A DNA stretch of 64,000 nt from the NCBI RefSeq assembly GCF_001263415.1, contig NZ_LGTE01000005.1:1-64000 (forward strand). The letters run 5' to 3'. The position numbers were made by a program, and so were the translations under genes. Source of the DNA: Thermincola ferriacetica (lineage in GTDB: Bacteria; Bacillota; Thermincolia; Thermincolales; Thermincolaceae). This document shows positions 1 through 64,000 of the stretch, piece by piece. Under the pieces are notes generated by a model. That model was not told the origin of the DNA. It worked only from the letters and a program-made list of their open reading frames with translations, and did not search any database. Positions within the stretch are counted from its first letter, which is position 1, and each line of letters begins with the position of its first letter.

Positions 1-98
1 AATATGCTAGTCACTCGAATCGGCTAATTAGTGACAGGAGACTTTCACTCCATTAGTTTCCCAGCCTTGACGGCTGCTCCCTCTGCGTCCTCTGTGGT

Positions 99-143
99 GG
101 GTGGGTAAAGGGTGGGTGGGGTGACCCGGCTACCCCACCCACC
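99..143. repeat. G-rich tract and 12-bp hairpin downstream of the pyr operon
   Basis: Positions 99-121 hold five runs of three or more G separated by 1-4 bases, which fits a G-quadruplex pattern on the plus strand. Positions 111-122 and 132-143 form a perfect 12-bp inverted repeat with a 9-nt loop. It lies just beyond the pyrE stop and could end or stabilise the pyr mRNA, but no clear U-tract follows on the minus strand. Positions 110-136 match 17136-17162 at nearly every base, so it looks like part of a dispersed repeat. Positions 1-98 hold nothing I recognise. Confidence 0.6.
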
Positions 144-152
144 TTTACTGCC

Positions 153-731
153 TTAATTTACTTCCCTGCTACCCGGTTTTACTACGGGTATGCCTTCCTT
201 ACATAGAGGACAATCATCAGCCTCCCATGACTGGATGTCCATTGTCAATTCAGCGTGCAGCGGCACGCCGAAATCAACAGCGCCGTTACTCCTGTCTACC
301 AAAACGCCTACCCCAACAATATTGCCCCCTAACTCACGTATTACGTTCATCACTTCTTTCACTGAACCGCCGGTGGTAACCACGTCCTCCACCACCAGCA
401 CATTGGCGCCCGGTTCAATGGTAAAACCGCGACGCAGCTTCATCTGGCCCTGTTCGCGCTCGCAGAAGATCGAAGGCACACCCAAGGCCCTGGCCACTTC
501 ATAAGAAACGATAATACCTCCCATGGCCGGTCCGACAACAATATCAATCTTCTGACCCTGAAATTTTGCCGCCAGATCAGCGCATAATTTTTGTGCATAC
601 TCAGGAAATTTTAAAACCTGGGCGCACTGCATATACCGGTTGCTGTGGCGGCCGGAAGTCAGCCGGAAATGACCGGTCAACAGCGCCTTGGCCTCGGTAA
701 AAATATTTAATACTTCTTCCTTACTCAACAT
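153..731 (-). CDS. pyrE: Orotate phosphoribosyltransferase
   Basis: It transfers the phosphoribosyl group of PRPP to orotate, giving orotidine 5'-monophosphate, the fifth step of pyrimidine synthesis. The 192-residue protein has the usual length and carries the type I phosphoribosyltransferase PRPP loop, VLVVEDVVTTGGSV, near residues 110-125. The N-terminal segment with HFxLTSGRHS is typical of the family. It is the last gene of the pyr operon; its ATG overlaps the end of pyrF by 7 nt, which suggests translational coupling. The two C-terminal Cys residues (DDCPLC) are a feature of the Clostridia-type enzyme. Assignment is secure. Confidence 0.96.
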   Translation of the reverse strand: MLSKEEVLNIFTEAKALLTGHFRLTSGRHSNRYMQCAQVLKFPEYAQKLCADLAAKFQGQKIDIVVGPAMGGIIVSYEVARALGVPSIFCEREQGQMKLRRGFTIEPGANVLVVEDVVTTGGSVKEVMNVIRELGGNIVGVGVLVDRSNGAVDFGVPLHAELTMDIQSWEADDCPLCKEGIPVVKPGSREVN

Positions 732-1456
732 TTCAACCCCTCCTCCATTTCCGCAACTATTCTTTTGGCGGCCTCCACCGGGTCATTAGCCGCTGTTATG
801 GGCCGGCCCACTACCAGGTAACTGGCCCCGGCCTCAACTGCCTCTTTGGGGGTCATTACACGCTTTTGGTCATTTTTCGCAGACCAGGCCGGCCTTACCC
901 CGGGGGTGACAATGACAAAATCATTACCGCAGGTTTCCCGAATGACCCTGATTTCCCTGGGAGAAGCCACAACGCCATTCAGTCCCGACTCTTTGGCCAG
1001 TTTGGCCCACTTAACCACCTGTTCCTCAACGGTCCGGTCAATACCCATTTCGTTGCGCAGTATTTCTTCATTGATGCTGGTTAATACTGTCACGCCGATT
1101 ACTAACGGTCTCGGAAGATTTAAAGAGGACGCCGTTTCAACGGAAGCTCTGACAGCCGCTTCCATCATCTCCTTTCCGCCGGCCGTATGTACGTTGAACA
1201 TATATACCCCGTGCCCCGTCAGGACAGCACTGGCCTGCCCGACAGTATTGGGAATGTCATGCAGTTTCAGGTCCAGGAATATCCTGGTCCCGAGGCTATG
1301 CAGCCTCTTCAACACTTCCGGTCCCTCGCTGTTAAACAACTGCATGCCGACTTTGAACACTCCGACATGCTCCTGCAGTTGGGCAACCAGCATTTCAGCT
1401 TCTTGTGCCGTATCCACATCAAGAGCCACTATCAAACGGTCCTTCGCTGCTAACAA
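725..1456 (-). CDS. pyrF: Orotidine 5'-phosphate decarboxylase
   Basis: It decarboxylates OMP to UMP, the last step of the pathway. The family signature DLKLHDIPNTV, with the catalytic Asp-Lys-Asp network, is present around residues 60-70. I place the start at a TTG at 1456, preceded at 8 nt by GGAGG, giving 243 residues, the normal size. The frame stays open to 1558 and would add 34 residues, but that segment is a repeat-like insertion between pyrD and pyrF and has no counterpart in the family. It is followed by pyrE with a 7-nt overlap. Confidence 0.94.
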   Translation of the reverse strand: MLAAKDRLIVALDVDTAQEAEMLVAQLQEHVGVFKVGMQLFNSEGPEVLKRLHSLGTRIFLDLKLHDIPNTVGQASAVLTGHGVYMFNVHTAGGKEMMEAAVRASVETASSLNLPRPLVIGVTVLTSINEEILRNEMGIDRTVEEQVVKWAKLAKESGLNGVVASPREIRVIRETCGNDFVIVTPGVRPAWSAKNDQKRVMTPKEAVEAGASYLVVGRPITAANDPVEAAKRIVAEMEEGLKC

Positions 1457-1489
1457 TTGTTTAGCCTCCTTTTCTTTGGCCAACCGCCC

Positions 1490-1556
1490 GGCAAACCCCC
1501 TCGGCCTTCGCCTCTGGGGTGTAAAGGAAGGTTTGCTTACGCAAACCCCTATTTCC
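1490..1556. repeat. Short two-hairpin repeat in the pyrD-pyrF gap
   Basis: A segment of about 50 bp is bounded by the direct repeat GCAAACCCC (about 1492 and 1542). It contains a C-run/G-run hairpin (CCCC...GGGG) and then GGTTTGC-ttac-GCAAACC. The same order of blocks occurs at about 24530-24588, with TCGGCCT, a G-run, AAAAGG and a GTTTGCCC hairpin. I read both as copies of a small dispersed palindromic repeat. Here it leaves the upstream pyrF frame open without stop codons. Confidence 0.5.
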
Positions 1557-2466
1557 ACGCGGCGCCTACCAGTTCGTTAATATCTTTCACCCCGTATTTC
1601 TCCATGTATTGCTCTATCCCTTCAAGAACGTCCATGGTAGCCCGGGGATTAACAAAGTTAGCCGTTCCGACAGCCACCGCCGTAGCGCCGGCCAGGATAA
1701 ACTCTATGGCATCTTCGCCTGACATGATACCGCCCATGCCCAAAATAGGAAGATTAACTGCCTGGGCTACCTGCCAGATAATGCGCACGGCCACGGGTCT
1801 GATGGCCGGGCCCGATAAACCGCCCATTGTGTTGCCAAGGACCGGCTTTCTGGTATGAATATCAATGGCCATGCCCAGCAGAGTGTTAATCAGGGCCAGG
1901 GCATCAGCTCCTGCCTCGGCTACCCCCTGGGCTATTTCCACGATGTTGGTCACATTTGGCGATAGCTTGGCAATAACAGGCAGGGTGGTATGCTGTTTTA
2001 CTGTCCTGATAACTTCGGCAGCCATAAAGCAGTCGGTTCCGAAAACCATGCCGCCTTTTTTCACGTTGGGGCAAGAAATATTTACTTCCAGGGCCGCCAC
2101 CCCGTCGGCAGCAGTCAGCCGTTTAGCCAGTTCGGCGTAGTCTTCCAGGGTATTACCTGCTATATTCACAACTACCGGAGTATCATACTCCTTCAGATAA
2201 GGTAAGGCCTTGCTGATAAAGTGGTCTACGCCAGGGTTCTGCAGGCCTATGGAATTCAGGATTCCCGCCGGTGTTTCCACAATCCTTACGCCCGGGTTGC
2301 CCAACCGCGGCTCAAGGGTAGTTCCCTTGACCACTATGGCGCCCAGCCGGTTTAAGTCGATGTAGGGAGCATACTCCGGGCCAAAACCGAAGCATCCCGA
2401 AGCAGTAGTAACGGGATTTTTCATCTGCAGGCCCCCAAGATTTACGGCCAGGTTTGGCCTAGTCAT
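1549..2466 (-). CDS. pyrD: Dihydroorotate dehydrogenase B, catalytic subunit
   Basis: FMN-containing catalytic subunit (class 1B) that oxidises dihydroorotate to orotate and passes electrons through PyrK to NAD+. The 305-residue protein shows the FMN-barrel signatures [13 protein letters not shown] near the N-terminus, [11 protein letters not shown] with the class 1B active-site Cys region, and [19 protein letters not shown] near the C-terminus. The start is taken at the ATG at 2466, just after a TTG, behind GAGGTGA. It overlaps the 3' end of pyrK by 8 nt. Pairing with pyrK identifies the NAD-linked heterotetrameric enzyme. Confidence 0.95.
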
Positions 2467-3304
2467 CAAAAATCACCTCACCTGCACCAAAAACCGGACC
2501 ATGGGTACAAACAAGACTGTAATCAAAATTTTGTTCATGACCGGCCACTGACAACTGACCACCGATCACTGATTGTTGTCCACCGGTCCTTTTTCTTGTT
2601 TTACACGTACACGCCAGACAGGCGCCCACGCCGCAGCCCATGCGGGCTTCCAGGGATACCTGGCCAGGGATGTTCGCTTCTTTCATCAGCCAGACCACAT
2701 TCCTGATCATGACTTCAGGGCCACAGACATAGTAATAATCCGGTTTAAAATCGGTAATGGCCTGTTTAACCAGGTCAGTTACAAAGCCACGGTGGCCAAC
2801 AGACCCGTCATCGGTAGCTATGGCCAAAGGCCAACCCTTTTCCTGCACGACATCAATGCCCACCACGGCATTAGCATTCCGGAAACCGTAAAGAATCTTC
2901 TGCTCCAAACCCGCCTGGTCCAACATGCCGATTAACGGTAAAAGCGGGGCCACTCCAATTCCTCCCCCTACCACCAGGCACCGGGTTGCCCTATCAGGTA
3001 GCCAAAATCCATTCCCCAACGGACCCATAATATCCAGGTCGGCGCCAGCTTCTATCTCACTAAGCATGCGCGTACCCCGGCCCACTACCACATAAAGCAG
3101 ACTTAAAATACCCTTTTCTTTGTCAATATCGTAAAGGCTGATTGGCCTTCTGAGGAGCGGGTCCATGGTCCTGCCAACCCTGATATGCACGAACTGACCC
3201 GGTTTTGCTTCTTCGGTAACTTTTGGGGCATCAAGCTCCATAAGGTAATAGCCCGGTTTTACCGGACTGTTGCTGACAACTTTAGCCATTTCCCGGACCG
3301 GCAA
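2459..3304 (-). CDS. pyrK: Dihydroorotate dehydrogenase B, electron transfer subunit (with repeat-derived insert)
   Basis: Iron-sulfur flavoprotein that carries electrons from PyrD to NAD+. It has an FAD-binding ferredoxin reductase fold (RPISLYDID for FAD, a glycine-rich [14 protein letters not shown] stretch for NAD) and a C-terminal [2Fe-2S] site. Ligands appear to be Cys224, Cys229, Cys232 and Cys266 when the start is the TTG at 3304, behind GGGGG. Between the third and fourth Cys lies an insert of about 19 residues (240-258) encoded by degenerate repeats of the CACTGACAACTGACC type at about 2537-2590. The fold could tolerate it in this loop; function is probably retained. Confidence 0.93.
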
Positions 3305-3329
3305 ATCACTTCCCCCTTTTTGTGTAAGT

Positions 3330-6300
3330 CTAATTAAGGTATTCCTGTAAAGGAATGAGCGTGAAATCTTTACCTTCTTCAAAGGACTTCAGCACGTCGC
3401 GGATTACCCGGGTAGTATCCAGGGAGGTCAGGCAGGGGATGCCGTGCTCAACGGCAGCACGCCTGATCTTAAACCCGTCCCTTTCGGGCTGTTTACCCCT
3501 GGTCAAAGTGTTTATAACCAGGTCAATTTTGTTGGCCCTGATCAGGTCTATGATATGGGGTGACCCCTCCCTGATCTTGTTGACCTTTTCTACCGGCAGC
3601 CCTGCCGCCTGCAGGGCTTTGGCCGTCCCGCAAGTAGCCAGCAGTTTAAACCCAAGTTCTACAAAACCCTTCAGAATGGGGATGACTTCTTCTTTATCCT
3701 TGTCTGCTATGGTGGCCAGTATGGTCCCTTCCCTCGGAATATCCATCCCGGCAGCCACCAGAGCTTTGTACAGCGCCATGGACGGGTCGACATCAACCCC
3801 CATTACCTCTCCCGTGGATTTCATTTCCGGCCCTAGCGAAGTATCTACTTTCAGCAGTTTGGAGAAGGAGAAGACAGGCACTTTAATAGCATAGTACCTG
3901 GGAGCCGGGTAAAGTCCCGGTTTGTAACCCAGGTCCCGGAGTTTCTTGCCCAGAATCATTTTCGTCGCCAGGTTCACCATAGGTACCCCGGTTATTTTGC
4001 TGATATAAGGTACCGTCCTGCTGGAACGCGGGTTTACCTCCAAGACAAAAATCCGGTCTTCATGAAGCACATACTGGATATTGATAAGCCCTTTCACATG
4101 CAGGGCCCGGGCCAGTTTGGTAGTATAGTCAACCACATCCCTGGCCAGGTTCTCCGGCAGGCTCCTGGCCGGATAAACCGCTATGCTGTCTCCCGAATGA
4201 ACGCCGGCCCGCTCAATATGCTCCATGATCCCCGGTATGAGTACATCCTCTCCGTCTGAAATGGCATCGACCTCAATCTCCTTGCCAACCAGGTATTTAT
4301 CTACCAAAACGGGGTGCTTGGGCGATACATTTACAGCAGACTTCATGTATTCCAGCAGTTCATCCTGATTATAAACAATTTCCATCGCCCTGCCACCCAG
4401 CACATACGAAGGACGCACCAAAACCGGGAAACCGATTTCTTCAGCAATTTCCTGGGCCCCTTCCACGGAGGTCGCCGTTCTACCCGGCGGCTTGGGAATG
4501 CCCAGGTCTTGCAGGAGCTGGTCAAATTTATCCCGGTCTTCAGCCATATCAATATACTTCACAGACGTACCAAGAATATTTACCCCGGCTTGGGCCAGGG
4601 GTTCCGCCAGGTTGATGGCTGTCTGGCCGCCGAACTGTACCACCACACCTACCGGCTTCTCTTTCTCGATGATATTCAGCACATCTTCCGGAATAAGGGG
4701 TTCAAAGTAGAGGCGGTCCGAAGTATCAAAATCCGTACTCACCGTCTCCGGGTTGTTATTGATAATAATGGTCTCAATACCTTCTTCCCGGAGAGACCAG
4801 ACAGAATGCACCGAACAATAGTCAAACTCAATTCCCTGGCCAATCCTGATAGGCCCGGACCCCAGCACAATGGCCTTTGGCCGGTCCGTCGGCTCCGCTT
4901 CATCCTCCTGGTCGTAAGCAGAGTAATAATAAGGTGTCACCGCTTCAAACTCCGCGGCACAGGTGTCAACCATTTTGTAGACCGGAACTACCCCGTGCCG
5001 CTTCCTGACATGCCTGATTTCTTCCTCAGCCAAACCCGTAATTTCCGCCATATATACATCAGGCAAGCCAAAATATTTGGCCTCAGCCAGAACTTCCTTG
5101 GTCAGGAAATCCGTTCCCTGCGCCTGAACACCGGCAGCCAGCTTTTCTTCAAATTTAACGATGTTTTCTATCTTTTCCAGGAACCAATAATCAATCCTGG
5201 TAATCCTGTGGATTTCTTCTACAGTCATACCGCGCCGCATAGCCTCAGCAAGGACAAACAACCGCTCATCATCGGCGCTGGCCATTTTTTCTTTCAGCAA
5301 TTCCGTGGAGATCTCTTCCATCCCTTTAACTGTTAGACCGTACCGGCCGATTTCCAGCGACCGGATAGCCTTCATCAGGGCAGCTTCAAAATTTCTGTCA
5401 ATGGCCATTACTTCCCCTGTAGCCTTCATTTGGGTACCCAGCATACGGTCGGCGAAAGCAAATTTGTCAAAGGGCCACCTGGGGATTTTCACAACACAAT
5501 AATCCAAGGCCGGTTCAAAGCAGGCGTAAGATTTGCCCGTAACGGCATTGATAATCTCGTCCAGGGTCAAACCAATGGCTATTTTGGCCGCTACCTTGGC
5601 AATAGGAAAGCCCGTGGCCTTGGAAGCCAAAGCACTGGAGCGGGATACCCGCGGATTAACTTCAATAACAATGTATTCAAAGCTGTTCGGATTTAACGCA
5701 AACTGTACGTTGCAGCCGCCTTCAATACCCAGGGCCCTGATTATTTTTAGGGATGCTGCCCTTAACATCTGGTATTCCTTGTCGGACAGGGTCTGGGAAG
5801 GAGCCACCACTATACTGTCCCCGGTGTGTATCCCGACAGGGTCGATATTTTCCATATTGCAGACAGTGATGCAGTTATCGTTACTGTCCCTGATAACCTC
5901 GTATTCTATCTCTTTCCACCCGGCCACACTGCGTTCAATCAGGCACTGCTTAATCATACTCATTTTCAGCCCCCGGGTGGTAATATCCTTTAATTCTTCC
6001 ACGTTGTTGGCTATACCGCCGCCGGTACCCCCAAGGGTATAGGCAGGCCTTACAATGACCGGAAAACCTATTCTTTCAGCAAAAACCACCGCATCATCCA
6101 CGTTATCCACGATTACGCTTTCCGGAATAGGCTCCTTTATCTCATTCATCATATCCCTGAACATTTCCCTGTCTTCGGCCTTTTTAATGGTTTCGAGCGG
6201 CGTCCCCAGCAGGGCAACCCCTTCTTCTTGCAAAATTCCCCTTTCCGCCAGTTCCACGGCAATGTTTAAACCAACCTGGCCGCCCAAGGTAGGCAGCAGG

Positions 6301-6554
6301 CCGTCAGGCTTTTCTTTCTTGATAATTCTGGCTACAAAATCCGCCGTCAGGGGCTCGATATAAACACGGTCGGCTATGTTCGCATCGGTCATGATAGTGG
6401 CCGGGTTACTGTTGACAAGGACGACCTCCAAGCCCTCTTCCTTTAAAGCCCGGCAGGCTTGGGTGCCGGCATAGTCAAATTCCGCAGCCTGACCGATGAT
6501 AATCGGGCCAGACCCTATAACCATTACCTTCTTTAAGCCCTGCTTCTTAGGCAT
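3330..6554 (-). CDS. carB: Carbamoyl-phosphate synthase, large subunit
   Basis: It builds carbamoyl phosphate from bicarbonate, two ATP and the ammonia supplied by CarA. At 1074 residues it has the full architecture: two homologous ATP-grasp halves (about residues 1-400 and 550-935) joined by an oligomerisation domain, then a C-terminal MGS-like allosteric domain. Each half starts with a matching nucleotide-binding segment ([20 protein letters not shown] and [20 protein letters not shown]). The ATG follows a GGAGGAGG-type site and carA ends 4 nt upstream. Being in the pyr operon, it is the copy expected to respond to PyrR. Confidence 0.97.
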
Positions 6555-6558
6555 CCTC

Positions 6559-7638
6559 CTACCTCCTCCATTTTTCCATCAAGTCCAAAAACTGGTTAAA
6601 CAGGTATTCCGAATCCCAGGGACCGGGAGCTGCTTCGGGATGATACTGGACCGAAAATACCGGCATGGTTTTGTGCCGGAGTCCCTCTACCGTACCGTCA
6701 TTCATATTTATATGGGAAACTTCCAGGTCCTTATCTGTCAGAGAATCACCGTCTACGGCATAGCCATGGTTCTGGGATGTAATATGCACCTTGCCTGTAG
6801 CCAGGTCTTTAACGGGATGATTGGCCCCCCTGTGACCAAACTTTAGTTTATAAGTTTTGGCGCCAAAAGCCAGCCCCAGGATTTGGTGCCCCAGGCAGAT
6901 GCCGAATATGGGCTTTTCGCCAAGTAGTTTTTTCACCGTTTCTATGGCAAAGGGGACAGCCGCAGGGTCACCGGGACCGTTAGACAACATAATGCCGTCA
7001 GGATTCATGGCCAGTATTTCTTCGGCCGTGGTCTGGGCCGGGACAACAGTCACGTCGCAACCAAGGTTATACAGAGACCTGGCAATGTTTTTCTTCGCCC
7101 CAAAATCCATCAGCACCACTTTATAACCGTCATTCGGCAAGTTATACGGTTCTCTGGTGGTAACCTCCAAAACAAGCTCCGGCCCTGTCCAGGTTGGGGG
7201 CTGCTTAACTTTTTCTTTCAGTTCATCAATATCAAAATCACCGCTGGCAATTATACCCCCCATGGTTCCGTGGTTGCGGAGACGCCTGGTCAGCGCCCGG
7301 GTATCTACACCCGAAATTCCAACGATACCTTTTTCTTCCAGGTATTCATTAACTGTTTTTCCAGACCGCCAGTTACTGGGGTGTTCACAGAATTCCCTGA
7401 CCACAAAACCTTTGCAAAAAGGCCTGATCGATTCAAAGTCCTCGTCATTTATACCGTAATTGCCTATCAGAGGATAGGTCATGGTAATTATTTGGCTGCA
7501 GTAGGATGGGTCTGTAAGTATTTCCTGGTATCCGGTCATACCGGTATTAAAAACTACTTCGCCAAATTGTTCACCAACAGCCCCAAAGCCCTTTCCTTCA
7601 TACACGGTACCGTCTTCTAATACTAAAACTGCCTTCAT
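6559..7638 (-). CDS. carA: Carbamoyl-phosphate synthase, small (glutaminase) subunit
   Basis: It hydrolyses glutamine and channels ammonia to CarB. The 359-residue protein has an N-terminal CPSase small-chain domain ([15 protein letters not shown]) and a C-terminal class I glutamine amidotransferase domain. The nucleophile Cys sits in [12 protein letters not shown] and the His-Glu pair in [11 protein letters not shown]. The ATG follows AAGGAGG. It lies between pyrC and carB with 4-14 nt spacing, so the genes are clearly co-transcribed. Confidence 0.97.
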
Positions 7639-7652
7639 AATTTATCCTCCTT

Positions 7653-8945
7653 CTACAATGTCCTGTTGTTCATCACAATTTTACCCTGTACAATCGTATA
7701 AACAGGCAGAGCTTTTAAGCGCCTGCCGATAAATGCGGAATTTCTGGCTTTAGACGCAAAATTGTCGGGATTAACTGTCTCTTCCAAAGCCGGGTCAATT
7801 ATGGTAATATCCCCATCGTATCCCACAGTCAAAGAACCCTTGCCCTGCAGCCCGAAAATGGCAGCCGGACGCACAGTTAATTTGGCTACAGCTTCCTTTA
7901 GGTCTAAAATTCCCTTCTCCACAAGTTCCTCATAAATTAACCCCCAAGCGGTTTCCAGACCGATCATCCCGAAGGGAGCATAATTGTATTCGACATCTTT
8001 TTCCTCCACAGTGTGGGGAGCATGGTCTGTGGCAATAATATCTATGGTGCCGTCTTTCAACCCTTCTTTCACAGCCTGTACATCTTCAGCAGACCGCAAT
8101 GGAGGATTCACCTTTGTACTTGTATCATAATTGCCCACCGCTTCCTCAGTCAGTGTAAAATGGTGCGGCGTGGCTTCGGCAGTAACCCGGAGGCCTTTTT
8201 TCTTAGCCATGCGCACCAGTTCTACAGAACCCCTGGTACTTACATGAGCGATATGAAGTTTCGCTCCCGTAACTTCTGCCAGCAGTATATCCCTTGCTAC
8301 CATAATCTCTTCGGCAGCCCTGGTTATGCCGCGCAAGCCAAAGAGGGTGGAACAGTACCCTTCATTCATAACGCCGTCGGCAACTAACTGCTTGTCTTCA
8401 CAGTGAGAAATTATCGGGATATCAAACATCATAGCATATTGCATGGCCAAACGCATAAGCTGAGCGTTGGCAACAGGCTGTCCGTCATCAGATATGGCTA
8501 TTGCGCCGGCCTGGTACATATCGCCGATTTCAGCCAGTTCTTCACCGCGGGACCCCTTGGTAATAGCGCCGATGGGAAAAACATGTACAACCCCCTCAGC
8601 CAGAGCCTTGGCTTTGACAAATTCTACCAATGCCCGGTTGTCAATAACAGGATTGGTGTTTGGCATACAGGCAACGGAAGTAAAACCACCCCTGGCCGCC
8701 GCCCTTGTCCCTGTGGCAATAGTTTCCTTGGCTTCGTACCCAGGTTCCCGCAGATGTACATGCATATCTATAAATCCGGGAAAAACCCATTTCCCCTGGG
8801 CATCAATCACTTCACAGTCATGCCGGGAAACATCAATTTGTGCCCCGACGGAAGCAATTTTTCCATTTGTAATATAAATATCTGCTACCTGATCCATATT
8901 ATTGGCCGGGTCAACTACCCGCCCGCCTCTAATTAGCAGGTTCAT
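7653..8945 (-). CDS. pyrC: Dihydroorotase
   Basis: Zinc amidohydrolase that closes carbamoyl aspartate to dihydroorotate. The 430-residue protein has the class I signature [12 protein letters not shown] around residues 58-70 (two metal-binding His) and the second signature [12 protein letters not shown] near residue 305 with the catalytic Asp. Later metal ligands lie in IISHCED and [11 protein letters not shown]. Its ATG, behind GGGAGGAGGG, overlaps the 3' end of pyrB by 17 nt. Gene order pyrB-pyrC is usual for Firmicutes. Confidence 0.96.
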
Positions 8946-9870
8946 GAGGGTTCCCTCCTCCCGCCAGTAAGTAAAGCAAAGCCATCCTGACCGCTACCCC
9001 GTTGGTAACTTGTTCATTAATAACCGCTTCGACGCTGTCAGCCACATCAGGAGCAATTTCAACACCGCGGTTCATCGGACCCGGATGCATGACTATGACA
9101 TCAGGACTGGCGACCTTGAGCCTGTCCTTCGTAACGCCAAAAATCCGGGCATACTCCCTGATAGTCGGGAATAATCCCTTCTGCTGCCGTTCCAACTGTA
9201 GGCGCAGAACCATTACCACATCCGCATCCTGTAAACCTTCCTCCAAATTGTAATAAGGCTTTGCCCCCATTTTTTCAATTTCCGGCGCCATCAGGGTGGC
9301 CGGGCCGACAACTCTAACCTCGGAACCCATTTTCGTCAGCCCGAAAATATTGCTCCGGGCAACCCGGCTGTGTAAAATATCCCCTACAATTGCCACCCTC
9401 AGGCCCGCTAAAGTACCCTTTTTCTCCCTAATGGTATACATATCCAGTAGAGCCTGGGTCGGGTGTTCATGGGCTCCGTCCCCGGCGTTAATAACACTGG
9501 CCGAAACATGTCTGGCCAATATATGCGGAGCGCCGGCAACAGGATGTCTTAAAATAACTACATCGGTCCCCATAACCTCTATGGTTTTGGCCGTGTCTTT
9601 CAGCGATTCCCCTTTAACCACGCTGCTGGTGGAAGTGCTGATATTAATAGTATCAGCGCTCATATATTTCCCGGCCAGCTCAAAAGAGGTTCGAGTTCTG
9701 GTGCTCGGTTCGTAAAACAGGTTTACCACCGCTTTGCCGCGCATAGTCGGCACCTTTTTGATTTGGCGCTGAATAATTTCCTTCATAGGCTCAGCCGTAT
9801 CAAGAATCAGGGTGATTTCATCAGCCGTCAGGTCCTTTAACCCCAACAGGTCTTTCCGGTTCAGACTCAC
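8929..9870 (-). CDS. pyrB: Aspartate carbamoyltransferase, catalytic subunit
   Basis: It condenses carbamoyl phosphate with aspartate, the first committed step. The signature [17 protein letters not shown] that binds carbamoyl phosphate is at about residues 50-66, and [14 protein letters not shown] at about 128-141. I chose the GTG at 9870, about 9 nt after GGAGGAG, giving 313 residues like other family members; a longer open frame reaches 9933 but lacks family similarity. No pyrI is present, so this is the unregulated Bacillus-type enzyme. It follows the pyrR-pyrB attenuator. Confidence 0.96.
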
Positions 9871-9967
9871 CGTCAGTATCTCCTCCTCATCGGCGCTTGG
9901 CGCTCCGTGGCACCAAGGGCATGAATCATCCAACAGGCCACTTGCCCACTGACCGCCCGGTCGTAAT

Positions 9968-10051
9968 AGAAAACCTCCTTATCAGCGCAAGCCAATAAGG
10001 AGGTGCTGCCATCTCACCACCCTTATTGGCCTCGCCGGACCAAGTTAAAGG
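9968..10051 (-). promoter_or_regulatory. PyrR-type attenuator between pyrR and pyrB
   Basis: On the minus-strand transcript, CCTCCTTAT and ATAAGGAGG (plus positions 10003-9995 and 9982-9974) form a terminator stem followed by a U-rich run. The upstream GGCCAATAAGG (plus 10030-10021) can instead pair with the CCTTATTGGC segment (10000-9991), which shares bases with the terminator, so the two folds exclude each other. Before that, a small hairpin (plus 10043-10026) shows a CGGCGA loop, which fits the CNGNGA loop known for PyrR-binding anti-antiterminators. This is the classic three-element pyr attenuator. Confidence 0.85.
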
Positions 10052-10052
10052 G

Positions 10053-10643
<591 letters not shown>

Positions 10644-10671
10644 TTATGCCTGTGGCCAGGCGGATATATAA

Positions 10672-10768
10672 AAATACCTGCGTACCAAGCGGCAAGCAGG
10701 CATAGTTTCCCCAATTAACAAAAAACTGTATACTCCTTACTAGCCTCTCGGACTAATTTAAAGGGACT
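10672..10768 (-). promoter_or_regulatory. PyrR-type leader attenuator upstream of pyrR
   Basis: The minus-strand leader begins with a hairpin (plus about 10756-10737) containing a GTCCGAGAGGCTA block like PyrR-binding loops. About 35 nt later an 8-bp stem, ATGCCTGC/GCAGGTAT (plus 10703-10674, one G-U pair), is followed by TTTTTATATAT, consistent with a transcription terminator. It lies between the promoter and pyrR and so would control the whole operon. The antiterminator partner is less obvious to me than in the pyrR-pyrB gap. Confidence 0.7.
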
Positions 10769-10783
10769 TTTTATTCTTCTGTT

Positions 10784-10812
10784 AGTTTACCAAATCGGCC
10801 GGAGAATGTCAA
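10784..10812 (-). promoter_or_regulatory. Housekeeping promoter of the pyr operon
   Basis: Minus strand: TTGACA (plus 10812-10807), 17-nt spacer, TAAACT (plus 10789-10784). The -35 is perfect, the spacing is optimal, and it lies about 20 nt before the PyrR leader. No operator-like repeat is visible around it. Confidence 0.8.
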
Positions 10813-10899
10813 GGAAAACTGCACCAGCATTTTTGCACCTTTATTTATCGCCGGTCATATTAATGTATAGAAAATTATTATATGGAGGAGGAGAAGCAA

Positions 10900-11172
10900 A
10901 TGTATTTTCACCCTTACCACCCGGGTTTCTACCCAGGTTATAGTTATCCATACAGCCCCATGGGAGAAAATCCGAGTCAAATAATTGCCTGTACCGACCC
11001 GATAGTTCAGCACGGTATGAAAGAGCTTAAGGCTCGCGTTCCCATACGCCATGTTTTGAGAGAAGTTGCCGCCGCAGCTTACCTGGCAGGTATGGGCTAT
11101 GCGCCCACGGAAGCTATAGCTGCTGTTGAAAGATGGGAAGAAATGGGTTATTTCCCGCCTGCCAGAAGATAA
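10900..11172 (+). CDS. Small protein with a Tyr/Pro-rich N-terminus
   Basis: A 90-residue protein that I do not recognise. The ATG at 10900 is 6 nt after GGAGGAGAA. The first 25 residues are rich in Tyr, Pro, His and Gly (FHPYHPGFYPGYSYPYSP). The rest looks like a compact helical domain ending in EAIAAVERWEEMGYFPPARR. There is no signal peptide or membrane segment. It is transcribed away from the pyr operon and ends at a strong hairpin terminator. The N-terminus resembles spore-coat-like Tyr-rich tails, but this is only compositional. Confidence 0.7.
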   Translation: MYFHPYHPGFYPGYSYPYSPMGENPSQIIACTDPIVQHGMKELKARVPIRHVLREVAAAAYLAGMGYAPTEAIAAVERWEEMGYFPPARR

Positions 11173-11186
11173 CGAGGATAGGAAAA

Positions 11187-11211
11187 GCTAGGGTGATACC
11201 CTAGCTTTTTT
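11187..11211. terminator. Intrinsic terminator (bidirectional)
   Basis: GCTAGGGT-gat-ACCCTAGC (11187-11205) is followed by TTTTTT on the plus strand and preceded by AAAA, so on the minus strand it also ends in U's. It serves the small gene ending at 11172 and probably the convergent gene ending at 11210. Confidence 0.9.
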
Positions 11212-11794
11212 ATGCCACTCGCTCCTTTCCCACCTGCTGCATCTGGACCTTGCTGCTCCGGCCGGGCATCTTAGACTTGTTAGCACGAAAATACGAGAGC
11301 AGTCCAAGCAAATCACCCCTGTCGAACAGCAATACTTCCAATTGTTGCGCCGCCTCCTGAGCTTTGGGAGTAAAAAAGCCGTTTGTAATAACCATTCCTT
11401 CTGTGCAGCCATACACATCACTGCCGTTGCCTGCCGTCAGGACCGCCCTGCTGCCGACTCTGTAACGGGGCAAAGTATGTTTTATCACTACGGCTATCTT
11501 CTTCGTGCCTTTATGGAGAATAAGGTCTATCCCCCCCTGGCCGGCTGATTCTCCGCCTATTTTTTTCACCAGGAACCCCTGCCATTCAAACATTCTAATT
11601 AAAAGGAGGACAAACTGTTCCTCTGCCAAATGGTCTATCTGATAAATATCAGCGGAACGAATATTTTTATATCTCTGCTTATAACGAAGGTACCTTGTAT
11701 AATAAATACCGGCTCCAAACATCAGAAAAACCGACAGCACTATCGTCCATAATACCAATACAAAATCGTAAACGGTAATAGCATAACTTACCAT
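11210..11794 (-). CDS. Membrane-anchored Mrr-like restriction endonuclease-fold protein
   Basis: About 194 residues. One N-terminal transmembrane segment (residues about 5-30, FVLVLWTIVLSVFLMFGAG) is followed by a cytoplasmic domain with the order of a PD-(D/E)xK Mrr_cat fold: an early helix with EEQFVLLLIRMFEWQGF, then GQGGIDLIL with the catalytic-type Asp, then KIAVVIKH where family members usually have (V/Q)QxK. The final helix and GMVITNGFFTPKAQEAA match the Mrr family end. The start is ATG 11794 behind AAAGGTG; a GTG 9 nt upstream is too close to that site. Nuclease activity is uncertain. Confidence 0.75.
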   Translation of the reverse strand: MVSYAITVYDFVLVLWTIVLSVFLMFGAGIYYTRYLRYKQRYKNIRSADIYQIDHLAEEQFVLLLIRMFEWQGFLVKKIGGESAGQGGIDLILHKGTKKIAVVIKHTLPRYRVGSRAVLTAGNGSDVYGCTEGMVITNGFFTPKAQEAAQQLEVLLFDRGDLLGLLSYFRANKSKMPGRSSKVQMQQVGKERVA

Positions 11795-11927
11795 ATTTTT
11801 CACACCTTTAAAGGAAGACTGCTTCCTTTTTTAAGGAGCTTCCTTTGTTAAATCCTCTAATGATATTATAGTATATTTTACAGCGAATTGGTAGTGCCTC
11901 CCGCCCCGGAGGCACAGGTCGAAAACT

Positions 11928-11973
11928 AAAAAAAAGACCCAAATCACCGGTGCAGGATTTTCCTGCGATTTGG
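11928..11973 (-). terminator. Intrinsic terminator with nested stem
   Basis: On the minus strand CCAAATC (plus 11973-11967) pairs with GATTTGG (11945-11939), enclosing a GCAGGA/TCCTGC hairpin. An eight-U run follows after GTC. It ends transcription coming from the riboswitch side and lies about 130 nt before the Mrr-like gene. Confidence 0.7.
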
Positions 11974-12095
11974 TTCAGGACTATAAGTTTTAGTCCGGGT
12001 AATCCTGGTGGGGGGATTAAACCAAATTCATTTGCCGGTGACTTGAGTTGGATGAGGGCTATTTGGGGCAAAACGGGCAAGGTTCTCAATAAAAA
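11974..12095. other. Gene-less stretch between two minus-strand terminators
   Basis: It contains the small hairpins GGACTA/TAGTCC (about 11979-11998) and AATCC/GGATT on either strand. I see no ribosome-binding site with a credible ORF. Frames open here (for example plus 11950-12195) cross the riboswitch or terminators. A read-through transcript would be about 160 nt. Confidence 0.4.
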
Positions 12096-12122
12096 AACCT
12101 ATCCAGTTACCAAGGACAGGTT
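12096..12122 (-). terminator. Expression-platform terminator of the c-di-GMP riboswitch
   Basis: Minus strand AACCTGTCC (plus 12122-12114) and GGATAGGTT (plus 12104-12096) form a 9-bp stem with one G-U pair, followed by TTTTT. The loop GGTAAC can pair with GTTACC at the 3' edge of the aptamer (plus about 12153-12148), giving a plausible ligand-dependent alternative fold. Confidence 0.75.
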
Positions 12123-12140
12123 AAACACATTGTGCGAGAA

Positions 12141-12298
12141 CACCTTCGGTAACCCGGCTGTCGTAAATCAGCGACCAGTGATCCACAGCCAGTAACCAGT
12201 TTATTTTTTATTTACCGGTCACTGGTCACTAGTCACCAATTCGTAGACCCGTGGCTTTGCGTCCCAGATTTTCACCTGGTTTGCCGTTTCGGGACCCA
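12141..12298 (-). promoter_or_regulatory. c-di-GMP-I (GEMM-I) riboswitch aptamer with expanded P3
   Basis: Read on the minus strand, the core GGCAAACC, a GAAA tetraloop between AGGT and ATCT, and GGGACGCAAAGCC match the GEMM-I consensus closely. CGGGTC follows, and its partner GACAGCCG with GGGTTACCGA appears only about 80 nt later. The gap (plus about 12164-12241) is filled by a GTGACCAGTGACC-type repeat that itself folds into a long hairpin, so P3 seems expanded rather than destroyed. A promoter lies upstream and a terminator downstream. The regulated gene is unclear; the next minus-strand gene is the Mrr-like one. Confidence 0.85.
12164..12241. repeat. Dispersed GTGACC-type repeat inserted in riboswitch P3
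   Basis: Degenerate units such as CACTGGTCACTAGTCAC and CAGCGACCAGTGATCC flank an AT-rich centre (TTTATTTTTTATTTA) and can pair with each other. Related units occur inside pyrK at about 2537-2590. It sits at the tip of a peripheral stem of the aptamer. Confidence 0.65.
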
Positions 12299-12317
12299 AT
12301 ATTTATTTTCCAAATAT

Positions 12318-12347
12318 ATTATAATAGCCATAAACCCAAGTTGTCCA
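12318..12347 (-). promoter_or_regulatory. Promoter of the riboswitch transcript
   Basis: Minus strand TGGACA (plus 12347-12342), 18-nt spacer, TATAAT (plus 12323-12318). It ends about 20 nt before the riboswitch core, supporting a real transcription unit. Confidence 0.7.
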
Positions 12348-12393
12348 GACTAAATTTTCCATTTTTCGAGAAAACGTTATTTTCCGGTGTACA

Positions 12394-13359
12394 TTAACCC
12401 CGCAATTTACTAAGGATATTGTTGAAGTATTCCGGCAAAGGAGCCTTAAATTCCAGGTATTCACCCGTGCGAGGATGGTGAAAACCTAAAATGTGCGCAT
12501 GTAGCAGTTGACCCGTCTGGCCGAACTCGTTTTTGGCCGGCCCGTAAACAGGGTCACCCACTACCGGATATTTGAGGTAAGCCATATGTACCCTGATTTG
12601 GTGGGTGCGCCCGGTCTCCAGTTTACATTCTATAAATGTATATTTGTTGAATCTTTCTAAAACTTTATAATGAGTTACGGCCGGTTTAGAATTTTTGGTT
12701 GTTACGGCCATTTTTTTTCGGTCCTTCGGATCCCTCCCAATTGGTGCTTCAATGATGCCCGCCGGCTCCGGGATAACCCCATGAATCAGGGCTAGATACC
12801 TTCGCGTTATGGTGCGGTCTTTGATTTGCTTGGCCAGGCTTGCATGTGTCTCGTCATTTTTTGCCGCCATAATAACACCGGAGGTATCCTTGTCCAGGCG
12901 GTGAACTATTCCCGGTCTCATCACCCCGTTTATACCCGATAAATCTTTACAGTGCCACAACAGGGCATTGACCAGAGTTCCCGAATAATTACCCGGCGCA
13001 GGGTGTACTACCATTCCCTGGGGTTTATTGATTACAATCACATCTCGGTCTTCATACAAGATTTCCAGAGGGATGGGTTCCGCCGATACTTCCAGTTCTT
13101 CGGTATAAGGTATTTCCACCCGGACAAGTTCTCCTGCCTTCAGTTTATAATTAGCTTTTACGCGGGTACCGTTAACGGTTATATATCCGTCCCCAATCAG
13201 CTTCTGTATGTAACTGCGGGATAAATGGTCAAATATGCCGGCTAGATATACGTCTATCCTTGTGCCCGCATTCTCAGACGAAATGATTTCCTCAACTATT
13301 TCTTCCACTGCTTCTTCATCTTCAGCCTTATCGTATTCGAGAGTTTCCCGGTCTCCCAC
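12394..13359 (-). CDS. rluD: RluD-family 23S rRNA pseudouridine synthase
   Basis: It isomerises uridine to pseudouridine in rRNA. An N-terminal S4 RNA-binding domain (RIDVYLAGIFDHLSRSYIQKLIGDG) is followed by the RluA-type catalytic domain with the motif IVHRLDKDTSG, where the first Asp is the nucleophile. I choose the GTG at 13359, about 8 nt after GGGAGG, giving 321 residues; it begins one base after the lspA stop. The adjacent lspA-rluD order is standard in Firmicutes. Exact uridine targets cannot be read from sequence. Confidence 0.93.
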   Translation of the reverse strand: MGDRETLEYDKAEDEEAVEEIVEEIISSENAGTRIDVYLAGIFDHLSRSYIQKLIGDGYITVNGTRVKANYKLKAGELVRVEIPYTEELEVSAEPIPLEILYEDRDVIVINKPQGMVVHPAPGNYSGTLVNALLWHCKDLSGINGVMRPGIVHRLDKDTSGVIMAAKNDETHASLAKQIKDRTITRRYLALIHGVIPEPAGIIEAPIGRDPKDRKKMAVTTKNSKPAVTHYKVLERFNKYTFIECKLETGRTHQIRVHMAYLKYPVVGDPVYGPAKNEFGQTGQLLHAHILGFHHPRTGEYLEFKAPLPEYFNNILSKLRG

Positions 13360-13360
13360 C

Positions 13361-13828
13361 CTACTCACCTCCCGAAGCGATACCAGGCTGATCTTGCTTG
13401 TCGGAACGCCAAAACTCCCAGAACAGCAATCCAACCCCAATTACAATGGCGGAATCAGCAATGTTAAAAACCGGCCATACCCGAAAATCCAAAAAGTCTA
13501 TTACATAGCCGTAAATTAATCTATCCGTTAAATTACCGATGGCTCCGCCAAACTGCAGGGCTAAAGCAATTAGCAACAGCTTCTTTTCCTTTGGAATTCG
13601 CCTGTAAAAAAAAGCCACTACCGACAATACTACCACGGTCACCACTATAAAAAAGGTAGTTTTGTGCGCCAGCATCCCAAAAGCAGCTCCGTAATTGTGT
13701 ACATAAGTAAGATGAAAAATAGGGCGTACAAGAGGGATAGACTGGCCAGGCTCCATATATCTCTGCACCGATATTTTTGTAAGCCTGTCAACGGTAAAGA
13801 CAATTATGGCAATTAACCAAAAATACAT
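13361..13828 (-). CDS. lspA: Lipoprotein signal peptidase
   Basis: Aspartyl protease in the membrane that removes signal peptides from diacylglyceryl-modified prolipoproteins. At 155 residues it has four hydrophobic helices and both catalytic Asp motifs, GNLTDRLIYGYVIDF and FNIADSAIVIG. The ATG follows AAAAGGGGAA. It is co-transcribed with rluD, whose start lies one base past this stop. Confidence 0.95.
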   Translation of the reverse strand: MYFWLIAIIVFTVDRLTKISVQRYMEPGQSIPLVRPIFHLTYVHNYGAAFGMLAHKTTFFIVVTVVVLSVVAFFYRRIPKEKKLLLIALALQFGGAIGNLTDRLIYGYVIDFLDFRVWPVFNIADSAIVIGVGLLFWEFWRSDKQDQPGIASGGE

Positions 13829-13924
13829 CTGAATTCCCCTTTTGGCTCGCTTAATCGGCCCATGCCAAACTCAGTATAGCATAAAATTTTCCTTTGAGAA
13901 ACCAGGGAAATTAAAAAGGGTGTA

Positions 13925-14674
13925 TTATTTTTTATCATTATCTGCCCGCACATCGTCTCTGTAAAGGCTTACATTATCATCGAACAATTCATCATCCTGC
14001 CCGTCGAAGTCCTGGTAAAACATCCCGTCTTTATGCTTTTCATAGGGAATTGATTCCACATCCTGCACAGTGCCTACATTTTCGTCGGCATCAATATACA
14101 TGTGGTCGTAATCGGTTATCCCATGGACACTGATATCCTGGGGGGTTTCGGAAGTTCCCCAACGAGCCACCTGCTGCCATGCATCTTCTCCGTCAAATTC
14201 TATCTCGTCTTCCGCATCGCCCAGTTCAAACTGAGAATCATCGTGGGTCCGCATACCAAAAGGCGGAGCTATCACATCCTCCTCAATGGGCCTGATATGC
14301 CGGTCCGGCAATTCTTCATCCTTCTCCTTACACTCAATACAGTAAGTAGTGGTAGGCATAGCCTCGAGGCGCTCCCTCGGTATTTCCTTACCGCATCTTT
14401 CACACCTGCCATAGGTACCTTCCCTGATCCTCTCCAGGGCGTCCTCAACTTGATCCAACTGGATGCGGGTCACCTCCCTTAACGCTATATCTTTGCTCCT
14501 CTCGAAAAGTTCATCGCCTATATCGGCCGGGTGGTTATCATAAGCAGAAAGTTCACTTAGAGAATCCCCCAGAGAAATATCCAAGGTTGATTCCATACGG
14601 TCTATTCTTGTCAACAAATCTTGTTTTTCCTGCTGTAACCTTTGTTCAAAATACTGTAGTGATTGCCGGTCCAA
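13925..14674 (-). CDS. TraR/DksA C4 zinc-finger protein, YteA family
   Basis: 249 residues: an N-terminal coiled-coil-like stretch (residues 1-35), a block with DNHPADIGDELFERSKD shared by the YteA family, and a C4 zinc finger CERCGK...YCIEC at about residues 92-113. The C-terminal half is very acidic, with many Asp and Glu. Related proteins are poorly characterised; a role with RNA polymerase, as for DksA, is inference. The start is a TTG about 8 nt after GAGGGGG. It lies downstream of the nitroreductase gene by 23 nt. Confidence 0.85.
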   Translation of the reverse strand: MDRQSLQYFEQRLQQEKQDLLTRIDRMESTLDISLGDSLSELSAYDNHPADIGDELFERSKDIALREVTRIQLDQVEDALERIREGTYGRCERCGKEIPRERLEAMPTTTYCIECKEKDEELPDRHIRPIEEDVIAPPFGMRTHDDSQFELGDAEDEIEFDGEDAWQQVARWGTSETPQDISVHGITDYDHMYIDADENVGTVQDVESIPYEKHKDGMFYQDFDGQDDELFDDNVSLYRDDVRADNDKK

Positions 14675-14697
14675 GTCAAATCCCCCTCATTAACTAA

Positions 14698-15222
14698 TTA
14701 TTCATATAGGACTACTATGTCATCTACTGAACTCCTGGCCGGGGCTTTTACTTCGCCGCCGGGATAACCAATAGGAATGATGGCTACAGGCCTATGATCA
14801 AAGGCCAGTCCCAGGGTTTCCGACACGGCTTTTTCATCGAAGGCTCCGACCCAGCAGGTGCCCAATCCGTAACCCGCAGCGGCCAGCATAATATTTTGCA
14901 CCATGGCAGCAGTATCCTGAATGGCGTAAAGATTTCTTCCCCGGTCCCCGTAACGGGCAGCCGATTTTTCCGGCAAAGCGCAGACCACAAATACAACCGG
15001 CGCCTGAGCCACAAATTGCTGACCGAAAGCAGCCGCAGCAAGCTCTTGCTTCTTATCTTTACTATAAACAACAGCAATTTTCCACGGCTGTATATTACCG
15101 GCGCTGGGAGCCCACCGGGCTGCGTCCAGCAACCGGCCAACAGTAGCGGCCGGAACTTCCTCATCTTTAAATCGCCTTATACTGCGGCGTTCCAATATCG
15201 CTTCAATTACGTCTTTTGTCAT
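14698..15222 (-). CDS. Nitroreductase family protein
   Basis: FMN-dependent oxidoreductase of the nitroreductase fold, 174 residues. The N-terminal IEAILERRSIRRFKDEEVP binds FMN phosphate, ARWAPSAGNIQPWKIAVV follows, and GYGLGTCWVGAFDE lies near residue 125. The natural substrate is unknown. The ATG follows AAGGGTGGG. It lies 13 nt downstream of the DUF5665 gene and upstream of the YteA-like gene, possibly one transcript. Confidence 0.9.
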   Translation of the reverse strand: MTKDVIEAILERRSIRRFKDEEVPAATVGRLLDAARWAPSAGNIQPWKIAVVYSKDKKQELAAAAFGQQFVAQAPVVFVVCALPEKSAARYGDRGRNLYAIQDTAAMVQNIMLAAAGYGLGTCWVGAFDEKAVSETLGLAFDHRPVAIIPIGYPGGEVKAPARSSVDDIVVLYE

Positions 15223-15235
15223 TGTATCCCACCCT

Positions 15236-15541
15236 TTACTGCATTTTTAGCTGAGCCTGCACAATCCTTACAATGTCGGCAATGAAGTCCCCGATAACCG
15301 GAAGATTAAGCACCTGTAATCTTTGCAAAGTATAGATCAATATAGCGCCTAACAGGGTGAAACCTATTGCCATACCCAACCCCCGGGCTATCCCGGCAAA
15401 GAAATTAATAAAAAACAGGCGCGTCGGCTTATTTAATAACTCCACATACTCGGCCAGCTTCATTTTTTCCATGGCCAGTCCCAGCTCTTCAATTTTCTTA
15501 TTCAGATAATTCATATTTTCAGGAGGTTTTTTAGTTTCCAT
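15236..15541 (-). CDS. DUF5665 small membrane protein
   Basis: 101 residues. The first half is helical and charged (LNKKIEELGLAMEKMKLAEYVELL), followed by a basic NKPTRLFFINFF segment and a glycine-rich transmembrane helix GIARGLGMAIGFTLLGAILIY. This arrangement is that of DUF5665 proteins common in Clostridia; function is unknown. The ATG is preceded by GGGGGAAAG. Confidence 0.8.
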   Translation of the reverse strand: METKKPPENMNYLNKKIEELGLAMEKMKLAEYVELLNKPTRLFFINFFAGIARGLGMAIGFTLLGAILIYTLQRLQVLNLPVIGDFIADIVRIVQAQLKMQ

Positions 15542-15676
15542 CTACTTTCCCCCGTTTAAATTATAATTTACCCCAAAGGAATAGTCTTTACTAATTTATT
15601 TCACAAGGGAAAAAAATAGCCGGACCTCTTTACGGACTCCGACAAAAAAATATGGGTTCACATATACTGATAAGTC

Positions 15677-16123
15677 TCACTTAACATCCTCTCTACCCCG
15701 GCGCAAGATAATTTTTAAGTTGCGCACCACTAAAGGAGGCAAAGCTAACCCCGTTGCCAGGTAAGAAGCAATGAGAAAAGCCTGAAAAAATAACTTTAAC
15801 CCGTCAATAAACCTGTTTTCCAAAAAGGCCAACATGGAATTGTAAGCCACCAGTCCGGGAACCAGCGGAATAATGCCTGATACCACATAGACCGTAACAG
15901 GTTGTTTCTGAACCCGGGCAAAAAATTCCCCCAAAGTCCCTACAACGAGGGCGCCGATGACCACAGCGACCAGCTCCGGCATGCCGCTACCGACTGCCAC
16001 CTTGTTAGCAGTCCAGCCGAGCATACCCGTAATTCCTGCTGTAAATAAGGCTGATGGGGGTATTCGCAAAGTTACCCCGGTAAATAAAACCGTAATTAAA
16101 GCCAGAACCATTTTTGTTGCCAA
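15677..16123 (-). CDS. ThrE-type threonine/serine exporter, C-terminal half (DUF3815)
   Basis: About 148 residues with four to five hydrophobic helices and the motif GNYxx-like ARVQKQPVTVYVVSGIIPLVPGLVAYN typical of ThrE_2 proteins. With the upstream gene it forms a split ThrE transporter proposed to export threonine and serine. The long frame reaches 16177 inside the upstream gene; the TTG at 16123, 10 nt after AGGAG, gives a protein starting in a membrane helix as relatives do. The two genes are 13 nt apart. Confidence 0.85.
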   Translation of the reverse strand: MATKMVLALITVLFTGVTLRIPPSALFTAGITGMLGWTANKVAVGSGMPELVAVVIGALVVGTLGEFFARVQKQPVTVYVVSGIIPLVPGLVAYNSMLAFLENRFIDGLKLFFQAFLIASYLATGLALPPLVVRNLKIILRRGREDVK

Positions 16124-16136
16124 CAGCCATCCGCTC

Positions 16137-16919
16137 CTAAAACAATACCTTTCTAAGATGGTCAAAATAAAGGGCAAGAGCTAAACCCACACCTCCCGCC
16201 AGAGCTGCCGAAACAAGGATGGCTTCAACCATTCTTAAAATACCCGATAAGAGGTCGCCCGTAATAAAATCCCTTACCGCGTTAGTTAGGGCAACCCCGG
16301 GAACCAGCGGAAGCAGTGCACCAACCACAATTCTGCCCATGTGCTGACCAAAACCCAGGTCAACAAAAAAACCTCCCAATAAACCGGCAACCAAACCGCC
16401 TACATAAATCTGTAAAACATAGGCCAGGTTAAAAGCCGTGATACCGATAATCACCCTGACCAAGGCCGCTGCCATCAGAGCCGGCAGAAAATCGGCCCCG
16501 CATCCTCCTAACAGAATGGTAGCAGCCCCGGAAGCCAGCGCTCCGGCAAATAACACGCCCAAAAAAGACGTACGTGAAGGTGTCGGCTGTTCCAAATCAC
16601 GAACTGTTTTTAAGCCTTCTTCCAGAGATATTCTCCCGGCAGCATATTTTCTGGAAATATCGTTAATTATTGAGACCACGTGCAGGTTAATATCTCTGGC
16701 GTAAATACGTTTAGCTCTTGTTAACCTGACGCCGTCAAGTTCTCCGTTTATGATGATTCCTGTAGGAAAAACAATTACTTCTGTATTATGAAAACCGGCC
16801 CGGTTACAAATGCGGTTAATGGTATCCTCCACGCGGGAAGTTTCCGCACCGTTTCTCAGCAGCAGTTCTCCGGCCAATCCGGCAAATTCTATGGCTTCAT
16901 GACCGCTAATAGCAATCAT
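16137..16919 (-). CDS. ThrE-type threonine/serine exporter, N-terminal half (DUF1212)
   Basis: 260 residues: a soluble N-terminal part (to about residue 115) with the hallmark LLLRNGAETSRVEDTINRIC and VVSIINDISRKYAAG, followed by five membrane helices. It is the partner of the downstream ThrE_2 protein. Amino-acid export is inferred from the family. The ATG at 16919 lies 8 nt after AAGGA. Confidence 0.87.
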   Translation of the reverse strand: MIAISGHEAIEFAGLAGELLLRNGAETSRVEDTINRICNRAGFHNTEVIVFPTGIIINGELDGVRLTRAKRIYARDINLHVVSIINDISRKYAAGRISLEEGLKTVRDLEQPTPSRTSFLGVLFAGALASGAATILLGGCGADFLPALMAAALVRVIIGITAFNLAYVLQIYVGGLVAGLLGGFFVDLGFGQHMGRIVVGALLPLVPGVALTNAVRDFITGDLLSGILRMVEAILVSAALAGGVGLALALYFDHLRKVLF

Positions 16920-17256
16920 CCCCAAATTCCTTTTTTCTTATTATTTGACAGGCCGAACTTACTATGCAAGATTTTGGTTTAAAAAAATGTTGTAAAAAAG
17001 GGAGCCTGTTAAGGCTCCCTTCAGGCCGTTGACAAAGGTATCTCGGATAAATTTGTGGAGCTTAAATATGTTCCGGAGGCTCTAATTTAATCCACCGGTT
17101 TTTTATGGAGGGGTGGGTGAAGCAGCATTTTGGAAGGGTGGGTGGGGTGTCCCGGCTACCCCGGAGCTTTGTGCTGCAAAACCTTGCCAGAAAGGCAGTG
17201 TTCCCGAACTCGATGGCTCATATTGCATTTCTTACAAGTCAGGCCGCCTCCCGTTC

Positions 17257-17669
17257 AGGCACTCAACATAAGTTGAGCGCGTGACTTCCCGGCGGCCCTC
17301 GCCATCTTCGAACATGCGGGAACCCCCTGCCTCCCTGGCTGCGGTTCTGCGGGCGCAGTCGCTCCTTAACGGTAGCCTCAGCACCCCACCCACCCTTCTG
17401 TTGTTGTAGGTATCTGCTGCAGCGATTTCCAGAAAGGCAGAGAAAACCGTTATGGAGGTCAAACAATAAGTTGCGACTTGGTGGAGGGCGGATAGACAGT
17501 GTTAACGACAGTGAGGGCTTGAAATCACTGTTTCCGGCACGGACGCCGGAAACCCGGCCATTGAGCCATGGACGGCGATTTGGCCGGGTTCAGTGATTTC
17601 AACCGAACGGAGTTTACACTGTCTCCGCCCGTAACCTTGGAGCAACGGTTGTTTACCTTCATAGCGGTT
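17257..17669 (+). repeat. 413-bp dispersed repeat, copy 1
   Basis: It is colinear with the reverse complement of 62975-63397. Two blocks are about 90 percent identical: roughly 17257-17390 (starting with the CTCAAC-ata-GTTGAG palindrome) and 17480-17655; the part between them diverged. The second block folds into nested stems: an outer ACAGTGTTAAC/GTTTACACTGT, then TTGAAATCACTG/CAGTGATTTCAA, then two side hairpins TTTCCGGC/GCCGGAAA and CCCGGCCA/TGGCCGGG, a clear three-way junction. Confidence 0.8.
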
Positions 17670-17823
17670 ACAGCAACTCACGGCTGTGGTTTTGCAGCAT
17701 AAAGCTCCTTGGTAGCGAAGAACCCCACCCACCCTTCCAATGGACAGAATTGGAAATATTGGAGTGGAGGAATCATTTAAGCTCTCTTCAATCGTACTTA
17801 TTAGACTTTGTCTAAAATCTGAA

Positions 17824-17843
17824 GGGAGCCTGTTGAGGCTCCC
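17824..17843 (-). terminator. Terminator-like hairpin after the cytochrome operon
   Basis: GGGAGCC-N6-GGCTCCC, followed on the minus strand by TTCAGATTTTAG. It lies 33 nt past the stop of the hexaheme cytochrome and is likely its transcription end. It also forms the right end of repeat element A. Confidence 0.6.
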
Positions 17844-17875
17844 TTGAACTTTACCAAATCACAATTGATTTAATT

Positions 17876-19324
17876 TTAGTGAACGGGGTTAGTACCAGCG
17901 TCAACAGTATTCCAGTAGAAGTCGTTGTTCTTCAGTTGTTCAGCCTTGGAGTCAGTATGGCACTTGTAGCAGACAGCCATGTTATAGTAACGCTTCAGAG
18001 CAGAAGATGCGTTAACGTCAGTACTTACACCCTGTTGATCGCGAGCATCCTTCATGATGCTGTTGTCTGTACCGTGTGCATAGTGGCAGGACAGACATAC
18101 CATGTTGGCGTTAGGAGTACCGTTAGCATCCGGCTCGCCAATCATACCGGCCTTAAGGCCTTGTACGATTTTGTGACGGAATGCCTTGGAGAAGGTACCG
18201 GTTTCAGTCTGAGCGCTGTTGGAGTTGTAGTCGGTATGGCAAGCAGCACAGTAAGCGTTTACGCCTTTCTGATAGCTGGTTACCTTAACTATAGGAATAC
18301 CGGCTACAGTTTGCAGCAGTTCTTCATTCATCTTAACAACAGTAGCAGGAGCTATGTCCATTTGAATGTCAGCAGGGTTAACACCATTCAGTACACCTTT
18401 GGGGTCGGTGAAGAAACCGCCACGGTAGTTAACTTCCAATACATCGTTCCAGGACTTAGATGGGTCGCCCGGATACTTGTAAGAAAATTGACCGGTTGCC
18501 GGATCCTTAACACGGATCTGGGTCCAGTAAACTTTCGGCTTACCATAAGTGTAACCGTAGAGCCATGGACCGGCAATAGCCTTACCGGCAGAATCTTTGG
18601 CAGTATATTTGCCAGTAGCTGAATCAAAAGCAACAGTAGCGTTAACTATCTTGGTACCACCCTGGTCAGGAGTACGGGTACCCAGACCGTTCGGGTTGTA
18701 GTGAAGTAGCCTGTCACTGTAGGAACCGTGTGGGCTGTGGCAGCTAGCGCAAGTGAAGTCCTTGCCCCAGGTGTTGGGATCAGTGCTGGTTCTGTTACCA
18801 CCGGGAGCTGCACTTACCTTCATAGCGCCGGTAGCCAGGTGGACGGAAGCACCGTTAGCAGGATCACCGCCGAAGGTACCGGCATTGGAAGCCATAGCAC
18901 CATCAGCAAATACGTTGTAGAAACCTAAAGTACCGTCATGGCATGCAGTACAGGTGTTGTAGATACCGTTCCTGAACAGTAATTGCCGGCCGGAAGCGGT
19001 GTGTGTCTGGTGACAGGAAGCACAGGAGTTGGTATCGTTGGCATATTCGCCGTGAGTTCTTTGACCGTTTTTGTTCTTAATTACAGTTGCAAAGCTTTCA
19101 GTAGTACCGGTAGCGCCTTCACCGGTTTTGTTGGCGTTAACCAGGCCGTTGGAGAGATCCCACGAATTAGTGAACTTAGTACCGCTAGTCTCATTTAATT
19201 GAGCGGTAAACTTGTCAGACGTGGAATCTGGTGGGTAATTACCAGGAGCAGCCATAGCTGCAGCTAAACCCACTGTAAAAAGAAGGGCCGCAGATAATGC
19301 CAAAGCTAAACCAAATTTTTTCAC
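17876..19324 (-). CDS. Secreted hexaheme c-type cytochrome, OmcS-like heme pattern
   Basis: 482 residues from a GTG at 19324, 10 nt after AAAGGAGG; a longer frame reaches 19393 but hides the signal peptide. The signal peptide is residues 1-26, ending AAAMA|A. Six CxxCH heme sites begin at Cys101, 125, 192, 359, 410 and 452. Their surroundings, CxxCHxxH at heme 1, CASCHSPHGSY at heme 3, CAACHTD followed by FRHK at heme 4, CLSCHYAH at heme 5 and CYKCH at heme 6, parallel the order in Geobacter OmcS. The N-terminus before heme 1 is about 75 residues longer. It is exported, with no membrane anchor or S-layer domain seen. Role in extracellular electron transfer is inferred. Confidence 0.88.
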   Translation of the reverse strand: MKKFGLALALSAALLFTVGLAAAMAAPGNYPPDSTSDKFTAQLNETSGTKFTNSWDLSNGLVNANKTGEGATGTTESFATVIKNKNGQRTHGEYANDTNSCASCHQTHTASGRQLLFRNGIYNTCTACHDGTLGFYNVFADGAMASNAGTFGGDPANGASVHLATGAMKVSAAPGGNRTSTDPNTWGKDFTCASCHSPHGSYSDRLLHYNPNGLGTRTPDQGGTKIVNATVAFDSATGKYTAKDSAGKAIAGPWLYGYTYGKPKVYWTQIRVKDPATGQFSYKYPGDPSKSWNDVLEVNYRGGFFTDPKGVLNGVNPADIQMDIAPATVVKMNEELLQTVAGIPIVKVTSYQKGVNAYCAACHTDYNSNSAQTETGTFSKAFRHKIVQGLKAGMIGEPDANGTPNANMVCLSCHYAHGTDNSIMKDARDQQGVSTDVNASSALKRYYNMAVCYKCHTDSKAEQLKNNDFYWNTVDAGTNPVH

Positions 19325-19402
19325 TTTTGTGTTTCCTCCTTTAGTACTTAAAGATAATTCTGAGAACTTGACCTTTGTCATGCCACCTTTCACCCCCTTT
19401 CT

Positions 19403-19481
19403 CTGACAGGCTAGGCAAGTCTGTCAGTGGCAAAGCCACATAACAGCGTAAGTGATTAAAGAGGGATTTCCCCTAAATCCC
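19403..19481 (-). promoter_or_regulatory. Structured leader between NHL gene and hexaheme cytochrome
   Basis: On the minus strand a hairpin GGGATTT/AAATCCC (plus 19481-19463) followed by TCTTTAAT looks like a weak terminator. GTGGC-ttt-GCCAC (19439-19427) and CTGACAG/CTGTCAG (19427-19403) follow. Such hairpins could separate transcript stability of the abundant secreted cytochrome from upstream genes. Confidence 0.5.
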
Positions 19482-19549
19482 GGCAAACCCCGGTATAAAT
19501 TATCAGCAGGAGGAAGAAGCTGAAATTGATTAGTACAGATATATAAACC

Positions 19550-20557
19550 TTAAGACTGGTATACTGTTACACGGGCATTAGCGGTATCGGTAATATATAC
19601 GCGGCCCTGGTCATCAACATAGAGGCCGTTAGGTAGGGTAAATTGTTCATTATCCTCTCCCTGGCCGCCAAAGGAGAATATCTTTTTACCGTCTTTGTCA
19701 AAACCATAGATAAAGTGAGTCAGGTTGCTGACTACCAGAATATTGCCTTTTCTGTCTATACCAATACCTCGCGGGTTAACGAAAACAGAGTCGCCTTTAC
19801 CATCTTTGGAACCGTTGATAATCTTCATAAATTTGCCGTTTTTATCAAAGACCTGCACTCGCTGGTTACCCGTATCAACTACATAGATATTGCCATCCCT
19901 ATCGACAGTAACGGCATTGGGAGCCAGGAACTGTCCGGGTTCCCTGCCAGGCTTACCGATAGTCTTTAGGAGTTTGCCCTGCAAGTCAAAGACCAGTACG
20001 GCATGTTTTTTCACATCTGTTACATAGAGCTTGTTGTCATCGATAAACAACCCTGCCGGGGCGGCGATTATATTTTCCGAAGGTTTTTTCTCGGCAAAGT
20101 AATTCAGAAATTTGCCATCAGCATCAACTACAGAAATTGCACCTGTATAAAGGTCTGCTACATAGAGCTTCCCGTCTTTACCGGCTAACCCGTAAGGAAA
20201 CTGGAATTTCCCGGGTTCAGAGCCGTATCCGCCGAATATTTTTAAGGGATTCCCTTCATAGTCAAAAATCTGTACACGGTGGTTATTGGTATCACTGATA
20301 TAAATCTTGTTATCCATAACGGTTACTGCCATCGGCTTTTCAAATTCCCCACCGCCGAATTTACCGTAGATAACCTTTAGAAAAGTCGGTTGCCCGGTCA
20401 GATTTTGGGTCACTTTGGGTACTATTTCAAAAGGCGACTTATTCATCAGATAAGAATAACCGAAACCGATTACGGCAATCATAAACATCAACTGAATCAA
20501 CCAATAAACGTATTTACGTTTAATTTGGATCGGTCTTCTCTCGGCAATTGTAGTCAT
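19550..20557 (-). CDS. Membrane-anchored NHL-repeat beta-propeller protein
   Basis: 335 residues. An N-terminal transmembrane helix (about 19-37, LIQLMFMIAVIGFGYSYL) is followed by a six-bladed NHL propeller. Repeats carry the pattern (A/G)-V/I-D-xxGN-I/LYV-xDxxNxRVQVFD-xxGKF, seen for example at IYISDTNNHRVQIFDYEGN and IYVVDTGNQRVQVFDKNGK. The propeller should be outside the membrane. NHL proteins recur beside multiheme cytochrome genes in metal reducers; scaffold or assembly function is inference. A stable hairpin precedes the start codon. Confidence 0.9.
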   Translation of the reverse strand: MTTIAERRPIQIKRKYVYWLIQLMFMIAVIGFGYSYLMNKSPFEIVPKVTQNLTGQPTFLKVIYGKFGGGEFEKPMAVTVMDNKIYISDTNNHRVQIFDYEGNPLKIFGGYGSEPGKFQFPYGLAGKDGKLYVADLYTGAISVVDADGKFLNYFAEKKPSENIIAAPAGLFIDDNKLYVTDVKKHAVLVFDLQGKLLKTIGKPGREPGQFLAPNAVTVDRDGNIYVVDTGNQRVQVFDKNGKFMKIINGSKDGKGDSVFVNPRGIGIDRKGNILVVSNLTHFIYGFDKDGKKIFSFGGQGEDNEQFTLPNGLYVDDQGRVYITDTANARVTVYQS

Positions 20558-20565
20558 TTATTGTT

Positions 20566-20587
20566 CTGGCCTACCCTTGTAGACCAG
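20566..20587 (-). promoter_or_regulatory. Hairpin covering the ribosome-binding region of the NHL gene
   Basis: Minus strand CTGGTCTAC-aagg-GTAGGCCAG, a 9-bp stem with one G-U pair, ends 8 nt before the ATG. The only purine-rich stretch before the start, AAGGG, lies in its loop, so it could tune translation. Confidence 0.5.
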
Positions 20588-20628
20588 TCTTCACCTCTCT
20601 TTTTTATTTGTGAAAAATGAGAGAAACA

Positions 20629-21288
20629 CTACTTCAAGCGGTTCAAAGCTTCCTGAGCATCTTTGAAATTAGGATCGTAATTCAGCGCCTCTTTGTACAT
20701 GGAAGCGGCGCCCTCTTTATCACCGCTCTTTTCTGCGGCTACACCGATATAATAAAGCACGTCGGCTGAACCGGGACGGTTCTGATTAGCCTTGTTTAAA
20801 GCCTTGAAAGCCTCATCATATTTGCCCATATCGGTATAAACAATGCCCATCATCATGAAGTTCTTGTAATCAAGAGGAGCCAGCTTGGTGGACTTAGCCA
20901 AAGCCTCAAGGGCATCGTCATAACGCTTCATGTCCTTATAAACCAAACCCATGTTGTAATAAGCATCAGCATACTTGGGGTCAAGATTTACAGCAATTTG
21001 AAACTGCTTTAAAGCCATATCATAATCTTTTTTCAGGTAGTAGGTATATCCCAGATTGACACGATTTTCAGGAACCCTAGGCTCAGCCTCGACCTTGGCT
21101 TCAAAGTAAGCCAACTGTTGATTGATACGGTCCTGGTCAAGGTTATTCCAGAAAAAGTTCTTACCAATCAGGAAACCTGCAGCAATAAATACAGTTGCGG
21201 CGAGCAATACAATAGCTATGGCTTGGAACAGGGTAAAAGTTTTTTCCGACGGTTGCTGAAATCCCTGAGCTGGTACAACAGAACTCAT
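20629..21288 (-). CDS. Membrane-anchored TPR protein
   Basis: 219 residues with one N-terminal transmembrane helix (about 20-44) and four TPR units from about residue 80, for example ADAYYNMGLVYKDMKRYDDALEAL and ADVLYYIGVAAEKSGDKEGAASMYKEAL. The domain faces the outside of the membrane. TPR proteins with similar anchors assist cytochrome maturation or assembly. The ATG lies 8 nt after GGGGG. It sits between the 12-heme cytochrome and the NHL protein genes. Confidence 0.9.
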   Translation of the reverse strand: MSSVVPAQGFQQPSEKTFTLFQAIAIVLLAATVFIAAGFLIGKNFFWNNLDQDRINQQLAYFEAKVEAEPRVPENRVNLGYTYYLKKDYDMALKQFQIAVNLDPKYADAYYNMGLVYKDMKRYDDALEALAKSTKLAPLDYKNFMMMGIVYTDMGKYDEAFKALNKANQNRPGSADVLYYIGVAAEKSGDKEGAASMYKEALNYDPNFKDAQEALNRLK

Positions 21289-21341
21289 TTGTCATCCCCC
21301 TTAATTGATTAATTTGGTTCCAGGACAATCTGAGCTGGAAT

Positions 21342-22505
21342 CTAGGAAGTACGGTGACAGCTTCCACAAAGGTCTTGCACATGACATTGCAAGCATTTTT
21401 TCTCCAATCTGCCGTACCTGGGCGGTACGGGTATCGGATGGCTTTTGCGCCAGTCATATTTATGGATACTGGGGTGGCAGGAGGAACAAGCCCCTTTACT
21501 GGTTGTTCCCGGCACATCGGTACGTGGACTATGGCAAACCATACATTTCTCGGTATTCGGCCCTTTATTAGCCGCTATACCGTGTTCAAAGGCCCAGTTA
21601 TCGTTATGGCTGGGCGGCCTTTTCCTGTGGCAGTCGGAACAATAAGAGTTATTGGCTGCATAACTGGCGGCAGTGGTTTTCTTTTCAGCGCCTATCAGCC
21701 GGTCCAGGTACTGGGAAACAATGTCCTGCTCTTTGTCTTCCAGTTCCAGAGACTTGCCGCCATTAGCCGTAATGAAATCATGACAGGTAGCACAATAATC
21801 TATCGATTTTCGGGCCAACTGGCCGTGGTTTACTTTGAAATCTTTACGCCGGTGGGAATCTGGCATGATATTGCCCGTATGGCATGCCTCACAGGCAATT
21901 GTCACATTTCTGCGCTGGTGGCAGTCCATACAAAGTTCCATCTTCGGCTGAGTGTATTCCTGGCTCATCAGTTCCCGGCCCTTTTTCAAATCCCAGTTGG
22001 AGAAATCGCCTCCCATAGTTTCACCCCGGGTGGCTATCTTGCCGTGAGCCACGCCCTGGTGACATTTAATACATGGAACTCCCTGTTTGGCATGTTTATC
22101 GTGCGGTATATATAAATCCCCCGTAGGAGTAATTTTCCGTTTCAGTGAATGGCACTGCAAACACCTGGAATCAGGTAATTCCTCGGTCATGATTATCGGT
22201 AATTCGTAGGTCTTTGTAAGATACATGTATAGTTCTTTAGTAGCCACAACTTTGTGCTTCATTTCATTTACCAGCCCGGAATCAACGTGACACTTTACAC
22301 AACTGATCTGGCTGTGAGAAGATGCCTGCCAGGTCACATATTCCGGTTTCATAATATGGCAGGTCTTACAAAAATCCGGAGTAGAAGTCAATGCGGTAGC
22401 TCCATACATTCCGACAAACAGAAACAACAGTACCCCTGTTAAAATCAGAACATACTTAGCAACAGCCTTCCCCTCCGGCACTAATTTTTTTATATTAATT
22501 TGCAT
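21342..22505 (-). CDS. Membrane-anchored dodecaheme c-type cytochrome, NapC/NirT-like N-terminus
   Basis: 387 residues. An N-terminal transmembrane helix (about 18-38) is followed directly by CKTCH and CVKCH in a NapC/NirT-like context (TPDFCKTCHIMKPEY). I count twelve CxxCH motifs in all, spread to the C-terminus (last one LCGSCHRTS). The N-terminal part suggests menaquinol oxidation and the long C-terminal part a heme wire across the cell wall. It is the first gene of the cytochrome operon; GGGGGAACTGTAG precedes the ATG. The function is inferred from family and context. Confidence 0.9.
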   Translation of the reverse strand: MQINIKKLVPEGKAVAKYVLILTGVLLFLFVGMYGATALTSTPDFCKTCHIMKPEYVTWQASSHSQISCVKCHVDSGLVNEMKHKVVATKELYMYLTKTYELPIIMTEELPDSRCLQCHSLKRKITPTGDLYIPHDKHAKQGVPCIKCHQGVAHGKIATRGETMGGDFSNWDLKKGRELMSQEYTQPKMELCMDCHQRRNVTIACEACHTGNIMPDSHRRKDFKVNHGQLARKSIDYCATCHDFITANGGKSLELEDKEQDIVSQYLDRLIGAEKKTTAASYAANNSYCSDCHRKRPPSHNDNWAFEHGIAANKGPNTEKCMVCHSPRTDVPGTTSKGACSSCHPSIHKYDWRKSHPIPVPPRYGRLEKKCLQCHVQDLCGSCHRTS

Positions 22506-22810
22506 CTACAGTTCCCCCTAGGCCTTGGGTATCCTTTAATGTGATACAGCGTAAATTACTGTGATATGGCTTTGATTAATGAATTTGGATCATACCCATA
22601 TGTAGGACCCTTGGAACTCGCGCGCTCATTGCCCCGGTTATCCCGGTCAATGACAATGTTATCACAGGAAACTTGTTCAAACACGTGCCATAAGTCCTGC
22701 TTTTTCTCGGTCCTTCCTTACTATCTACCCCTGCCGAAATGTACTGAACCAATATTCTGATAACAGTAAAAGGAGCATGTACAAAAGTACATACCGGGTA
22801 AAAAAGCCGA
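22506..22810. other. Intergenic region upstream of the cytochrome operon
   Basis: About 300 bp without a credible gene. It holds an inverted repeat ATGTAC-aaaa-GTACAT (22777-22792), a possible operator, and a GTGATAACATTGTCA stretch on the minus strand. No clear -35/-10 pair was found, though the operon promoter should lie here. Confidence 0.4.
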
Positions 22811-22839
22811 AAAAAAGCCGCGGGATTAGTTCCCGCGGC
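22811..22839 (-). terminator. Intrinsic terminator of the response regulator gene
   Basis: GCCGCGGGA/TCCCGCGGC (22831-22839 with 22817-22825), 9 bp, 5-nt loop, followed by six U's on the minus strand. Its 5' half overlaps the end of the coding region, and it separates the regulator from the cytochrome operon. Confidence 0.93.
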
Positions 22840-23506
22840 GGTCATTTACCGCTTTTGAATATGCCATGAGGTTGTTACGTACGGCATAAGCTGCCGCTTC
22901 TGCCCGGTTACTGAAATTAAGTTTGCTTAAAATGCCGCTGACATAGTTTTTGATTGTATTATTACTTAACGTCAGAATCTGGGCAATCTCCTTGTTGGTC
23001 TTACCTTCCGCAATCAAGCTCAGGATCCTTCTTTCCTGCGGATTAAGTAGGGATACATCCTTGGGCTGAGGTTTTGGCTGGCCGTTTTTCACCCTGTCCA
23101 AAACCTTGTTGGTAATGGAAGGATCCAGCAACGCCTTTCCTTCCAAAACCATATGAATTGACCTAATCAGTTCTTCACTGTTGAACTGTTTTAGCAGCAA
23201 CCCGTCTACACCGGCGGAAATACAGGAAAAAATCGCTTCATCATCATTACCGGTAACCAGCATAATGACTTTAATTTTCGGTACCGACTCTTTTATTTTC
23301 CGGCAGCATTCAATACTGTTGCCGTCAGTCATCCTGGCTTCCATTATAATAACATCAGGCTGTAATTCTTCAGCTTTTCTCAGCACTTCGTGGCAGGAAC
23401 CTGTTTGTCCAACTACCTCAAACTCATGGGAACATTGGATAATGAAACTGATTCCAAGCCGTACAACTTCGTGGCTGTCAGCTATAAAAATTTTAGGTTT
23501 AGCCAT
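22826..23506 (-). CDS. NarL/FixJ-type response regulator with Glu at the phosphoacceptor position
   Basis: 226 residues from the ATG at 23506 behind GGGGG; the longer frame has no family support. The receiver domain (1-118) aligns with NarL but has Glu56 where the phosphorylated Asp should be (DVIIMEARM), and Ser11 in place of one acidic-pocket Asp, while Asp10, Thr85 and Lys106 remain. The C-terminal LuxR helix-turn-helix reads LNPQERRILSLIAEGKTNKE and NNTIKNYVSGILSKL. Glu can mimic phospho-Asp, so activity may be constitutive or set by another ligand. No kinase gene is adjacent. It could control the downstream cytochrome operon. Confidence 0.9.
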   Translation of the reverse strand: MAKPKIFIADSHEVVRLGISFIIQCSHEFEVVGQTGSCHEVLRKAEELQPDVIIMEARMTDGNSIECCRKIKESVPKIKVIMLVTGNDDEAIFSCISAGVDGLLLKQFNSEELIRSIHMVLEGKALLDPSITNKVLDRVKNGQPKPQPKDVSLLNPQERRILSLIAEGKTNKEIAQILTLSNNTIKNYVSGILSKLNFSNRAEAAAYAVRNNLMAYSKAVNDRRGN

Positions 23507-23874
23507 TCTACATACCCCCGTATATCTTCTGTTTTGGAACATATTGTGAATGTTAGTATTACATGGTATCGTACAATAGCCTAAGTAAATATACATTATT
23601 ACTAAAGTTACCATACTTTTCGACATGTAAATATAAATCCCTTTTAATATTTATAAATTTGTTTTGTGTAATTAATGGAACAGTTAGAAAATTACGCCGC
23701 TGGTTGCTCCGTATTCGTTGATTGAATTTCCAGTTCAATCATCCAAGAAGAGGCATATTGTGGGAAATACTGTTCATTTTTTTTTAGCGGAATTTGTTAT
23801 CAGAAGAATAATCTGAATCAATCCAGCAAATCCTATAGTCGTTCGGGAAATTAAAATTCAGGAGGTGACATAAC
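23507..23874. other. Divergent intergenic region
   Basis: About 370 bp between the regulator (minus) and the Gln-rich gene (plus). It is AT-rich and contains the inverted repeat GATTGAA-tttccag-TTCAATC (23720-23740), a possible operator. No strong promoter match stood out. Confidence 0.4.
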
Positions 23875-24261
23875 TTGCCATTTCGTCAACAATTACAGCA
23901 AAACCTTAATCAAATCGCTCAAATTTGTCAACAGTTGAGCCAAAACGAGCAATGGAATGTATCAAAACTGGAGCAAATGGTTCAAGCGGAAAGAACCGCA
24001 GCCCAGCAATTACAGCAATGTGTTCAACTGTGCCAGCAAGCAGTTCAACAGATGCAACAACTCAGCGCTCAATTCACATCTGGTCAGTATGGTACTACCG
24101 GAGCCGGAGCAGGAACTTACGGAAATTGGTCAACCAGACCTGTAAACACAAGTAACGCCTTTGTTGGACAAAGTGGTCAATTCGGTACTTTTGAAACTTC
24201 AAATGAACTACAACCAACTGGAAAATCTGCTTTTAACACTAACAAGGATTTAGGTCAGTAA
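23875..24261 (+). CDS. Gln-rich protein of unknown function
   Basis: 128 residues; TTG start at 23875, 9 nt after GGAGG. Residues 1-66 form a Gln-rich amphipathic helix, probably a coiled coil, with Cys18, Cys49 and Cys53 (LQQCVQLCQQAVQQMQQL). The rest is Gly, Thr, Ser and Asn-rich and probably unstructured. No signal peptide. The composition resembles small coat or spore-associated proteins of Clostridia, but I cannot name a family. It has its own terminator. Confidence 0.8.
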   Translation: MPFRQQLQQNLNQIAQICQQLSQNEQWNVSKLEQMVQAERTAAQQLQQCVQLCQQAVQQMQQLSAQFTSGQYGTTGAGAGTYGNWSTRPVNTSNAFVGQSGQFGTFETSNELQPTGKSAFNTNKDLGQ

Positions 24262-24287
24262 ATCCAGCATTTTTCAGTCTCTTTAAG

Positions 24288-24315
24288 GACTGCTGAGAAA
24301 TCAGCAGTCTTTTTA
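24288..24315 (+). terminator. Intrinsic terminator of the Gln-rich gene
   Basis: GACTGCTGA-gaaa-TCAGCAGTC (24288-24309), 9-bp stem with a GNRA-type loop, followed by TTTTT. Confidence 0.95.
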
Positions 24316-24529
24316 ATACAAAAGAATACCACTAACGATGACAAATTACTGCCGAGAATAAACAGGCCGGACGTACTGTTTCGTTTATTCGCCCCTTTTC
24401 CGAAACGTAAAGGCCACCGGAAATATCATGTCCTGCATAAAATCTCTGTAGGTCCATTAATCCCCTGTTCTATCTAAATCCGAAGGTGTCAAAGGTTGCT
24501 TTTGAGATTTTGGTAATACAGATACTTTA

Positions 24530-24736
24530 ACCCCACTCGGCCTATGGCCTTCGGGGGTAAAAAGGTTAGTTTGCCCTGCGGGCAAACTTCAGATTAAAGA
24601 CAAAGTTACATTATAGGGCAAAGGGGAGGTTAAATGATCCCTCCGCTCTGGGCGAAATAGCCCCGCTCCGGAAAACATCTAACCTCCCCGAATTTCTCAG
24701 AATGAACTTTGTCAACGGCCTTTAGTTTGCCCTTGC
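24530..24736. repeat. Palindromic repeat element B
   Basis: Imperfect inverted ends at 24587-24607 (CTTCAG...GACAAAGTT) and 24705-24725 (complement) enclose a second inverted repeat, GGGGAGGTTA/TAACCTCCCC (24623-24632 and 24680-24689). TTAGTTTGCCC is directly repeated at 24566-24576 and 24722-24732; the first copy is half of a GTTTGCCC-tgc-GGGCAAAC hairpin. Its ends are homologous to those of element A at 17 kb, read in the opposite orientation. No coding capacity. The part from 24530 resembles the pyrD-pyrF spacer. I see nothing in 24316-24529. Confidence 0.7.
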
Positions 24737-26094
24737 TAATTTTTAAGACTGTGGATAGGCGCAGGGATCCGCCCGCCTCTTTTCACGAACTCTGCGGAAT
24801 TATATCTGTTTACGGGCATTATCGGCCCCGCACCGAGCAAGCCGCCAAACTCCACCCTATCCCCCACTTGTTTGCCCGGAACAGGTATAATCCTTACGGC
24901 AGTGGTTTTCTGGTTTATTACACCTATAGCCACCTCGTCGGCAATGATGGCCGCTATTGTTTCCGCGGGCGTATCGCCCGGAACGGTAATCATGTCCAGC
25001 CCCACCGAGCAAACACAGGTCATGGCTTCCAGCTTTTCCAGGGTAAGGGCCCCTTCTTCCACTGCCCGGATCATCCCGGCGTCTTCACTGACGGGAATAA
25101 AGGCCCCGCTTAAGCCGCCTACATAAGATGACGCCATAGCTCCCCCTTTTTTTACAGCATCGTTAAGCAGCGCCAAAGCTGCCGTAGTGCCATGAGCACC
25201 ACATCTTTCCAGGCCCATAGCTTCCAATATTTCAGCCACACTGTCCCCAATTGCCGGCGTCGGCGCCAGGGATAAATCAACAATACCAAAAGGCACGCCC
25301 AGCTTTTGGGAAGCTGCCCTGCCTACCAGTTCACCCATGCGGGTAACTTTAAAAGCCGTACGTTTAATAATTTCGGCTAATTCACCAAAGCTGGCGCCAT
25401 TAGCCTTTTCCACAGCATTTTTTACTACTCCGGGACCGCTGACTCCCACGTTGATCACACATTCAGGCTCACCCACACCATGAAAAGCTCCCGCCATAAA
25501 GGGATTATCTTCAGGAACGTTGGCAAATACTACTAACTTGGCACAGCCCAAACCACCTTTATCGGCTGTTCTCTCTGCTGTTTCCTTGATAATGCCGCCC
25601 ATGCGATATACGGCATCCATGTTGATTCCCGCTTTGGTGGTGGCCACATTAACGGAAGAGCAAACCCGCTCCGTGGTACTCAAAGCTACAGGTATGGCGT
25701 TAAGTAGGTTTTCATCACCCTTAGTGAATCCTTTATGCACCAATGCAGAAAAACCACCGATAAAATTAACCCCCACTTCCCTGGCTGCCCGTTCGAGGCA
25801 CTCGGCAAAACCTACATAATCATCTGTCTCGGAAACTTCGGCAACCAAAGAAATCGGCGTTACAGAAATCCGCTTGTTCACTATAGGAATACCGTATTCC
25901 TTTTCAATTTCTTCTCCTGCCTCCACCAGATTAGCCGCCAACCTGGTTATTTTATCATAGATTTTTTGCTGCGCCTTGCGGGGGTCGGCATGAGCGCAGT
26001 CACGTAGGCTGATACCCATGGTAATAGTCCTGATATCCAGATTTTCATTCTGGACCATCCGGATTGTTTCCATTATCTCCTGTATGGTTAACAT
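24736..26094 (-). CDS. DUF711 family protein (UPF0210)
   Basis: 452 residues from the ATG at 26094, behind AAGGGGAA. The family is named PFL_3-like or UPF0210 and has no proven activity; it shares distant similarity with glycyl-radical pyruvate-formate lyase folds. Conserved stretches include [25 protein letters not shown] and the glycine-rich [16 protein letters not shown]. It follows the ACT-domain gene by 16 nt, the usual pair in Firmicutes. The upstream part of the open frame (to 26211) overlaps that gene and is not used. Confidence 0.9.
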
Positions 26095-26110
26095 CAACTG
26101 TTCCCCTTTC

Positions 26111-26422
26111 CTAAATCCTATGCATAAACTTAAAGATATCTTCGTGCTGAGCCTTAATCTGCAAGCCCAGTTCCCGCCCCTTATCTTCCAGCTTTTCCCT
26201 GAGCAGGTCAAAATCTATAAAGCAATTGCTGATATCTACCACCATTACCATAGTAAAAATATCCTTTAATATAGTCTGGCTGATGTCCAAAATATTGGCG
26301 TTATTTTCCGCCAAAATAGTGGAAATGGCCGCAATAATACCTACCCTGTCCTGTCCAAGGACTGTAACAACAATTCTGTTGCCTGATGTACCTCCTGCTG
26401 CAGCGATTTTATAATCGTTCAT
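26111..26422 (-). CDS. ACT domain protein (UPF0237)
   Basis: 103 residues containing a single ACT domain: [24 protein letters not shown] and [25 protein letters not shown] domains bind small ligands such as amino acids. Homologues always sit next to the UPF0210 gene, suggesting a regulatory subunit; the ligand is unknown. The ATG lies about 10 nt after GAGGGG. Confidence 0.9.
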
Positions 26423-26641
26423 TTACGTCATCCCCTCGTAAAAAATAGTTTGTGAAAAATGGAATTTTTTATGTTCTTTAAGTATAACGAATAGCTTCTT
26501 TTTGGTCAATATATTATTACCTAACTTTATAATCTGCTACCAAATAAACAAAATAATAACTCTATGCTCTTTCCGGTTAAAATATGACTGAAAATATATC
26601 CGACTACCACAAATCTATTACTTTAACCAGGAGGCATTCAA

Positions 26642-27325
26642 ATGCTTGAGCACAACAATCCAAATATCACTGAATATCATGAATATCAAAAGCCGCTAGA
26701 AATGCCGGAACACCTGGCATTTAAGCCCTTAACCAAAGCTACTAATCAGGTAACGGTAAGAATTTCAGGCCGGCACATTCATTTGTGCCCTGCCGACCTT
26801 TATGCATTATTCGGTCCCGGTTATACCCTCCATAAATACAAAGACTTAAATCAACCAGGCCAGTTTGCCGCCAAAGAAACCCTCACCGTTGTGGGGCCAA
26901 AAGGAGTTATCGAAGGCGTAAGGGTGCTTGGGCCTTTAAGAGACAAAACCCAGGTAGAAATATCCGGTACCGATGGTTACCATCTGGGAGTAGATCCACC
27001 TGTGCGTGATTCCGGTGACCTGGAGGGAACACCGGGTATCGTTTTGGTTGGACCAAAGGGGGCCGTCAATTTAAAAGAGGGACTTATACTGGCAGCCACT
27101 CACATTCATATGCATACCTCTGATGCCGAACGACTGAACCTTAGAAACGGAGACAGGGTACAGGTCCTCATTGATGGTGAAAGGGATTTGATATTTACCA
27201 AAGTTCTGGTTCGGGTAAGCGATAAATTTAATACTGAAATGCACATTGATACCGATGAAGCCAATGCGGCTGTAATAGAAGACGGCGATATTGTCGAAAT
27301 CATCGGCAAATTTGCTCCCATGTAG
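26642..27325 (+). CDS. pduL: Phosphate propanoyltransferase / phosphotransacetylase, PduL type
   Basis: It exchanges phosphate and CoA on short acyl groups, linking acetyl-CoA (or propionyl-CoA) with acetyl phosphate. The 227-residue protein has both halves of the PduL fold with zinc-binding His in VRISGRHIHLCPADL and ATHIHMHTSDAERL, and the repeated VVGPKGVIEGVRVLGP/LVGPKGAVNL. An N-terminal extension of about 35 residues lacks the amphipathic microcompartment-targeting look, and no shell genes are near, so a housekeeping role in acetate metabolism is likely. AGGAGG precedes the ATG. Confidence 0.92.
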   Translation: MLEHNNPNITEYHEYQKPLEMPEHLAFKPLTKATNQVTVRISGRHIHLCPADLYALFGPGYTLHKYKDLNQPGQFAAKETLTVVGPKGVIEGVRVLGPLRDKTQVEISGTDGYHLGVDPPVRDSGDLEGTPGIVLVGPKGAVNLKEGLILAATHIHMHTSDAERLNLRNGDRVQVLIDGERDLIFTKVLVRVSDKFNTEMHIDTDEANAAVIEDGDIVEIIGKFAPM

Positions 27326-27397
27326 AGGTATATCTGCCGCCGGGAGCGGCAAACAATAATAAAGACGGCGAAACTTATTTTTAAGGAGGTAAATATA

Positions 27398-27574
27398 TTG
27401 ACAGAGCAAAAGAAAAAGCCAGATACATTAAACAAGGTACCGTCTCTCAAACATCACAAGGAAGGTAACCTTTACGTGACCATGAACAATCCCGACGACA
27501 GTTTAACCAAGCAAACAGGAGATAATGCCAGTCTGATAAGCCTTGATAATCCTGACGACAGTTTGGAGGAGTGA
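27398..27574 (+). CDS. 58-residue ORF with duplicated NPDDSL motif
   Basis: A small gene with TTG start at 27398, 8 nt after AAGGAGG. It is hydrophilic and Lys, Asp and Asn-rich; the motif NPDDSL occurs twice (MNNPDDSLTK and LDNPDDSLEE). There is no signal peptide. It starts 73 nt after pduL and is probably co-transcribed. I do not recognise it. Confidence 0.6.
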   Translation: MTEQKKKPDTLNKVPSLKHHKEGNLYVTMNNPDDSLTKQTGDNASLISLDNPDDSLEE

Positions 27575-27662
27575 TAAAAAAGTTAATTTTTATGAGCAGG
27601 AATATAGCCGGTTGCTGGTAAATTAATTGTTAATACATTATAAAGCTATGGAGGAGTGTCAG

Positions 27663-28187
27663 TTGTCCCTACCTTTTTATTCCGAATACCCGTTTGTCAT
27701 TCGGCCGGCTACCACCAATGATTTAACTGATATTGCCTATGTCATCACCAGAATAGCCAGAGAAGAAAATTCTCTTGGTGCGGAACCTATGCTAACCCAG
27801 GAACCGGCTACAATTACCATGTTGGAAAAGATGAGAGAACGGCCCCATTGTTGGCTCGTGGCTTTAGTCGATAACAAAATCATCGGCATCGCCTGCGCCG
27901 TTAAATTTTTCGAAACAGGAAATTCAGGCAGTACTGCCGTACTGGGCATTGGAGTGCTTAAGGAACACCGCAACAGATCCGTCGGCAGCGCACTTATACA
28001 CCGGGTCATCGAGTGGTGTATATCCAACAATATCTCCAAAATCCGCTTGACTGTTTGGGAGCATAATAACGCAGCGCTTCAACTGTATAAAAAATTCGGT
28101 TTTAAACCTGTGCAAAAGAAAAAAACAGCCTTTCCTGCCAAAGGCTGTTTTGTTGATGAAATCATCATGGAAAAGCAAATTGTTTGA
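27663..28187 (+). CDS. GNAT family N-acetyltransferase
   Basis: About 174 residues with the complete GNAT fold: FVIRPATTNDLTDIAYVITR at the N-terminus, the acetyl-CoA loop LGIGVLKEHRNRSVGSALIHRV (Q/RxxGxG/A variant RSVGSA) and the C-terminal IRLTVWEHNNAALQLYKKFGF. The RimI/YhhY-like end suggests acetylation of a protein N-terminus or a small amine; the substrate cannot be told. TTG 27663 is 8 nt after GGAGG; an in-frame ATG at 27648 is possible. Confidence 0.85.
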   Translation: MSLPFYSEYPFVIRPATTNDLTDIAYVITRIAREENSLGAEPMLTQEPATITMLEKMRERPHCWLVALVDNKIIGIACAVKFFETGNSGSTAVLGIGVLKEHRNRSVGSALIHRVIEWCISNNISKIRLTVWEHNNAALQLYKKFGFKPVQKKKTAFPAKGCFVDEIIMEKQIV

Positions 28188-28192
28188 AACAG

Positions 28193-28219
28193 GGCTTCGC
28201 AAAGAAGCCTTGGTTTTTA
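28193..28219. terminator. Intrinsic terminator between convergent genes
   Basis: GGCTTC-gcaaa-GAAGCC (28193-28209) followed by TTGGTTTTT on the plus strand. It ends the pduL-GNAT transcript. Confidence 0.8.
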
Positions 28220-28540
28220 TTCCCGCTGTTCAAACACTTCACGGCCCAGCAGCATGGGTAGCCCCAACAGGTCAAAGACTTCGTAAACCTCGGCAGACAA
28301 GTTGCGTATTTTCACATCAATGTTGTCATTTTTTAAGCTCTTAATAACGTTAAGTAAACCACCAACACCGGTAGAATCAACAAAACTCAGTTTTTCCATG
28401 TTCAAGGTCAAAGCTGTGGCCCCCTGCCGGGCTTCCTCCACACTGGTCTTGAACTTGTCTACCGTCGCTATATCGAGTTCCCCGATTAATTCTATCATTC
28501 TGTCAGTACCCTTAACAATCGTTTGTAATTCTAACATCAT
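28217..28540 (-). CDS. STAS-domain anti-sigma factor antagonist
   Basis: 107 residues, a single STAS domain of the SpoIIAA/RsbV type: IELIGELDIATVDKF in the first strand and LSFVDSTGVGGLLNVIKSL with the Ser that RsbW-type kinases phosphorylate (DST). It lies downstream of fapA and of a large protein bearing an RsbT/RsbW-like ATPase domain, its probable partner. The start is the double ATG at 28540 after GGGGGG. Confidence 0.92.
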   Translation of the reverse strand: MMLELQTIVKGTDRMIELIGELDIATVDKFKTSVEEARQGATALTLNMEKLSFVDSTGVGGLLNVIKSLKNDNIDVKIRNLSAEVYEVFDLLGLPMLLGREVFEQRE

Positions 28541-28569
28541 TACCCCCCTCACCGCATTTTCATATATTC

Positions 28570-30615
28570 TTATGCTTTAAGTTTATCGGTAATTAAGCGT
28601 CCTTCATGGTTTACGTAAGCATTAAAATTCCTATATAAATTATCCACCCTATACTTTTCGGTTCCTATCTGCACTATAACATTGGGATGTATTAATTCGG
28701 CAGAAAATTTACCGGTTCCTTTAATCGCCACGGAAGTTTGGGTATCGAATGCCGAACCCAGCTCTTTAACAGTTATACTGCGACCGGCTGTAATTTTTAC
28801 TCCCCTCGCAATACCTGGGTTTCCGGCAACAATAACTTCACCACCCGCTGTTACCGTAGAAATGTAGCACCCCTGACCTTCTATAATCACATCCCCGCTG
28901 GACAGTAGAGTGGAATTCTGCACATATCTTACAGTAATACATTCTGCTTTCCGCATATAATTATTTATAAAATCCGTGACCTGGTCTAATCCCTTTATAA
29001 GAATCAGGAGATAATCAATTTTATCCAGGTGCAGCGGACCCAGACCACATAAACTTTTCTGAAGAAGGGTAACTACATTTATAACCTCTTCGTGCACAAC
29101 CTGTTCTTCACTTGATACGGCCGCGACCAACTCACTAACTGCCTTGGGCACATTATGAAACTTGGAATCTATAAGCAGTTGAATTAACTGCCCGTCACCT
29201 CTGGTCTGCAGGTCCGAAGTTTTAAACCCCGGCACTTGTTTTAACTGCAGGGCCACAGTATAAGTTTTATCCACAAGGTCCCTTATTTCCTTTAATAAAG
29301 GCAAAATCGATGTATATAAAGCTGCCAGCCCACCGGCCACTATAGTGCTTCCCAGCACCATTTTATGTACTTTAACACTACCCCGGGCCTTAAGCGTTGC
29401 CCTGGTTACATCGCCAAATACCTCAATATTGCCTGTGGCTTCAACTTTATATCCCTCCCTGACTTCGCCCGTAACCCGAACGTCACCGGAAAACTTTATA
29501 TCTCCCGTTATACCGTCTACATTTGTCACTTCCAGCACAGGTTCAACCGTGAGTACTGCGTTTTGCCCGTTGTACTCCACTACCGGTCTGCCGTCGATAC
29601 TGGCCACAACTTTCCGACCGTTATCCACCAGTTCACAACCGCCTTTAACGATAATGGAACAATCCACTGCGGGTCTGGCTTTAATCTTTTCACCGGTTAC
29701 CGTCCGTCCGTCCACTCCTTCCTGGGGAGGAACCTTGACAGCAATGACGTCACCTTTGCTTACCGAAATCAGTTTATTCCGTCCAAACAGTCCTTCCTCC
29801 TCATCCGGTTTATTTTCCAGAAAAAGGCACCTCACATAAGCATCAACCCCATCTACAGGCCTTTGCCCCCGGGCAATCAGAAAACTCTCTTTGCTATTGG
29901 GATTGGCTATAACCTGCTCGATAACATCCTGATAAACTCCTTCGATAATGTTATTCTCCTGCAAGAATCTCTTTATATCGTCCGGTGTAACCGGCGGCGG
30001 CTCAACTACTTCGGCTACTTCTGTCAGCAAAGTCAGCTTGTTGGTCCGGGGCTGGTCCTTCAACCGGTAATTGGCCCCCGGGTGTCTAATCAGCCTTATC
30101 CGGGCTTCCACTTTATCCTCTGAAAGTTTTAATTCAATAGTATTTACGGGTTCGTCATTAACTATATCAATATGTACTTTGTCTTCTTCTGAAACATAAG
30201 TTTCATTTTCAACTTTTTTACCGTTAATCAATAAATTCACGTGTTTCCCGGGCGTAATTGTAGCATATTTACCTTCCGCCACGGGGTTGGTAATAATGAG
30301 TTCTCCCTTTTTTACCGCCGCAACACCGAAGTCTTTATAAACCACTTTTGATCGGTAGTTTTCCTGCCCGGTCTCATCCTTTATATCAAGAGCGATCAAT
30401 AAATCTGTTAATTCAATTTCAGCCATTGCGTCTTCTCTGACACATACTTTAACTTTTGCGGGCCTTGCGCCCATGCCCAGAAAGCCGTGCTTGCCTTCAT
30501 CCAAAATCTCAATTTTTGCCTGTTCCCTGGAAATTCTCAATGCTTTGAGGGCCTTGTTTACCGCCTCCTCAACAGTAACCCCCTCGGTAGTGATACAGGT
30601 ATTCTCAACTGGCAT
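28570..30615 (-). CDS. fapA: FapA (DUF342) family protein with Jag-like N-terminal domain
   Basis: 681 residues. A Jag_N-like domain (about 5-60, VEEAVNKALKALRISREQAKIEILDEG-type region with GFLGMGARPAKV) comes first. The DUF342/FapA core follows, with VKVPPQEGVDGRTVTGEKI and a right-handed beta-helix (GDVRVTGEVREGYKVEATGNIEVFGDV region), then a helical hairpin. FapA-like proteins have been linked to polar flagellar assembly and to signalling; no flagellar genes are present here. Its ATG overlaps the end of the HD-GYP/kinase gene by 11 nt, so the two are coupled. Confidence 0.88.
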   Translation of the reverse strand: MPVENTCITTEGVTVEEAVNKALKALRISREQAKIEILDEGKHGFLGMGARPAKVKVCVREDAMAEIELTDLLIALDIKDETGQENYRSKVVYKDFGVAAVKKGELIITNPVAEGKYATITPGKHVNLLINGKKVENETYVSEEDKVHIDIVNDEPVNTIELKLSEDKVEARIRLIRHPGANYRLKDQPRTNKLTLLTEVAEVVEPPPVTPDDIKRFLQENNIIEGVYQDVIEQVIANPNSKESFLIARGQRPVDGVDAYVRCLFLENKPDEEEGLFGRNKLISVSKGDVIAVKVPPQEGVDGRTVTGEKIKARPAVDCSIIVKGGCELVDNGRKVVASIDGRPVVEYNGQNAVLTVEPVLEVTNVDGITGDIKFSGDVRVTGEVREGYKVEATGNIEVFGDVTRATLKARGSVKVHKMVLGSTIVAGGLAALYTSILPLLKEIRDLVDKTYTVALQLKQVPGFKTSDLQTRGDGQLIQLLIDSKFHNVPKAVSELVAAVSSEEQVVHEEVINVVTLLQKSLCGLGPLHLDKIDYLLILIKGLDQVTDFINNYMRKAECITVRYVQNSTLLSSGDVIIEGQGCYISTVTAGGEVIVAGNPGIARGVKITAGRSITVKELGSAFDTQTSVAIKGTGKFSAELIHPNVIVQIGTEKYRVDNLYRNFNAYVNHEGRLITDKLKA

Positions 30616-32734
30616 TTCCCGGCACCACCTTTTCTTCTAATACCCTGCTGGGGCTGCTATTACTCTGTCCGATACCGTAAACCATTTCCAGAACCAGGGT
30701 TGTTCCGCCTGTAGTAGACATTATTAAACGGTCCAAATAATCCAACATGATGGTAAATCCGTAACCTAAAGAAATCTTGGTAGAGTATCCTTTTCTCAAG
30801 GTTACCTGGGGCAACTGGGAAATATCTATGCCCGGACCGTTATCCTGGATAATAACGCGAATGGCATGATCCAGCAAATAAACGAAAACCTTGCCTTTCC
30901 CCACGTGTTTGATAACATTGGTAGCTGCCTCAGAAACACATAGGACCATTTGCGTTTTTCGCCGGTTGGGCAGGGGTGCCTTCTGGAGCGCCTCCCTGAT
31001 TAATGCCCGTGCACGGGCTACATCTTGCGGTTCTACCAGTTCCATTTGATAATGAACCTTATCTTCATCATGATAGGTTTGTATTTCTTCCTTGGCAGCC
31101 AGGAGCAGTTTACCTTGGGTAACAGCCATAATGACATCCCGGTAAATATTAATTTCCCTTTCATCCCTGGCTTTTTCGGTTTTTAATATTTCCGTCATAT
31201 CAAAAACCGTTATTAAACATGAACGTTCTGAAACCGGGATAAAATAAGTCTCAAAAATCTTAGCAGATGCAGAATCGATAATAAATTCCTTGCCGTATCT
31301 GTCAATACCCTCTTTCAGATAGTCCAACAAATAGCTTTTTATAGAATCAGGCACTTCTTCCCGCCCCAGGTTTTTTATCTGGCCGTCTTCATAAAGCGCT
31401 ACATAATTCATCCGCAAAGACTCCAGTACCCAGGATTTATCAAGGTAATACCTTAACTGCTCAATTACGTCTTTCGCCCCCGATTCCAAGCGCTCAGTCA
31501 GCCGGTCATCATCGAGAATAATCACTTTCTTATCACTCATAAGCGCTTGCAAAAAGGTCTCAACCAATTCAGGGTCCAACTCTGTTCCGGCAATGTTTTT
31601 CAGTTCCGTGCAAGCCTGTTCTAACTTTAACCCATCACGAAACATAAAATTGTCAAACCTGTCGGCAATAGCGATGACCCTGGCCCCGAAGGGAATATCC
31701 TGACCCGCCAACTGCCTGGGATACCCTGTTCCATTGTATCTCTCATGGTGGCAATAAATTAATTCGGCCACATTACTCAAACCGTGTATCTGCTGAATCA
31801 GGTTCCTGCCTATTTCCGCATGAGCCTGTAATTGCTGCATTTCTTCGCTGGTCAGATAATTGCGCAATTTCAACAGTTTTTCAGGCATACCCAGTTTCCC
31901 TATATCATGCAGTAAGGCGGCATATTCTATGGTAATGCGTTCATCCCTGGTTACCCGCAGGTGTTTTAAGAGAATTTGGCAAAACTTGACTACTCTTTCG
32001 GAATGGCCCCGCAAATGGGGAATTTTGTTTTCAGAGACATTTAAAAAGGTCTCCACCGTTTTTAGGTATTTTTGTTCGGAATAATGATAATCCTTAAATA
32101 TTTTCCATATGGCAGCAAGTAAAAACAAAATCATGATAATTCCCGGTAACCCGCTGCTTTGCAAAACTATGGTACCCACAATGCCTGTTAATACGGCTAC
32201 GGTCAAGGTTAAACTATCGTCAGGAACTGTAATTAACACCTCTACCGGTTTATCGGCAGCTATAGTCCTGTAAATGGCCTTAAAGGCGGAAACCAAAATA
32301 AGGTAACCGGCCACAAAACTCAGTACAGGTAAATAATCGGCGCGCAAATCCAATGCCCCAAAGTTGCCACCTGCCACAACAAACAAAAAACCGGCCACCC
32401 AAACAACCAGCGCTTGTCCACCGATAATTAGAATAGAATCCTGTAAAGACTGCTTCGTGAACAGGGTAAATCCTAACATAGCGATAGCAACAACCCAAAC
32501 TGCGGAAAAGCCATAGCTCAAAACATAAATAATGATAACGGCGCTTTCCAGTGATAAAGCCCCAGCCATCGATAAATAAGTCTTTAATAGTGAAAATAAA
32601 AGGACAGCAGCAGCAAAAAACAAAATTACGACCCACAAACCAAGGTCTGTCGGAACATAGTGATTAAGCAAATAAACACTGACGGCAAATACAATTGCAT
32701 TAAATGCCCATAATCTAATATTGCCTATAATCAT
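30605..32734 (-). CDS. Membrane HD-GYP phosphodiesterase fused to an RsbT/RsbW-like kinase domain
   Basis: 709 residues from the ATG at 32734. Six to seven membrane helices (about 1-215) precede an HD-GYP domain with intact LLHDIGKLGMPEKLL and HHERYNGTGYP, so c-di-GMP hydrolysis is expected. A PAS-like segment (about 430-535) follows. The C-terminus (about 580-690) is an HATPase_c domain of anti-sigma-kinase type: N-box SEAATNVIKH, DNGPGID and GYSTKISLGYGF. It is followed by fapA and a STAS gene. A link between c-di-GMP turnover and partner switching is inferred from the fusion. Confidence 0.87.
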   Translation of the reverse strand: MIIGNIRLWAFNAIVFAVSVYLLNHYVPTDLGLWVVILFFAAAVLLFSLLKTYLSMAGALSLESAVIIIYVLSYGFSAVWVVAIAMLGFTLFTKQSLQDSILIIGGQALVVWVAGFLFVVAGGNFGALDLRADYLPVLSFVAGYLILVSAFKAIYRTIAADKPVEVLITVPDDSLTLTVAVLTGIVGTIVLQSSGLPGIIMILFLLAAIWKIFKDYHYSEQKYLKTVETFLNVSENKIPHLRGHSERVVKFCQILLKHLRVTRDERITIEYAALLHDIGKLGMPEKLLKLRNYLTSEEMQQLQAHAEIGRNLIQQIHGLSNVAELIYCHHERYNGTGYPRQLAGQDIPFGARVIAIADRFDNFMFRDGLKLEQACTELKNIAGTELDPELVETFLQALMSDKKVIILDDDRLTERLESGAKDVIEQLRYYLDKSWVLESLRMNYVALYEDGQIKNLGREEVPDSIKSYLLDYLKEGIDRYGKEFIIDSASAKIFETYFIPVSERSCLITVFDMTEILKTEKARDEREINIYRDVIMAVTQGKLLLAAKEEIQTYHDEDKVHYQMELVEPQDVARARALIREALQKAPLPNRRKTQMVLCVSEAATNVIKHVGKGKVFVYLLDHAIRVIIQDNGPGIDISQLPQVTLRKGYSTKISLGYGFTIMLDYLDRLIMSTTGGTTLVLEMVYGIGQSNSSPSRVLEEKVVPGNAS

Positions 32735-32946
32735 ACTATACACACCTTCTTTGCCGCTTGGCCCCAACAGTGTTGAATTAATCTATTTAATTTTTTTACA
32801 ATTTCACAATACTATTTTTCGACAAATCCCCCCCCTTTCCTGCTAAATAGGTACTTTTTTAGCAAAATTAACTATATTATATTGGCATCATTTAGTTTAT
32901 ATATTTTTACTTTCCACAGGGCAATATTAAATTCAGGTGATGGTTG

Positions 32947-33168
32947 ATGAAAAAGAAACAAAGCAAGAGTCGGGTAAGAGTCTTGAAAAAAAAGAGCCCC
33001 CTTACCCCTCAAGAAAAATTGAAGTATGAGGTGGCCAAAGAACTCGGTCTCTGGGACAGAATAAAAGAAGTTGGATGGGCCGGGCTTACCGCCGCTGAGA
33101 CCGGCAAGATCGGCGGTTACATGACCAAAATCAGCCTGACCGGCAAAAAGGAAGTGTCCCATAAGTAA
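32947..33168 (+). CDS. Small acid-soluble spore protein, SspF-like alpha/beta type
   Basis: 73 residues. The core LKYEVAKELGLWDRIKEVGWAGL and the following TAAETGKIGGYM match alpha/beta SASPs, which coat spore DNA; the germination protease usually cuts in the E-(L/V/I)-A-K-E segment. The N-terminus is strongly basic (KKKQSKSRVRVLKKK), as in SspF types. ATG 32947 follows AGGTGATGG. The last residues VSHK are encoded by one arm of a 16-bp inverted repeat that recurs at 33363-33378. Confidence 0.88.
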   Translation: MKKKQSKSRVRVLKKKSPLTPQEKLKYEVAKELGLWDRIKEVGWAGLTAAETGKIGGYMTKISLTGKKEVSHK

Positions 33169-33387
33169 ATGGGCCCCCCTTTTTAGCTATGAAAGCATAA
33201 GGAGCGGCAGACATATTCCTCCACGACGGCAACAATTCAGCTTGTTACCGGCTCCCGCATACGCGGATCGCCGACAAGCGGACATCAGACTCGTCGTTCC
33301 GAAACATATCTGCCACTCCCTGAATTTACGGTCACAAAATGAAGGGAGCGCGCCATAAGATTTTTACTTATGGGACACTCCCTTTTT
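33154..33387. repeat. Nested inverted repeats and terminator between SASP and ileS
   Basis: GTGTCCCATAAGTAAA (33154-33169) has its perfect complement at 33363-33378. Inside, GGAGCGGCAGACATAT (33201-33216) pairs imperfectly with 33306-33319, and ACGACG with CGTCGT nearer the centre. The right end also forms a terminator, GGGAG..CCATAAG/CTTATGG..CTCCC (33344-33382) followed by TTTTT. The outer arm would compete with that terminator. Confidence 0.65.
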
Positions 33388-33388
33388 A

Positions 33389-36193
33389 TTAAAGCTGGGC
33401 GACGACTTCAGCGCAGCGCGGGCATATGCTAGGGTGGTCGGCATTTTTACCGATCTCCGGCGAGTAAACCCAGCAGCGCTCACATTTTTCTCCCGGAGCT
33501 TGGTTTACTGTAACGGCAAGCCCCGGCACTTCCTCTGATACAGAGGCCGCCTCAGGTAACACCTCTTCGGGTTCGTGAATCTGTACCGATGACACAATAA
33601 AGATTGTTGCCAGTTGTTCTTGTAACGGCGCTAGAAATGCTCTCAGTTTTTCGTCGGGATAAATGTGCACTTGCGCGTTCAGAGAATGGCCGATAACCTT
33701 ATCCCTTCTGGCCTTCTCAAGTTCTTTGGCTACTTCTTCCCTGATTTTGATGACTTTTTCCCATTTATCTTCTAAAGCCTGGTCCAGGTAAGCTTCATTC
33801 ACTTTGGGCATATCTGCAAGCTGTACACTGATCAGGTTTTCTTCCTTATAGGGAATGTAACGCCATATTTCTTCGGCCGTATAAGACAATACCGGAGCAA
33901 TCAACCTTACCAGGGTATTTATAATTTCGTACATGACCGTCTGGGCTGCACGCCGCTCAACAGAAGAAGGTAAAGAGGTATACAGCCGGTCCTTAATAAT
34001 ATCCAGGTAAAATGCGCTCATATCAACGGCACAGAAGTTATGAATAGCATGGTACAAAATATGGAATTCATAATTTCTATATGCATTTAATACCCTCATG
34101 GACAGTTTGTGTAACTTCAGCAAAGCCCACTTATCCAGTTCTTCCATTTGCTCGTAAGGTACAGTATCTTTAGCCGGATCAAAGTCGTAAAGGTTGCCCA
34201 GGATATAGCGGGCAGTATTCCTGATTTTTCTATAAGCTTCGCTCATCTGCTTCAAGATATTGGATGACAAGGCAACATCAGCCTTGTAATCAGCCGAAGA
34301 AACCCACAATCGCAAAATATCGGCGCCCATTTTATTGATTACTTCCAGGGGATCTATACCGTTACCCAGCGATTTGGACATTTTCCGCCCCTGCTCATCT
34401 ACCAGGAAACCATGGGTCAGTACAGTTTTGTAGGGGGCTTTCCCTGTAGTTGCAACTGACGTACATAGGGAAGAGTTAAACCAGCCTCTGTGCTGGTCGC
34501 TTCCTTCCAGGTACAGGTCTGCTGGCCACCGCAGATCAGGCCAAATTTCCGGCTGTTCTAAAACAGCCTTGTGACTGGAACCGGAATCAAACCAAACATC
34601 CATTATATCGGTTTCCTTACGAAAATCGGTCCGGCCACAGGAAGGACACTTAGTTCCCTCAGGCAGCAGGTCTTTGGCGTCCCTGGCAAACCATACATCA
34701 GACCCATACTTCCTAAAAAGCCCGGCAACATGTTTTATAGTGGCATCGTTTATCAAGTCCTTACCACATGCTTCGCAGTAAAAAATGGGTATTGGCACAC
34801 CCCATGTCCGCTGCCTGGAAATACACCAGTCCCCCCGGTCAGCAATCATGTTATGAATTCTGTCCTCGCCCCAGGTAGGTATCCACTGCACTTCTTTTAT
34901 TGCTTCCAGGGCTTCTTTCCGGAAACCGTCAATGGAAGCAAACCACTGTTCAGTAGCCCTGAACAAAATAGGATTCTTACAGCGCCAGCAGTGAGGATAT
35001 TGGTGTCTGATCCATTCCAGTTTTAGCAGGGCACCAACTTTATCCAGTTCTATAACTACATTTTTATTGCCTTCATTGGTATCCTGACCGCAAAATATAC
35101 CGCCTTCTTCCGTAAACCTTCCCTTGTTGTCAATGGGATTGATAACGGGCAAATTATATACCTTACCGATTTCAAAGTCCTCCAAGCCATGGCCGGGAGC
35201 CGTATGAACCGCACCGGTACCTGCTTCCAGGGTAACATGCTCACCGAGAATGACTAATGAATCCCGCTCAATTAAGGGATGCTTACAAACTACGTATTCC
35301 AGTTCCTGGCCCCGGATTGTTTTCAGCTCGTCGTAAAACTTGATGTCAAATACATCCATTACCCCGGCCAGCATTTCCTTGGCTATTACATACCTTTCAC
35401 CTTTGCGTTCGCTATCTTTTACCTCTACTAATGAATATTCAAAATCAGGATGAACAGCTATGGCCACATTTGCCGGGATCGTCCACGGAGTAGTGGTCCA
35501 GATTACAATAAAAGTATTATCTTCAGGTAGTACCCCTTTTCCGTCTTTCACGGCAAACTTGACATAAATTGATGCAGATTTCTTCTCAGCATACTCAATT
35601 TCCGCTTCAGCCAGGGCAGTTTCGCAACTGGCACACCAGTATACCGGTTTCAACCCCTTATAGATATAGCCCTTTTTGGCCATTTCCCCAAAAACTTCGA
35701 TCTGTTTTGCTTCAAAGTGGGGCTGCAGGGTGAGATAAGGGTTGTCCCAGTCCCCGCGACAGCCAAGGCGTTTAAACTGTTCACGCTGAATATCCACATA
35801 TTTTAATGCGTATTCTTTACATTTTTTTCGAAACTCAACAGGTCCTACTTCATGACGGTTAATACCCAAAGCTTTGATTGCCTGCTGTTCGATAGGCAGC
35901 CCGTGCGTATCCCATCCGGGTACAAAGGGCGCGTCAAAACCGTCCATAGACTTAAATTTGACAATTATATCCTTTAAAACCTTATTTAATGTGTGCCCCA
36001 AATGGATATCACCGTTTGCATACGGCGGACCGTCGTGTAGGATAAACTTTTCTTTGCCTGCGTTTTTTTCTTGAACTTTTTTATAAATGGAGTTATCCTC
36101 CCAAAACTTCAGAATCTCCGGTTCCCGCTCAGAAAGATTCGCGCGCATGGGAAATTCTGTCTGCGGTAAGTTTAGAGTTTTACTGTAATCCAT
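33389..36193 (-). CDS. ileS: Isoleucyl-tRNA synthetase
   Basis: It charges tRNA-Ile. The 934-residue protein starts at the ATG at 36193 behind GAGGAGG. It has the class I motifs PPYANGDIHLGHTLN (HIGH) and KMSKSLGN (KMSKS), the CP1 editing domain between them (GTGAVHTAPGHGLEDFE), and a C-terminal zinc finger CERCW...CPRC. Expression is controlled by the T-box leader just upstream. The bacterial type is clear from the length and zinc finger. Confidence 0.97.
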   Translation of the reverse strand: MDYSKTLNLPQTEFPMRANLSEREPEILKFWEDNSIYKKVQEKNAGKEKFILHDGPPYANGDIHLGHTLNKVLKDIIVKFKSMDGFDAPFVPGWDTHGLPIEQQAIKALGINRHEVGPVEFRKKCKEYALKYVDIQREQFKRLGCRGDWDNPYLTLQPHFEAKQIEVFGEMAKKGYIYKGLKPVYWCASCETALAEAEIEYAEKKSASIYVKFAVKDGKGVLPEDNTFIVIWTTTPWTIPANVAIAVHPDFEYSLVEVKDSERKGERYVIAKEMLAGVMDVFDIKFYDELKTIRGQELEYVVCKHPLIERDSLVILGEHVTLEAGTGAVHTAPGHGLEDFEIGKVYNLPVINPIDNKGRFTEEGGIFCGQDTNEGNKNVVIELDKVGALLKLEWIRHQYPHCWRCKNPILFRATEQWFASIDGFRKEALEAIKEVQWIPTWGEDRIHNMIADRGDWCISRQRTWGVPIPIFYCEACGKDLINDATIKHVAGLFRKYGSDVWFARDAKDLLPEGTKCPSCGRTDFRKETDIMDVWFDSGSSHKAVLEQPEIWPDLRWPADLYLEGSDQHRGWFNSSLCTSVATTGKAPYKTVLTHGFLVDEQGRKMSKSLGNGIDPLEVINKMGADILRLWVSSADYKADVALSSNILKQMSEAYRKIRNTARYILGNLYDFDPAKDTVPYEQMEELDKWALLKLHKLSMRVLNAYRNYEFHILYHAIHNFCAVDMSAFYLDIIKDRLYTSLPSSVERRAAQTVMYEIINTLVRLIAPVLSYTAEEIWRYIPYKEENLISVQLADMPKVNEAYLDQALEDKWEKVIKIREEVAKELEKARRDKVIGHSLNAQVHIYPDEKLRAFLAPLQEQLATIFIVSSVQIHEPEEVLPEAASVSEEVPGLAVTVNQAPGEKCERCWVYSPEIGKNADHPSICPRCAEVVAQL

Positions 36194-36246
36194 CACTATC
36201 CTCCTCTTGACCAACGTGCAGTAAAATTTATTTAAGCATAATAAAA

Positions 36247-36510
36247 CTCCTCCCGCCTCCAAGGGACGAGAGGAGATTCCCGCGGTACCACCCTAATTTC
36301 CGAACCCAAATGCCCGGACACTTGTTACCTGCACTTTAACGGTGTGCAACCGATACAGCTTAATCGGCAGTTCTGATCACTTGGTCCGTACCTTTAGGCT
36401 GTACTACTCCCGGGTGATATTCAGTTAAATCCTTGGTTCCGGCTTCCACCAATCCCGGAATCGCTGTTCCTCGGAAGTTAACCTACTGGCCCGTTCATAG
36501 TATTTCACAT
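36247..36510 (-). promoter_or_regulatory. T-box leader of ileS
   Basis: Minus strand: the T-box AGGGTGGTACCGCG lies at plus 36294-36281. The terminator CTCCTCTCG/CGGGAGGAG (plus 36275-36267 and 36255-36247) is followed by TTTTATT. In Stem I the specifier loop reads GAATATCACC, with ATC for isoleucine. Uncharged tRNA-Ile should stabilise the antiterminator and allow ileS transcription. Confidence 0.95.
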
Positions 36511-36554
36511 TTTATTTTCCAATTACATCTATTTATTATACTTTAACAGGGCAC

Positions 36555-37274
36555 TTAAGTCAACTTTCGAGCTTTTTTTGCACCCTTTGCCAGGTTGGTG
36601 CTATCCACTACACCTTTAACTATCCAGAAACACTTTTTAGCCATATCCCACTTCAAGTTGGGTGGCAGTTCCTCAATTTCATGATCCGAATCAAGTACTA
36701 ACCGGACCAAGACCCATGGAATCTTGGCCTGCTCACAAAACTCCGCTAAATAATATCCGTCCATGTCCCAACAGTTAATTGTTTTAGTGTTGGGTGGCGG
36801 GATAAAGCCTTTGGGTGCAACAGCGCCCGGTTGGTAAGTACTGATGCTACCAACTACGGCTTTAGTATCAACTTCTTCTGTCTTATAACGTTCCAAAGCA
36901 CTAAGTACCTTGTCCATCAGTTTGGGATGGGCAGCAAGAGATTTGGCATTCACCAATAACCCCTTTGAATCAACCTGCCACAACTGCGCGTCCGATGATA
37001 AAACGATATCTCCCTCCTGCAGCCATGGTTCATTTGTCCTGCCTATATCAAAGGATAATAACTGACCCACCCTGTATTCCGAAAGTAAGCCGGCAACCTT
37101 TTTGTCTCTAAATCTTTCATTTTTCTCAGAAAGTTCGAAAAGACAAATTACTTTTCCCCACAGTTTCCCATGGGTAACCCTGATACCTTCATTTTCACTG
37201 TATAAACCACAGGACATATTTTCTTTAATGAAAACGGTTAATACTTTAGAAGGGCTTATAATCCCCAGTTTCAT
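36555..37274 (-). CDS. Nucleoside phosphorylase-like (MTAN/PNP superfamily) protein
   Basis: 239 residues. The C-terminal part WDMDGYYLAEFCEQAKIPWVLVRLVLDSDHE matches the MEGAAVAxVC...IRxISDxAD segment of nucleoside phosphorylases, where Glu binds the ribose (here Asp). The middle ADAQLW-like GDIVLSSDAQLWQVD corresponds to the usual substrate strand. The N-terminus is divergent. The missing Glu makes activity uncertain; it may be a specialised or regulatory member. It stands alone between the ileS leader and the DUF167 gene. Confidence 0.6.
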   Translation of the reverse strand: MKLGIISPSKVLTVFIKENMSCGLYSENEGIRVTHGKLWGKVICLFELSEKNERFRDKKVAGLLSEYRVGQLLSFDIGRTNEPWLQEGDIVLSSDAQLWQVDSKGLLVNAKSLAAHPKLMDKVLSALERYKTEEVDTKAVVGSISTYQPGAVAPKGFIPPPNTKTINCWDMDGYYLAEFCEQAKIPWVLVRLVLDSDHEIEELPPNLKWDMAKKCFWIVKGVVDSTNLAKGAKKARKLT

Positions 37275-37400
37275 TGCAACCGAAGGCCTCCTTCACCATC
37301 ACCAACAATTTTCGACATTTTTTGGAATATTCTGCAATTTTAGTTAGTAAAATTATTTATCTTCTTCTTAACTCAACCTTCGCATTTTAAAAATTATGTC

Positions 37401-37685
37401 CTATAAATTCAGCCTTTTCTCTGCTTCTTCCTTGGTTAATCCTTTAACCTTCAGGAGTTTTGTTCTAGATGTATGCCCGGTAATAATTTCTACCTGGCTT
37501 TTGGCAACAGAAAATAATTCAGCAAAAAAGCGAATACACGCCTCGTTAGCCGCTCCCTCGACAGGCGGCGCAGTAAGTTTTACCTTAAGGGAGTCGCCCT
37601 GGACTCCCTTAAGTTCGTTTTTTGAAGCCTTCGGCTGAACCTTGATTTTAAAAGTTATTCCGTCAGAATGCTGTTCTATTATCAG
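37401..37685 (-). CDS. DUF167 (YggU) family protein, probable CTG start
   Basis: 94 residues; the translation includes FKIKVQPKASKNELKG and KLTAPPVEGAANEAC, the hallmark of the YggU/DUF167 family, and continues to TGHTSRTKLLKV. No in-frame ATG, GTG or TTG precedes the domain. A CTG at 37685, 7 nt after AAGGGGG and overlapping the divIVA stop, is the best start. An ATA follows it as an alternative. A 12-bp hairpin lies inside the coding region (37584-37613). The family is small and poorly characterised; it sits downstream of divIVA as in relatives. Confidence 0.82.
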   Translation of the reverse strand: MIIEQHSDGITFKIKVQPKASKNELKGVQGDSLKVKLTAPPVEGAANEACIRFFAELFSVAKSQVEIITGHTSRTKLLKVKGLTKEEAEKRLNL

Positions 37686-38347
37686 AATAGAACCCCCTTA
37701 TTAATTATGGTCTGCGGCTCTTCCCGCCCGACAATTTCTTCAGCGCCCTCGCCAGGCACCTGTCCGGCATCGGAAGCCGCTGCCTCGTGGGCAGCTCTCA
37801 ACATCTCGGTTTGTGGCTTCAATTGAATTTTCCCGGCGTTTTGGTTGATGGAAATTTCTCCAAAAAGCTCGTGTTCGCCATCATTAATAAGGGAAAGTTG
37901 GCTTTCCAGAAAAGATTTAAACTTGATCCTAAAAACCTGCACCTGTTTCTGCAAGTCTTCCAAATTTTTATATGTATTATTCGCTTTTTCTTCTGCCCCG
38001 GCTATTATATTTCTTGCTTTTTCTTCTGCAGCGCCAATTATCTCGGCAGCCTTCAATTCAGCTTCTTTAAGCATTACCTCTACTTGTTTTTCAGTATTAT
38101 GCTTCATTTCATCAGCTGTTTGTTGAGCCACAACCAAAGTCTGTTTCAAAGTTTCCTCTAAATCCTTATACTTACTGACATCAGAATCTTTGGTAGCAAC
38201 CAGCTCTTTAAGGCTGAGATTCTCCTTGTATATGGATTCGTAGCTTTCCACTATCTGGTCCAAAAACTCATCAACTTCCTCTTCGTCGTAACCCCGAAAT
38301 ACCCTCTTGAATTCCTTGTTACGAATGTCCAGTGGGGTTAAAGGCAC
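37682..38347 (-). CDS. divIVA: DivIVA-domain cell division/polarity protein
   Basis: About 221 residues. The N-terminal DivIVA domain LTPLDIRNKEFKRVFRGYDEEEVDEFLDQI binds curved membrane; long coiled coils follow (about 30-160), then a divergent tail. It probably recruits division or pole proteins. The start is the GTG at 38347, 8 nt after GGGAGG; an upstream GTG overlaps the ribosome site. Downstream is the DUF167 gene, with overlapping ends. Confidence 0.92.
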   Translation of the reverse strand: MPLTPLDIRNKEFKRVFRGYDEEEVDEFLDQIVESYESIYKENLSLKELVATKDSDVSKYKDLEETLKQTLVVAQQTADEMKHNTEKQVEVMLKEAELKAAEIIGAAEEKARNIIAGAEEKANNTYKNLEDLQKQVQVFRIKFKSFLESQLSLINDGEHELFGEISINQNAGKIQLKPQTEMLRAAHEAAASDAGQVPGEGAEEIVGREEPQTIINKGVLF

Positions 38348-38445
38348 AACAAGCACCTCCCTGTATTTTCCTCTATTTATTAGTTCGACGGGCAGTATAA
38401 AAATTCCTTTAGCAAAAGAGAAAAAGAACCCTACAAGGTTCTTTA

Positions 38446-39669
38446 TTAAACGACAATTTTTACAAACTTGCGTTTACCTGCTTTTATTATCATACCGTTT
38501 TCCGGTTGTACCTTTGCGGCAGGATCGACAACCTTTTTATCATTTACCCGGACCCCACCCTGAATAACCAATCTGCGGCCTTCGCTGGAACTCGATACCA
38601 ATCCGGCCAACGCCATGAGTTTAGGCAACCAGATTTCCCCTTCTTCCAGTTGATTCTTATCCAACACATATTCAGGGATTTCATCGGGCAGCTCTTTCTT
38701 CTGGAAAATACTTTTAAATTCTTCTTCTGCTTTTAATGCTGCTTCACGCCCGTGATACATAGTAACTATCTCGCGGGCCAGCCGCATTTTTACATCCCTG
38801 GGGTGCAGAGCGCCGTTCTTCATTCCCTCTTCAATATCCCGAATCTCTGCCAGTGATACAGGAGTAACAAGTTCGAAATACCTGATCATCAGTTCATCGG
38901 CTATGGACATGGTTTTCCCGTACATTTCCCTGGGGCTTTCCGTAATGCCAATATAGTTTCCCAGGCTCTTGCTCATTTTCTGAACCCCGTCAAGCCCTTC
39001 TAAAATAGGCATCATTAGAGCAACCTGTGGCTCCTGGCCATATTCTTTCTGCAGGTGGCGGCCCATTAACAGATTGAATTTCTGGTCTGTGCCGCCCAAT
39101 TCCACATCAGCTTCCAAAGCTACAGAATCATAGCCCTGCATCAAAGGATAAAAAAATTCATGGATACTGATGGGCTGTTCATTTGCAAACCTCTTGGCAA
39201 AATCGTCCCGTTCCAGCATCCGTGCTACCGTATACTTTGCTGCCAGGTTGATAATATCTGCAAACGAAAGAGATGCCAGCCATTGGCTGTTGAAAACAAC
39301 ATTGGTCTTTGCCGGGTCGAGAATTTTAAAAATCTGTTCTTTATATGTGGCAGCGTTTTTCCTGACCTCTTCTTCTGTTAATTGTTTGCGGGTTTCCGAT
39401 TTCCCGGTAGGGTCGCCTATTCTGGCTGTATAATCACCCAGGATGATGGTCACCTTATGACCTAACTCCTGAAATTGCCTCAGTTTTTGCAGAACCACCG
39501 TATGTCCCAGGTGAATATCGGGAGCTGTAGGATCCAGTCCCAGTTTAATATGTAAGGGTTTCTTCCGGGCAATCGATTTTTTCAGTTTTTCAACTAACTC
39601 GTTCTCAGGGACTATTTCCGCAACCCCTCTTTTAATAATCTCCAATTGCTCCTGTATGTCCAATACCAC
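38446..39669 (-). CDS. tyrS: Tyrosyl-tRNA synthetase
   Basis: It charges tRNA-Tyr. The class I motifs [18 protein letters not shown] (HIGH) and [11 protein letters not shown] (KMSKS) and a C-terminal S4 domain ([18 protein letters not shown]) are present. GTG 39669, 7 nt after AAGGAG, gives 407 residues, the usual size of the TyrZ-like class with the GDYTAxxGDPTG signature. No T-box is visible upstream, unlike the other three synthetases here. Confidence 0.95.
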
Positions 39670-39851
39670 CCTGATTCTCCTTCCTACCGTTTCTACAGAT
39701 TCCACAGAATACACAACAAAATTTATTTTTTAATTATAACAAAATAGTTTCCAATTAGCAACAAGCCCTACAAAAGATGGCTGCAGGAACCTTTTTTAAA
39801 GTGATTTCGTATGATATTTCCGGAATCTGACTCCAGGACGGATAAGCGGTG

Positions 39852-39880
39852 TTAACTTTGGCAGGAGTTTATGGTATAAT
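39852..39880 (+). promoter_or_regulatory. Probable promoter of the penicillin-binding protein gene
   Basis: TTAACT (39852-39857), 17-nt spacer, TATAAT (39875-39880). The -10 is perfect and the -35 moderate. It ends 37 nt before the ATG. Confidence 0.6.
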
Positions 39881-39916
39881 AACAGAGTTATATCCCTTGC
39901 GGGAGGAAGGTGTTTT

Positions 39917-42433
39917 ATGACGTTAGAACCCAGTAAACCTGTTAACAAAAAACCAAAACCTAAAAAAAGACGTAAACTTAACTTGTTCAGACTGTTCCTC
40001 TTCCTGGTCATTGTCGCCGGGCTCCTGTTGGTCGGGGCAGTATCGGGAATCGTCTTGGCCAGCATAAAAGATGTACCCGCCTTTGACCCCAAGGCCCTGG
40101 AACCCAATCTGCCTACATATATCTACGACATCAATAAAAACCCGGTCACCAAAATTTATGTAGAAAATCGTGAACCTATTAAAATTCAAGATGTGCCCAA
40201 CTTGGTTAAAAATGCTTTTTTAGCCATTGAAGATGTCAGGTTTTACGACCACAAAGGAATTGATTTGCGGAGAATAATAGGAGCGGCTATTGTAGACATT
40301 AAGGAAGGCCGGGCTGCCCAGGGAGCCAGTACTATTACCCAGCAGTTGGTCAAAAAAGCCTTTTTGAACCCAGACAAAAATATTAAGCGAAAAATTCAGG
40401 AAGTGGTGCTGGCTATTAAACTGGAACGTGAATACACCAAGGACCAAATTTTGGAAATGTACCTTAATCGGATATATTTCGGCCATGGCGCGTATGGTCT
40501 CCAAAGCGCCGCCCAGATATATTTCAATAAGGACGTCAAAGAACTTACCCTTGATGAAGCAGCCGTACTGGCCGGTTTGCCACAGGCACCTTCTGCTTAT
40601 GACCCGTACAGAAACCCGGAAGCGGCTTTAAAGCGGCGTAATGTTGTTCTGGACATGATGGCCAAGTATGATTTTATTTCCCAGGCCCAGGCCGAGGAAG
40701 CCAAAAATAAAGCCATTACCTTGAAGAACTCAGGAGAGGACGGTAAAAAAGAGGAGTACCCGCATCCTTATTTTGTCGACTATGTAACTGATGTTCTCCT
40801 GGAAAAATACGGGGAAAACAAGGTCTTCAAGGGTGGCTTAAAGGTTTATACCACTATGGATCCCAAGATTCAGACCATTGCTGAACAGGCCATGGCCAAT
40901 CCCAATAATTTTCCCAGGTCCAAAACCGATAAAAACGGGTTAAAACAGCCGGAAGGAGCCTTAGTCATCTTAGACCCTCATACAGGTTATATCAAAGCCT
41001 TGGTCGGTGGCAGGGAACATTCACAAAAACTACAGTTTAACAGGGCTACGGACGCCAAACGTCAGCCAGGGTCCGCCTTTAAACCGATCATTGCTTATGC
41101 ACCGGCCATCGAAAAAGGAGCCGGCGCCGGTACGGTAGTTGTTGATGAACCTGTAACCTTCGGCAAATATAAACCGGAAAACTCCGATGGTAAATACCGG
41201 GGACCAATTACGCTCCGGGAAGCCGTTACTCATTCCGTAAACGTGGTTGCGGTGAAGGTTCTCAAAGATACGGGTATCACCAACGCTGTTAAATTTGCCA
41301 AAAAACTCGGCATTACCAGTTTAACACAAGAAGATGAAAACCTGGCTCTCGCCCTGGGAGGCCTCCACTATGGAGTAACGCCCCTGGAACTGGCCGGCGC
41401 CTACGGGGCTTTTGCCAACAAAGGTATATACATACAGCCGACGGCCATCATCAAGGTAGAAGACCGTTACGGTAAGGTCATAGACGAATTCAAACCCCGC
41501 AAAAGAATAGCCATGAAAGACACAACAGCCTATATTATAACGGATATGTTGAAATCAGTAGTACAACGCGGCACCGGTACCAGGGCAAGCCTTGGCAAGC
41601 GACCGGTGGCAGGCAAAACCGGAACTACGAACCAGGGCAAAGATATCTGGTTCGCCGGCTATACCCCCGAATTAGTGGGCGTGGTATGGATGGGACATGA
41701 CGACCCCAAACCTATGCCCCGCACTTACGGCGGTACTTATCCAGCCAAGCTCTGGAAAGAAGTGATGTCTAAAGCCCTGAAAGACAGAGAGATTAAAGAT
41801 TTCGACAAACCGGCAGGCTTAGTAAAAGTAGCTATTTGTACTCTATCCGGCAAACGCGCCGGCAAAAACTGCCCACAGTCGGAAATCAGGTCGGACTGGT
41901 TTGTTAGAGGCACAGCGCCTTCCAAAATATGCAACGACCATACTTATGTTTCGGTGGAAGTTTGTGCCGACTCCGGCCTTTTAGCAACAGAATACTGTCC
42001 CAATAAAATTACCAGGTCTTTCCTGAAACGGGATAAGGAACATACTTACAGTTCTTCCGATATATATGTACCAACGCAAACTTGTAATATTCACGGTCCT
42101 AATAACAGAGTAATCAGCATTTGTACCGACCCGTCCCACGGAGGAACCAGGTACCTGGCCAACATACCGGGTCCGGGTGAAACCGGAGGATGTCCGCCCG
42201 AGTATGTTGTCAAAGAAACTCTGGGGGCAGGAGAGACCGCGCCCTTAGAACATTGCCCCATTCCGGAGCATCAGGTTTACCCCAAATCCCCGGATAACCC
42301 AGGAATTATTCAACCGGAAATTAACCAAAAGCCGGAAAAGCCGGCCAAACCCGGTAAAGTAAATCTACCGGCTCAGCCTGAAATAACTACACAAAATTAC
42401 CAGGAAAAGGATAAGCGGAAAGGGCTGCCCTGA
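39917..42433 (+). CDS. Class A penicillin-binding protein (PBP1A family)
   Basis: 838 residues. It has a cytoplasmic basic tail, a transmembrane helix (about 22-50), a GT51 glycosyltransferase domain (AIEDVRFYDHKGIDLRRI and GASTITQQLVKK) and a transpeptidase domain with the active-site Ser in GSAFKPI, SVN, and AGKTGTTN. It polymerises and crosslinks peptidoglycan outside the membrane. After the transpeptidase there is a Cys- and Pro-rich tail (about 635-838), with a repeated C-x2-SG-x2-A-x3-CP motif. GGGAGGAAGG precedes the ATG. Confidence 0.95.
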   Translation: MTLEPSKPVNKKPKPKKRRKLNLFRLFLFLVIVAGLLLVGAVSGIVLASIKDVPAFDPKALEPNLPTYIYDINKNPVTKIYVENREPIKIQDVPNLVKNAFLAIEDVRFYDHKGIDLRRIIGAAIVDIKEGRAAQGASTITQQLVKKAFLNPDKNIKRKIQEVVLAIKLEREYTKDQILEMYLNRIYFGHGAYGLQSAAQIYFNKDVKELTLDEAAVLAGLPQAPSAYDPYRNPEAALKRRNVVLDMMAKYDFISQAQAEEAKNKAITLKNSGEDGKKEEYPHPYFVDYVTDVLLEKYGENKVFKGGLKVYTTMDPKIQTIAEQAMANPNNFPRSKTDKNGLKQPEGALVILDPHTGYIKALVGGREHSQKLQFNRATDAKRQPGSAFKPIIAYAPAIEKGAGAGTVVVDEPVTFGKYKPENSDGKYRGPITLREAVTHSVNVVAVKVLKDTGITNAVKFAKKLGITSLTQEDENLALALGGLHYGVTPLELAGAYGAFANKGIYIQPTAIIKVEDRYGKVIDEFKPRKRIAMKDTTAYIITDMLKSVVQRGTGTRASLGKRPVAGKTGTTNQGKDIWFAGYTPELVGVVWMGHDDPKPMPRTYGGTYPAKLWKEVMSKALKDREIKDFDKPAGLVKVAICTLSGKRAGKNCPQSEIRSDWFVRGTAPSKICNDHTYVSVEVCADSGLLATEYCPNKITRSFLKRDKEHTYSSSDIYVPTQTCNIHGPNNRVISICTDPSHGGTRYLANIPGPGETGGCPPEYVVKETLGAGETAPLEHCPIPEHQVYPKSPDNPGIIQPEINQKPEKPAKPGKVNLPAQPEITTQNYQEKDKRKGLP

Positions 42434-42441
42434 GGCAGCCC
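42422..42441. terminator. Hairpin at the convergent PBP/DUF2148 junction
   Basis: GGGCTGCC-ctga-GGCAGCCC covers the PBP stop codon. It lacks a clear U-tract on either strand, so termination is likely but inefficient, or it acts as a stability hairpin. Confidence 0.5.
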
Positions 42442-42445
42442 TGAC

Positions 42446-42976
42446 TTACTTGCGGTCAAAGAATGGGTTCTTGCCGGACACGCTCAGCGGTATTCCGTAA
42501 GCAATCCGGATGTTGCCACTGAACAGCCCCAGATCAATGGCCGCCCTGCCGACGGTAAACATAATCCTGTTATCCACATGGTGGGCCGCTGCGACTGCCA
42601 CTGCCGATCCCACCGCAATACCCAGGTCACCTGCATTAAAAGCGCAGATACCTCCGGTTTCATTCATTTCCGTGCAGTTTTTAAAGCCGCAGTACCCGCA
42701 ATGGGGAAGCCCTAACGGTTTTACCTCCGTACCCAAAATAACAGCCGCTCCCGCCTTTTCCAGGTTTTCGGCATCGCGGGCAAAAAACTCCGCTCTCGGT
42801 GAATCGGCCAGTTTTCTCATGTACGCAGCCACTTCTGTCTTGGTTTCCGCAGTGATGATAAGGGTCTCAAGGTGGTCTCTCCCTTTTCCCTTCGGCGCTG
42901 TCCGGGCGGCCAGACACATGAGTTCGGCCACCTGCAGCAAACCTTTTTCCTCTGCTTCAGCCTGTCTGATAATCAT
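42446..42976 (-). CDS. DUF2148 ferredoxin-like domain protein
   Basis: 176 residues from the ATG at 42976 behind GGGAGG. Cys residues in LGLPHCGYCGFKNCTEMNETGGICAFN suit an iron-sulfur cluster. The N-terminal part reads LLQVAELMCLAARTAPKGKGRDHLETLIIT. The family is widespread in anaerobes and often annotated as ferredoxin; its partner is not known. It is transcribed towards the PBP gene. Confidence 0.88.
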   Translation of the reverse strand: MIIRQAEAEEKGLLQVAELMCLAARTAPKGKGRDHLETLIITAETKTEVAAYMRKLADSPRAEFFARDAENLEKAGAAVILGTEVKPLGLPHCGYCGFKNCTEMNETGGICAFNAGDLGIAVGSAVAVAAAHHVDNRIMFTVGRAAIDLGLFSGNIRIAYGIPLSVSGKNPFFDRK

Positions 42977-43067
42977 AACCGTATAACCTCCCATGGATAT
43001 AATCTCTGTGTCGCAATCTCGTACTCACATACAAGATTAACACCCTACTTTGATTTATTAACAGCCC

Positions 43068-45416
43068 CTATTTTAATTTTATCACGGTCACTCCAGTCCC
43101 GCCTTCGCCGTAATGGCCCAGGCGAAATTCCTGCACATATTTGTGCTTCGCCAAGTAGCTGTTTACGGCTTTTCTGAGCACGCCGGTGCCTTTACCGTGA
43201 ATTATCTGAACTTGCTGTAGACCTGCCAGGTAAGCATCATCAAGGAATTTCTCCAGATCAGGTAAGGCCTCGTCCACAGTCTTGCCGCGAATATCAAGCT
43301 CGGTCCTGGCTTCTTTAGCTTTGCCGACAACTAATTTTCCTGTTCCCGTTGGCGCTGTGTAAACGGCCGGCTTCTCCTGCTTCCGCCGTACTTCACTTAC
43401 ATGAACCGCTAATTTAAGTATCCCGGCCTGTACATAAAGTTGGCCGTTTTCGTCAGGAGTGGTAAGCACATATCCCGTTTGGTTAAACCTTGGCAGAAAT
43501 ACCGGTTCTCCTTCTTTTAATCCTTTGGGTATTTCACCGGCTGCGGCTTTTTCCTGCATCAGTTCTTCATCTTTGCTATTTTCCAGTTCCTTCAGCCTGT
43601 TTCTTGCTTCTTCAGCCTCCGCCAACTGTTCAGCCCGTTTTTCCTGCACATACCGTCTAAGCTCTTTAACCAGTTCATCCGCTTCTTTTCGGGCCTGCCT
43701 CACTATTGATGCGGCTTCCTCTCTCGCCTTTTCCACCAGTTCTTTCCGCCGGTTTTCCAAGGCCTCCAATTTGGCTGCATAATCCCGCCGCATTTCGTCC
43801 AACTCGCGCCTTAATCGCTCAGCTTTCCTCCTTTCTTCTTCAGCTTTCCTGCGGTTGCTCTCCAGTTCTTCTACCAGGTCCGCCACCTGGATCTCCTCAC
43901 TGGTCAGGAAGCTGCGGGCCCTGGTTACCAAGGCTTCGGGCAAACCCAATCGCAAAGCAATCTCAAAAGCGCTGCTGCGACCTGGTTGGCCAATTAACAG
44001 TTTGTATGTGGGCCGGAGAGTTTTGCTGTCAAATTCCACGGAAGCGTTTTCCACGCCTTGCCGCTCAAAGGCAAAAACCTTGAGTTCACTGTAATGGGTC
44101 GTTGCTACTGTCCGGGCTTTTTTCTGATAAAGGTATTCCAGAATAGCCATAGCCAGGGCCGCCCCTTCAACGGGGTCAGTTCCGGCCCCCAGTTCATCCA
44201 GCAATACGAGCGCAGACTCGTTGACCTTTGCAAGTATATGTATAATATTTTTCAAATGCCCCGAAAATGTGCTAAGGGACTGTTCGATGCTTTGTTCGTC
44301 TCCGATATCCACAAAAATGTCATGAAATACAGGCACCTGCGAACCGGGTTCACAGGGAATATGCAGGCCGGCCTGGGCCATCGCGGCTGTTAAACCCACT
44401 GTCTTCAGGGAAACAGTCTTACCGCCTGTGTTTGGCCCCGTTATAACCAAAACATGAAAATCCCGGCCCAGGTATATGTCTATCGGAACAACATGGCCTT
44501 TTATCAGTGGATGGCGGCATTTCCGCAGGTTTATATAGCCGTCCTTATTAAAGACCGGTTTACTGGCATTCATGTGGTGAGCTAATTTACCTTTGGCCAG
44601 AATAAAGTCGATGGTGCCCAGGATTTTGGCGTCTGACAGTAATTCTTCGCTAAAGGCCTTGACCGAGGCGCTTAGCTGGGTCAGGATACGCAAGACTTCC
44701 CGTTCCTCATCACTGTACAGCTTTCTTAACTCATTATTTAATTCCACGGCCGCCACGGGTTCAATAAAAAGGGTCGCGCCGCTGGCCGACTGGTCATGAA
44801 TAATACCGGGAAATTGCCCCCGGTACTCCTGCTTGACGGGAACCACGTAACGGTCGCCCCGTACAGTAATAATAGGTTCCTGAAAAAATTTTTGATGTTC
44901 CTGTGACCTGATGATACCTTCCATTTTGGCTTTGATATTTATTTCCGTTTCCCTTATCCGGTGCCGGATTCGTCTCAGTTCCGGGGAAGCCTCATCAGCA
45001 ACAGCTCCGGAAGGGTCAATAGCCTGGCTGATTTTTTCTTCAAGTTCTTTATTGATAAAGAGGTTTTTTACTAGGTCACCCATAATCGGGTATTGATGGG
45101 ACCGGTCACTAAAAAATCTTTTCAAGCGCCGGGCCGCCACCAGGTTCCCGGCTACGTCCAGGAGCTCGGCCGGTTCCAATATGCCACCGATATTGGCTTT
45201 TCTGATGATTCCTCTGGTATCCCGCATTCCTCCCAAAGGTACATCAGGTTCTTTTCTGTAAATTTCAGCAGCTTCCGCAGTTTCCTCCTGCCTGCGCAAT
45301 ACTTCTGCATAATCAGTACTGGGCTGCAGCTCCGCGCAATATTCCCTGCCCAGGCTGAAGGTAGCGCATTCCGTAAGCAGCTCAATAACCTTTTGAAATT
45401 CCAACCTCTGCAACAT
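43068..45416 (-). CDS. mutS2: Endonuclease MutS2
   Basis: Ring-shaped ATPase of the MutS family without mismatch repair; it limits recombination and in Bacillus splits collided ribosomes. The 782-residue protein has a core domain, the Walker A motif GPNTGGKTVSLKTVGL, Walker B (LVLLDELGAGTDP), a long charged coiled coil (about 515-635) and a C-terminal Smr nuclease domain (ELDIRGKTVDEALPDLEKFLD and IIHGKGTGVLRKAV). The ATG at 45416 is behind GGAAG; a GTG 12 nt upstream is possible. Confidence 0.96.
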   Translation of the reverse strand: MLQRLEFQKVIELLTECATFSLGREYCAELQPSTDYAEVLRRQEETAEAAEIYRKEPDVPLGGMRDTRGIIRKANIGGILEPAELLDVAGNLVAARRLKRFFSDRSHQYPIMGDLVKNLFINKELEEKISQAIDPSGAVADEASPELRRIRHRIRETEINIKAKMEGIIRSQEHQKFFQEPIITVRGDRYVVPVKQEYRGQFPGIIHDQSASGATLFIEPVAAVELNNELRKLYSDEEREVLRILTQLSASVKAFSEELLSDAKILGTIDFILAKGKLAHHMNASKPVFNKDGYINLRKCRHPLIKGHVVPIDIYLGRDFHVLVITGPNTGGKTVSLKTVGLTAAMAQAGLHIPCEPGSQVPVFHDIFVDIGDEQSIEQSLSTFSGHLKNIIHILAKVNESALVLLDELGAGTDPVEGAALAMAILEYLYQKKARTVATTHYSELKVFAFERQGVENASVEFDSKTLRPTYKLLIGQPGRSSAFEIALRLGLPEALVTRARSFLTSEEIQVADLVEELESNRRKAEEERRKAERLRRELDEMRRDYAAKLEALENRRKELVEKAREEAASIVRQARKEADELVKELRRYVQEKRAEQLAEAEEARNRLKELENSKDEELMQEKAAAGEIPKGLKEGEPVFLPRFNQTGYVLTTPDENGQLYVQAGILKLAVHVSEVRRKQEKPAVYTAPTGTGKLVVGKAKEARTELDIRGKTVDEALPDLEKFLDDAYLAGLQQVQIIHGKGTGVLRKAVNSYLAKHKYVQEFRLGHYGEGGTGVTVIKLK

Positions 45417-45483
45417 TTTATCTTCCACAATCGATCAATCCTTACTGTTTTAGTAGCCCGTAATTAAGGTTAGCAGCCATTGA

Positions 45484-48024
45484 TTAAAGCACGCCGCGGT
45501 ACAAATGTCCTTTGGTAACACCCTGGGCCGTCATCGCAACCAGTGTTTCTTTAGCGTCCGGATCAGGGGCATAAGTATTTTTATTTTCCATAAGTTTATC
45601 TATCTCCTGCCGGTAAAAACCGGCAACTTTTTTCACGTAATCCGGGGAATCTTTTCTTAACTCCAGCCTGACCGTGCATACACCTGCTTCGTACAATGGT
45701 TTAAGGTCTTCGATCAGACATAACTCTTTGGGATTAAAAATATGCGACCTGCAGAAACAGTCAGTCACCAGCGGAAACAACATCCCCAGCCGGTCCTTTA
45801 ATGCAAATTGTTCGCCCCCCCGGCATGGCTGATTACATTTTTGGGCCTCTTTAAACCCACCGTAAACGCTGCCGACAACACAGTGCTCCGAAATCATTAA
45901 AGGCAAAGCCCCGTGCCCCACTACTTCTACATTAAACTCGGCAGCCAGTCTTTCAATCTGCTCAAGGGTAAGCTCCGGCGACAGCGTCACTTGGGATACG
46001 CCATTGTCCTGCAACCAAAGCAGCGCCTGGGAATTAAAGGCGTTTAAAGAATAATCGGCATATATGTTGCTAAAGCCTATATCCCGCACAGTTTTTAACG
46101 TTCCCAGGTTAGTTGCCAAAATACCCAGGTTAAGTTTCCCGGCCTGCTGTAGAAAAGGAGCAATAACCGCCAAATCTTTGTCTTTAGTAATCCTGGGAAG
46201 GGCAAAAACAAGCTGGGCCCCCTGAGATTCAGCTTTGGCAGCCAATTCTTGCAGGTCATCAACCTTTAGGACCGGTGTCCCATTAAGTCCATCGGCGCCT
46301 ACATAGACCACATCCACTCCGGCTTCAAAGGCTGCCAGGGCCGCTTTTTTATTGCCAACAGCCGCCGAAAGTCTCATGATCTTCCGTTGCACCCGTTTCT
46401 CCTTATCCTTCCGGTAAGAATCAGCCTCTTCCAATCTGGCAGCCACCAGGGTTTCCGGGATAGCAACAGGCCTTTTGAGCATTATGCGCTGCTGTTCCAA
46501 TAAATGCAGCGCTTTACGCCGGGCTTCATTTATTTCACTCAAAGGCACCATTATATTACCGTCTATCTTTATCTCCAGCGTCGCCAAATTAAAAGGGGTA
46601 TTGCCCAACCGCTGCACCTGCCGGCGAATAGTTTCTTTGGTCAGAGGCCGGTTGATGGCTTCTTCGGCAATAAATTCCGTACGGGCCACCGCCTTGTTGC
46701 CTTCCGTATCTTCAACAATTATCCGGAGAGGTTCGCCGGCTTTAACCCGGACTTTCATGGCAATATTTACCTTCCGCAATTCTTTAGGGGAAGTAAAACT
46801 CTGTTGCGCCTGGCGCATCAACAGGGCGTCATGGGTTTTAAAAACTCGGTCACCCGGCTTGACTTTTCCCTTGACGGGAACGGTGACAGTCTGGCCGGGC
46901 AAACCCGATTCAACCGGATTACCTGCCAAAAGAATCTGGTCCACGACGGTACCCTGCCGTCCTCCCTCAGAAACCCAGACTTCTATGCCATCGCCCAGGT
47001 TCAGCCGCTCATCAAGCTGTATGCTCATGGTTGCTTTTTTTCGGTTGTAATTTACCACCCGGCCGAGCCTGATCCCCCTGTTGTTGGGCCTCTTATAACT
47101 CATCAAATCGGCGCCCGGGGGTCCCATAAAGTATCCCGTGGTAAAGTCCCTGTTGAAAATCTGCAACAACTGCCTGTCCTCTTCAGGCGTAATTTCAAAA
47201 TTATAAGGGGCCATGGCATACCGGTCAAGGGCTTGCCGATAAATCCGGGTAACGGTAGCCACGTATTCGGGCCTTTTCATGCGCCCTTCAATCTTCAAAG
47301 CATCTATGCCCGCTTCCGCCAGTTCCGGAATATGGTGTAACAGGCGCAAATCCCTTGGGCTTAAGAGGTATTTCCCCACCTCTTCGGGTTCCAGCAATAT
47401 CTTGCCCCTTTCGTCAACCAGGGTATAGTGCAGCCGGCATGGCTGGGCGCAACGTCCCCGGTTTCCGCTGCGGCCCCCGATCAGACTGCTCATCAGGCAC
47501 TGACCTGAGTAGGATATACACAAAGCCCCGTGCACAAAAACTTCTACTTCTACGCCTGTCCTTTGTTTCGCCTGCTTTATCTCATCCAGGGACATCTCCC
47601 GGGCCAAAACCACCCGTTTTACACCACTGGCTTTGACCAATTCAACTCCGGGAGTATTGTGCAGTGTCATCTGCGTACTGGCGTGTACATTAAGTTCCGG
47701 AAAAACAGAACGGGCAAGGCGCAGCACGCCCAAATCCTGCACAATGACAGCATCTACGCCTGTCTCGTACAGAAACTTCAGATAGGCGACCAGTTCCGAT
47801 ATTTCGTTGTCAGCTATCAGGGTATTTACGGTAACATATACCTTGACCCCTCTGACATGAGCATAGTCTACTGCCCGGATCAGCTCTTCCCTGTCAAAAT
47901 TACTGGCATACTGCCGGGCATTGAACATCCTGCCGCCCACATATACAGCATCGGCGCCGTTCTGCACGGCAGCCACCAAAGCATCCCAACTCCCGGCTGG
48001 AGCCAACAATTCAGGCTTAAACAT
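45484..48024 (-). CDS. U32 family protein with two Cys modules (DUF3656)
   Basis: 846 residues. The N-terminal U32 domain reads ELLAPAGSWDALVAAVQNGADAVYVG and carries the Cys set SGQCLMSSLIGG and RGRCAQPCR around residues 170-195. DUF3656 follows, then a second, diverged U32-like barrel ending in SEHCVVGSVYGG and KCNQPCRGG. U32 proteins such as RlhA and TrhP hydroxylate RNA bases, using iron-sulfur Cys; this duplicated form probably acts on rRNA or tRNA. GGAGAG precedes the ATG. It follows mutS2 in the reverse direction of reading, same strand. Confidence 0.88.
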   Translation of the reverse strand: MFKPELLAPAGSWDALVAAVQNGADAVYVGGRMFNARQYASNFDREELIRAVDYAHVRGVKVYVTVNTLIADNEISELVAYLKFLYETGVDAVIVQDLGVLRLARSVFPELNVHASTQMTLHNTPGVELVKASGVKRVVLAREMSLDEIKQAKQRTGVEVEVFVHGALCISYSGQCLMSSLIGGRSGNRGRCAQPCRLHYTLVDERGKILLEPEEVGKYLLSPRDLRLLHHIPELAEAGIDALKIEGRMKRPEYVATVTRIYRQALDRYAMAPYNFEITPEEDRQLLQIFNRDFTTGYFMGPPGADLMSYKRPNNRGIRLGRVVNYNRKKATMSIQLDERLNLGDGIEVWVSEGGRQGTVVDQILLAGNPVESGLPGQTVTVPVKGKVKPGDRVFKTHDALLMRQAQQSFTSPKELRKVNIAMKVRVKAGEPLRIIVEDTEGNKAVARTEFIAEEAINRPLTKETIRRQVQRLGNTPFNLATLEIKIDGNIMVPLSEINEARRKALHLLEQQRIMLKRPVAIPETLVAARLEEADSYRKDKEKRVQRKIMRLSAAVGNKKAALAAFEAGVDVVYVGADGLNGTPVLKVDDLQELAAKAESQGAQLVFALPRITKDKDLAVIAPFLQQAGKLNLGILATNLGTLKTVRDIGFSNIYADYSLNAFNSQALLWLQDNGVSQVTLSPELTLEQIERLAAEFNVEVVGHGALPLMISEHCVVGSVYGGFKEAQKCNQPCRGGEQFALKDRLGMLFPLVTDCFCRSHIFNPKELCLIEDLKPLYEAGVCTVRLELRKDSPDYVKKVAGFYRQEIDKLMENKNTYAPDPDAKETLVAMTAQGVTKGHLYRGVL

Positions 48025-48105
48025 GCAGAAATCTCTCCTTCACCAATAAAGCGTGGCTATTCAGCTTGACCGGCAAGCCCCATAGACACGCTTCCCACAT
48101 TTGCC

Positions 48106-49059
48106 TTAACTTCTCTGGTATCTAGTAAATCCCGCACAAGGGATGATATCAATCCCCTGCGAAACCAGGTTGTCTACGATAAGGTTCATCCCCAGCGAAT
48201 CACTGGCCATATGTCCCGCAATAACAACGTTTATATGGTTTTTTTCCGCTTCCTTACGATGTTTTTCCCCAATGTGCATACATACCAGCGTGCCGACGCC
48301 GGCCTGAGCCAGTTTGCTGAAGGCATCCTCGGAACCGCCTGTGCCGCCCGTCATATCGACAAAAATTTTACCCGTTTTACGTTCCTTGGACCCCGTAACT
48401 ATCGTCGGTCCTGCGCTGTTTTTAACGGCTTCCTGGTATTCGGGCAGGTCCTTGAGTATCTTCACTACTTCTCCTACGGTGTCCGGTTTTTTCTTATCAA
48501 AAAGGTTCTGCAAAAAAGTAGTAACCATATTATCGGCGGGAGTATGGCAGCACATAAAAGGAATGTCCAGTATTCTCGCCACATCTACCGCTTTATTATG
48601 ATTTAAGGGCAAGAGCCCTCTTTTAACTTCGCTGATCCTGGACACCATGATGCCCTGGGCCACGCTGATGGGCACGCCAAATTTTTCTAATATTTCTGAT
48701 TGCATATGCATGACTTCAGAAAGGGCAGCAAGAGCCTTACCTTCCGGGTGATGGGCGATGACCAGGTCAATGTTCCGTCCCTTTTCTTTTAGACGATCTG
48801 CCAACAGGATTTCGGCCGCTTCAATATCGATACCGACAAGAGCTGTCTTTACCTCCCTGTCACCGTCACCGTATAATATACGGGTATCGCTGTACGGGTT
48901 GGTTAGAGCTTCCTGATCAAATTCTTTTTTCTCGGTACCTTTCAGCTCCTTGAAGGCTTCTTTGGCTTTTTTCAGGTCCCTTTCGACCTCTTTTTTTCCC
49001 CGGGGATCATTCTCAATACCTTTCCGGACCACCAGTTCGTATATGTCCCTTAACTTCAA
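48106..49059 (-). CDS. NIF3-like dinuclear metal protein
   Basis: 317 residues with the NIF3/DUF34 metal-binding pattern: LVIAHHPEGKALA, CCHTPADN and GHMASDSLGMN near the C-terminus, where His and Asp residues hold two metal ions. Proposed roles include GTP cyclohydrolase-like or metal-chaperone activity; none is proven. The N-terminal 60 residues are an extra, Lys- and Glu-rich region. TTG at 49059 lies 9 nt after GGAGG. Confidence 0.85.
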   Translation of the reverse strand: MKLRDIYELVVRKGIENDPRGKKEVERDLKKAKEAFKELKGTEKKEFDQEALTNPYSDTRILYGDGDREVKTALVGIDIEAAEILLADRLKEKGRNIDLVIAHHPEGKALAALSEVMHMQSEILEKFGVPISVAQGIMVSRISEVKRGLLPLNHNKAVDVARILDIPFMCCHTPADNMVTTFLQNLFDKKKPDTVGEVVKILKDLPEYQEAVKNSAGPTIVTGSKERKTGKIFVDMTGGTGGSEDAFSKLAQAGVGTLVCMHIGEKHRKEAEKNHINVVIAGHMASDSLGMNLIVDNLVSQGIDIIPCAGFTRYQRS

Positions 49060-49223
49060 CCCACATCCTCCTCTAAACTTAATTTATTTTTAACTGCTAT
49101 GAACAAGCACATATTTTTTCTATATTCTCTTAAATACAAAAAATTCCTTTTTAAGGTAGCATTTTTTCCAACTTTGATGCTGCTCTTTTACAATAATTAT
49201 ACCCTTATAAAGAAGTGTGTATT

Positions 49224-50951
49224 TTACCGGTTCTTCAGGAACCTCCTTAATTTGTCGTAATCCCAGGTATTGATAACATCTTCTTCTTCAAGCCAGCCCC
49301 GGCGGGCGGTCCCAATACCATACCGGATTTCGTTCATTCTGATAACTTCATGGGCGTCGGTATTAATAGCTATTTTAATGCCCATTTCTTTGGCCTGCCG
49401 GACATAAAGGTCATTCAAATCAAGTCTGTCCGGTGAAGAATTGATTTCCAGTACCGTATTGTATTTGGCCGCCATCTCGAAAATCCTGTCCATGTCTACT
49501 TCGTATGGATCCCGACGCCCGATGAGGCGTCCGGTAGGATGCGCAATAATATCAACGTGTTCGTTCTTGATGGCTGAAATGATCCGTTCTGTAATTTTTT
49601 CTTTATCCTGCCGGAAACCGGAATGAATTGACCCGATGACGACATCTTTTTCGGCCAAAATTTCATCGGGGTAATCCATATCCCCGTTGGCTAAAATATC
49701 AGCTTCCACACCGGTCAGTATATGAATTGCTTCTTCTTTTTGCAGCGCGTTAATAACTTCCTGTTGTTCAGTCAGTCTCTCTGTCGACAACCCCCGCGCA
49801 ATTCCAAGGGACCTGGAATGATCTGTTATGGCAATATATTCGTAGCCCATTTTTTTGGCCTGCTCAACGATCTGTTCTATGCTGTTCACTCCATCGCTCC
49901 AGTTGCTGTGTAAATGCAGGTCGCCTTTCATGTCATCGTACCCGATGACATGCGGCAGCCTACCCTCCTCCGCAGCAAACACCTCGCCCCTGTCCTCCCG
50001 CAATTCCGGGGGAATATAGGCCAGTCCCAGCGCCGTATAGATATCTTCTTCCCCCGATACAGGAATTCTTTCGTCCGAATCTGTTTTGAACAAACCGTAT
50101 TCATTTATCTTTATACCGATTTTATGGGCTCTTTCCCGCAGTCGGACGTTATGTTCCTTGGAGCCGGTAAAATGATGCAGGGCCGTCCAGAATTCATCAG
50201 GTCGTACAAGCCGCAGGTCAACCTGTACCCCGAATTTTAACAAAACACTGATTTTCGTACTGCCGTGGGCCAGGACTTCTTTCACCTGAGGGTGTTTAAT
50301 AAATACCTCGGCCACCTTTTCGGGTTCTTCGGTGCCGACCACAATATCAATATCCCCAATAGCTTCTTTCATACGGCGTGTACTCCCGGCTGTTTCCGCG
50401 TCCACCACCCAGGGCAGACTGCGCAAAAAATTCAATAGACTATCAGCTACAGTCCAGGCCAACCCAAGGGTAATCCGGCCCCGACCGCCGGATTTCAGCA
50501 TTTCGATGCCCCGCAATATATTCAGTTCCGTTTTACTGCCCATTCCCGGCAAAGAACGGATCTTTTTGCCGCGAGCCGCATCCTCAAGTTCTTTTAAACT
50601 GCTTATGCCAAGCTTTTCATAGAAAGTTCTGGCCATTTTGGGTCCGACACCGGGAACATTCATCATTTCAACCAAACCGGGCGGAATCTCGCCCCGCAAT
50701 TTTTCCAGGTAGATCAGCCGCCCCGTAGACAGAAGTTCCTCTAATTTGGCCGCTATGTTCTTTCCTACCCCGGAAATGCCGTTCAATTTCTTTTGTCTAA
50801 ATAAATCGGTAATATCGACATCCAGGTTTTCAATTGCCCGGGCGGCCCGCTGATAAGCCCTTATCTTGAAGATATCTTCTCCTTTAATTTCCAAAAGCGC
50901 GGCTATTTCGTCCAATACCCAGGCAACTTCAATATTTCCGAACTTCTTCAC
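49224..50951 (-). CDS. polX: DNA polymerase X family protein with PHP domain
   Basis: 575 residues: helix-hairpin-helix units (GISGVGKNIAAKLEEL, NVPGVGPKMARTFYEKL), a Pol X nucleotidyltransferase domain with the metal motif GDIDIVVG, and a C-terminal PHP phosphoesterase domain (DLHLHSNWSDGVNSIEQIV, ITDHSRS, NTDAHE). It is expected to fill gaps in base excision repair with PHP-linked 3'-5' exonuclease. The start is taken as GTG at 50951 (KKFGN...). It lies downstream of zapA, which has a terminator between. Confidence 0.94.
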   Translation of the reverse strand: MKKFGNIEVAWVLDEIAALLEIKGEDIFKIRAYQRAARAIENLDVDITDLFRQKKLNGISGVGKNIAAKLEELLSTGRLIYLEKLRGEIPPGLVEMMNVPGVGPKMARTFYEKLGISSLKELEDAARGKKIRSLPGMGSKTELNILRGIEMLKSGGRGRITLGLAWTVADSLLNFLRSLPWVVDAETAGSTRRMKEAIGDIDIVVGTEEPEKVAEVFIKHPQVKEVLAHGSTKISVLLKFGVQVDLRLVRPDEFWTALHHFTGSKEHNVRLRERAHKIGIKINEYGLFKTDSDERIPVSGEEDIYTALGLAYIPPELREDRGEVFAAEEGRLPHVIGYDDMKGDLHLHSNWSDGVNSIEQIVEQAKKMGYEYIAITDHSRSLGIARGLSTERLTEQQEVINALQKEEAIHILTGVEADILANGDMDYPDEILAEKDVVIGSIHSGFRQDKEKITERIISAIKNEHVDIIAHPTGRLIGRRDPYEVDMDRIFEMAAKYNTVLEINSSPDRLDLNDLYVRQAKEMGIKIAINTDAHEVIRMNEIRYGIGTARRGWLEEEDVINTWDYDKLRRFLKNR

Positions 50952-51015
50952 CTTTCCACCGCTCCCATACATGTACCGGCTATATTAGGTTACCCAGAAA
51001 AGAAAGCAAGTAATA

Positions 51016-51052
51016 CCTAAAAAGGCTCATGGAAGCTTAAACCATGAGCCTT
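51016..51052 (-). terminator. Intrinsic terminator of zapA
   Basis: AAGGCTCATGG-N9-CCATGAGCCTT (51022-51032 with 51042-51052), followed on the minus strand by TTTAGG. An 11-bp perfect stem 16 nt past the stop. Confidence 0.9.
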
Positions 51053-51067
51053 GACTGCGTGTACTAT

Positions 51068-51331
51068 TTAGGCCTGCTTTTTTTCGGTATCCATCAGTTT
51101 GACCAGAGTATCATAATCTTCCTGCAGTTTGCATAATTCATCAGCTATATTTAAAGCAGCCAAAACAGCCACCTTGGTAACAGACAGCCGGGAATTTTTC
51201 GCAGCAATTTGTTTCATTTTTTTGTCCACATATTCTGCAATCATTTCAATGTATTCTTCGGGCATATCGCCAATCACTTTATACTCTTCGCCAAAGATTT
51301 CAACCGCTACTTTGTTTTTTTTCCCCTGCAT
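51068..51331 (-). CDS. zapA: Cell division protein ZapA
   Basis: 87 residues, a small coiled-coil protein that bundles FtsZ. The N-terminal VAVEIFGEEYKVIGDMPEEYIEMIAEYVDKKM and the long helix ending in DELCKLQEDYDTLVKLM are typical. The ATG follows GGGAGGG. It lies just after pheT on the same strand, the usual order in Firmicutes. Confidence 0.94.
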   Translation of the reverse strand: MQGKKNKVAVEIFGEEYKVIGDMPEEYIEMIAEYVDKKMKQIAAKNSRLSVTKVAVLAALNIADELCKLQEDYDTLVKLMDTEKKQA

Positions 51332-51421
51332 AAGGCCACCCTCCCGAACTATCTTTGGTAGAATAATTCGGCATCAGGCGACAAATTCCTTCCAAATCCC
51401 TCAATTTCTTGCAACTCCTGC

Positions 51422-53845
51422 TTATGCCCTCATTTGAGCGCCAAACTTGGTCTGCAAAGCGTTCTGAATCTTTTCGTACAAATCGTTAACTTCTTCATCC
51501 GTCAGGGTCCGGTCATTGGATTGGAAAAGGAAGGCATAAGCCAAACTCTTGTACCCTTTCTGAATCTGTTCACCCTGGTAGACGTCAAAAAGGCGGACGT
51601 TTTTCAGAAGGGGCCCCCCCTGCTGCCGGATTTCCGCAAGCAGGTCGGCTGCCAAAACTTCCTCTTTTACAACTACGGCCATATCCCGCTCTACCCCAGG
51701 GTACTTGGGCAGGCTTCTGTACATTTTAGTTTTTACTGAAACAGCTATGATTTCTTCTAAGGCCAGCTCCATCACATAAACGCGACCGGAAAGGCGGTAA
51801 TTTTCCATAACTTCAGGGTGCACTTCGCCTATAAATCCTACCGGTCGGCCAGCCAGCAGCACCTGGGCCGTTCTGCCCGGATGTAGAGCCGGATGTCCCG
51901 GGAAAGGAACAAAAGACGTTTCTTTAACACCCAGCTCTTCTAACAAAGTCTCCAGAATTCCTTTCAGGTAGAAGAAATCCATTGGTTCGGCTTTTTGATT
52001 CCAGTTTTCCGGCCGGTTACCTGTAACAACCGCTCCCAAAGTAAGCTCTTCCCTGGGTAGTTTTTCTCCGGCCACAGGAATAAAGATATTGCCCATTTCA
52101 AACAATGCCAGGTCCTTGTTTTTCCGGGCCAGGTTCCTGGCTACAACCTCCAGCATACCGTGCAGCAAAGTTGTCCGCATAACCCCTTGTTCCTCACTGA
52201 TAGGATTCTGCACCACCACGGCGTTACGAAATTCCGACTCAGCGGGTAAATTCAGCATATCAAAGGCTTTCGGATTGATAAAACTGTAAGTAATTATTTC
52301 GTTTAATCCAAAACCTGTTAAAATACTTCTTACCTTGTCCTGCATGCCCTGTTCAAAGGTCTTTTTGCCCTGGGTTGAGCGGCCTGAAGGCAATTCGGTA
52401 GGAATCCGGTTATACCCATATAACCGGACCACTTCTTCCATCAGGTCTACTTCACGGGCAATGTCTCCCCTGAAGGTAGGTACCGTAACCAGCAACACTT
52501 CATCCTTAGCCTCGACGGGAAGCTGGAGCCTGTTCAGGATGTCAACCATGGTTTTTGTCGGAATATCGGTGCCCATTACCCGGTTAAGTCTGGCAGGCCG
52601 TAATGTAATTTGCAGGTTTTCGACGGGGCAGGGGTAATTATCGACCACCCCGGCTACAATCTCTCCCGCTCCCATTTCGGCAATTAACTGGGCCGCCCTG
52701 TCGATAGCCCTTAAACATCCGTTAGGGTCAACGCCCTTTTCAAAGCGCAGCGAAGCCTCAGACCGTAATCCTAAAGCCCTGGAAGTTCTCCGTACACTGG
52801 GCCCGTTAAAACATGCTGACTCCAGCAGCACATTAACGGTATTTTCCGTGATTTCCGAATCAAGCCCACCCATAACCCCGGCGACAGCTACCGGGACACA
52901 ACCGTCAGCTATCACCAGCATATCGGAATTCAATGCCCTTTCCTGATTGTCCAGGGTGACTATTTTCTCCCCTTCACCGGCCCGGCGAACAATAATGATT
53001 TGCTCCTGTATTTTATCAAAATCAAAGGCATGCAACGGCTGGCCCAATTCCATCATCACGTAGTTCGTAACGTCTACGATATTGCTGATTGGCCTCACCC
53101 CCGCTGCCCGCAGCCGTTGCTGCATCCACTCCGGCGACGGGGCAACCTTGATATTGCGCACAAGGCGCCCGATATAGCGGTTGCAGAGTTCCGGAGCCTC
53201 TATAACCACCTTCACCAGGCCATCAATTTTTTCACTGGTTTCAGGCACCGAAATCCTGGGCGGCCTGAAATCGGTCCCCAGGACAGCGGAAACTTCCCGG
53301 GCTACGCCGACCATACTGAGACAGTCAGCCCGGTTGGGGGTTAGCTCCAGCTCAAGAATAACATCATCCAAGCCGAGAACTTTCTTTATGTCCTCTCCCA
53401 ATGGTGTTCCCTCAGGCAGAATGATAATTCCTTCCTGCTGGTCGGGCGGAAAGCCCTTTGGGTCCAGGCCCAATTCCTGGGCTGAACAGACCATCCCTGC
53501 CGATTCCACCCCCCGCAGCTTAGATTTACCGATCTTGATTCCTCCTGGCAGTTTGGCGCCGACCAGGGCTAATGCTACAATCTGTCCTTCAGCAACGTTG
53601 GGGGCGCCGGTCACGATCTGCAGATTTTCAGCTTGTCCGCAGTTTACAGAACAAACCACCAATTTGTCGGCATTGGGGTGCCTTTCTATTTTTTCAACTT
53701 TGGCAGTGACTACCTTCTCGATATCTTTCCCCAGGTATTCAATATTTTCGACAGCCACACCGGAAAAAGTAAGCCGTTCTGCCAGTTCTTCCGGACTTAC
53801 AGGTATATCAACGTATTCCTGTAACCATTTATATGAAACCCGCAT
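51422..53845 (-). CDS. pheT: Phenylalanyl-tRNA synthetase beta subunit
   Basis: 807 residues. A tRNA-binding EMAP/OB domain (about 40-150, VVTAKVEKIERHPNADKLVVC) comes first, then B1/B5, B3/B4 editing (about 210-370), the catalytic-like core and a C-terminal ferredoxin-like anticodon-binding domain (YPGVERDMAVVVKEEV). It forms an alpha2-beta2 enzyme with PheS, whose gene is 60 nt upstream. AAGGAGGAAATTT precedes the ATG. Control is through the pheS T-box. Confidence 0.96.
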   Translation of the reverse strand: MRVSYKWLQEYVDIPVSPEELAERLTFSGVAVENIEYLGKDIEKVVTAKVEKIERHPNADKLVVCSVNCGQAENLQIVTGAPNVAEGQIVALALVGAKLPGGIKIGKSKLRGVESAGMVCSAQELGLDPKGFPPDQQEGIIILPEGTPLGEDIKKVLGLDDVILELELTPNRADCLSMVGVAREVSAVLGTDFRPPRISVPETSEKIDGLVKVVIEAPELCNRYIGRLVRNIKVAPSPEWMQQRLRAAGVRPISNIVDVTNYVMMELGQPLHAFDFDKIQEQIIIVRRAGEGEKIVTLDNQERALNSDMLVIADGCVPVAVAGVMGGLDSEITENTVNVLLESACFNGPSVRRTSRALGLRSEASLRFEKGVDPNGCLRAIDRAAQLIAEMGAGEIVAGVVDNYPCPVENLQITLRPARLNRVMGTDIPTKTMVDILNRLQLPVEAKDEVLLVTVPTFRGDIAREVDLMEEVVRLYGYNRIPTELPSGRSTQGKKTFEQGMQDKVRSILTGFGLNEIITYSFINPKAFDMLNLPAESEFRNAVVVQNPISEEQGVMRTTLLHGMLEVVARNLARKNKDLALFEMGNIFIPVAGEKLPREELTLGAVVTGNRPENWNQKAEPMDFFYLKGILETLLEELGVKETSFVPFPGHPALHPGRTAQVLLAGRPVGFIGEVHPEVMENYRLSGRVYVMELALEEIIAVSVKTKMYRSLPKYPGVERDMAVVVKEEVLAADLLAEIRQQGGPLLKNVRLFDVYQGEQIQKGYKSLAYAFLFQSNDRTLTDEEVNDLYEKIQNALQTKFGAQMRA

Positions 53846-53905
53846 AAATTTCCTCCTTTATTCAGATTAACAGCCAACGGCCGGTAATTTTTTTAAAAAG
53901 CAACG

Positions 53906-54928
53906 TTAGAACTGCTCCAAAAACCTCTTGTCGTTCTCAAAGAGCAACCGCATATCATCAATGTTATATTTTAGCATAGCCACCCGTTCCACACCCATGC
54001 CGAAGGCAAACCCGGTAACCTCTTCAGGATTGTAACCGGACATTTCCAGCACCCGCGGGTGAATCATGCCGGCGCCCAGTATCTCCAGCCAACCGGTATT
54101 GGCGCATCCCCGGCAGCCCTTGCCGCCACAGGCCATACAGGAAATATCCACCTCAGCACTGGGTTCGGTAAAGGGGAAAAAACTCGGCCGCAAGCGAATC
54201 TCCCGGTCTTCCCCAAACATCTGGCGGGCAAAAGATAATAAAGTTCCCTTTAGCTCAGCAAAAGTAACATTCCTGTCAATTAGTAAACCTTCCACCTGGT
54301 GAAACATCGGTGAATGGGTAGCATCATCGTCACGCCTGTATACTTTTCCCGGAGCAATAATCTTCACCGGCACATGCGGCGCCTTTTTCTCCATTACCCT
54401 GGGCTGAACCGGAGACGTATGGGTGCGCAGTAAAACTCCCTTGCTTATATAAAAGGAATCCTGCATATCCCGGGCCGGGTGATCCGGCGGAATGTTCAGC
54501 GCCTCAAAGTTATAATACTCAAGCTCTACCTCTGGGCCCTCGGCTATCTCATAACCTAACCCGACAAAAATCTCTTTAATTTCATCCAGCACTGCCGTTA
54601 ACGGATGTTTTTTCCCTACCTGTACGACCTTCCCGGGTAAAGTCACGTCAATTTTTTCTGCCCGCAAACGTTCCTGCCTGGCAGCCTCCTTCAAAGTTAT
54701 CAACCTGGCCGCCAGGGCCTCTTCCAGCTTGGCCCTGACTTCGTTGGCCAGTTGGCCTACCCTGGGCCTCTCATCGGGTGACAGGCTTCCCATTCCGCGC
54801 AGAATACCCGTTAATAGCCCTTTTTTACCCAGGTACTTGATTCTTATTTCATTAACTTCATCCATTGTTGCAGCTTCGGCTATTTCCGCCAAACCTTTGG
54901 TCTGCATGCGCTGTAAATCCTCTTGCAT
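53906..54928 (-). CDS. pheS: Phenylalanyl-tRNA synthetase alpha subunit
   Basis: 340 residues from the ATG at 54928 behind AGGAGGAGG. It has an N-terminal coiled coil and the class II catalytic core with motif 2 ([27 protein letters not shown] region) and motif 3 ([16 protein letters not shown]). It activates phenylalanine; PheT edits. It starts the pheST operon under T-box control. Confidence 0.97.
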
Positions 54929-55012
54929 AGTCCTCCTCCTTTGTTTGAGCCTTAAAAGAAAGAAAATTATGCCGATAATCACGGCATGATATTTACTTTA
55001 AGATATCTGAAC

Positions 55013-55290
55013 ATAAAAAAAACCTTCGCCCACAGGGACGAAAGTTATATTCCGCGGTACCACCCTATTTAGTATCCAACAAGGTTACTCACTCCACCAG
55101 GTACAAGCAAAATTTAACTGCTGATACCTGCTTCAAGATAACGGTTGAAGTCGCCGGCTCACCCTACTGTAAATTTCAGGCGGCTGCTCCCGGGTGAACT
55201 TCCCTTAAAATTGCCTTCAAAAGGCTTCCAGTCTCCGGCCTTTTGTCCCTGTAAGGCAACTTTTTAAGGTACTTTTCCCGTTCAACGCTT
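55013..55290 (-). promoter_or_regulatory. T-box leader of pheST
   Basis: Minus strand T-box AGGGTGGTACCGCG at plus 55066-55053. The terminator AACTTTCG/CGAAGGTT (plus 55046-55039 and 55028-55021) is followed by an eight-U run. The specifier loop reads GAAGTTCACC with TTC for phenylalanine. The region 55291-55487 holds nothing else I recognise. Confidence 0.95.
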
Positions 55291-55487
55291 TTCTGTATAT
55301 ATATGCCGGCTGCCATTAATGAACAGCTAGCCTTTTGTATAAAATGTAGGCAGTGATAGAACCAGTAGCTTCAAATATCCTCCAAAAAAATTCGGCGGTT
55401 AAAAACATTTAACCACAACCTTTCAGCGGTTTTTGGGGGACCTTTGCCTCTGATTATATCACATGAATACCGGTTTTACAAGTCGGT

Positions 55488-56294
55488 TTAAGCCTGTCCG
55501 CAAGCTCTTTGCCGCGCTGCTTCAAATAAGATTATTCCTGTCGCCACCGACACATTCAGGGATTCCGCTTTGCCCGGCATTTTAATTGCCACCCGGTAAT
55601 CGCTATTCTCAATGGCAAAGGAGCTTGCTCCGCTGGCTTCATTCCCCACTACCAGGGCAACAGGCTCCGAATAATCAACTGCCAGATACGAGGATGAATC
55701 TTTGGAGATATCAGTCACTATCAGTTTTAATCCATGTTTTTTCGCCAGGTGGCAAGCTTCTTCTATAGAATCAAAATTAATAATGGGCACATGGAAGACA
55801 GACCCCATAGTAGCCCTTAATGTTTTGGGGTTGTATAAATCAGCCGTCCCTTTCACCAGGGCCACCCCCGTCACCCCCGCCGCATCGGCTGTTCTGATAA
55901 TAGTACCAAGATTTCCCGGGTCCTGAACCTTATCGATAATGAGTAAAAAGGGATTGGCTACCACAAATAAATCCTCCGCGCGGAATTCCTTCTTCCTGAC
56001 CAAAGCCGCAATCCCTTGCGGGGTCTCCGTATCAGTTATCTTTTTGAACAACTGGTCGGCAATAATGGTAATGGGGATTTTATCAGATATTATACTTTGA
56101 AAAGACGGATTTTTTTCCAAAACGCCGGCAGCCAGAATTAACTCTTCAATATCCGCTCCCGATTGAAGGGCTTCCTGAACAAAACGCAAACCCTCCACCA
56201 GGAACTTCCCTTCCCGGTCCCGGTATTTTTTTTGTAGCAAAGACTGCAGGTACATGATGCGCATGTTTTTCGCACTGGTAATAGTCTCTTTCAT
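55488..56294 (-). CDS. TrmH/SpoU family RNA 2'-O-methyltransferase
   Basis: 268 residues. An N-terminal substrate-binding domain (RDREGKFLVEGLRFVQEAL) precedes the SPOUT knot methyltransferase with DKVQDPGNLGTIIRTADAAG, ALVVGNEASG and MPGKAESLNVSVATGI, the three SpoU motifs. It probably methylates rRNA ribose. ATG 56294 begins 5 nt after the trkA stop; the frame open to 56345 lies within trkA. Confidence 0.93.
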   Translation of the reverse strand: MKETITSAKNMRIMYLQSLLQKKYRDREGKFLVEGLRFVQEALQSGADIEELILAAGVLEKNPSFQSIISDKIPITIIADQLFKKITDTETPQGIAALVRKKEFRAEDLFVVANPFLLIIDKVQDPGNLGTIIRTADAAGVTGVALVKGTADLYNPKTLRATMGSVFHVPIINFDSIEEACHLAKKHGLKLIVTDISKDSSSYLAVDYSEPVALVVGNEASGASSFAIENSDYRVAIKMPGKAESLNVSVATGIILFEAARQRACGQA

Positions 56295-56298
56295 CTCC

Positions 56299-56946
56299 TT
56301 ATTCCCTTTCCAGCCTGCGAAGTTTTTCGTTTTTACCGATGGCAACCAGGATATCGTTTTCCCGTATTACCTCATCTGGCTGCGGTGCCACAAGAATATC
56401 CCCATCTCTTTTTATCGCCATTATCGTAACCTCATAACGGGCTCTAAGCTCGGACTGGCGCAATGATTTACCCACTAAAAAGTCAGGGGCAACCACTTCC
56501 AAAATGCTGTGTACCGGCGATAATTCTATGTGGTCTAAAACGTTGGAGGAAACTAGACTGTGCGCAACTTTAGCTCCCATGTCGCGCTCGGGATAAACTA
56601 TTTTATCGGCTCCTATTTTAGCCAGCACTTTTCCGTGCAAATCGTTTTGCGCCTTTACAACGACGCATTTTACGCCCATTTCTTTTAGCATTACGGTTAC
56701 AAGAATACTGGCCTGGATATCCTTGCCGATAGCCACGATAACCACTTCGAAGTTCCTTATGCCCAAGGCTTTCAGGGCATCTTCATCCAGTGCGTCAGCC
56801 TGTACACAGTGGGTAACAGAATCTACCATTTCCTCGATCCGTTCTTCATCACTGTCAATAGCCAGGACATCGTGTCCCATGTTGTATAAAGTTTTGGCAA
56901 CACTGGAACCAAAACGGCCCAACCCGATAACAGCAAACTGTTTCAA
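56299..56946 (-). CDS. TrkA/KtrA-type potassium uptake regulatory subunit
   Basis: 215 residues: an RCK_N domain with the dinucleotide-binding motif GLGRFGSSVAKTLYNMGHDVLAIDSDEE and an RCK_C domain from about residue 135. It gates the TrkH/KtrB channel encoded 65 nt upstream on the same strand. TTG at 56946 follows GGAGGGAAAGG. Confidence 0.93.
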   Translation of the reverse strand: MKQFAVIGLGRFGSSVAKTLYNMGHDVLAIDSDEERIEEMVDSVTHCVQADALDEDALKALGIRNFEVVIVAIGKDIQASILVTVMLKEMGVKCVVVKAQNDLHGKVLAKIGADKIVYPERDMGAKVAHSLVSSNVLDHIELSPVHSILEVVAPDFLVGKSLRQSELRARYEVTIMAIKRDGDILVAPQPDEVIRENDILVAIGKNEKLRRLERE

Positions 56947-57011
56947 TGCCTTTCCCTCCCATTTTTATTTGTTTGGAAGCACAACATTTCCTTTGTCTAA
57001 CCGATGATTGT

Positions 57012-58352
57012 TTAACCGACCATGACTTTTTCTTCCGCATACCGAAACGCAGTTCCCCGATTTTTCTTGGCTATCGCAAAAGCCAGAGTGAGAGGCCCAA
57101 CCCGGCCCATAAACATGGTCAAGATGATCACAATCCGGCCTATGGTGCTAAGCTCCGGGGTTAATCCCATACTTAAACCCACGGTACCAAACGCTGAGGT
57201 GGTTTCAAACAAAACGGCCAGAAACTGGGCCTTTTCCGTTATGGATAACAACATGGAAACCCCGATGACAAGAGTCAAAGCAGCAAACATAACCGTCAGC
57301 GACTTATACACCTGATCCTTGGGAATACGGCGTTCAAAAATTACCACATCGGAGTCGCCTCTGATCATACTCCATACGGCAACAAAAAGGGTCCCCAAAG
57401 TGGACGTCTTAATTCCGCCACCCGTTGAACCGGGCGATGCACCGATAAACATGAGAATTACCAGCAAAAATTGCGTTGCATTACGAAGTTCAGCAATATT
57501 CAGGGTGTTAAATCCGGCCGTTCTCGGTGTCACTGACTGAAAGAACGAAGCCAGCAGTTTACCTCCCATATTCAATTGTCCCAAAGTATGGTCGTTAGAA
57601 TATTCCAAAGCAAAAACTGAAACCGTCCCCAGGGCCAGCAGCAAGGTCGTCATGGTTAAGACCAATTTTGTATGCAGACTGAATTTTTTCCACCTACGTC
57701 TGGTAAATATGTCCACCAGTACAGTAAAACCAAGACCCCCGAAAATAATCAAGGCAGCAATCATCAAATTTACCACAACATCGTCGGCGAAAGACGTCAG
57801 ACTTCTAAATTCGCCAAATAAGTCAAAACCCGCATTGTTAAAAGCCGATACGGCGTGAAATAACCCGTAATAGAAGGCCTTGGCCGGGCTCATATCCTGC
57901 ATGAATCTTAGACCGAGAACAATCGCGCCAAACCCTTCAAAACAGAAGGTCATAATAAGAATGTACTTGGTTAGCCGGACCACACCTTCCATGGTCAACT
58001 GATTCAAAGCTTCCTGCATAATCAGGCGTTCCTTGAGTTTGATGCGCTTGCCCATCAGCAATGCAAATAAAGTAGCTGTGGTCATAAACCCCAATCCGCC
58101 TATCTGGATAAGAAACATGATAACCAACTGTCCGAAAATAGAGTAGTGGGTTCCTGTATCCACAACAACCAAACCTGTTACACAAACGGCCGATGTAGCG
58201 GTAAACAAAGCATCCAGAAAAGGAGTGGGTTTACCGTCAGCTGCCGCTGCAGGCAATGATAAAAGTATGGCGCCCATCAATATGACTGTAGCAAAACCGA
58301 TTACCAGGACCTGGGGGGGACTTAGTTTTATCTTTGGTTTATTAAGATCCAT
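57012..58352 (-). CDS. TrkH/KtrB-type potassium transporter
   Basis: 446 residues with ten or so membrane helices and four selectivity-filter repeats, for example TATSAVCVTGLVV, AVSAFNNAGFDL, SVTPRTAGFNT and ETTSAFGTVGLSMG. It imports potassium together with the RCK subunit. A filter region SPGSTGGGIKTSTLGTL is typical of Ktr/Trk. The ATG at 58352 follows AAGGGGA. Confidence 0.94.
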   Translation of the reverse strand: MDLNKPKIKLSPPQVLVIGFATVILMGAILLSLPAAAADGKPTPFLDALFTATSAVCVTGLVVVDTGTHYSIFGQLVIMFLIQIGGLGFMTTATLFALLMGKRIKLKERLIMQEALNQLTMEGVVRLTKYILIMTFCFEGFGAIVLGLRFMQDMSPAKAFYYGLFHAVSAFNNAGFDLFGEFRSLTSFADDVVVNLMIAALIIFGGLGFTVLVDIFTRRRWKKFSLHTKLVLTMTTLLLALGTVSVFALEYSNDHTLGQLNMGGKLLASFFQSVTPRTAGFNTLNIAELRNATQFLLVILMFIGASPGSTGGGIKTSTLGTLFVAVWSMIRGDSDVVIFERRIPKDQVYKSLTVMFAALTLVIGVSMLLSITEKAQFLAVLFETTSAFGTVGLSMGLTPELSTIGRIVIILTMFMGRVGPLTLAFAIAKKNRGTAFRYAEEKVMVG

Positions 58353-58610
58353 CTGGAGGTCCCCTTTCAATTACTCTCAATAAGTAAGTATTGTCATAAG
58401 TCGAAAAAAATAAAATCTAGTTTATCATAAATCGTATAATTTAAAATGTCCAATCTTAATTTCAACGAAATTGTTCACAATTTTCAGCATTAAGCAACCC
58501 TTTGGCAATTTAAGGAGATATTCTTAGCAATACTTATTATTCCATCATTTTACTTAACATAGCTTTTTAAACGGAAGATGTCCACCGGGTTGTTTGGAAA
58601 AAGGAATAAT
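58353..58610. other. Intergenic region before trkH
   Basis: About 260 AT-rich bases between the rplT operon end and the potassium transporter. I see no gene, and no promoter pair that I would defend. Confidence 0.5.
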
Positions 58611-58637
58611 AAAAAGCATGGGTAATATATCCCATGC
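58611..58637 (-). terminator. Intrinsic terminator after rplT
   Basis: GCATGGG-N8-CCCATGC (58631-58637 with 58616-58622) is followed by TTTTTATT on the minus strand. It ends the infC-rpmI-rplT operon. Confidence 0.93.
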
Positions 58638-58657
58638 CTCATTCTGATCTTTTGAAT

Positions 58658-59017
58658 TTACGCGTTAACTTTGGCTTTGGCAGCTTCCACGAGCTTCCCA
58701 AAAGCCTGTTGGTCGTTCACAGCCAGGTCCGCAAGCATTTTACGGTTTACTTCAATGCCTGCCTTTTTCAAGCCGTTAATAAGTTTGCTGTAAGAGATGC
58801 CGTTAATTCTGGCTGCCGCGTTAATTCTGGCGATCCACAGCTTGCGGAATTCTCTCTTTTTGGTCCGCCTGTCTCTGTAAGCATAAGCCAAAGATTTAAG
58901 CACCTGTTCGTTGGCAGGCCGAAACAGTTTACTTTTTGCACCCCGGTAACCTTTAGCCAGTTTAAGTATTTTTTTATGTCTTTTACGGGTTGTAACCCCA
59001 CCTTTAACTCTCGGCAT
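58658..59017 (-). CDS. rplT: 50S ribosomal protein L20
   Basis: 119 residues, the standard length, with the basic N-terminus [19 protein letters not shown] and the [24 protein letters not shown] core. It binds 23S rRNA early in 50S assembly and, in Firmicutes, represses its own operon through the infC leader. AAAGGAGG precedes the ATG. Confidence 0.99.
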
Positions 59018-59074
59018 TCTATTACCTCCTTTGTACAGATTATTTCCGGAACAATGCCCTTCTAAGCCGCGAGA

Positions 59075-59272
59075 TTAAGCGTAAGGAAGCAGAAGTTTTA
59101 CCTTTTTGGTATCTGCAGCGCTCACCAAACCAGGCTGCCGCAAATTACGCTTTCTCTTGGCGGATTTCTTTTCCAGAATATGGCTTTTATAAGCTTTCGC
59201 TTTTTTCACCTTTCCGGAGCCGGTAACCTTAAACCTTTTGGCTGCGCCCCGGTGAGTTTTCATTTTGGGCAT
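59075..59272 (-). CDS. rpmI: 50S ribosomal protein L35
   Basis: 65 residues, highly basic, with the family signature [21 protein letters not shown] and [18 protein letters not shown]. It lies between infC and rplT with short spacing and a GAGGAGG site. Standard member of the operon. Confidence 0.98.
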
Positions 59273-59287
59273 AAAATTTCCTCCTCT

Positions 59288-59800
59288 CTAGTCTTGTTTT
59301 GGTGCTAGAATCATTACCATGTTACGGCCTTCCACCTTAGGCTGTCTTTCCACAATGGTGATATCTTTTAACTGATCAACCACTTTATCGAGAAGCTGCT
59401 TCCCCAAATCAGTATGAGCCATTTCACGGCCTCTGAACATGACAGTCACTTTCACCTTATCGCCGTCTTTGAGAAACCTGACGATGTTATTGGTTTTAGT
59501 AACCAAGTCATGGGCCTCAATATTGGGCCTCAGCTTGATTTCCTTAACATTAATAATTTTTTGTTTCTTACGGGCTTCTTTTTCGCGTTTGCTCTGCTCA
59601 TACTTATATTTCCCATAATCCATGATTCGGCAAACAGGAGGCTTAGCGCTGGGAGCTACCTCGACCAGGTCAAGATCCTTTTCCTGGGCAAACCTTAAAG
59701 CTTCTTTAAGGGGAACTATCCCTAACTGTTCCCCGTCAGAGCTGACCAGCCGTACCTCTTTAGCTCTTATTTCCTCATTAATTCGCAAATCCTTGCTAAT
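59288..59800 (-). CDS. infC: Translation initiation factor IF-3, probable ATT start
   Basis: It binds the 30S subunit and enforces accurate start-codon choice. The N-terminal SKDLRINEEIRAKEVRLVSSDGEQLG and the C-terminal IKLRPNIEAHDLVTKTNNIVRFLK are typical. GGAGG is 8 nt before the second of two ATT codons (59800), giving 170 residues that begin like other IF-3s. The GTG at 59809 overlaps the ribosome-binding site. Use of AUU is a known autocontrol device for infC. Confidence 0.95.
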   Translation of the reverse strand: MSKDLRINEEIRAKEVRLVSSDGEQLGIVPLKEALRFAQEKDLDLVEVAPSAKPPVCRIMDYGKYKYEQSKREKEARKKQKIINVKEIKLRPNIEAHDLVTKTNNIVRFLKDGDKVKVTVMFRGREMAHTDLGKQLLDKVVDQLKDITIVERQPKVEGRNMVMILAPKQD

Positions 59801-59836
59801 AATTGTCACCTCCTGGATTATTACCCATCCAAAACT

Positions 59837-59965
59837 AAAAACGGATGGACATACTCCATCCGCTGCAAATCAACAGTTACAACTAAACAAATGCTGTACG
59901 AACCTTATTAACAACCGTAAGGCGTCATAAGGTGAGAAGCGGATGGCTTCTGCTTAAAATGATTA
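59837..59965 (-). promoter_or_regulatory. L20-type ribosomal leader of the infC operon
   Basis: On the minus strand, CGGATGGA-gtatg-TCCATCCG (plus 59862-59855 and 59849-59842) plus TTTTT forms a terminator. Upstream CCATCCGC (plus 59946-59939) can pair with GCGGATGG (59863-59856), part of that terminator, so the folds exclude each other. The GAAGCCATCCGCTTCTCACC block is typical of Firmicute L20 leaders. Confidence 0.85.
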
Positions 59966-60026
59966 TTATTTATTAAATTTTACTTTGTTATTATAGCATT
60001 GCTCCCATTACTTGTCAAATATTTTG

Positions 60027-61940
60027 TCACCTGACTTTTTCTTTTATTTCTTTGGTTATTAGGGCCACAAAATCATCTGCACTTACAGCGCCTTTGTCGC
60101 CTTCGCCACGTTTTCTGACGGCAACGGTCCCGGTTTCCATTTCCTTATCCCCAACAACCAGCATGTAGGGTACTTTTTCCACCTGAGCTTCCCTGATTTT
60201 ATACCCGATCTTTTCATTACGAGCATCAACCTCAACCCGGACGCCCTTTTCTTTTAACCGGTCGGCTACTTTTTCGGCGTATTGTTTACTCCTGTCTGTT
60301 ACCGTCATGATTTTTGCCTGAACAGGTGACAACCAGACAGGCAGAGCTCCGGCAAAATGTTCGATTAGAATCCCGATAAAGCGCTCAATACTGCCAAAAA
60401 CAACCCTATGAATCATGACCGGCCTGTGTTTCTGTCCATCTTCACCTACATAAGTCAGGTCAAATTTTTCCGGCATGAGGAAATCCAATTGGATTGTACC
60501 GCACTGCCAGGTTCTGCCTAGGCAGTCCATCAGATGGAAGTCTATTTTGGGTCCATAGAAGGCACCGTCACCCTCGTTAATCTTGAAATCCATACCTTTG
60601 GCTGCCAGTGCTTCTTTCAAAGCATTTGTGGCCAGGTCCCAAATTTCATCGGAACCCATTGCTTTTTCCGGTTTGGTACTCAGCTCCACGTGGTATTTAA
60701 AACCAAATACTTTGTAAAAATTATCTATCAGATCAATAACCCTAATGATTTCATCTTTTATCTGGCTCGGCAGCATAAAGATATGGGCATCATCCTGGGT
60801 AAAGCATCTTACACGCATCAAACCGTGCAGCACGCCGGACATTTCGTGCCGGTGCACCAGACCCAATTCTGCCAGCCTGATCGGGAAATCCCGGTAGCTG
60901 TGCAGCCTGGTTTTATAAACCAGAATACTGCCGGGACAGTTCATGGGTTTAACGGCAAAATCAATGTCGTCAATTTTGGTAAAGTACATATTTTCACGGT
61001 AGTGGTCCCAGTGGCCCGATTGTTCCCATAAAGACCGGTTCAGGATTATGGGAGTCCTGATTTCCTGGTATCCGGCCTTTTCATGCTGTTCGCGCCAGAA
61101 TTTCTCCAGTTCGTTCCTGACAATCATCCCCTTGGGATGGAAAAAAGGAAAGCCGGGCCCTTCTTCCTGAATGGAGAAAAGGTCTAACTCAGCGCCCAGT
61201 TTGCGGTGATCACGTTTTTTCGCCTCTTCCAGGCGGAATAAGTATTCATCAAGTAAACTTTTCTTGGGGAAGGAAGTTCCGTAAATCCGTTGCAGCATTT
61301 TATTCTTTTCACTGCCGCGCCAATAAGCGCCCGCCAGGCTCATGAGTTTAATTGCTTTAAGTTTTCCGGTACTGGGTACGTGCGGACCGGCACACAGGTC
61401 AACAAAATCTCCCTGTTTATAGCAACTGATAACGGCGTCTTCCGGGAGGTCATTAATCAGTTCTACTTTATAGGGTTCCCCCATTTCGTTAAACAGCTTC
61501 AGGGCTTCTTCCCTGGACAGTTCGGACCTTTCAAAGGGGAGGTCCTGCTGAACGATTTTCTCCATCTCTTTTTCTATCTTCTCTAAATCTTCCGGAGTAA
61601 AGTTTTCTTTCACATCAAAATCATAATAATATCCGTCGGTAATAGCCGGGCCGATTCCCAGTTTTGTTTCAGGAAACAAATGCTTGACTGCCTGTGCCAA
61701 CACGTGGGAAGAACTGTGGCGAAATACCTCCCGCCCCTCTTCGTCATCGAAAGTAAGAATTTCCAAGGTACTGTCTTCGTTAACCGGTCGGGACATATCC
61801 ACCAATTTGCCGTTAAGCCTGGCAACCAAAGCGTTCTTGGCTAAACGGGGGCTGATATCACCTGCTATATCGGTAATAGTTGTGCCGGCTTCATATTCTC
61901 TTATACTACCGTCTTTTAAAGAAATTTTGATTTTTGCCAT
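60027..61940 (-). CDS. thrS: Threonyl-tRNA synthetase
   Basis: 637 residues: TGS domain (residues 1-60), an editing domain with HSSSHVLAQAVKHLFP and CxGPH (VDLCAGPHVPSTG), the class II core (motif 2 LVHRHEMSGVLHGLMRVRCFTQDDAH, zinc-binding Cys in MNCPGS) and a C-terminal anticodon-binding domain. It charges tRNA-Thr and clears Ser-tRNA-Thr. The ATG follows GGAGG. A T-box leader precedes it. infC lies downstream with its own leader. Confidence 0.97.
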   Translation of the reverse strand: MAKIKISLKDGSIREYEAGTTITDIAGDISPRLAKNALVARLNGKLVDMSRPVNEDSTLEILTFDDEEGREVFRHSSSHVLAQAVKHLFPETKLGIGPAITDGYYYDFDVKENFTPEDLEKIEKEMEKIVQQDLPFERSELSREEALKLFNEMGEPYKVELINDLPEDAVISCYKQGDFVDLCAGPHVPSTGKLKAIKLMSLAGAYWRGSEKNKMLQRIYGTSFPKKSLLDEYLFRLEEAKKRDHRKLGAELDLFSIQEEGPGFPFFHPKGMIVRNELEKFWREQHEKAGYQEIRTPIILNRSLWEQSGHWDHYRENMYFTKIDDIDFAVKPMNCPGSILVYKTRLHSYRDFPIRLAELGLVHRHEMSGVLHGLMRVRCFTQDDAHIFMLPSQIKDEIIRVIDLIDNFYKVFGFKYHVELSTKPEKAMGSDEIWDLATNALKEALAAKGMDFKINEGDGAFYGPKIDFHLMDCLGRTWQCGTIQLDFLMPEKFDLTYVGEDGQKHRPVMIHRVVFGSIERFIGILIEHFAGALPVWLSPVQAKIMTVTDRSKQYAEKVADRLKEKGVRVEVDARNEKIGYKIREAQVEKVPYMLVVGDKEMETGTVAVRKRGEGDKGAVSADDFVALITKEIKEKVR

Positions 61941-61975
61941 TTTTCTACCTCCAGGTCCTCAAATAATGAAAATAT

Positions 61976-62230
61976 TAAAACCTCCCGCCACTGAATTATA
62001 ATTCCAGGGACGAGAGGTATGTTTCCCGCGGTTCCACCCAGGTTCCTAATAACCCCTGCGGATTATTAAGCACTCATCACAGGATAACGGCCTGTCCGTC
62101 CCGGTTTAGTGTTATTTCCACCGGGATGCTCCAAGGCGGTTCTTCGATATTTCCCCCCTACCGGGGCTTCCAGCCTCGACCCCGGCTCTCTGTAAGGTTA
62201 AAAATATCTACTCTTCCTCTTCCTCGCATT
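61976..62230 (-). promoter_or_regulatory. T-box leader of thrS
   Basis: Minus strand T-box GGGTGGAACCGCGG at plus 62039-62026. The terminator ACCTCTCG/CGGGAGGT (plus 62018-62011 and 61987-61980) is followed by TTTTAATATTTT. By alignment with the ileS and pheS leaders here, the specifier is in GAAGAACCGCC, ACC for threonine. Confidence 0.93.
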
Positions 62231-62287
62231 TGATTACTTATCAACCACTTTCAATGCCTTCATTATAATCTCTGGTCAAAGGGCTTG

Positions 62288-62890
62288 TCAAGCTCGTATC
62301 TGCAGTAAAATAACCTGCAAACACCCAATAAAGAAGCCCAGTACTCCGCCTAAAACTTCAATATGTTTAAGTTCCCTGGAAGCAATGCCAAAAATAAGCT
62401 GTTCAAGTTCCTGCAGGTTGAAATTATTCACCTTTTCCTCCACTATCGGAGCCACATGTAAATCCTCCCTGAGATGCTCCGCCATTTTATCCATAACACG
62501 GTCAATAATTTTCGGCATTTCTCTGTCCAAAATTTCCTCGGCCGCCTGTCCCAGCAAATGGCGGATTGAAATAGGCAAGAAATTCGGGATCTTTTGCATG
62601 ATACGGCTTTTGATAATTTCCTTAGCCGATTTTTCAAAATTGGCCGTTACCCGGTGGCTGCTGAACTGGGCCAGTACATCTTCAACACAGAGCAATTGTC
62701 CTTCAATTATCTCGCCCAGGTTTTTGGCCATCTCCTTTTGTCTTTTGGGAATAACCCCCTGAAAAACCCAATTAGTCAAAGGAATTTTAACAGGCTTATA
62801 TGGCCAAAACAGCATTTTTATGGCCAAAACATTGGTAATCCAGCCGATTAAAGCGCTGATCACGGGTATCGTTAAAAGCTTCCAGTCCAT
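62288..62890 (-). CDS. DUF445 family membrane protein
   Basis: 200 residues with an N-terminal hydrophobic segment (LLTIPVISALIGWITNVLAIKMLFWP), the VFQGVIPKRQKEMAKNLGEIIEGQL motif, and a C-terminal hydrophobic helix (VLGGVLGFFIGCLQVILLQ). This order is that of YheB/DUF445 proteins, unknown in function though linked to spore or envelope biology in Bacillus. The second ATG, 62890, 7 nt after GGAGG, is the better start. Confidence 0.88.
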   Translation of the reverse strand: MDWKLLTIPVISALIGWITNVLAIKMLFWPYKPVKIPLTNWVFQGVIPKRQKEMAKNLGEIIEGQLLCVEDVLAQFSSHRVTANFEKSAKEIIKSRIMQKIPNFLPISIRHLLGQAAEEILDREMPKIIDRVMDKMAEHLREDLHVAPIVEEKVNNFNLQELEQLIFGIASRELKHIEVLGGVLGFFIGCLQVILLQIRA

Positions 62891-62974
62891 ATCCATTCCT
62901 CCGGCTTCCGATACTGACTAAACTATACCAGATATTCAGAAACCGCGCAATATGTCGAAACAAACCAAAAGAAT

Positions 62975-63397
62975 TACCGCTGTAAGGTAAAACAACCGTT
63001 GCTCTGAAGCTCCGGGCAAAGACAGTGTAAACTTCGTTCAGTTGAAATCACTGAACCCGGCCAAATCGTCGTCCGTGACTCAATGGCCGGGTTTCCTGCG
63101 TCCATGCCGGAAACAGTGATTTCAAGCCTTCACTGTCGTTAACACTGTCTACCCTCCCTCCGCCAGGTCACAACTTATTGTTTTACCTCCACAGCATTAT
63201 CTGCGACTACAAGACACTGGCTGTTTCACTAATAAAGCAGCTACCCACAGGAACGGAAGGATGGAAGGGGTGCTGAGGCTACCGTTAAGGAGCGACTGCG
63301 TTCGCAAAACCGCAGGCAGGAAGGCGGGGAGTTCCCGCATGTTTGAAGATAGCGAAGGCCGCCGGGAAGTCCGGCGCTCAACTTATGTTGAGTGCCT
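62975..63397 (-). repeat. 413-bp dispersed repeat, copy 2 (inverted)
   Basis: The reverse complement of this segment is colinear with 17257-17669. Its two outer blocks are about 90 percent identical to copy 1, and nearly all pairs of the three-way-junction fold are kept (ACAGTGTTAAC outer stem, TTGAAATCACTG stem, the CCCGGCCA hairpin). The central part has diverged. No TIR of the element A type borders it, so this unit appears to move or persist on its own. It lies between DUF445 and ytxC. Confidence 0.8.
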
Positions 63398-63419
63398 ATT
63401 TAGAAATATGCGGCATCGG

Positions 63420-64000
63420 TCAATGTTTCTGCAAATGCACCTCGTTTTCCCGGCAAAGTTCACAACCACCACAATACTTGACCCGCTCCCCGAAAACACC
63501 GACAATTGTGTCAATACTGGTTAACATTTTATCCTCTTCCCGGCAATGTAGGATTATGGTAGTAGGCGCTATTGTTATCAAGGCGCTTATCAGCAGGTCT
63601 TCATAATTAAGTTCACTGTCCCCAAGCTCGACAATAAATCCATCCAGGTATTCGCAGTTAATGCTTTTGTTTGATGCGTCCAGCAGTTTAAACATACCTG
63701 AAGGTTGGATAAGCACCTGTACCACATCCAGCCGGGGTTCCTGAATATCTACAAAGTATTTGAGCAGGCGAAGAAATTCTTTATACTCTTTATCCAACAG
63801 ATAATCGTCAGCAGCTTTTTCCGCGATTTTCGTCAATTCCTCAATATACTCTTTTAAGCGAAACCTGATAAACCCTTCGATAACTATGTTGTTGTTCGTC
63901 TGCAGGTATTCCAGAACCCGTCTTAAAATGAGACTCTTCCGACTTAATTGCTCATACATGGCTTCTCCGTTTTCGTGACCTAAATTTAAATGTTTTAGGG
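63420..64000 (-). CDS. ytxC: Sporulation protein YtxC, 5' end beyond the window
   Basis: The frame is open to the window edge (an internal Met is at 63959), so this is the C-terminal about 192 residues. Family features are FIRFRLKEYIEELTKIAEKAADDYLLDKEYKEFL and the C-terminal CCxC-like YCGGCELC, with MLTSIDTIVGVFGERVKYC. YtxC proteins are conserved in endospore formers and of unknown biochemical function. The full protein is usually about 280 residues. Confidence 0.88.
   Translation of the reverse strand, partial: LKHLNLGHENGEAMYEQLSRKSLILRRVLEYLQTNNNIVIEGFIRFRLKEYIEELTKIAEKAADDYLLDKEYKEFLRLLKYFVDIQEPRLDVVQVLIQPSGMFKLLDASNKSINCEYLDGFIVELGDSELNYEDLLISALITIAPTTIILHCREEDKMLTSIDTIVGVFGERVKYCGGCELCRENEVHLQKH

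Follow-up and report, generated by a model that had tools for sequence, protein, structure and literature searches.

A predicted OmcS-type hexaheme cytochrome, paralogous to CwcA, and its four-gene operon in the Gram-positive bacterium Thermincola ferriacetica

The window, i.e. the whole 64,000-nt stretch of Thermincola ferriacetica DNA that was analysed, belongs to contig C5 of a 3.18-Mb genome. An open reading frame on its minus strand (17876-19324) encodes, as judged from the frame and its motifs, a hexaheme c-type cytochrome (482 aa, ~457 aa mature) of the type of OmcS (GSU2504, the nanowire subunit of Geobacter sulfurreducens, 6EF8) and CwcA (see below). The start codon is a GTG at 19324, with a Shine-Dalgarno sequence AGGAGG on its 5' side (19335-19340, minus strand). 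Residues 1-25 (19250-19324, minus strand) make up a signal peptide devoid of a lipobox, for which we infer cleavage after AMA-25. It is the sole hydrophobic segment of the protein and Pfam searches revealed no wall-anchor domain, in agreement with the initial annotation, which had described a signal peptide and no anchor. The Pfam families that are matched comprise Paired_CXXCH_1, Cytochrome_C7 and the MtrC/MtrF II-IV domain. Only three of the stop-to-stop frames longer than 60 codons in the window contain any CxxCH motif, namely this one, the one encoding the neighbouring 12-heme cytochrome, and a frame with a single motif, so the occurrence of six motifs in one frame cannot be attributed to chance.

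The six motifs start at residues 101, 125, 192, 359, 410 and 452 and read, together with their flanks, CASCHQTH, CTACHDG, CASCHSPHG, CAACHTD (with FRH384 further on), CLSCHYAH and CYKCH. On the minus strand they correspond to the sites of heme 1 (CASCH, residues 101-105, 19010-19024), preceded by the invariant H91 and followed by H108 (19001-19003), which lies three residues past the heme-1 histidine; heme 2 (CTACH, 125-129, 18938-18952); heme 3 (CASCH, 192-196, 18737-18751), with PHG after it and H162 and APGG before it, as in OmcS; heme 4 (CAACH, 359-363, 18236-18250), followed by FRH384; heme 5 (CLSCH, 410-414, 18083-18097), followed by H417; and heme 6 (CYKCH, 452-456, 17957-17971). The initial annotation was correct in all details of this pattern, including His108, FRH384 and the exact limits of the reading frame, and the longer N-terminus that it noted before heme 1 is real, as ~65 mature residues precede His91 in the subfamily to which the protein belongs. 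As for the heme spacing, which it had described as long between hemes 2-3 and 3-4 in both proteins, there is no close agreement with OmcS: successive motifs are 24, 67, 167, 51 and 42 residues apart, compared to 38, 93, 99, 89 and 72 in OmcS. Another feature of the subfamily is a C-terminal tail of 26 residues beyond heme 6.

The region between hemes 3 and 4 accommodates an insertion of ~135 aa (approximately residues 210-345; 18290-18697, minus strand), predicted to form a compact beta domain. Its core (approximately residues 226-325) was modeled by AlphaFold2 with pLDDT values mostly above 90, and it has no match in Pfam. The model of the whole protein is weak (pTM 0.53, mean pLDDT 53) and unreliable in its heme-binding parts, which AlphaFold2 failed to fold, and its comparison with known structures by Foldseek returned no significant match, the hits being meaningless similarities of beta structures, with OmcS absent from the 50 matches listed. 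A TwoAYGGAY RNA motif (RF01731; 17479-17637; 49.1 bits, i.e. above the gathering score) was detected on the plus strand, opposite to the hexaheme gene, in the intergenic region that follows this gene.

Upstream of the hexaheme gene and on the same strand lie genes encoding an NHL-repeat beta-propeller (19550-20557; 335 aa; Pfam NHL, E-value 5e-33), a TPR protein (20629-21288; 219 aa; Pfam TPR), both with one N-terminal membrane segment, and a membrane-anchored NapC/NrfH-type cytochrome with 12 CxxCH motifs (21342-22505; 387 aa; Pfam Cytochrom_NNT, E-value 4e-19). The latter shares 37% identity over 353 columns with ImdcA (E-value 4e-75), and it is likely to be a menaquinol oxidase. The operon is preceded by a LuxR-type response regulator (22826-23626, assigned by Pfam), with a hairpin that resembles an intrinsic terminator by a consensus match only (22817-22839, minus strand) between the two.

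The order 12-heme cytochrome, TPR, NHL, hexaheme recurs on contig C3 of the same genome, as well as in other Bacillota, namely in the genomes G009, G274 (three times) and G360. Analysis of the genomic neighborhood, in a sample biased to paralogue-rich genomes, revealed an NHL gene directly upstream and on the same strand in 49 of the 53 six-heme family members that have at least 900 bases of upstream sequence, and a TPR gene also upstream in 32 of the 40 six-heme loci with longer flanks, compared to an NHL gene in only 2 of 10 members with more than six hemes. Conversely, all 12 NHL genes found in the T. ferriacetica genome directly precede a multiheme cytochrome. Other Bacillota families (L084, L085, L087 and L088) contain the hexaheme domain fused to additional motifs (10-19 CxxCH) and lack the NHL gene.

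Related arrangements are known from other bacteria. OscD, encoded in the omcS-companion (osc) cluster of Geobacter, is a beta-propeller-like protein, and the osc cluster can be likened to the window operon by gene type, as both link a beta-propeller gene to an OmcS-type hexaheme gene, whereas a prolyl isomerase of the OscH kind is encoded in the osc cluster and absent from the four genes described here. OscD has been proposed to influence the morphology of the OmcS nanowire (cited in PMC13194489). In Dethiobacter alkaliphilus, an iron respirer of the Gram-positive type, NHL and TPR genes are likewise found near genes for multiheme cytochromes, and a role in assembly or orientation was suggested for their products (PMC10376724), however those clusters are not tied to an OmcS-type hexaheme or to a fixed gene order. 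NHL genes are also present in the Uet cluster (PMC10734462). As far as the literature that we searched goes, the TPR-NHL-hexaheme operon type has not been previously defined as a unit.

The T. ferriacetica genome encodes several other cytochromes relevant to this analysis. Its OcwA (nine hemes, 525 aa) differs from that of T. potens (PDB 6I5B) at 3 of 496 residues, the same number of differences as reported (PMC7911101). ImdcA (Tfer_0070; ten hemes, 348 aa; C1:67185-68231) has the N-terminus MGIRD, in accordance with the published GIRD (PMC7911101). Downstream of it lies the six-heme, 356-aa CwcA (Tfer_0075/TherJR_1122; C1:73134-74204), an assignment based not on the locus tag but on the order of the genes, the number of hemes and the GIRD match. 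CwcA is located on another contig (C1), which rules out its identity with the window gene. CwcA and a 14-heme gene are closely followed by the gene of a very large cytochrome (C1:76700-82003; L029:14700-20000), which has 49 or more CxxCH motifs and is possibly the 58-heme T. ferriacetica protein of the literature. The family of the window protein has two more hexaheme members in this genome, of 1118 aa (L033:5489-8842) and 861 aa (L034:5447-8029), which are encoded on contigs C13 and C14; their N-terminal parts are long and contain Big_5 and fn3 domains, as if an electron carrier had been joined to an adhesin. The genome holds several OmcS-type hexahemes with NHL and TPR genes as fixed partners, and seven of its gene clusters are headed by a TPR gene.

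In a tree of 45 relatives (a quick tree, with a long OmcS branch), the window protein and its orthologues form a clade of 14 rows (support 99), separate from the clade of CwcA (8 rows; support 100), and on these sequence grounds we regard the window hexaheme as a paralogue of CwcA and not its orthologue. Both proteins show the same order of the six motifs, the twelve invariant histidines discussed below and the TPR-NHL-hexaheme gene order, and each operon includes an ImdcA-type cytochrome. They are ~29% identical over the matched part, and CwcA lacks both the N-terminal extension and the long insertion between hemes 3 and 4. The AlphaFold2 model of CwcA is also weak (pTM 0.58, pLDDT 52); in the Foldseek search 6EF8 was its only match at an E-value up to 10, with a non-significant value of 0.29. 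CwcA was modeled on OmcS at 18% identity by Faustino et al. (2021), who proposed a stacked wire as the means by which electrons pass through the 20-80 nm of peptidoglycan of a Gram-positive cell; its expression yielded an insoluble form only, which was never refolded (PMC7911101). The idea of a wire through the wall is therefore not new, as it has already been published for a paralogue from the same species.

The relationship to OmcS emerges at the level of the family. A profile of 45 diverse Bacillota hexaheme relatives, searched against the PDB (177,635 distinct sequences), reports OmcS (the sequence of 6EF8, identical over 407 residues) as the top match with an E-value of 4.2e-24; residues 8-406 are aligned as a single stretch with hemes 1-6 collinear, while the runner-up, 6r2q (5e-8), is matched in separate pieces, and OmcE (7tfs) obtains a value of 0.002. 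A profile of 18 CwcA-type proteins likewise ranks OmcS first in the PDB (6e-16), and hhalign aligns the family profile with OmcS over 283 columns (E-value 1.7e-23). Against the family profile, scores do not exceed 14 bits for OcwA (2.4 bits), for ImdcA and for hexahemes of other types. The comparison with OmcS, OmcE and OcwA that had been recommended for this protein hence places OmcS on top, and a best match to a non-filament family, named at that time as the result that would speak against the OmcS likeness, did not occur.

As a control, the OmcS sequence between the heme motifs was shuffled by three procedures, with 500 shuffles each (1500 in total); two of these procedures additionally preserved the motif flanks or all histidines. 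Against the family profile the real OmcS scores 88.6 bits and the highest-scoring shuffle 66.4 bits, which shows a similarity extending beyond the heme motifs. A 7-heme and a 17-heme neighbour reach 60-64 bits, hence part of the signal is common to related multiheme repeats. When used alone, the window protein did not match 6EF8 (phmmer against the PDB, E-value up to 10), an eight-row profile of its orthologues did not find OmcS in the PDB at the same threshold, and hhalign aligned the orthologue profile with OmcS in the region of hemes 5-6 only; these results indicate that the resemblance is remote. Direct searches with OmcS found nothing convincing in the class and nothing in plasmids and viral contigs. 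The OmcS likeness claimed in the initial annotation is thus confirmed by the profile of 45 relatives, end to end, and is not reproduced by the single sequence or by the orthologue-only profile. We consider the window hexaheme to be homologous to OmcS, with the homology, as detected by sequence comparison, visible only with the family profile. Motifs shared with OmcS include APGG before the heme 3 site (CSSCHDPHG in OmcS), CANCHTD with a later RH, CLSCHRAH and the C-terminal CNKCH, in addition to the six collinear hemes and the matching histidines; the differences concern the extra N-terminal, beta and C-terminal segments, the spacings and the Gram-positive envelope.

All 45 relatives share twelve invariant histidines: the six proximal ones and H91, H108, H162, H199, H384 and H417. 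In a joint alignment eleven of them fall on OmcS His13, 16, 51, 110, 144, 147, 243, 257, 332, 335 and 404, H91 is three columns off OmcS His2, and all twelve follow the order in OmcS, while OmcS histidines 53, 63, 139, 247 and 309 have no counterpart. This set fits the need of six bis-His hemes predicted from the sequence, and a conserved distal histidine for each heme would leave no open coordination site for catalysis. H108 is aligned to OmcS His16, which we take to be the ligand that OmcS provides across the subunit interface. Heme 5 of OmcS is completed by a histidine from the adjacent subunit (PMC7096707). By its position, His108 is a candidate ligand for a heme of a neighbouring subunit.

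The interpretation we favor, and to which we give about an even chance, is that the window gene encodes a secreted electron-transfer cytochrome, homologous to OmcS and paralogous to CwcA, which most likely stacks head-to-tail to conduct electrons through the wall. In this mechanism, the membrane-anchored 12-heme cytochrome would take electrons from menaquinol and hand them to the hexaheme protein, the six bis-His hemes of which would act as a conducting chain that takes the electrons out across the wall, with the subunits most likely stacked as in OmcS. The membrane-anchored TPR and NHL proteins would probably aid assembly, export or tethering, cf. the proposed action of OscD on OmcS. Stacking of the subunits is argued from homology to a protein that forms filaments, and we consider polymerisation of the window hexaheme plausible. 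Homology to OmcS is not a proof of a wire, since OmcS alone among the four OmcS-type hexahemes of G. sulfurreducens is known to form one (PMC12977616). Against a filament speaks also the lack of a direct sequence match to OmcS for the protein and its close orthologues, together with the weak AlphaFold2 model of the heme regions and the absence of an OscH-like prolyl isomerase from the operon, and the additional segments at both termini could prevent subunits from packing end to end.

A non-polymeric protein with the same role in electron export and the same OmcS-type core is a serious possibility, which we place somewhat below an even chance. Here, a monomer or short oligomer located under or in the wall would pass on to other cytochromes the electrons received from the 12-heme cytochrome, and all six distal histidines would be used within the chain. 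The six conserved non-proximal histidines would be enough for six bis-His hemes in one chain, and the additional terminal segments and the beta insertion, as well as the single known wire among the four Geobacter proteins, are consistent with such a relay. However, OmcS, with a matching set of histidines, borrows one ligand from the neighbouring subunit, and H108 occupies the corresponding position; moreover, CwcA, the closest studied relative, is insoluble, and the NHL propeller gene parallels OscD. We regard as very improbable that the protein works as a terminal reductase like OcwA, NrfA or the octaheme tetrathionate reductase: weak matches to decaheme and MtrC/MtrF domains and the presence of OcwA in the same genome point in this direction, but OcwA hardly scores against the family profile and the possible distal histidine for every heme leaves no open site. 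There is similarly little to recommend a heme protein with an adhesive or structural function at the cell surface, in which the hemes would be used only locally and the beta insertion would bind a wall polymer or a mineral. The confident prediction of this insertion and the Big_5 and fn3 domains of the C13 and C14 paralogues are countered by the lack of a Pfam match for the insertion and by the operon, whose ImdcA-type cytochrome, probably a quinol oxidase, points to electron flow.

The evidence gathered at the level of the family gives the OmcS-based model of CwcA a more solid footing in sequence. A broader and rather doubtful extension, which we offer tentatively, is that the TPR-NHL-hexaheme operons of Bacillota represent a monoderm nanowire system sharing ancestry with the omcS-companion system of Geobacter, with a family of OmcS-homologous subunits, several to a genome, each assembled by a membrane-anchored propeller and a TPR protein of its own and often supplied by a separate quinol-oxidising cytochrome; ancestry would then be shared despite there being no outer membrane to cross. 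With respect to the multiplicity of these operons, the Bacillota genome G274 contains three full sets of the four genes adjoining one another (L090:370-17801). No c-di-GMP-I-GGC riboswitch was found at the window operon; on contig C3, the gene before the paralogous operon (L030:10367-11179) has an N-terminus resembling that of a response regulator, and upstream of both lies a c-di-GMP-I-GGC riboswitch (C3:119372-119478, i.e. L030:11372-11478, minus strand).
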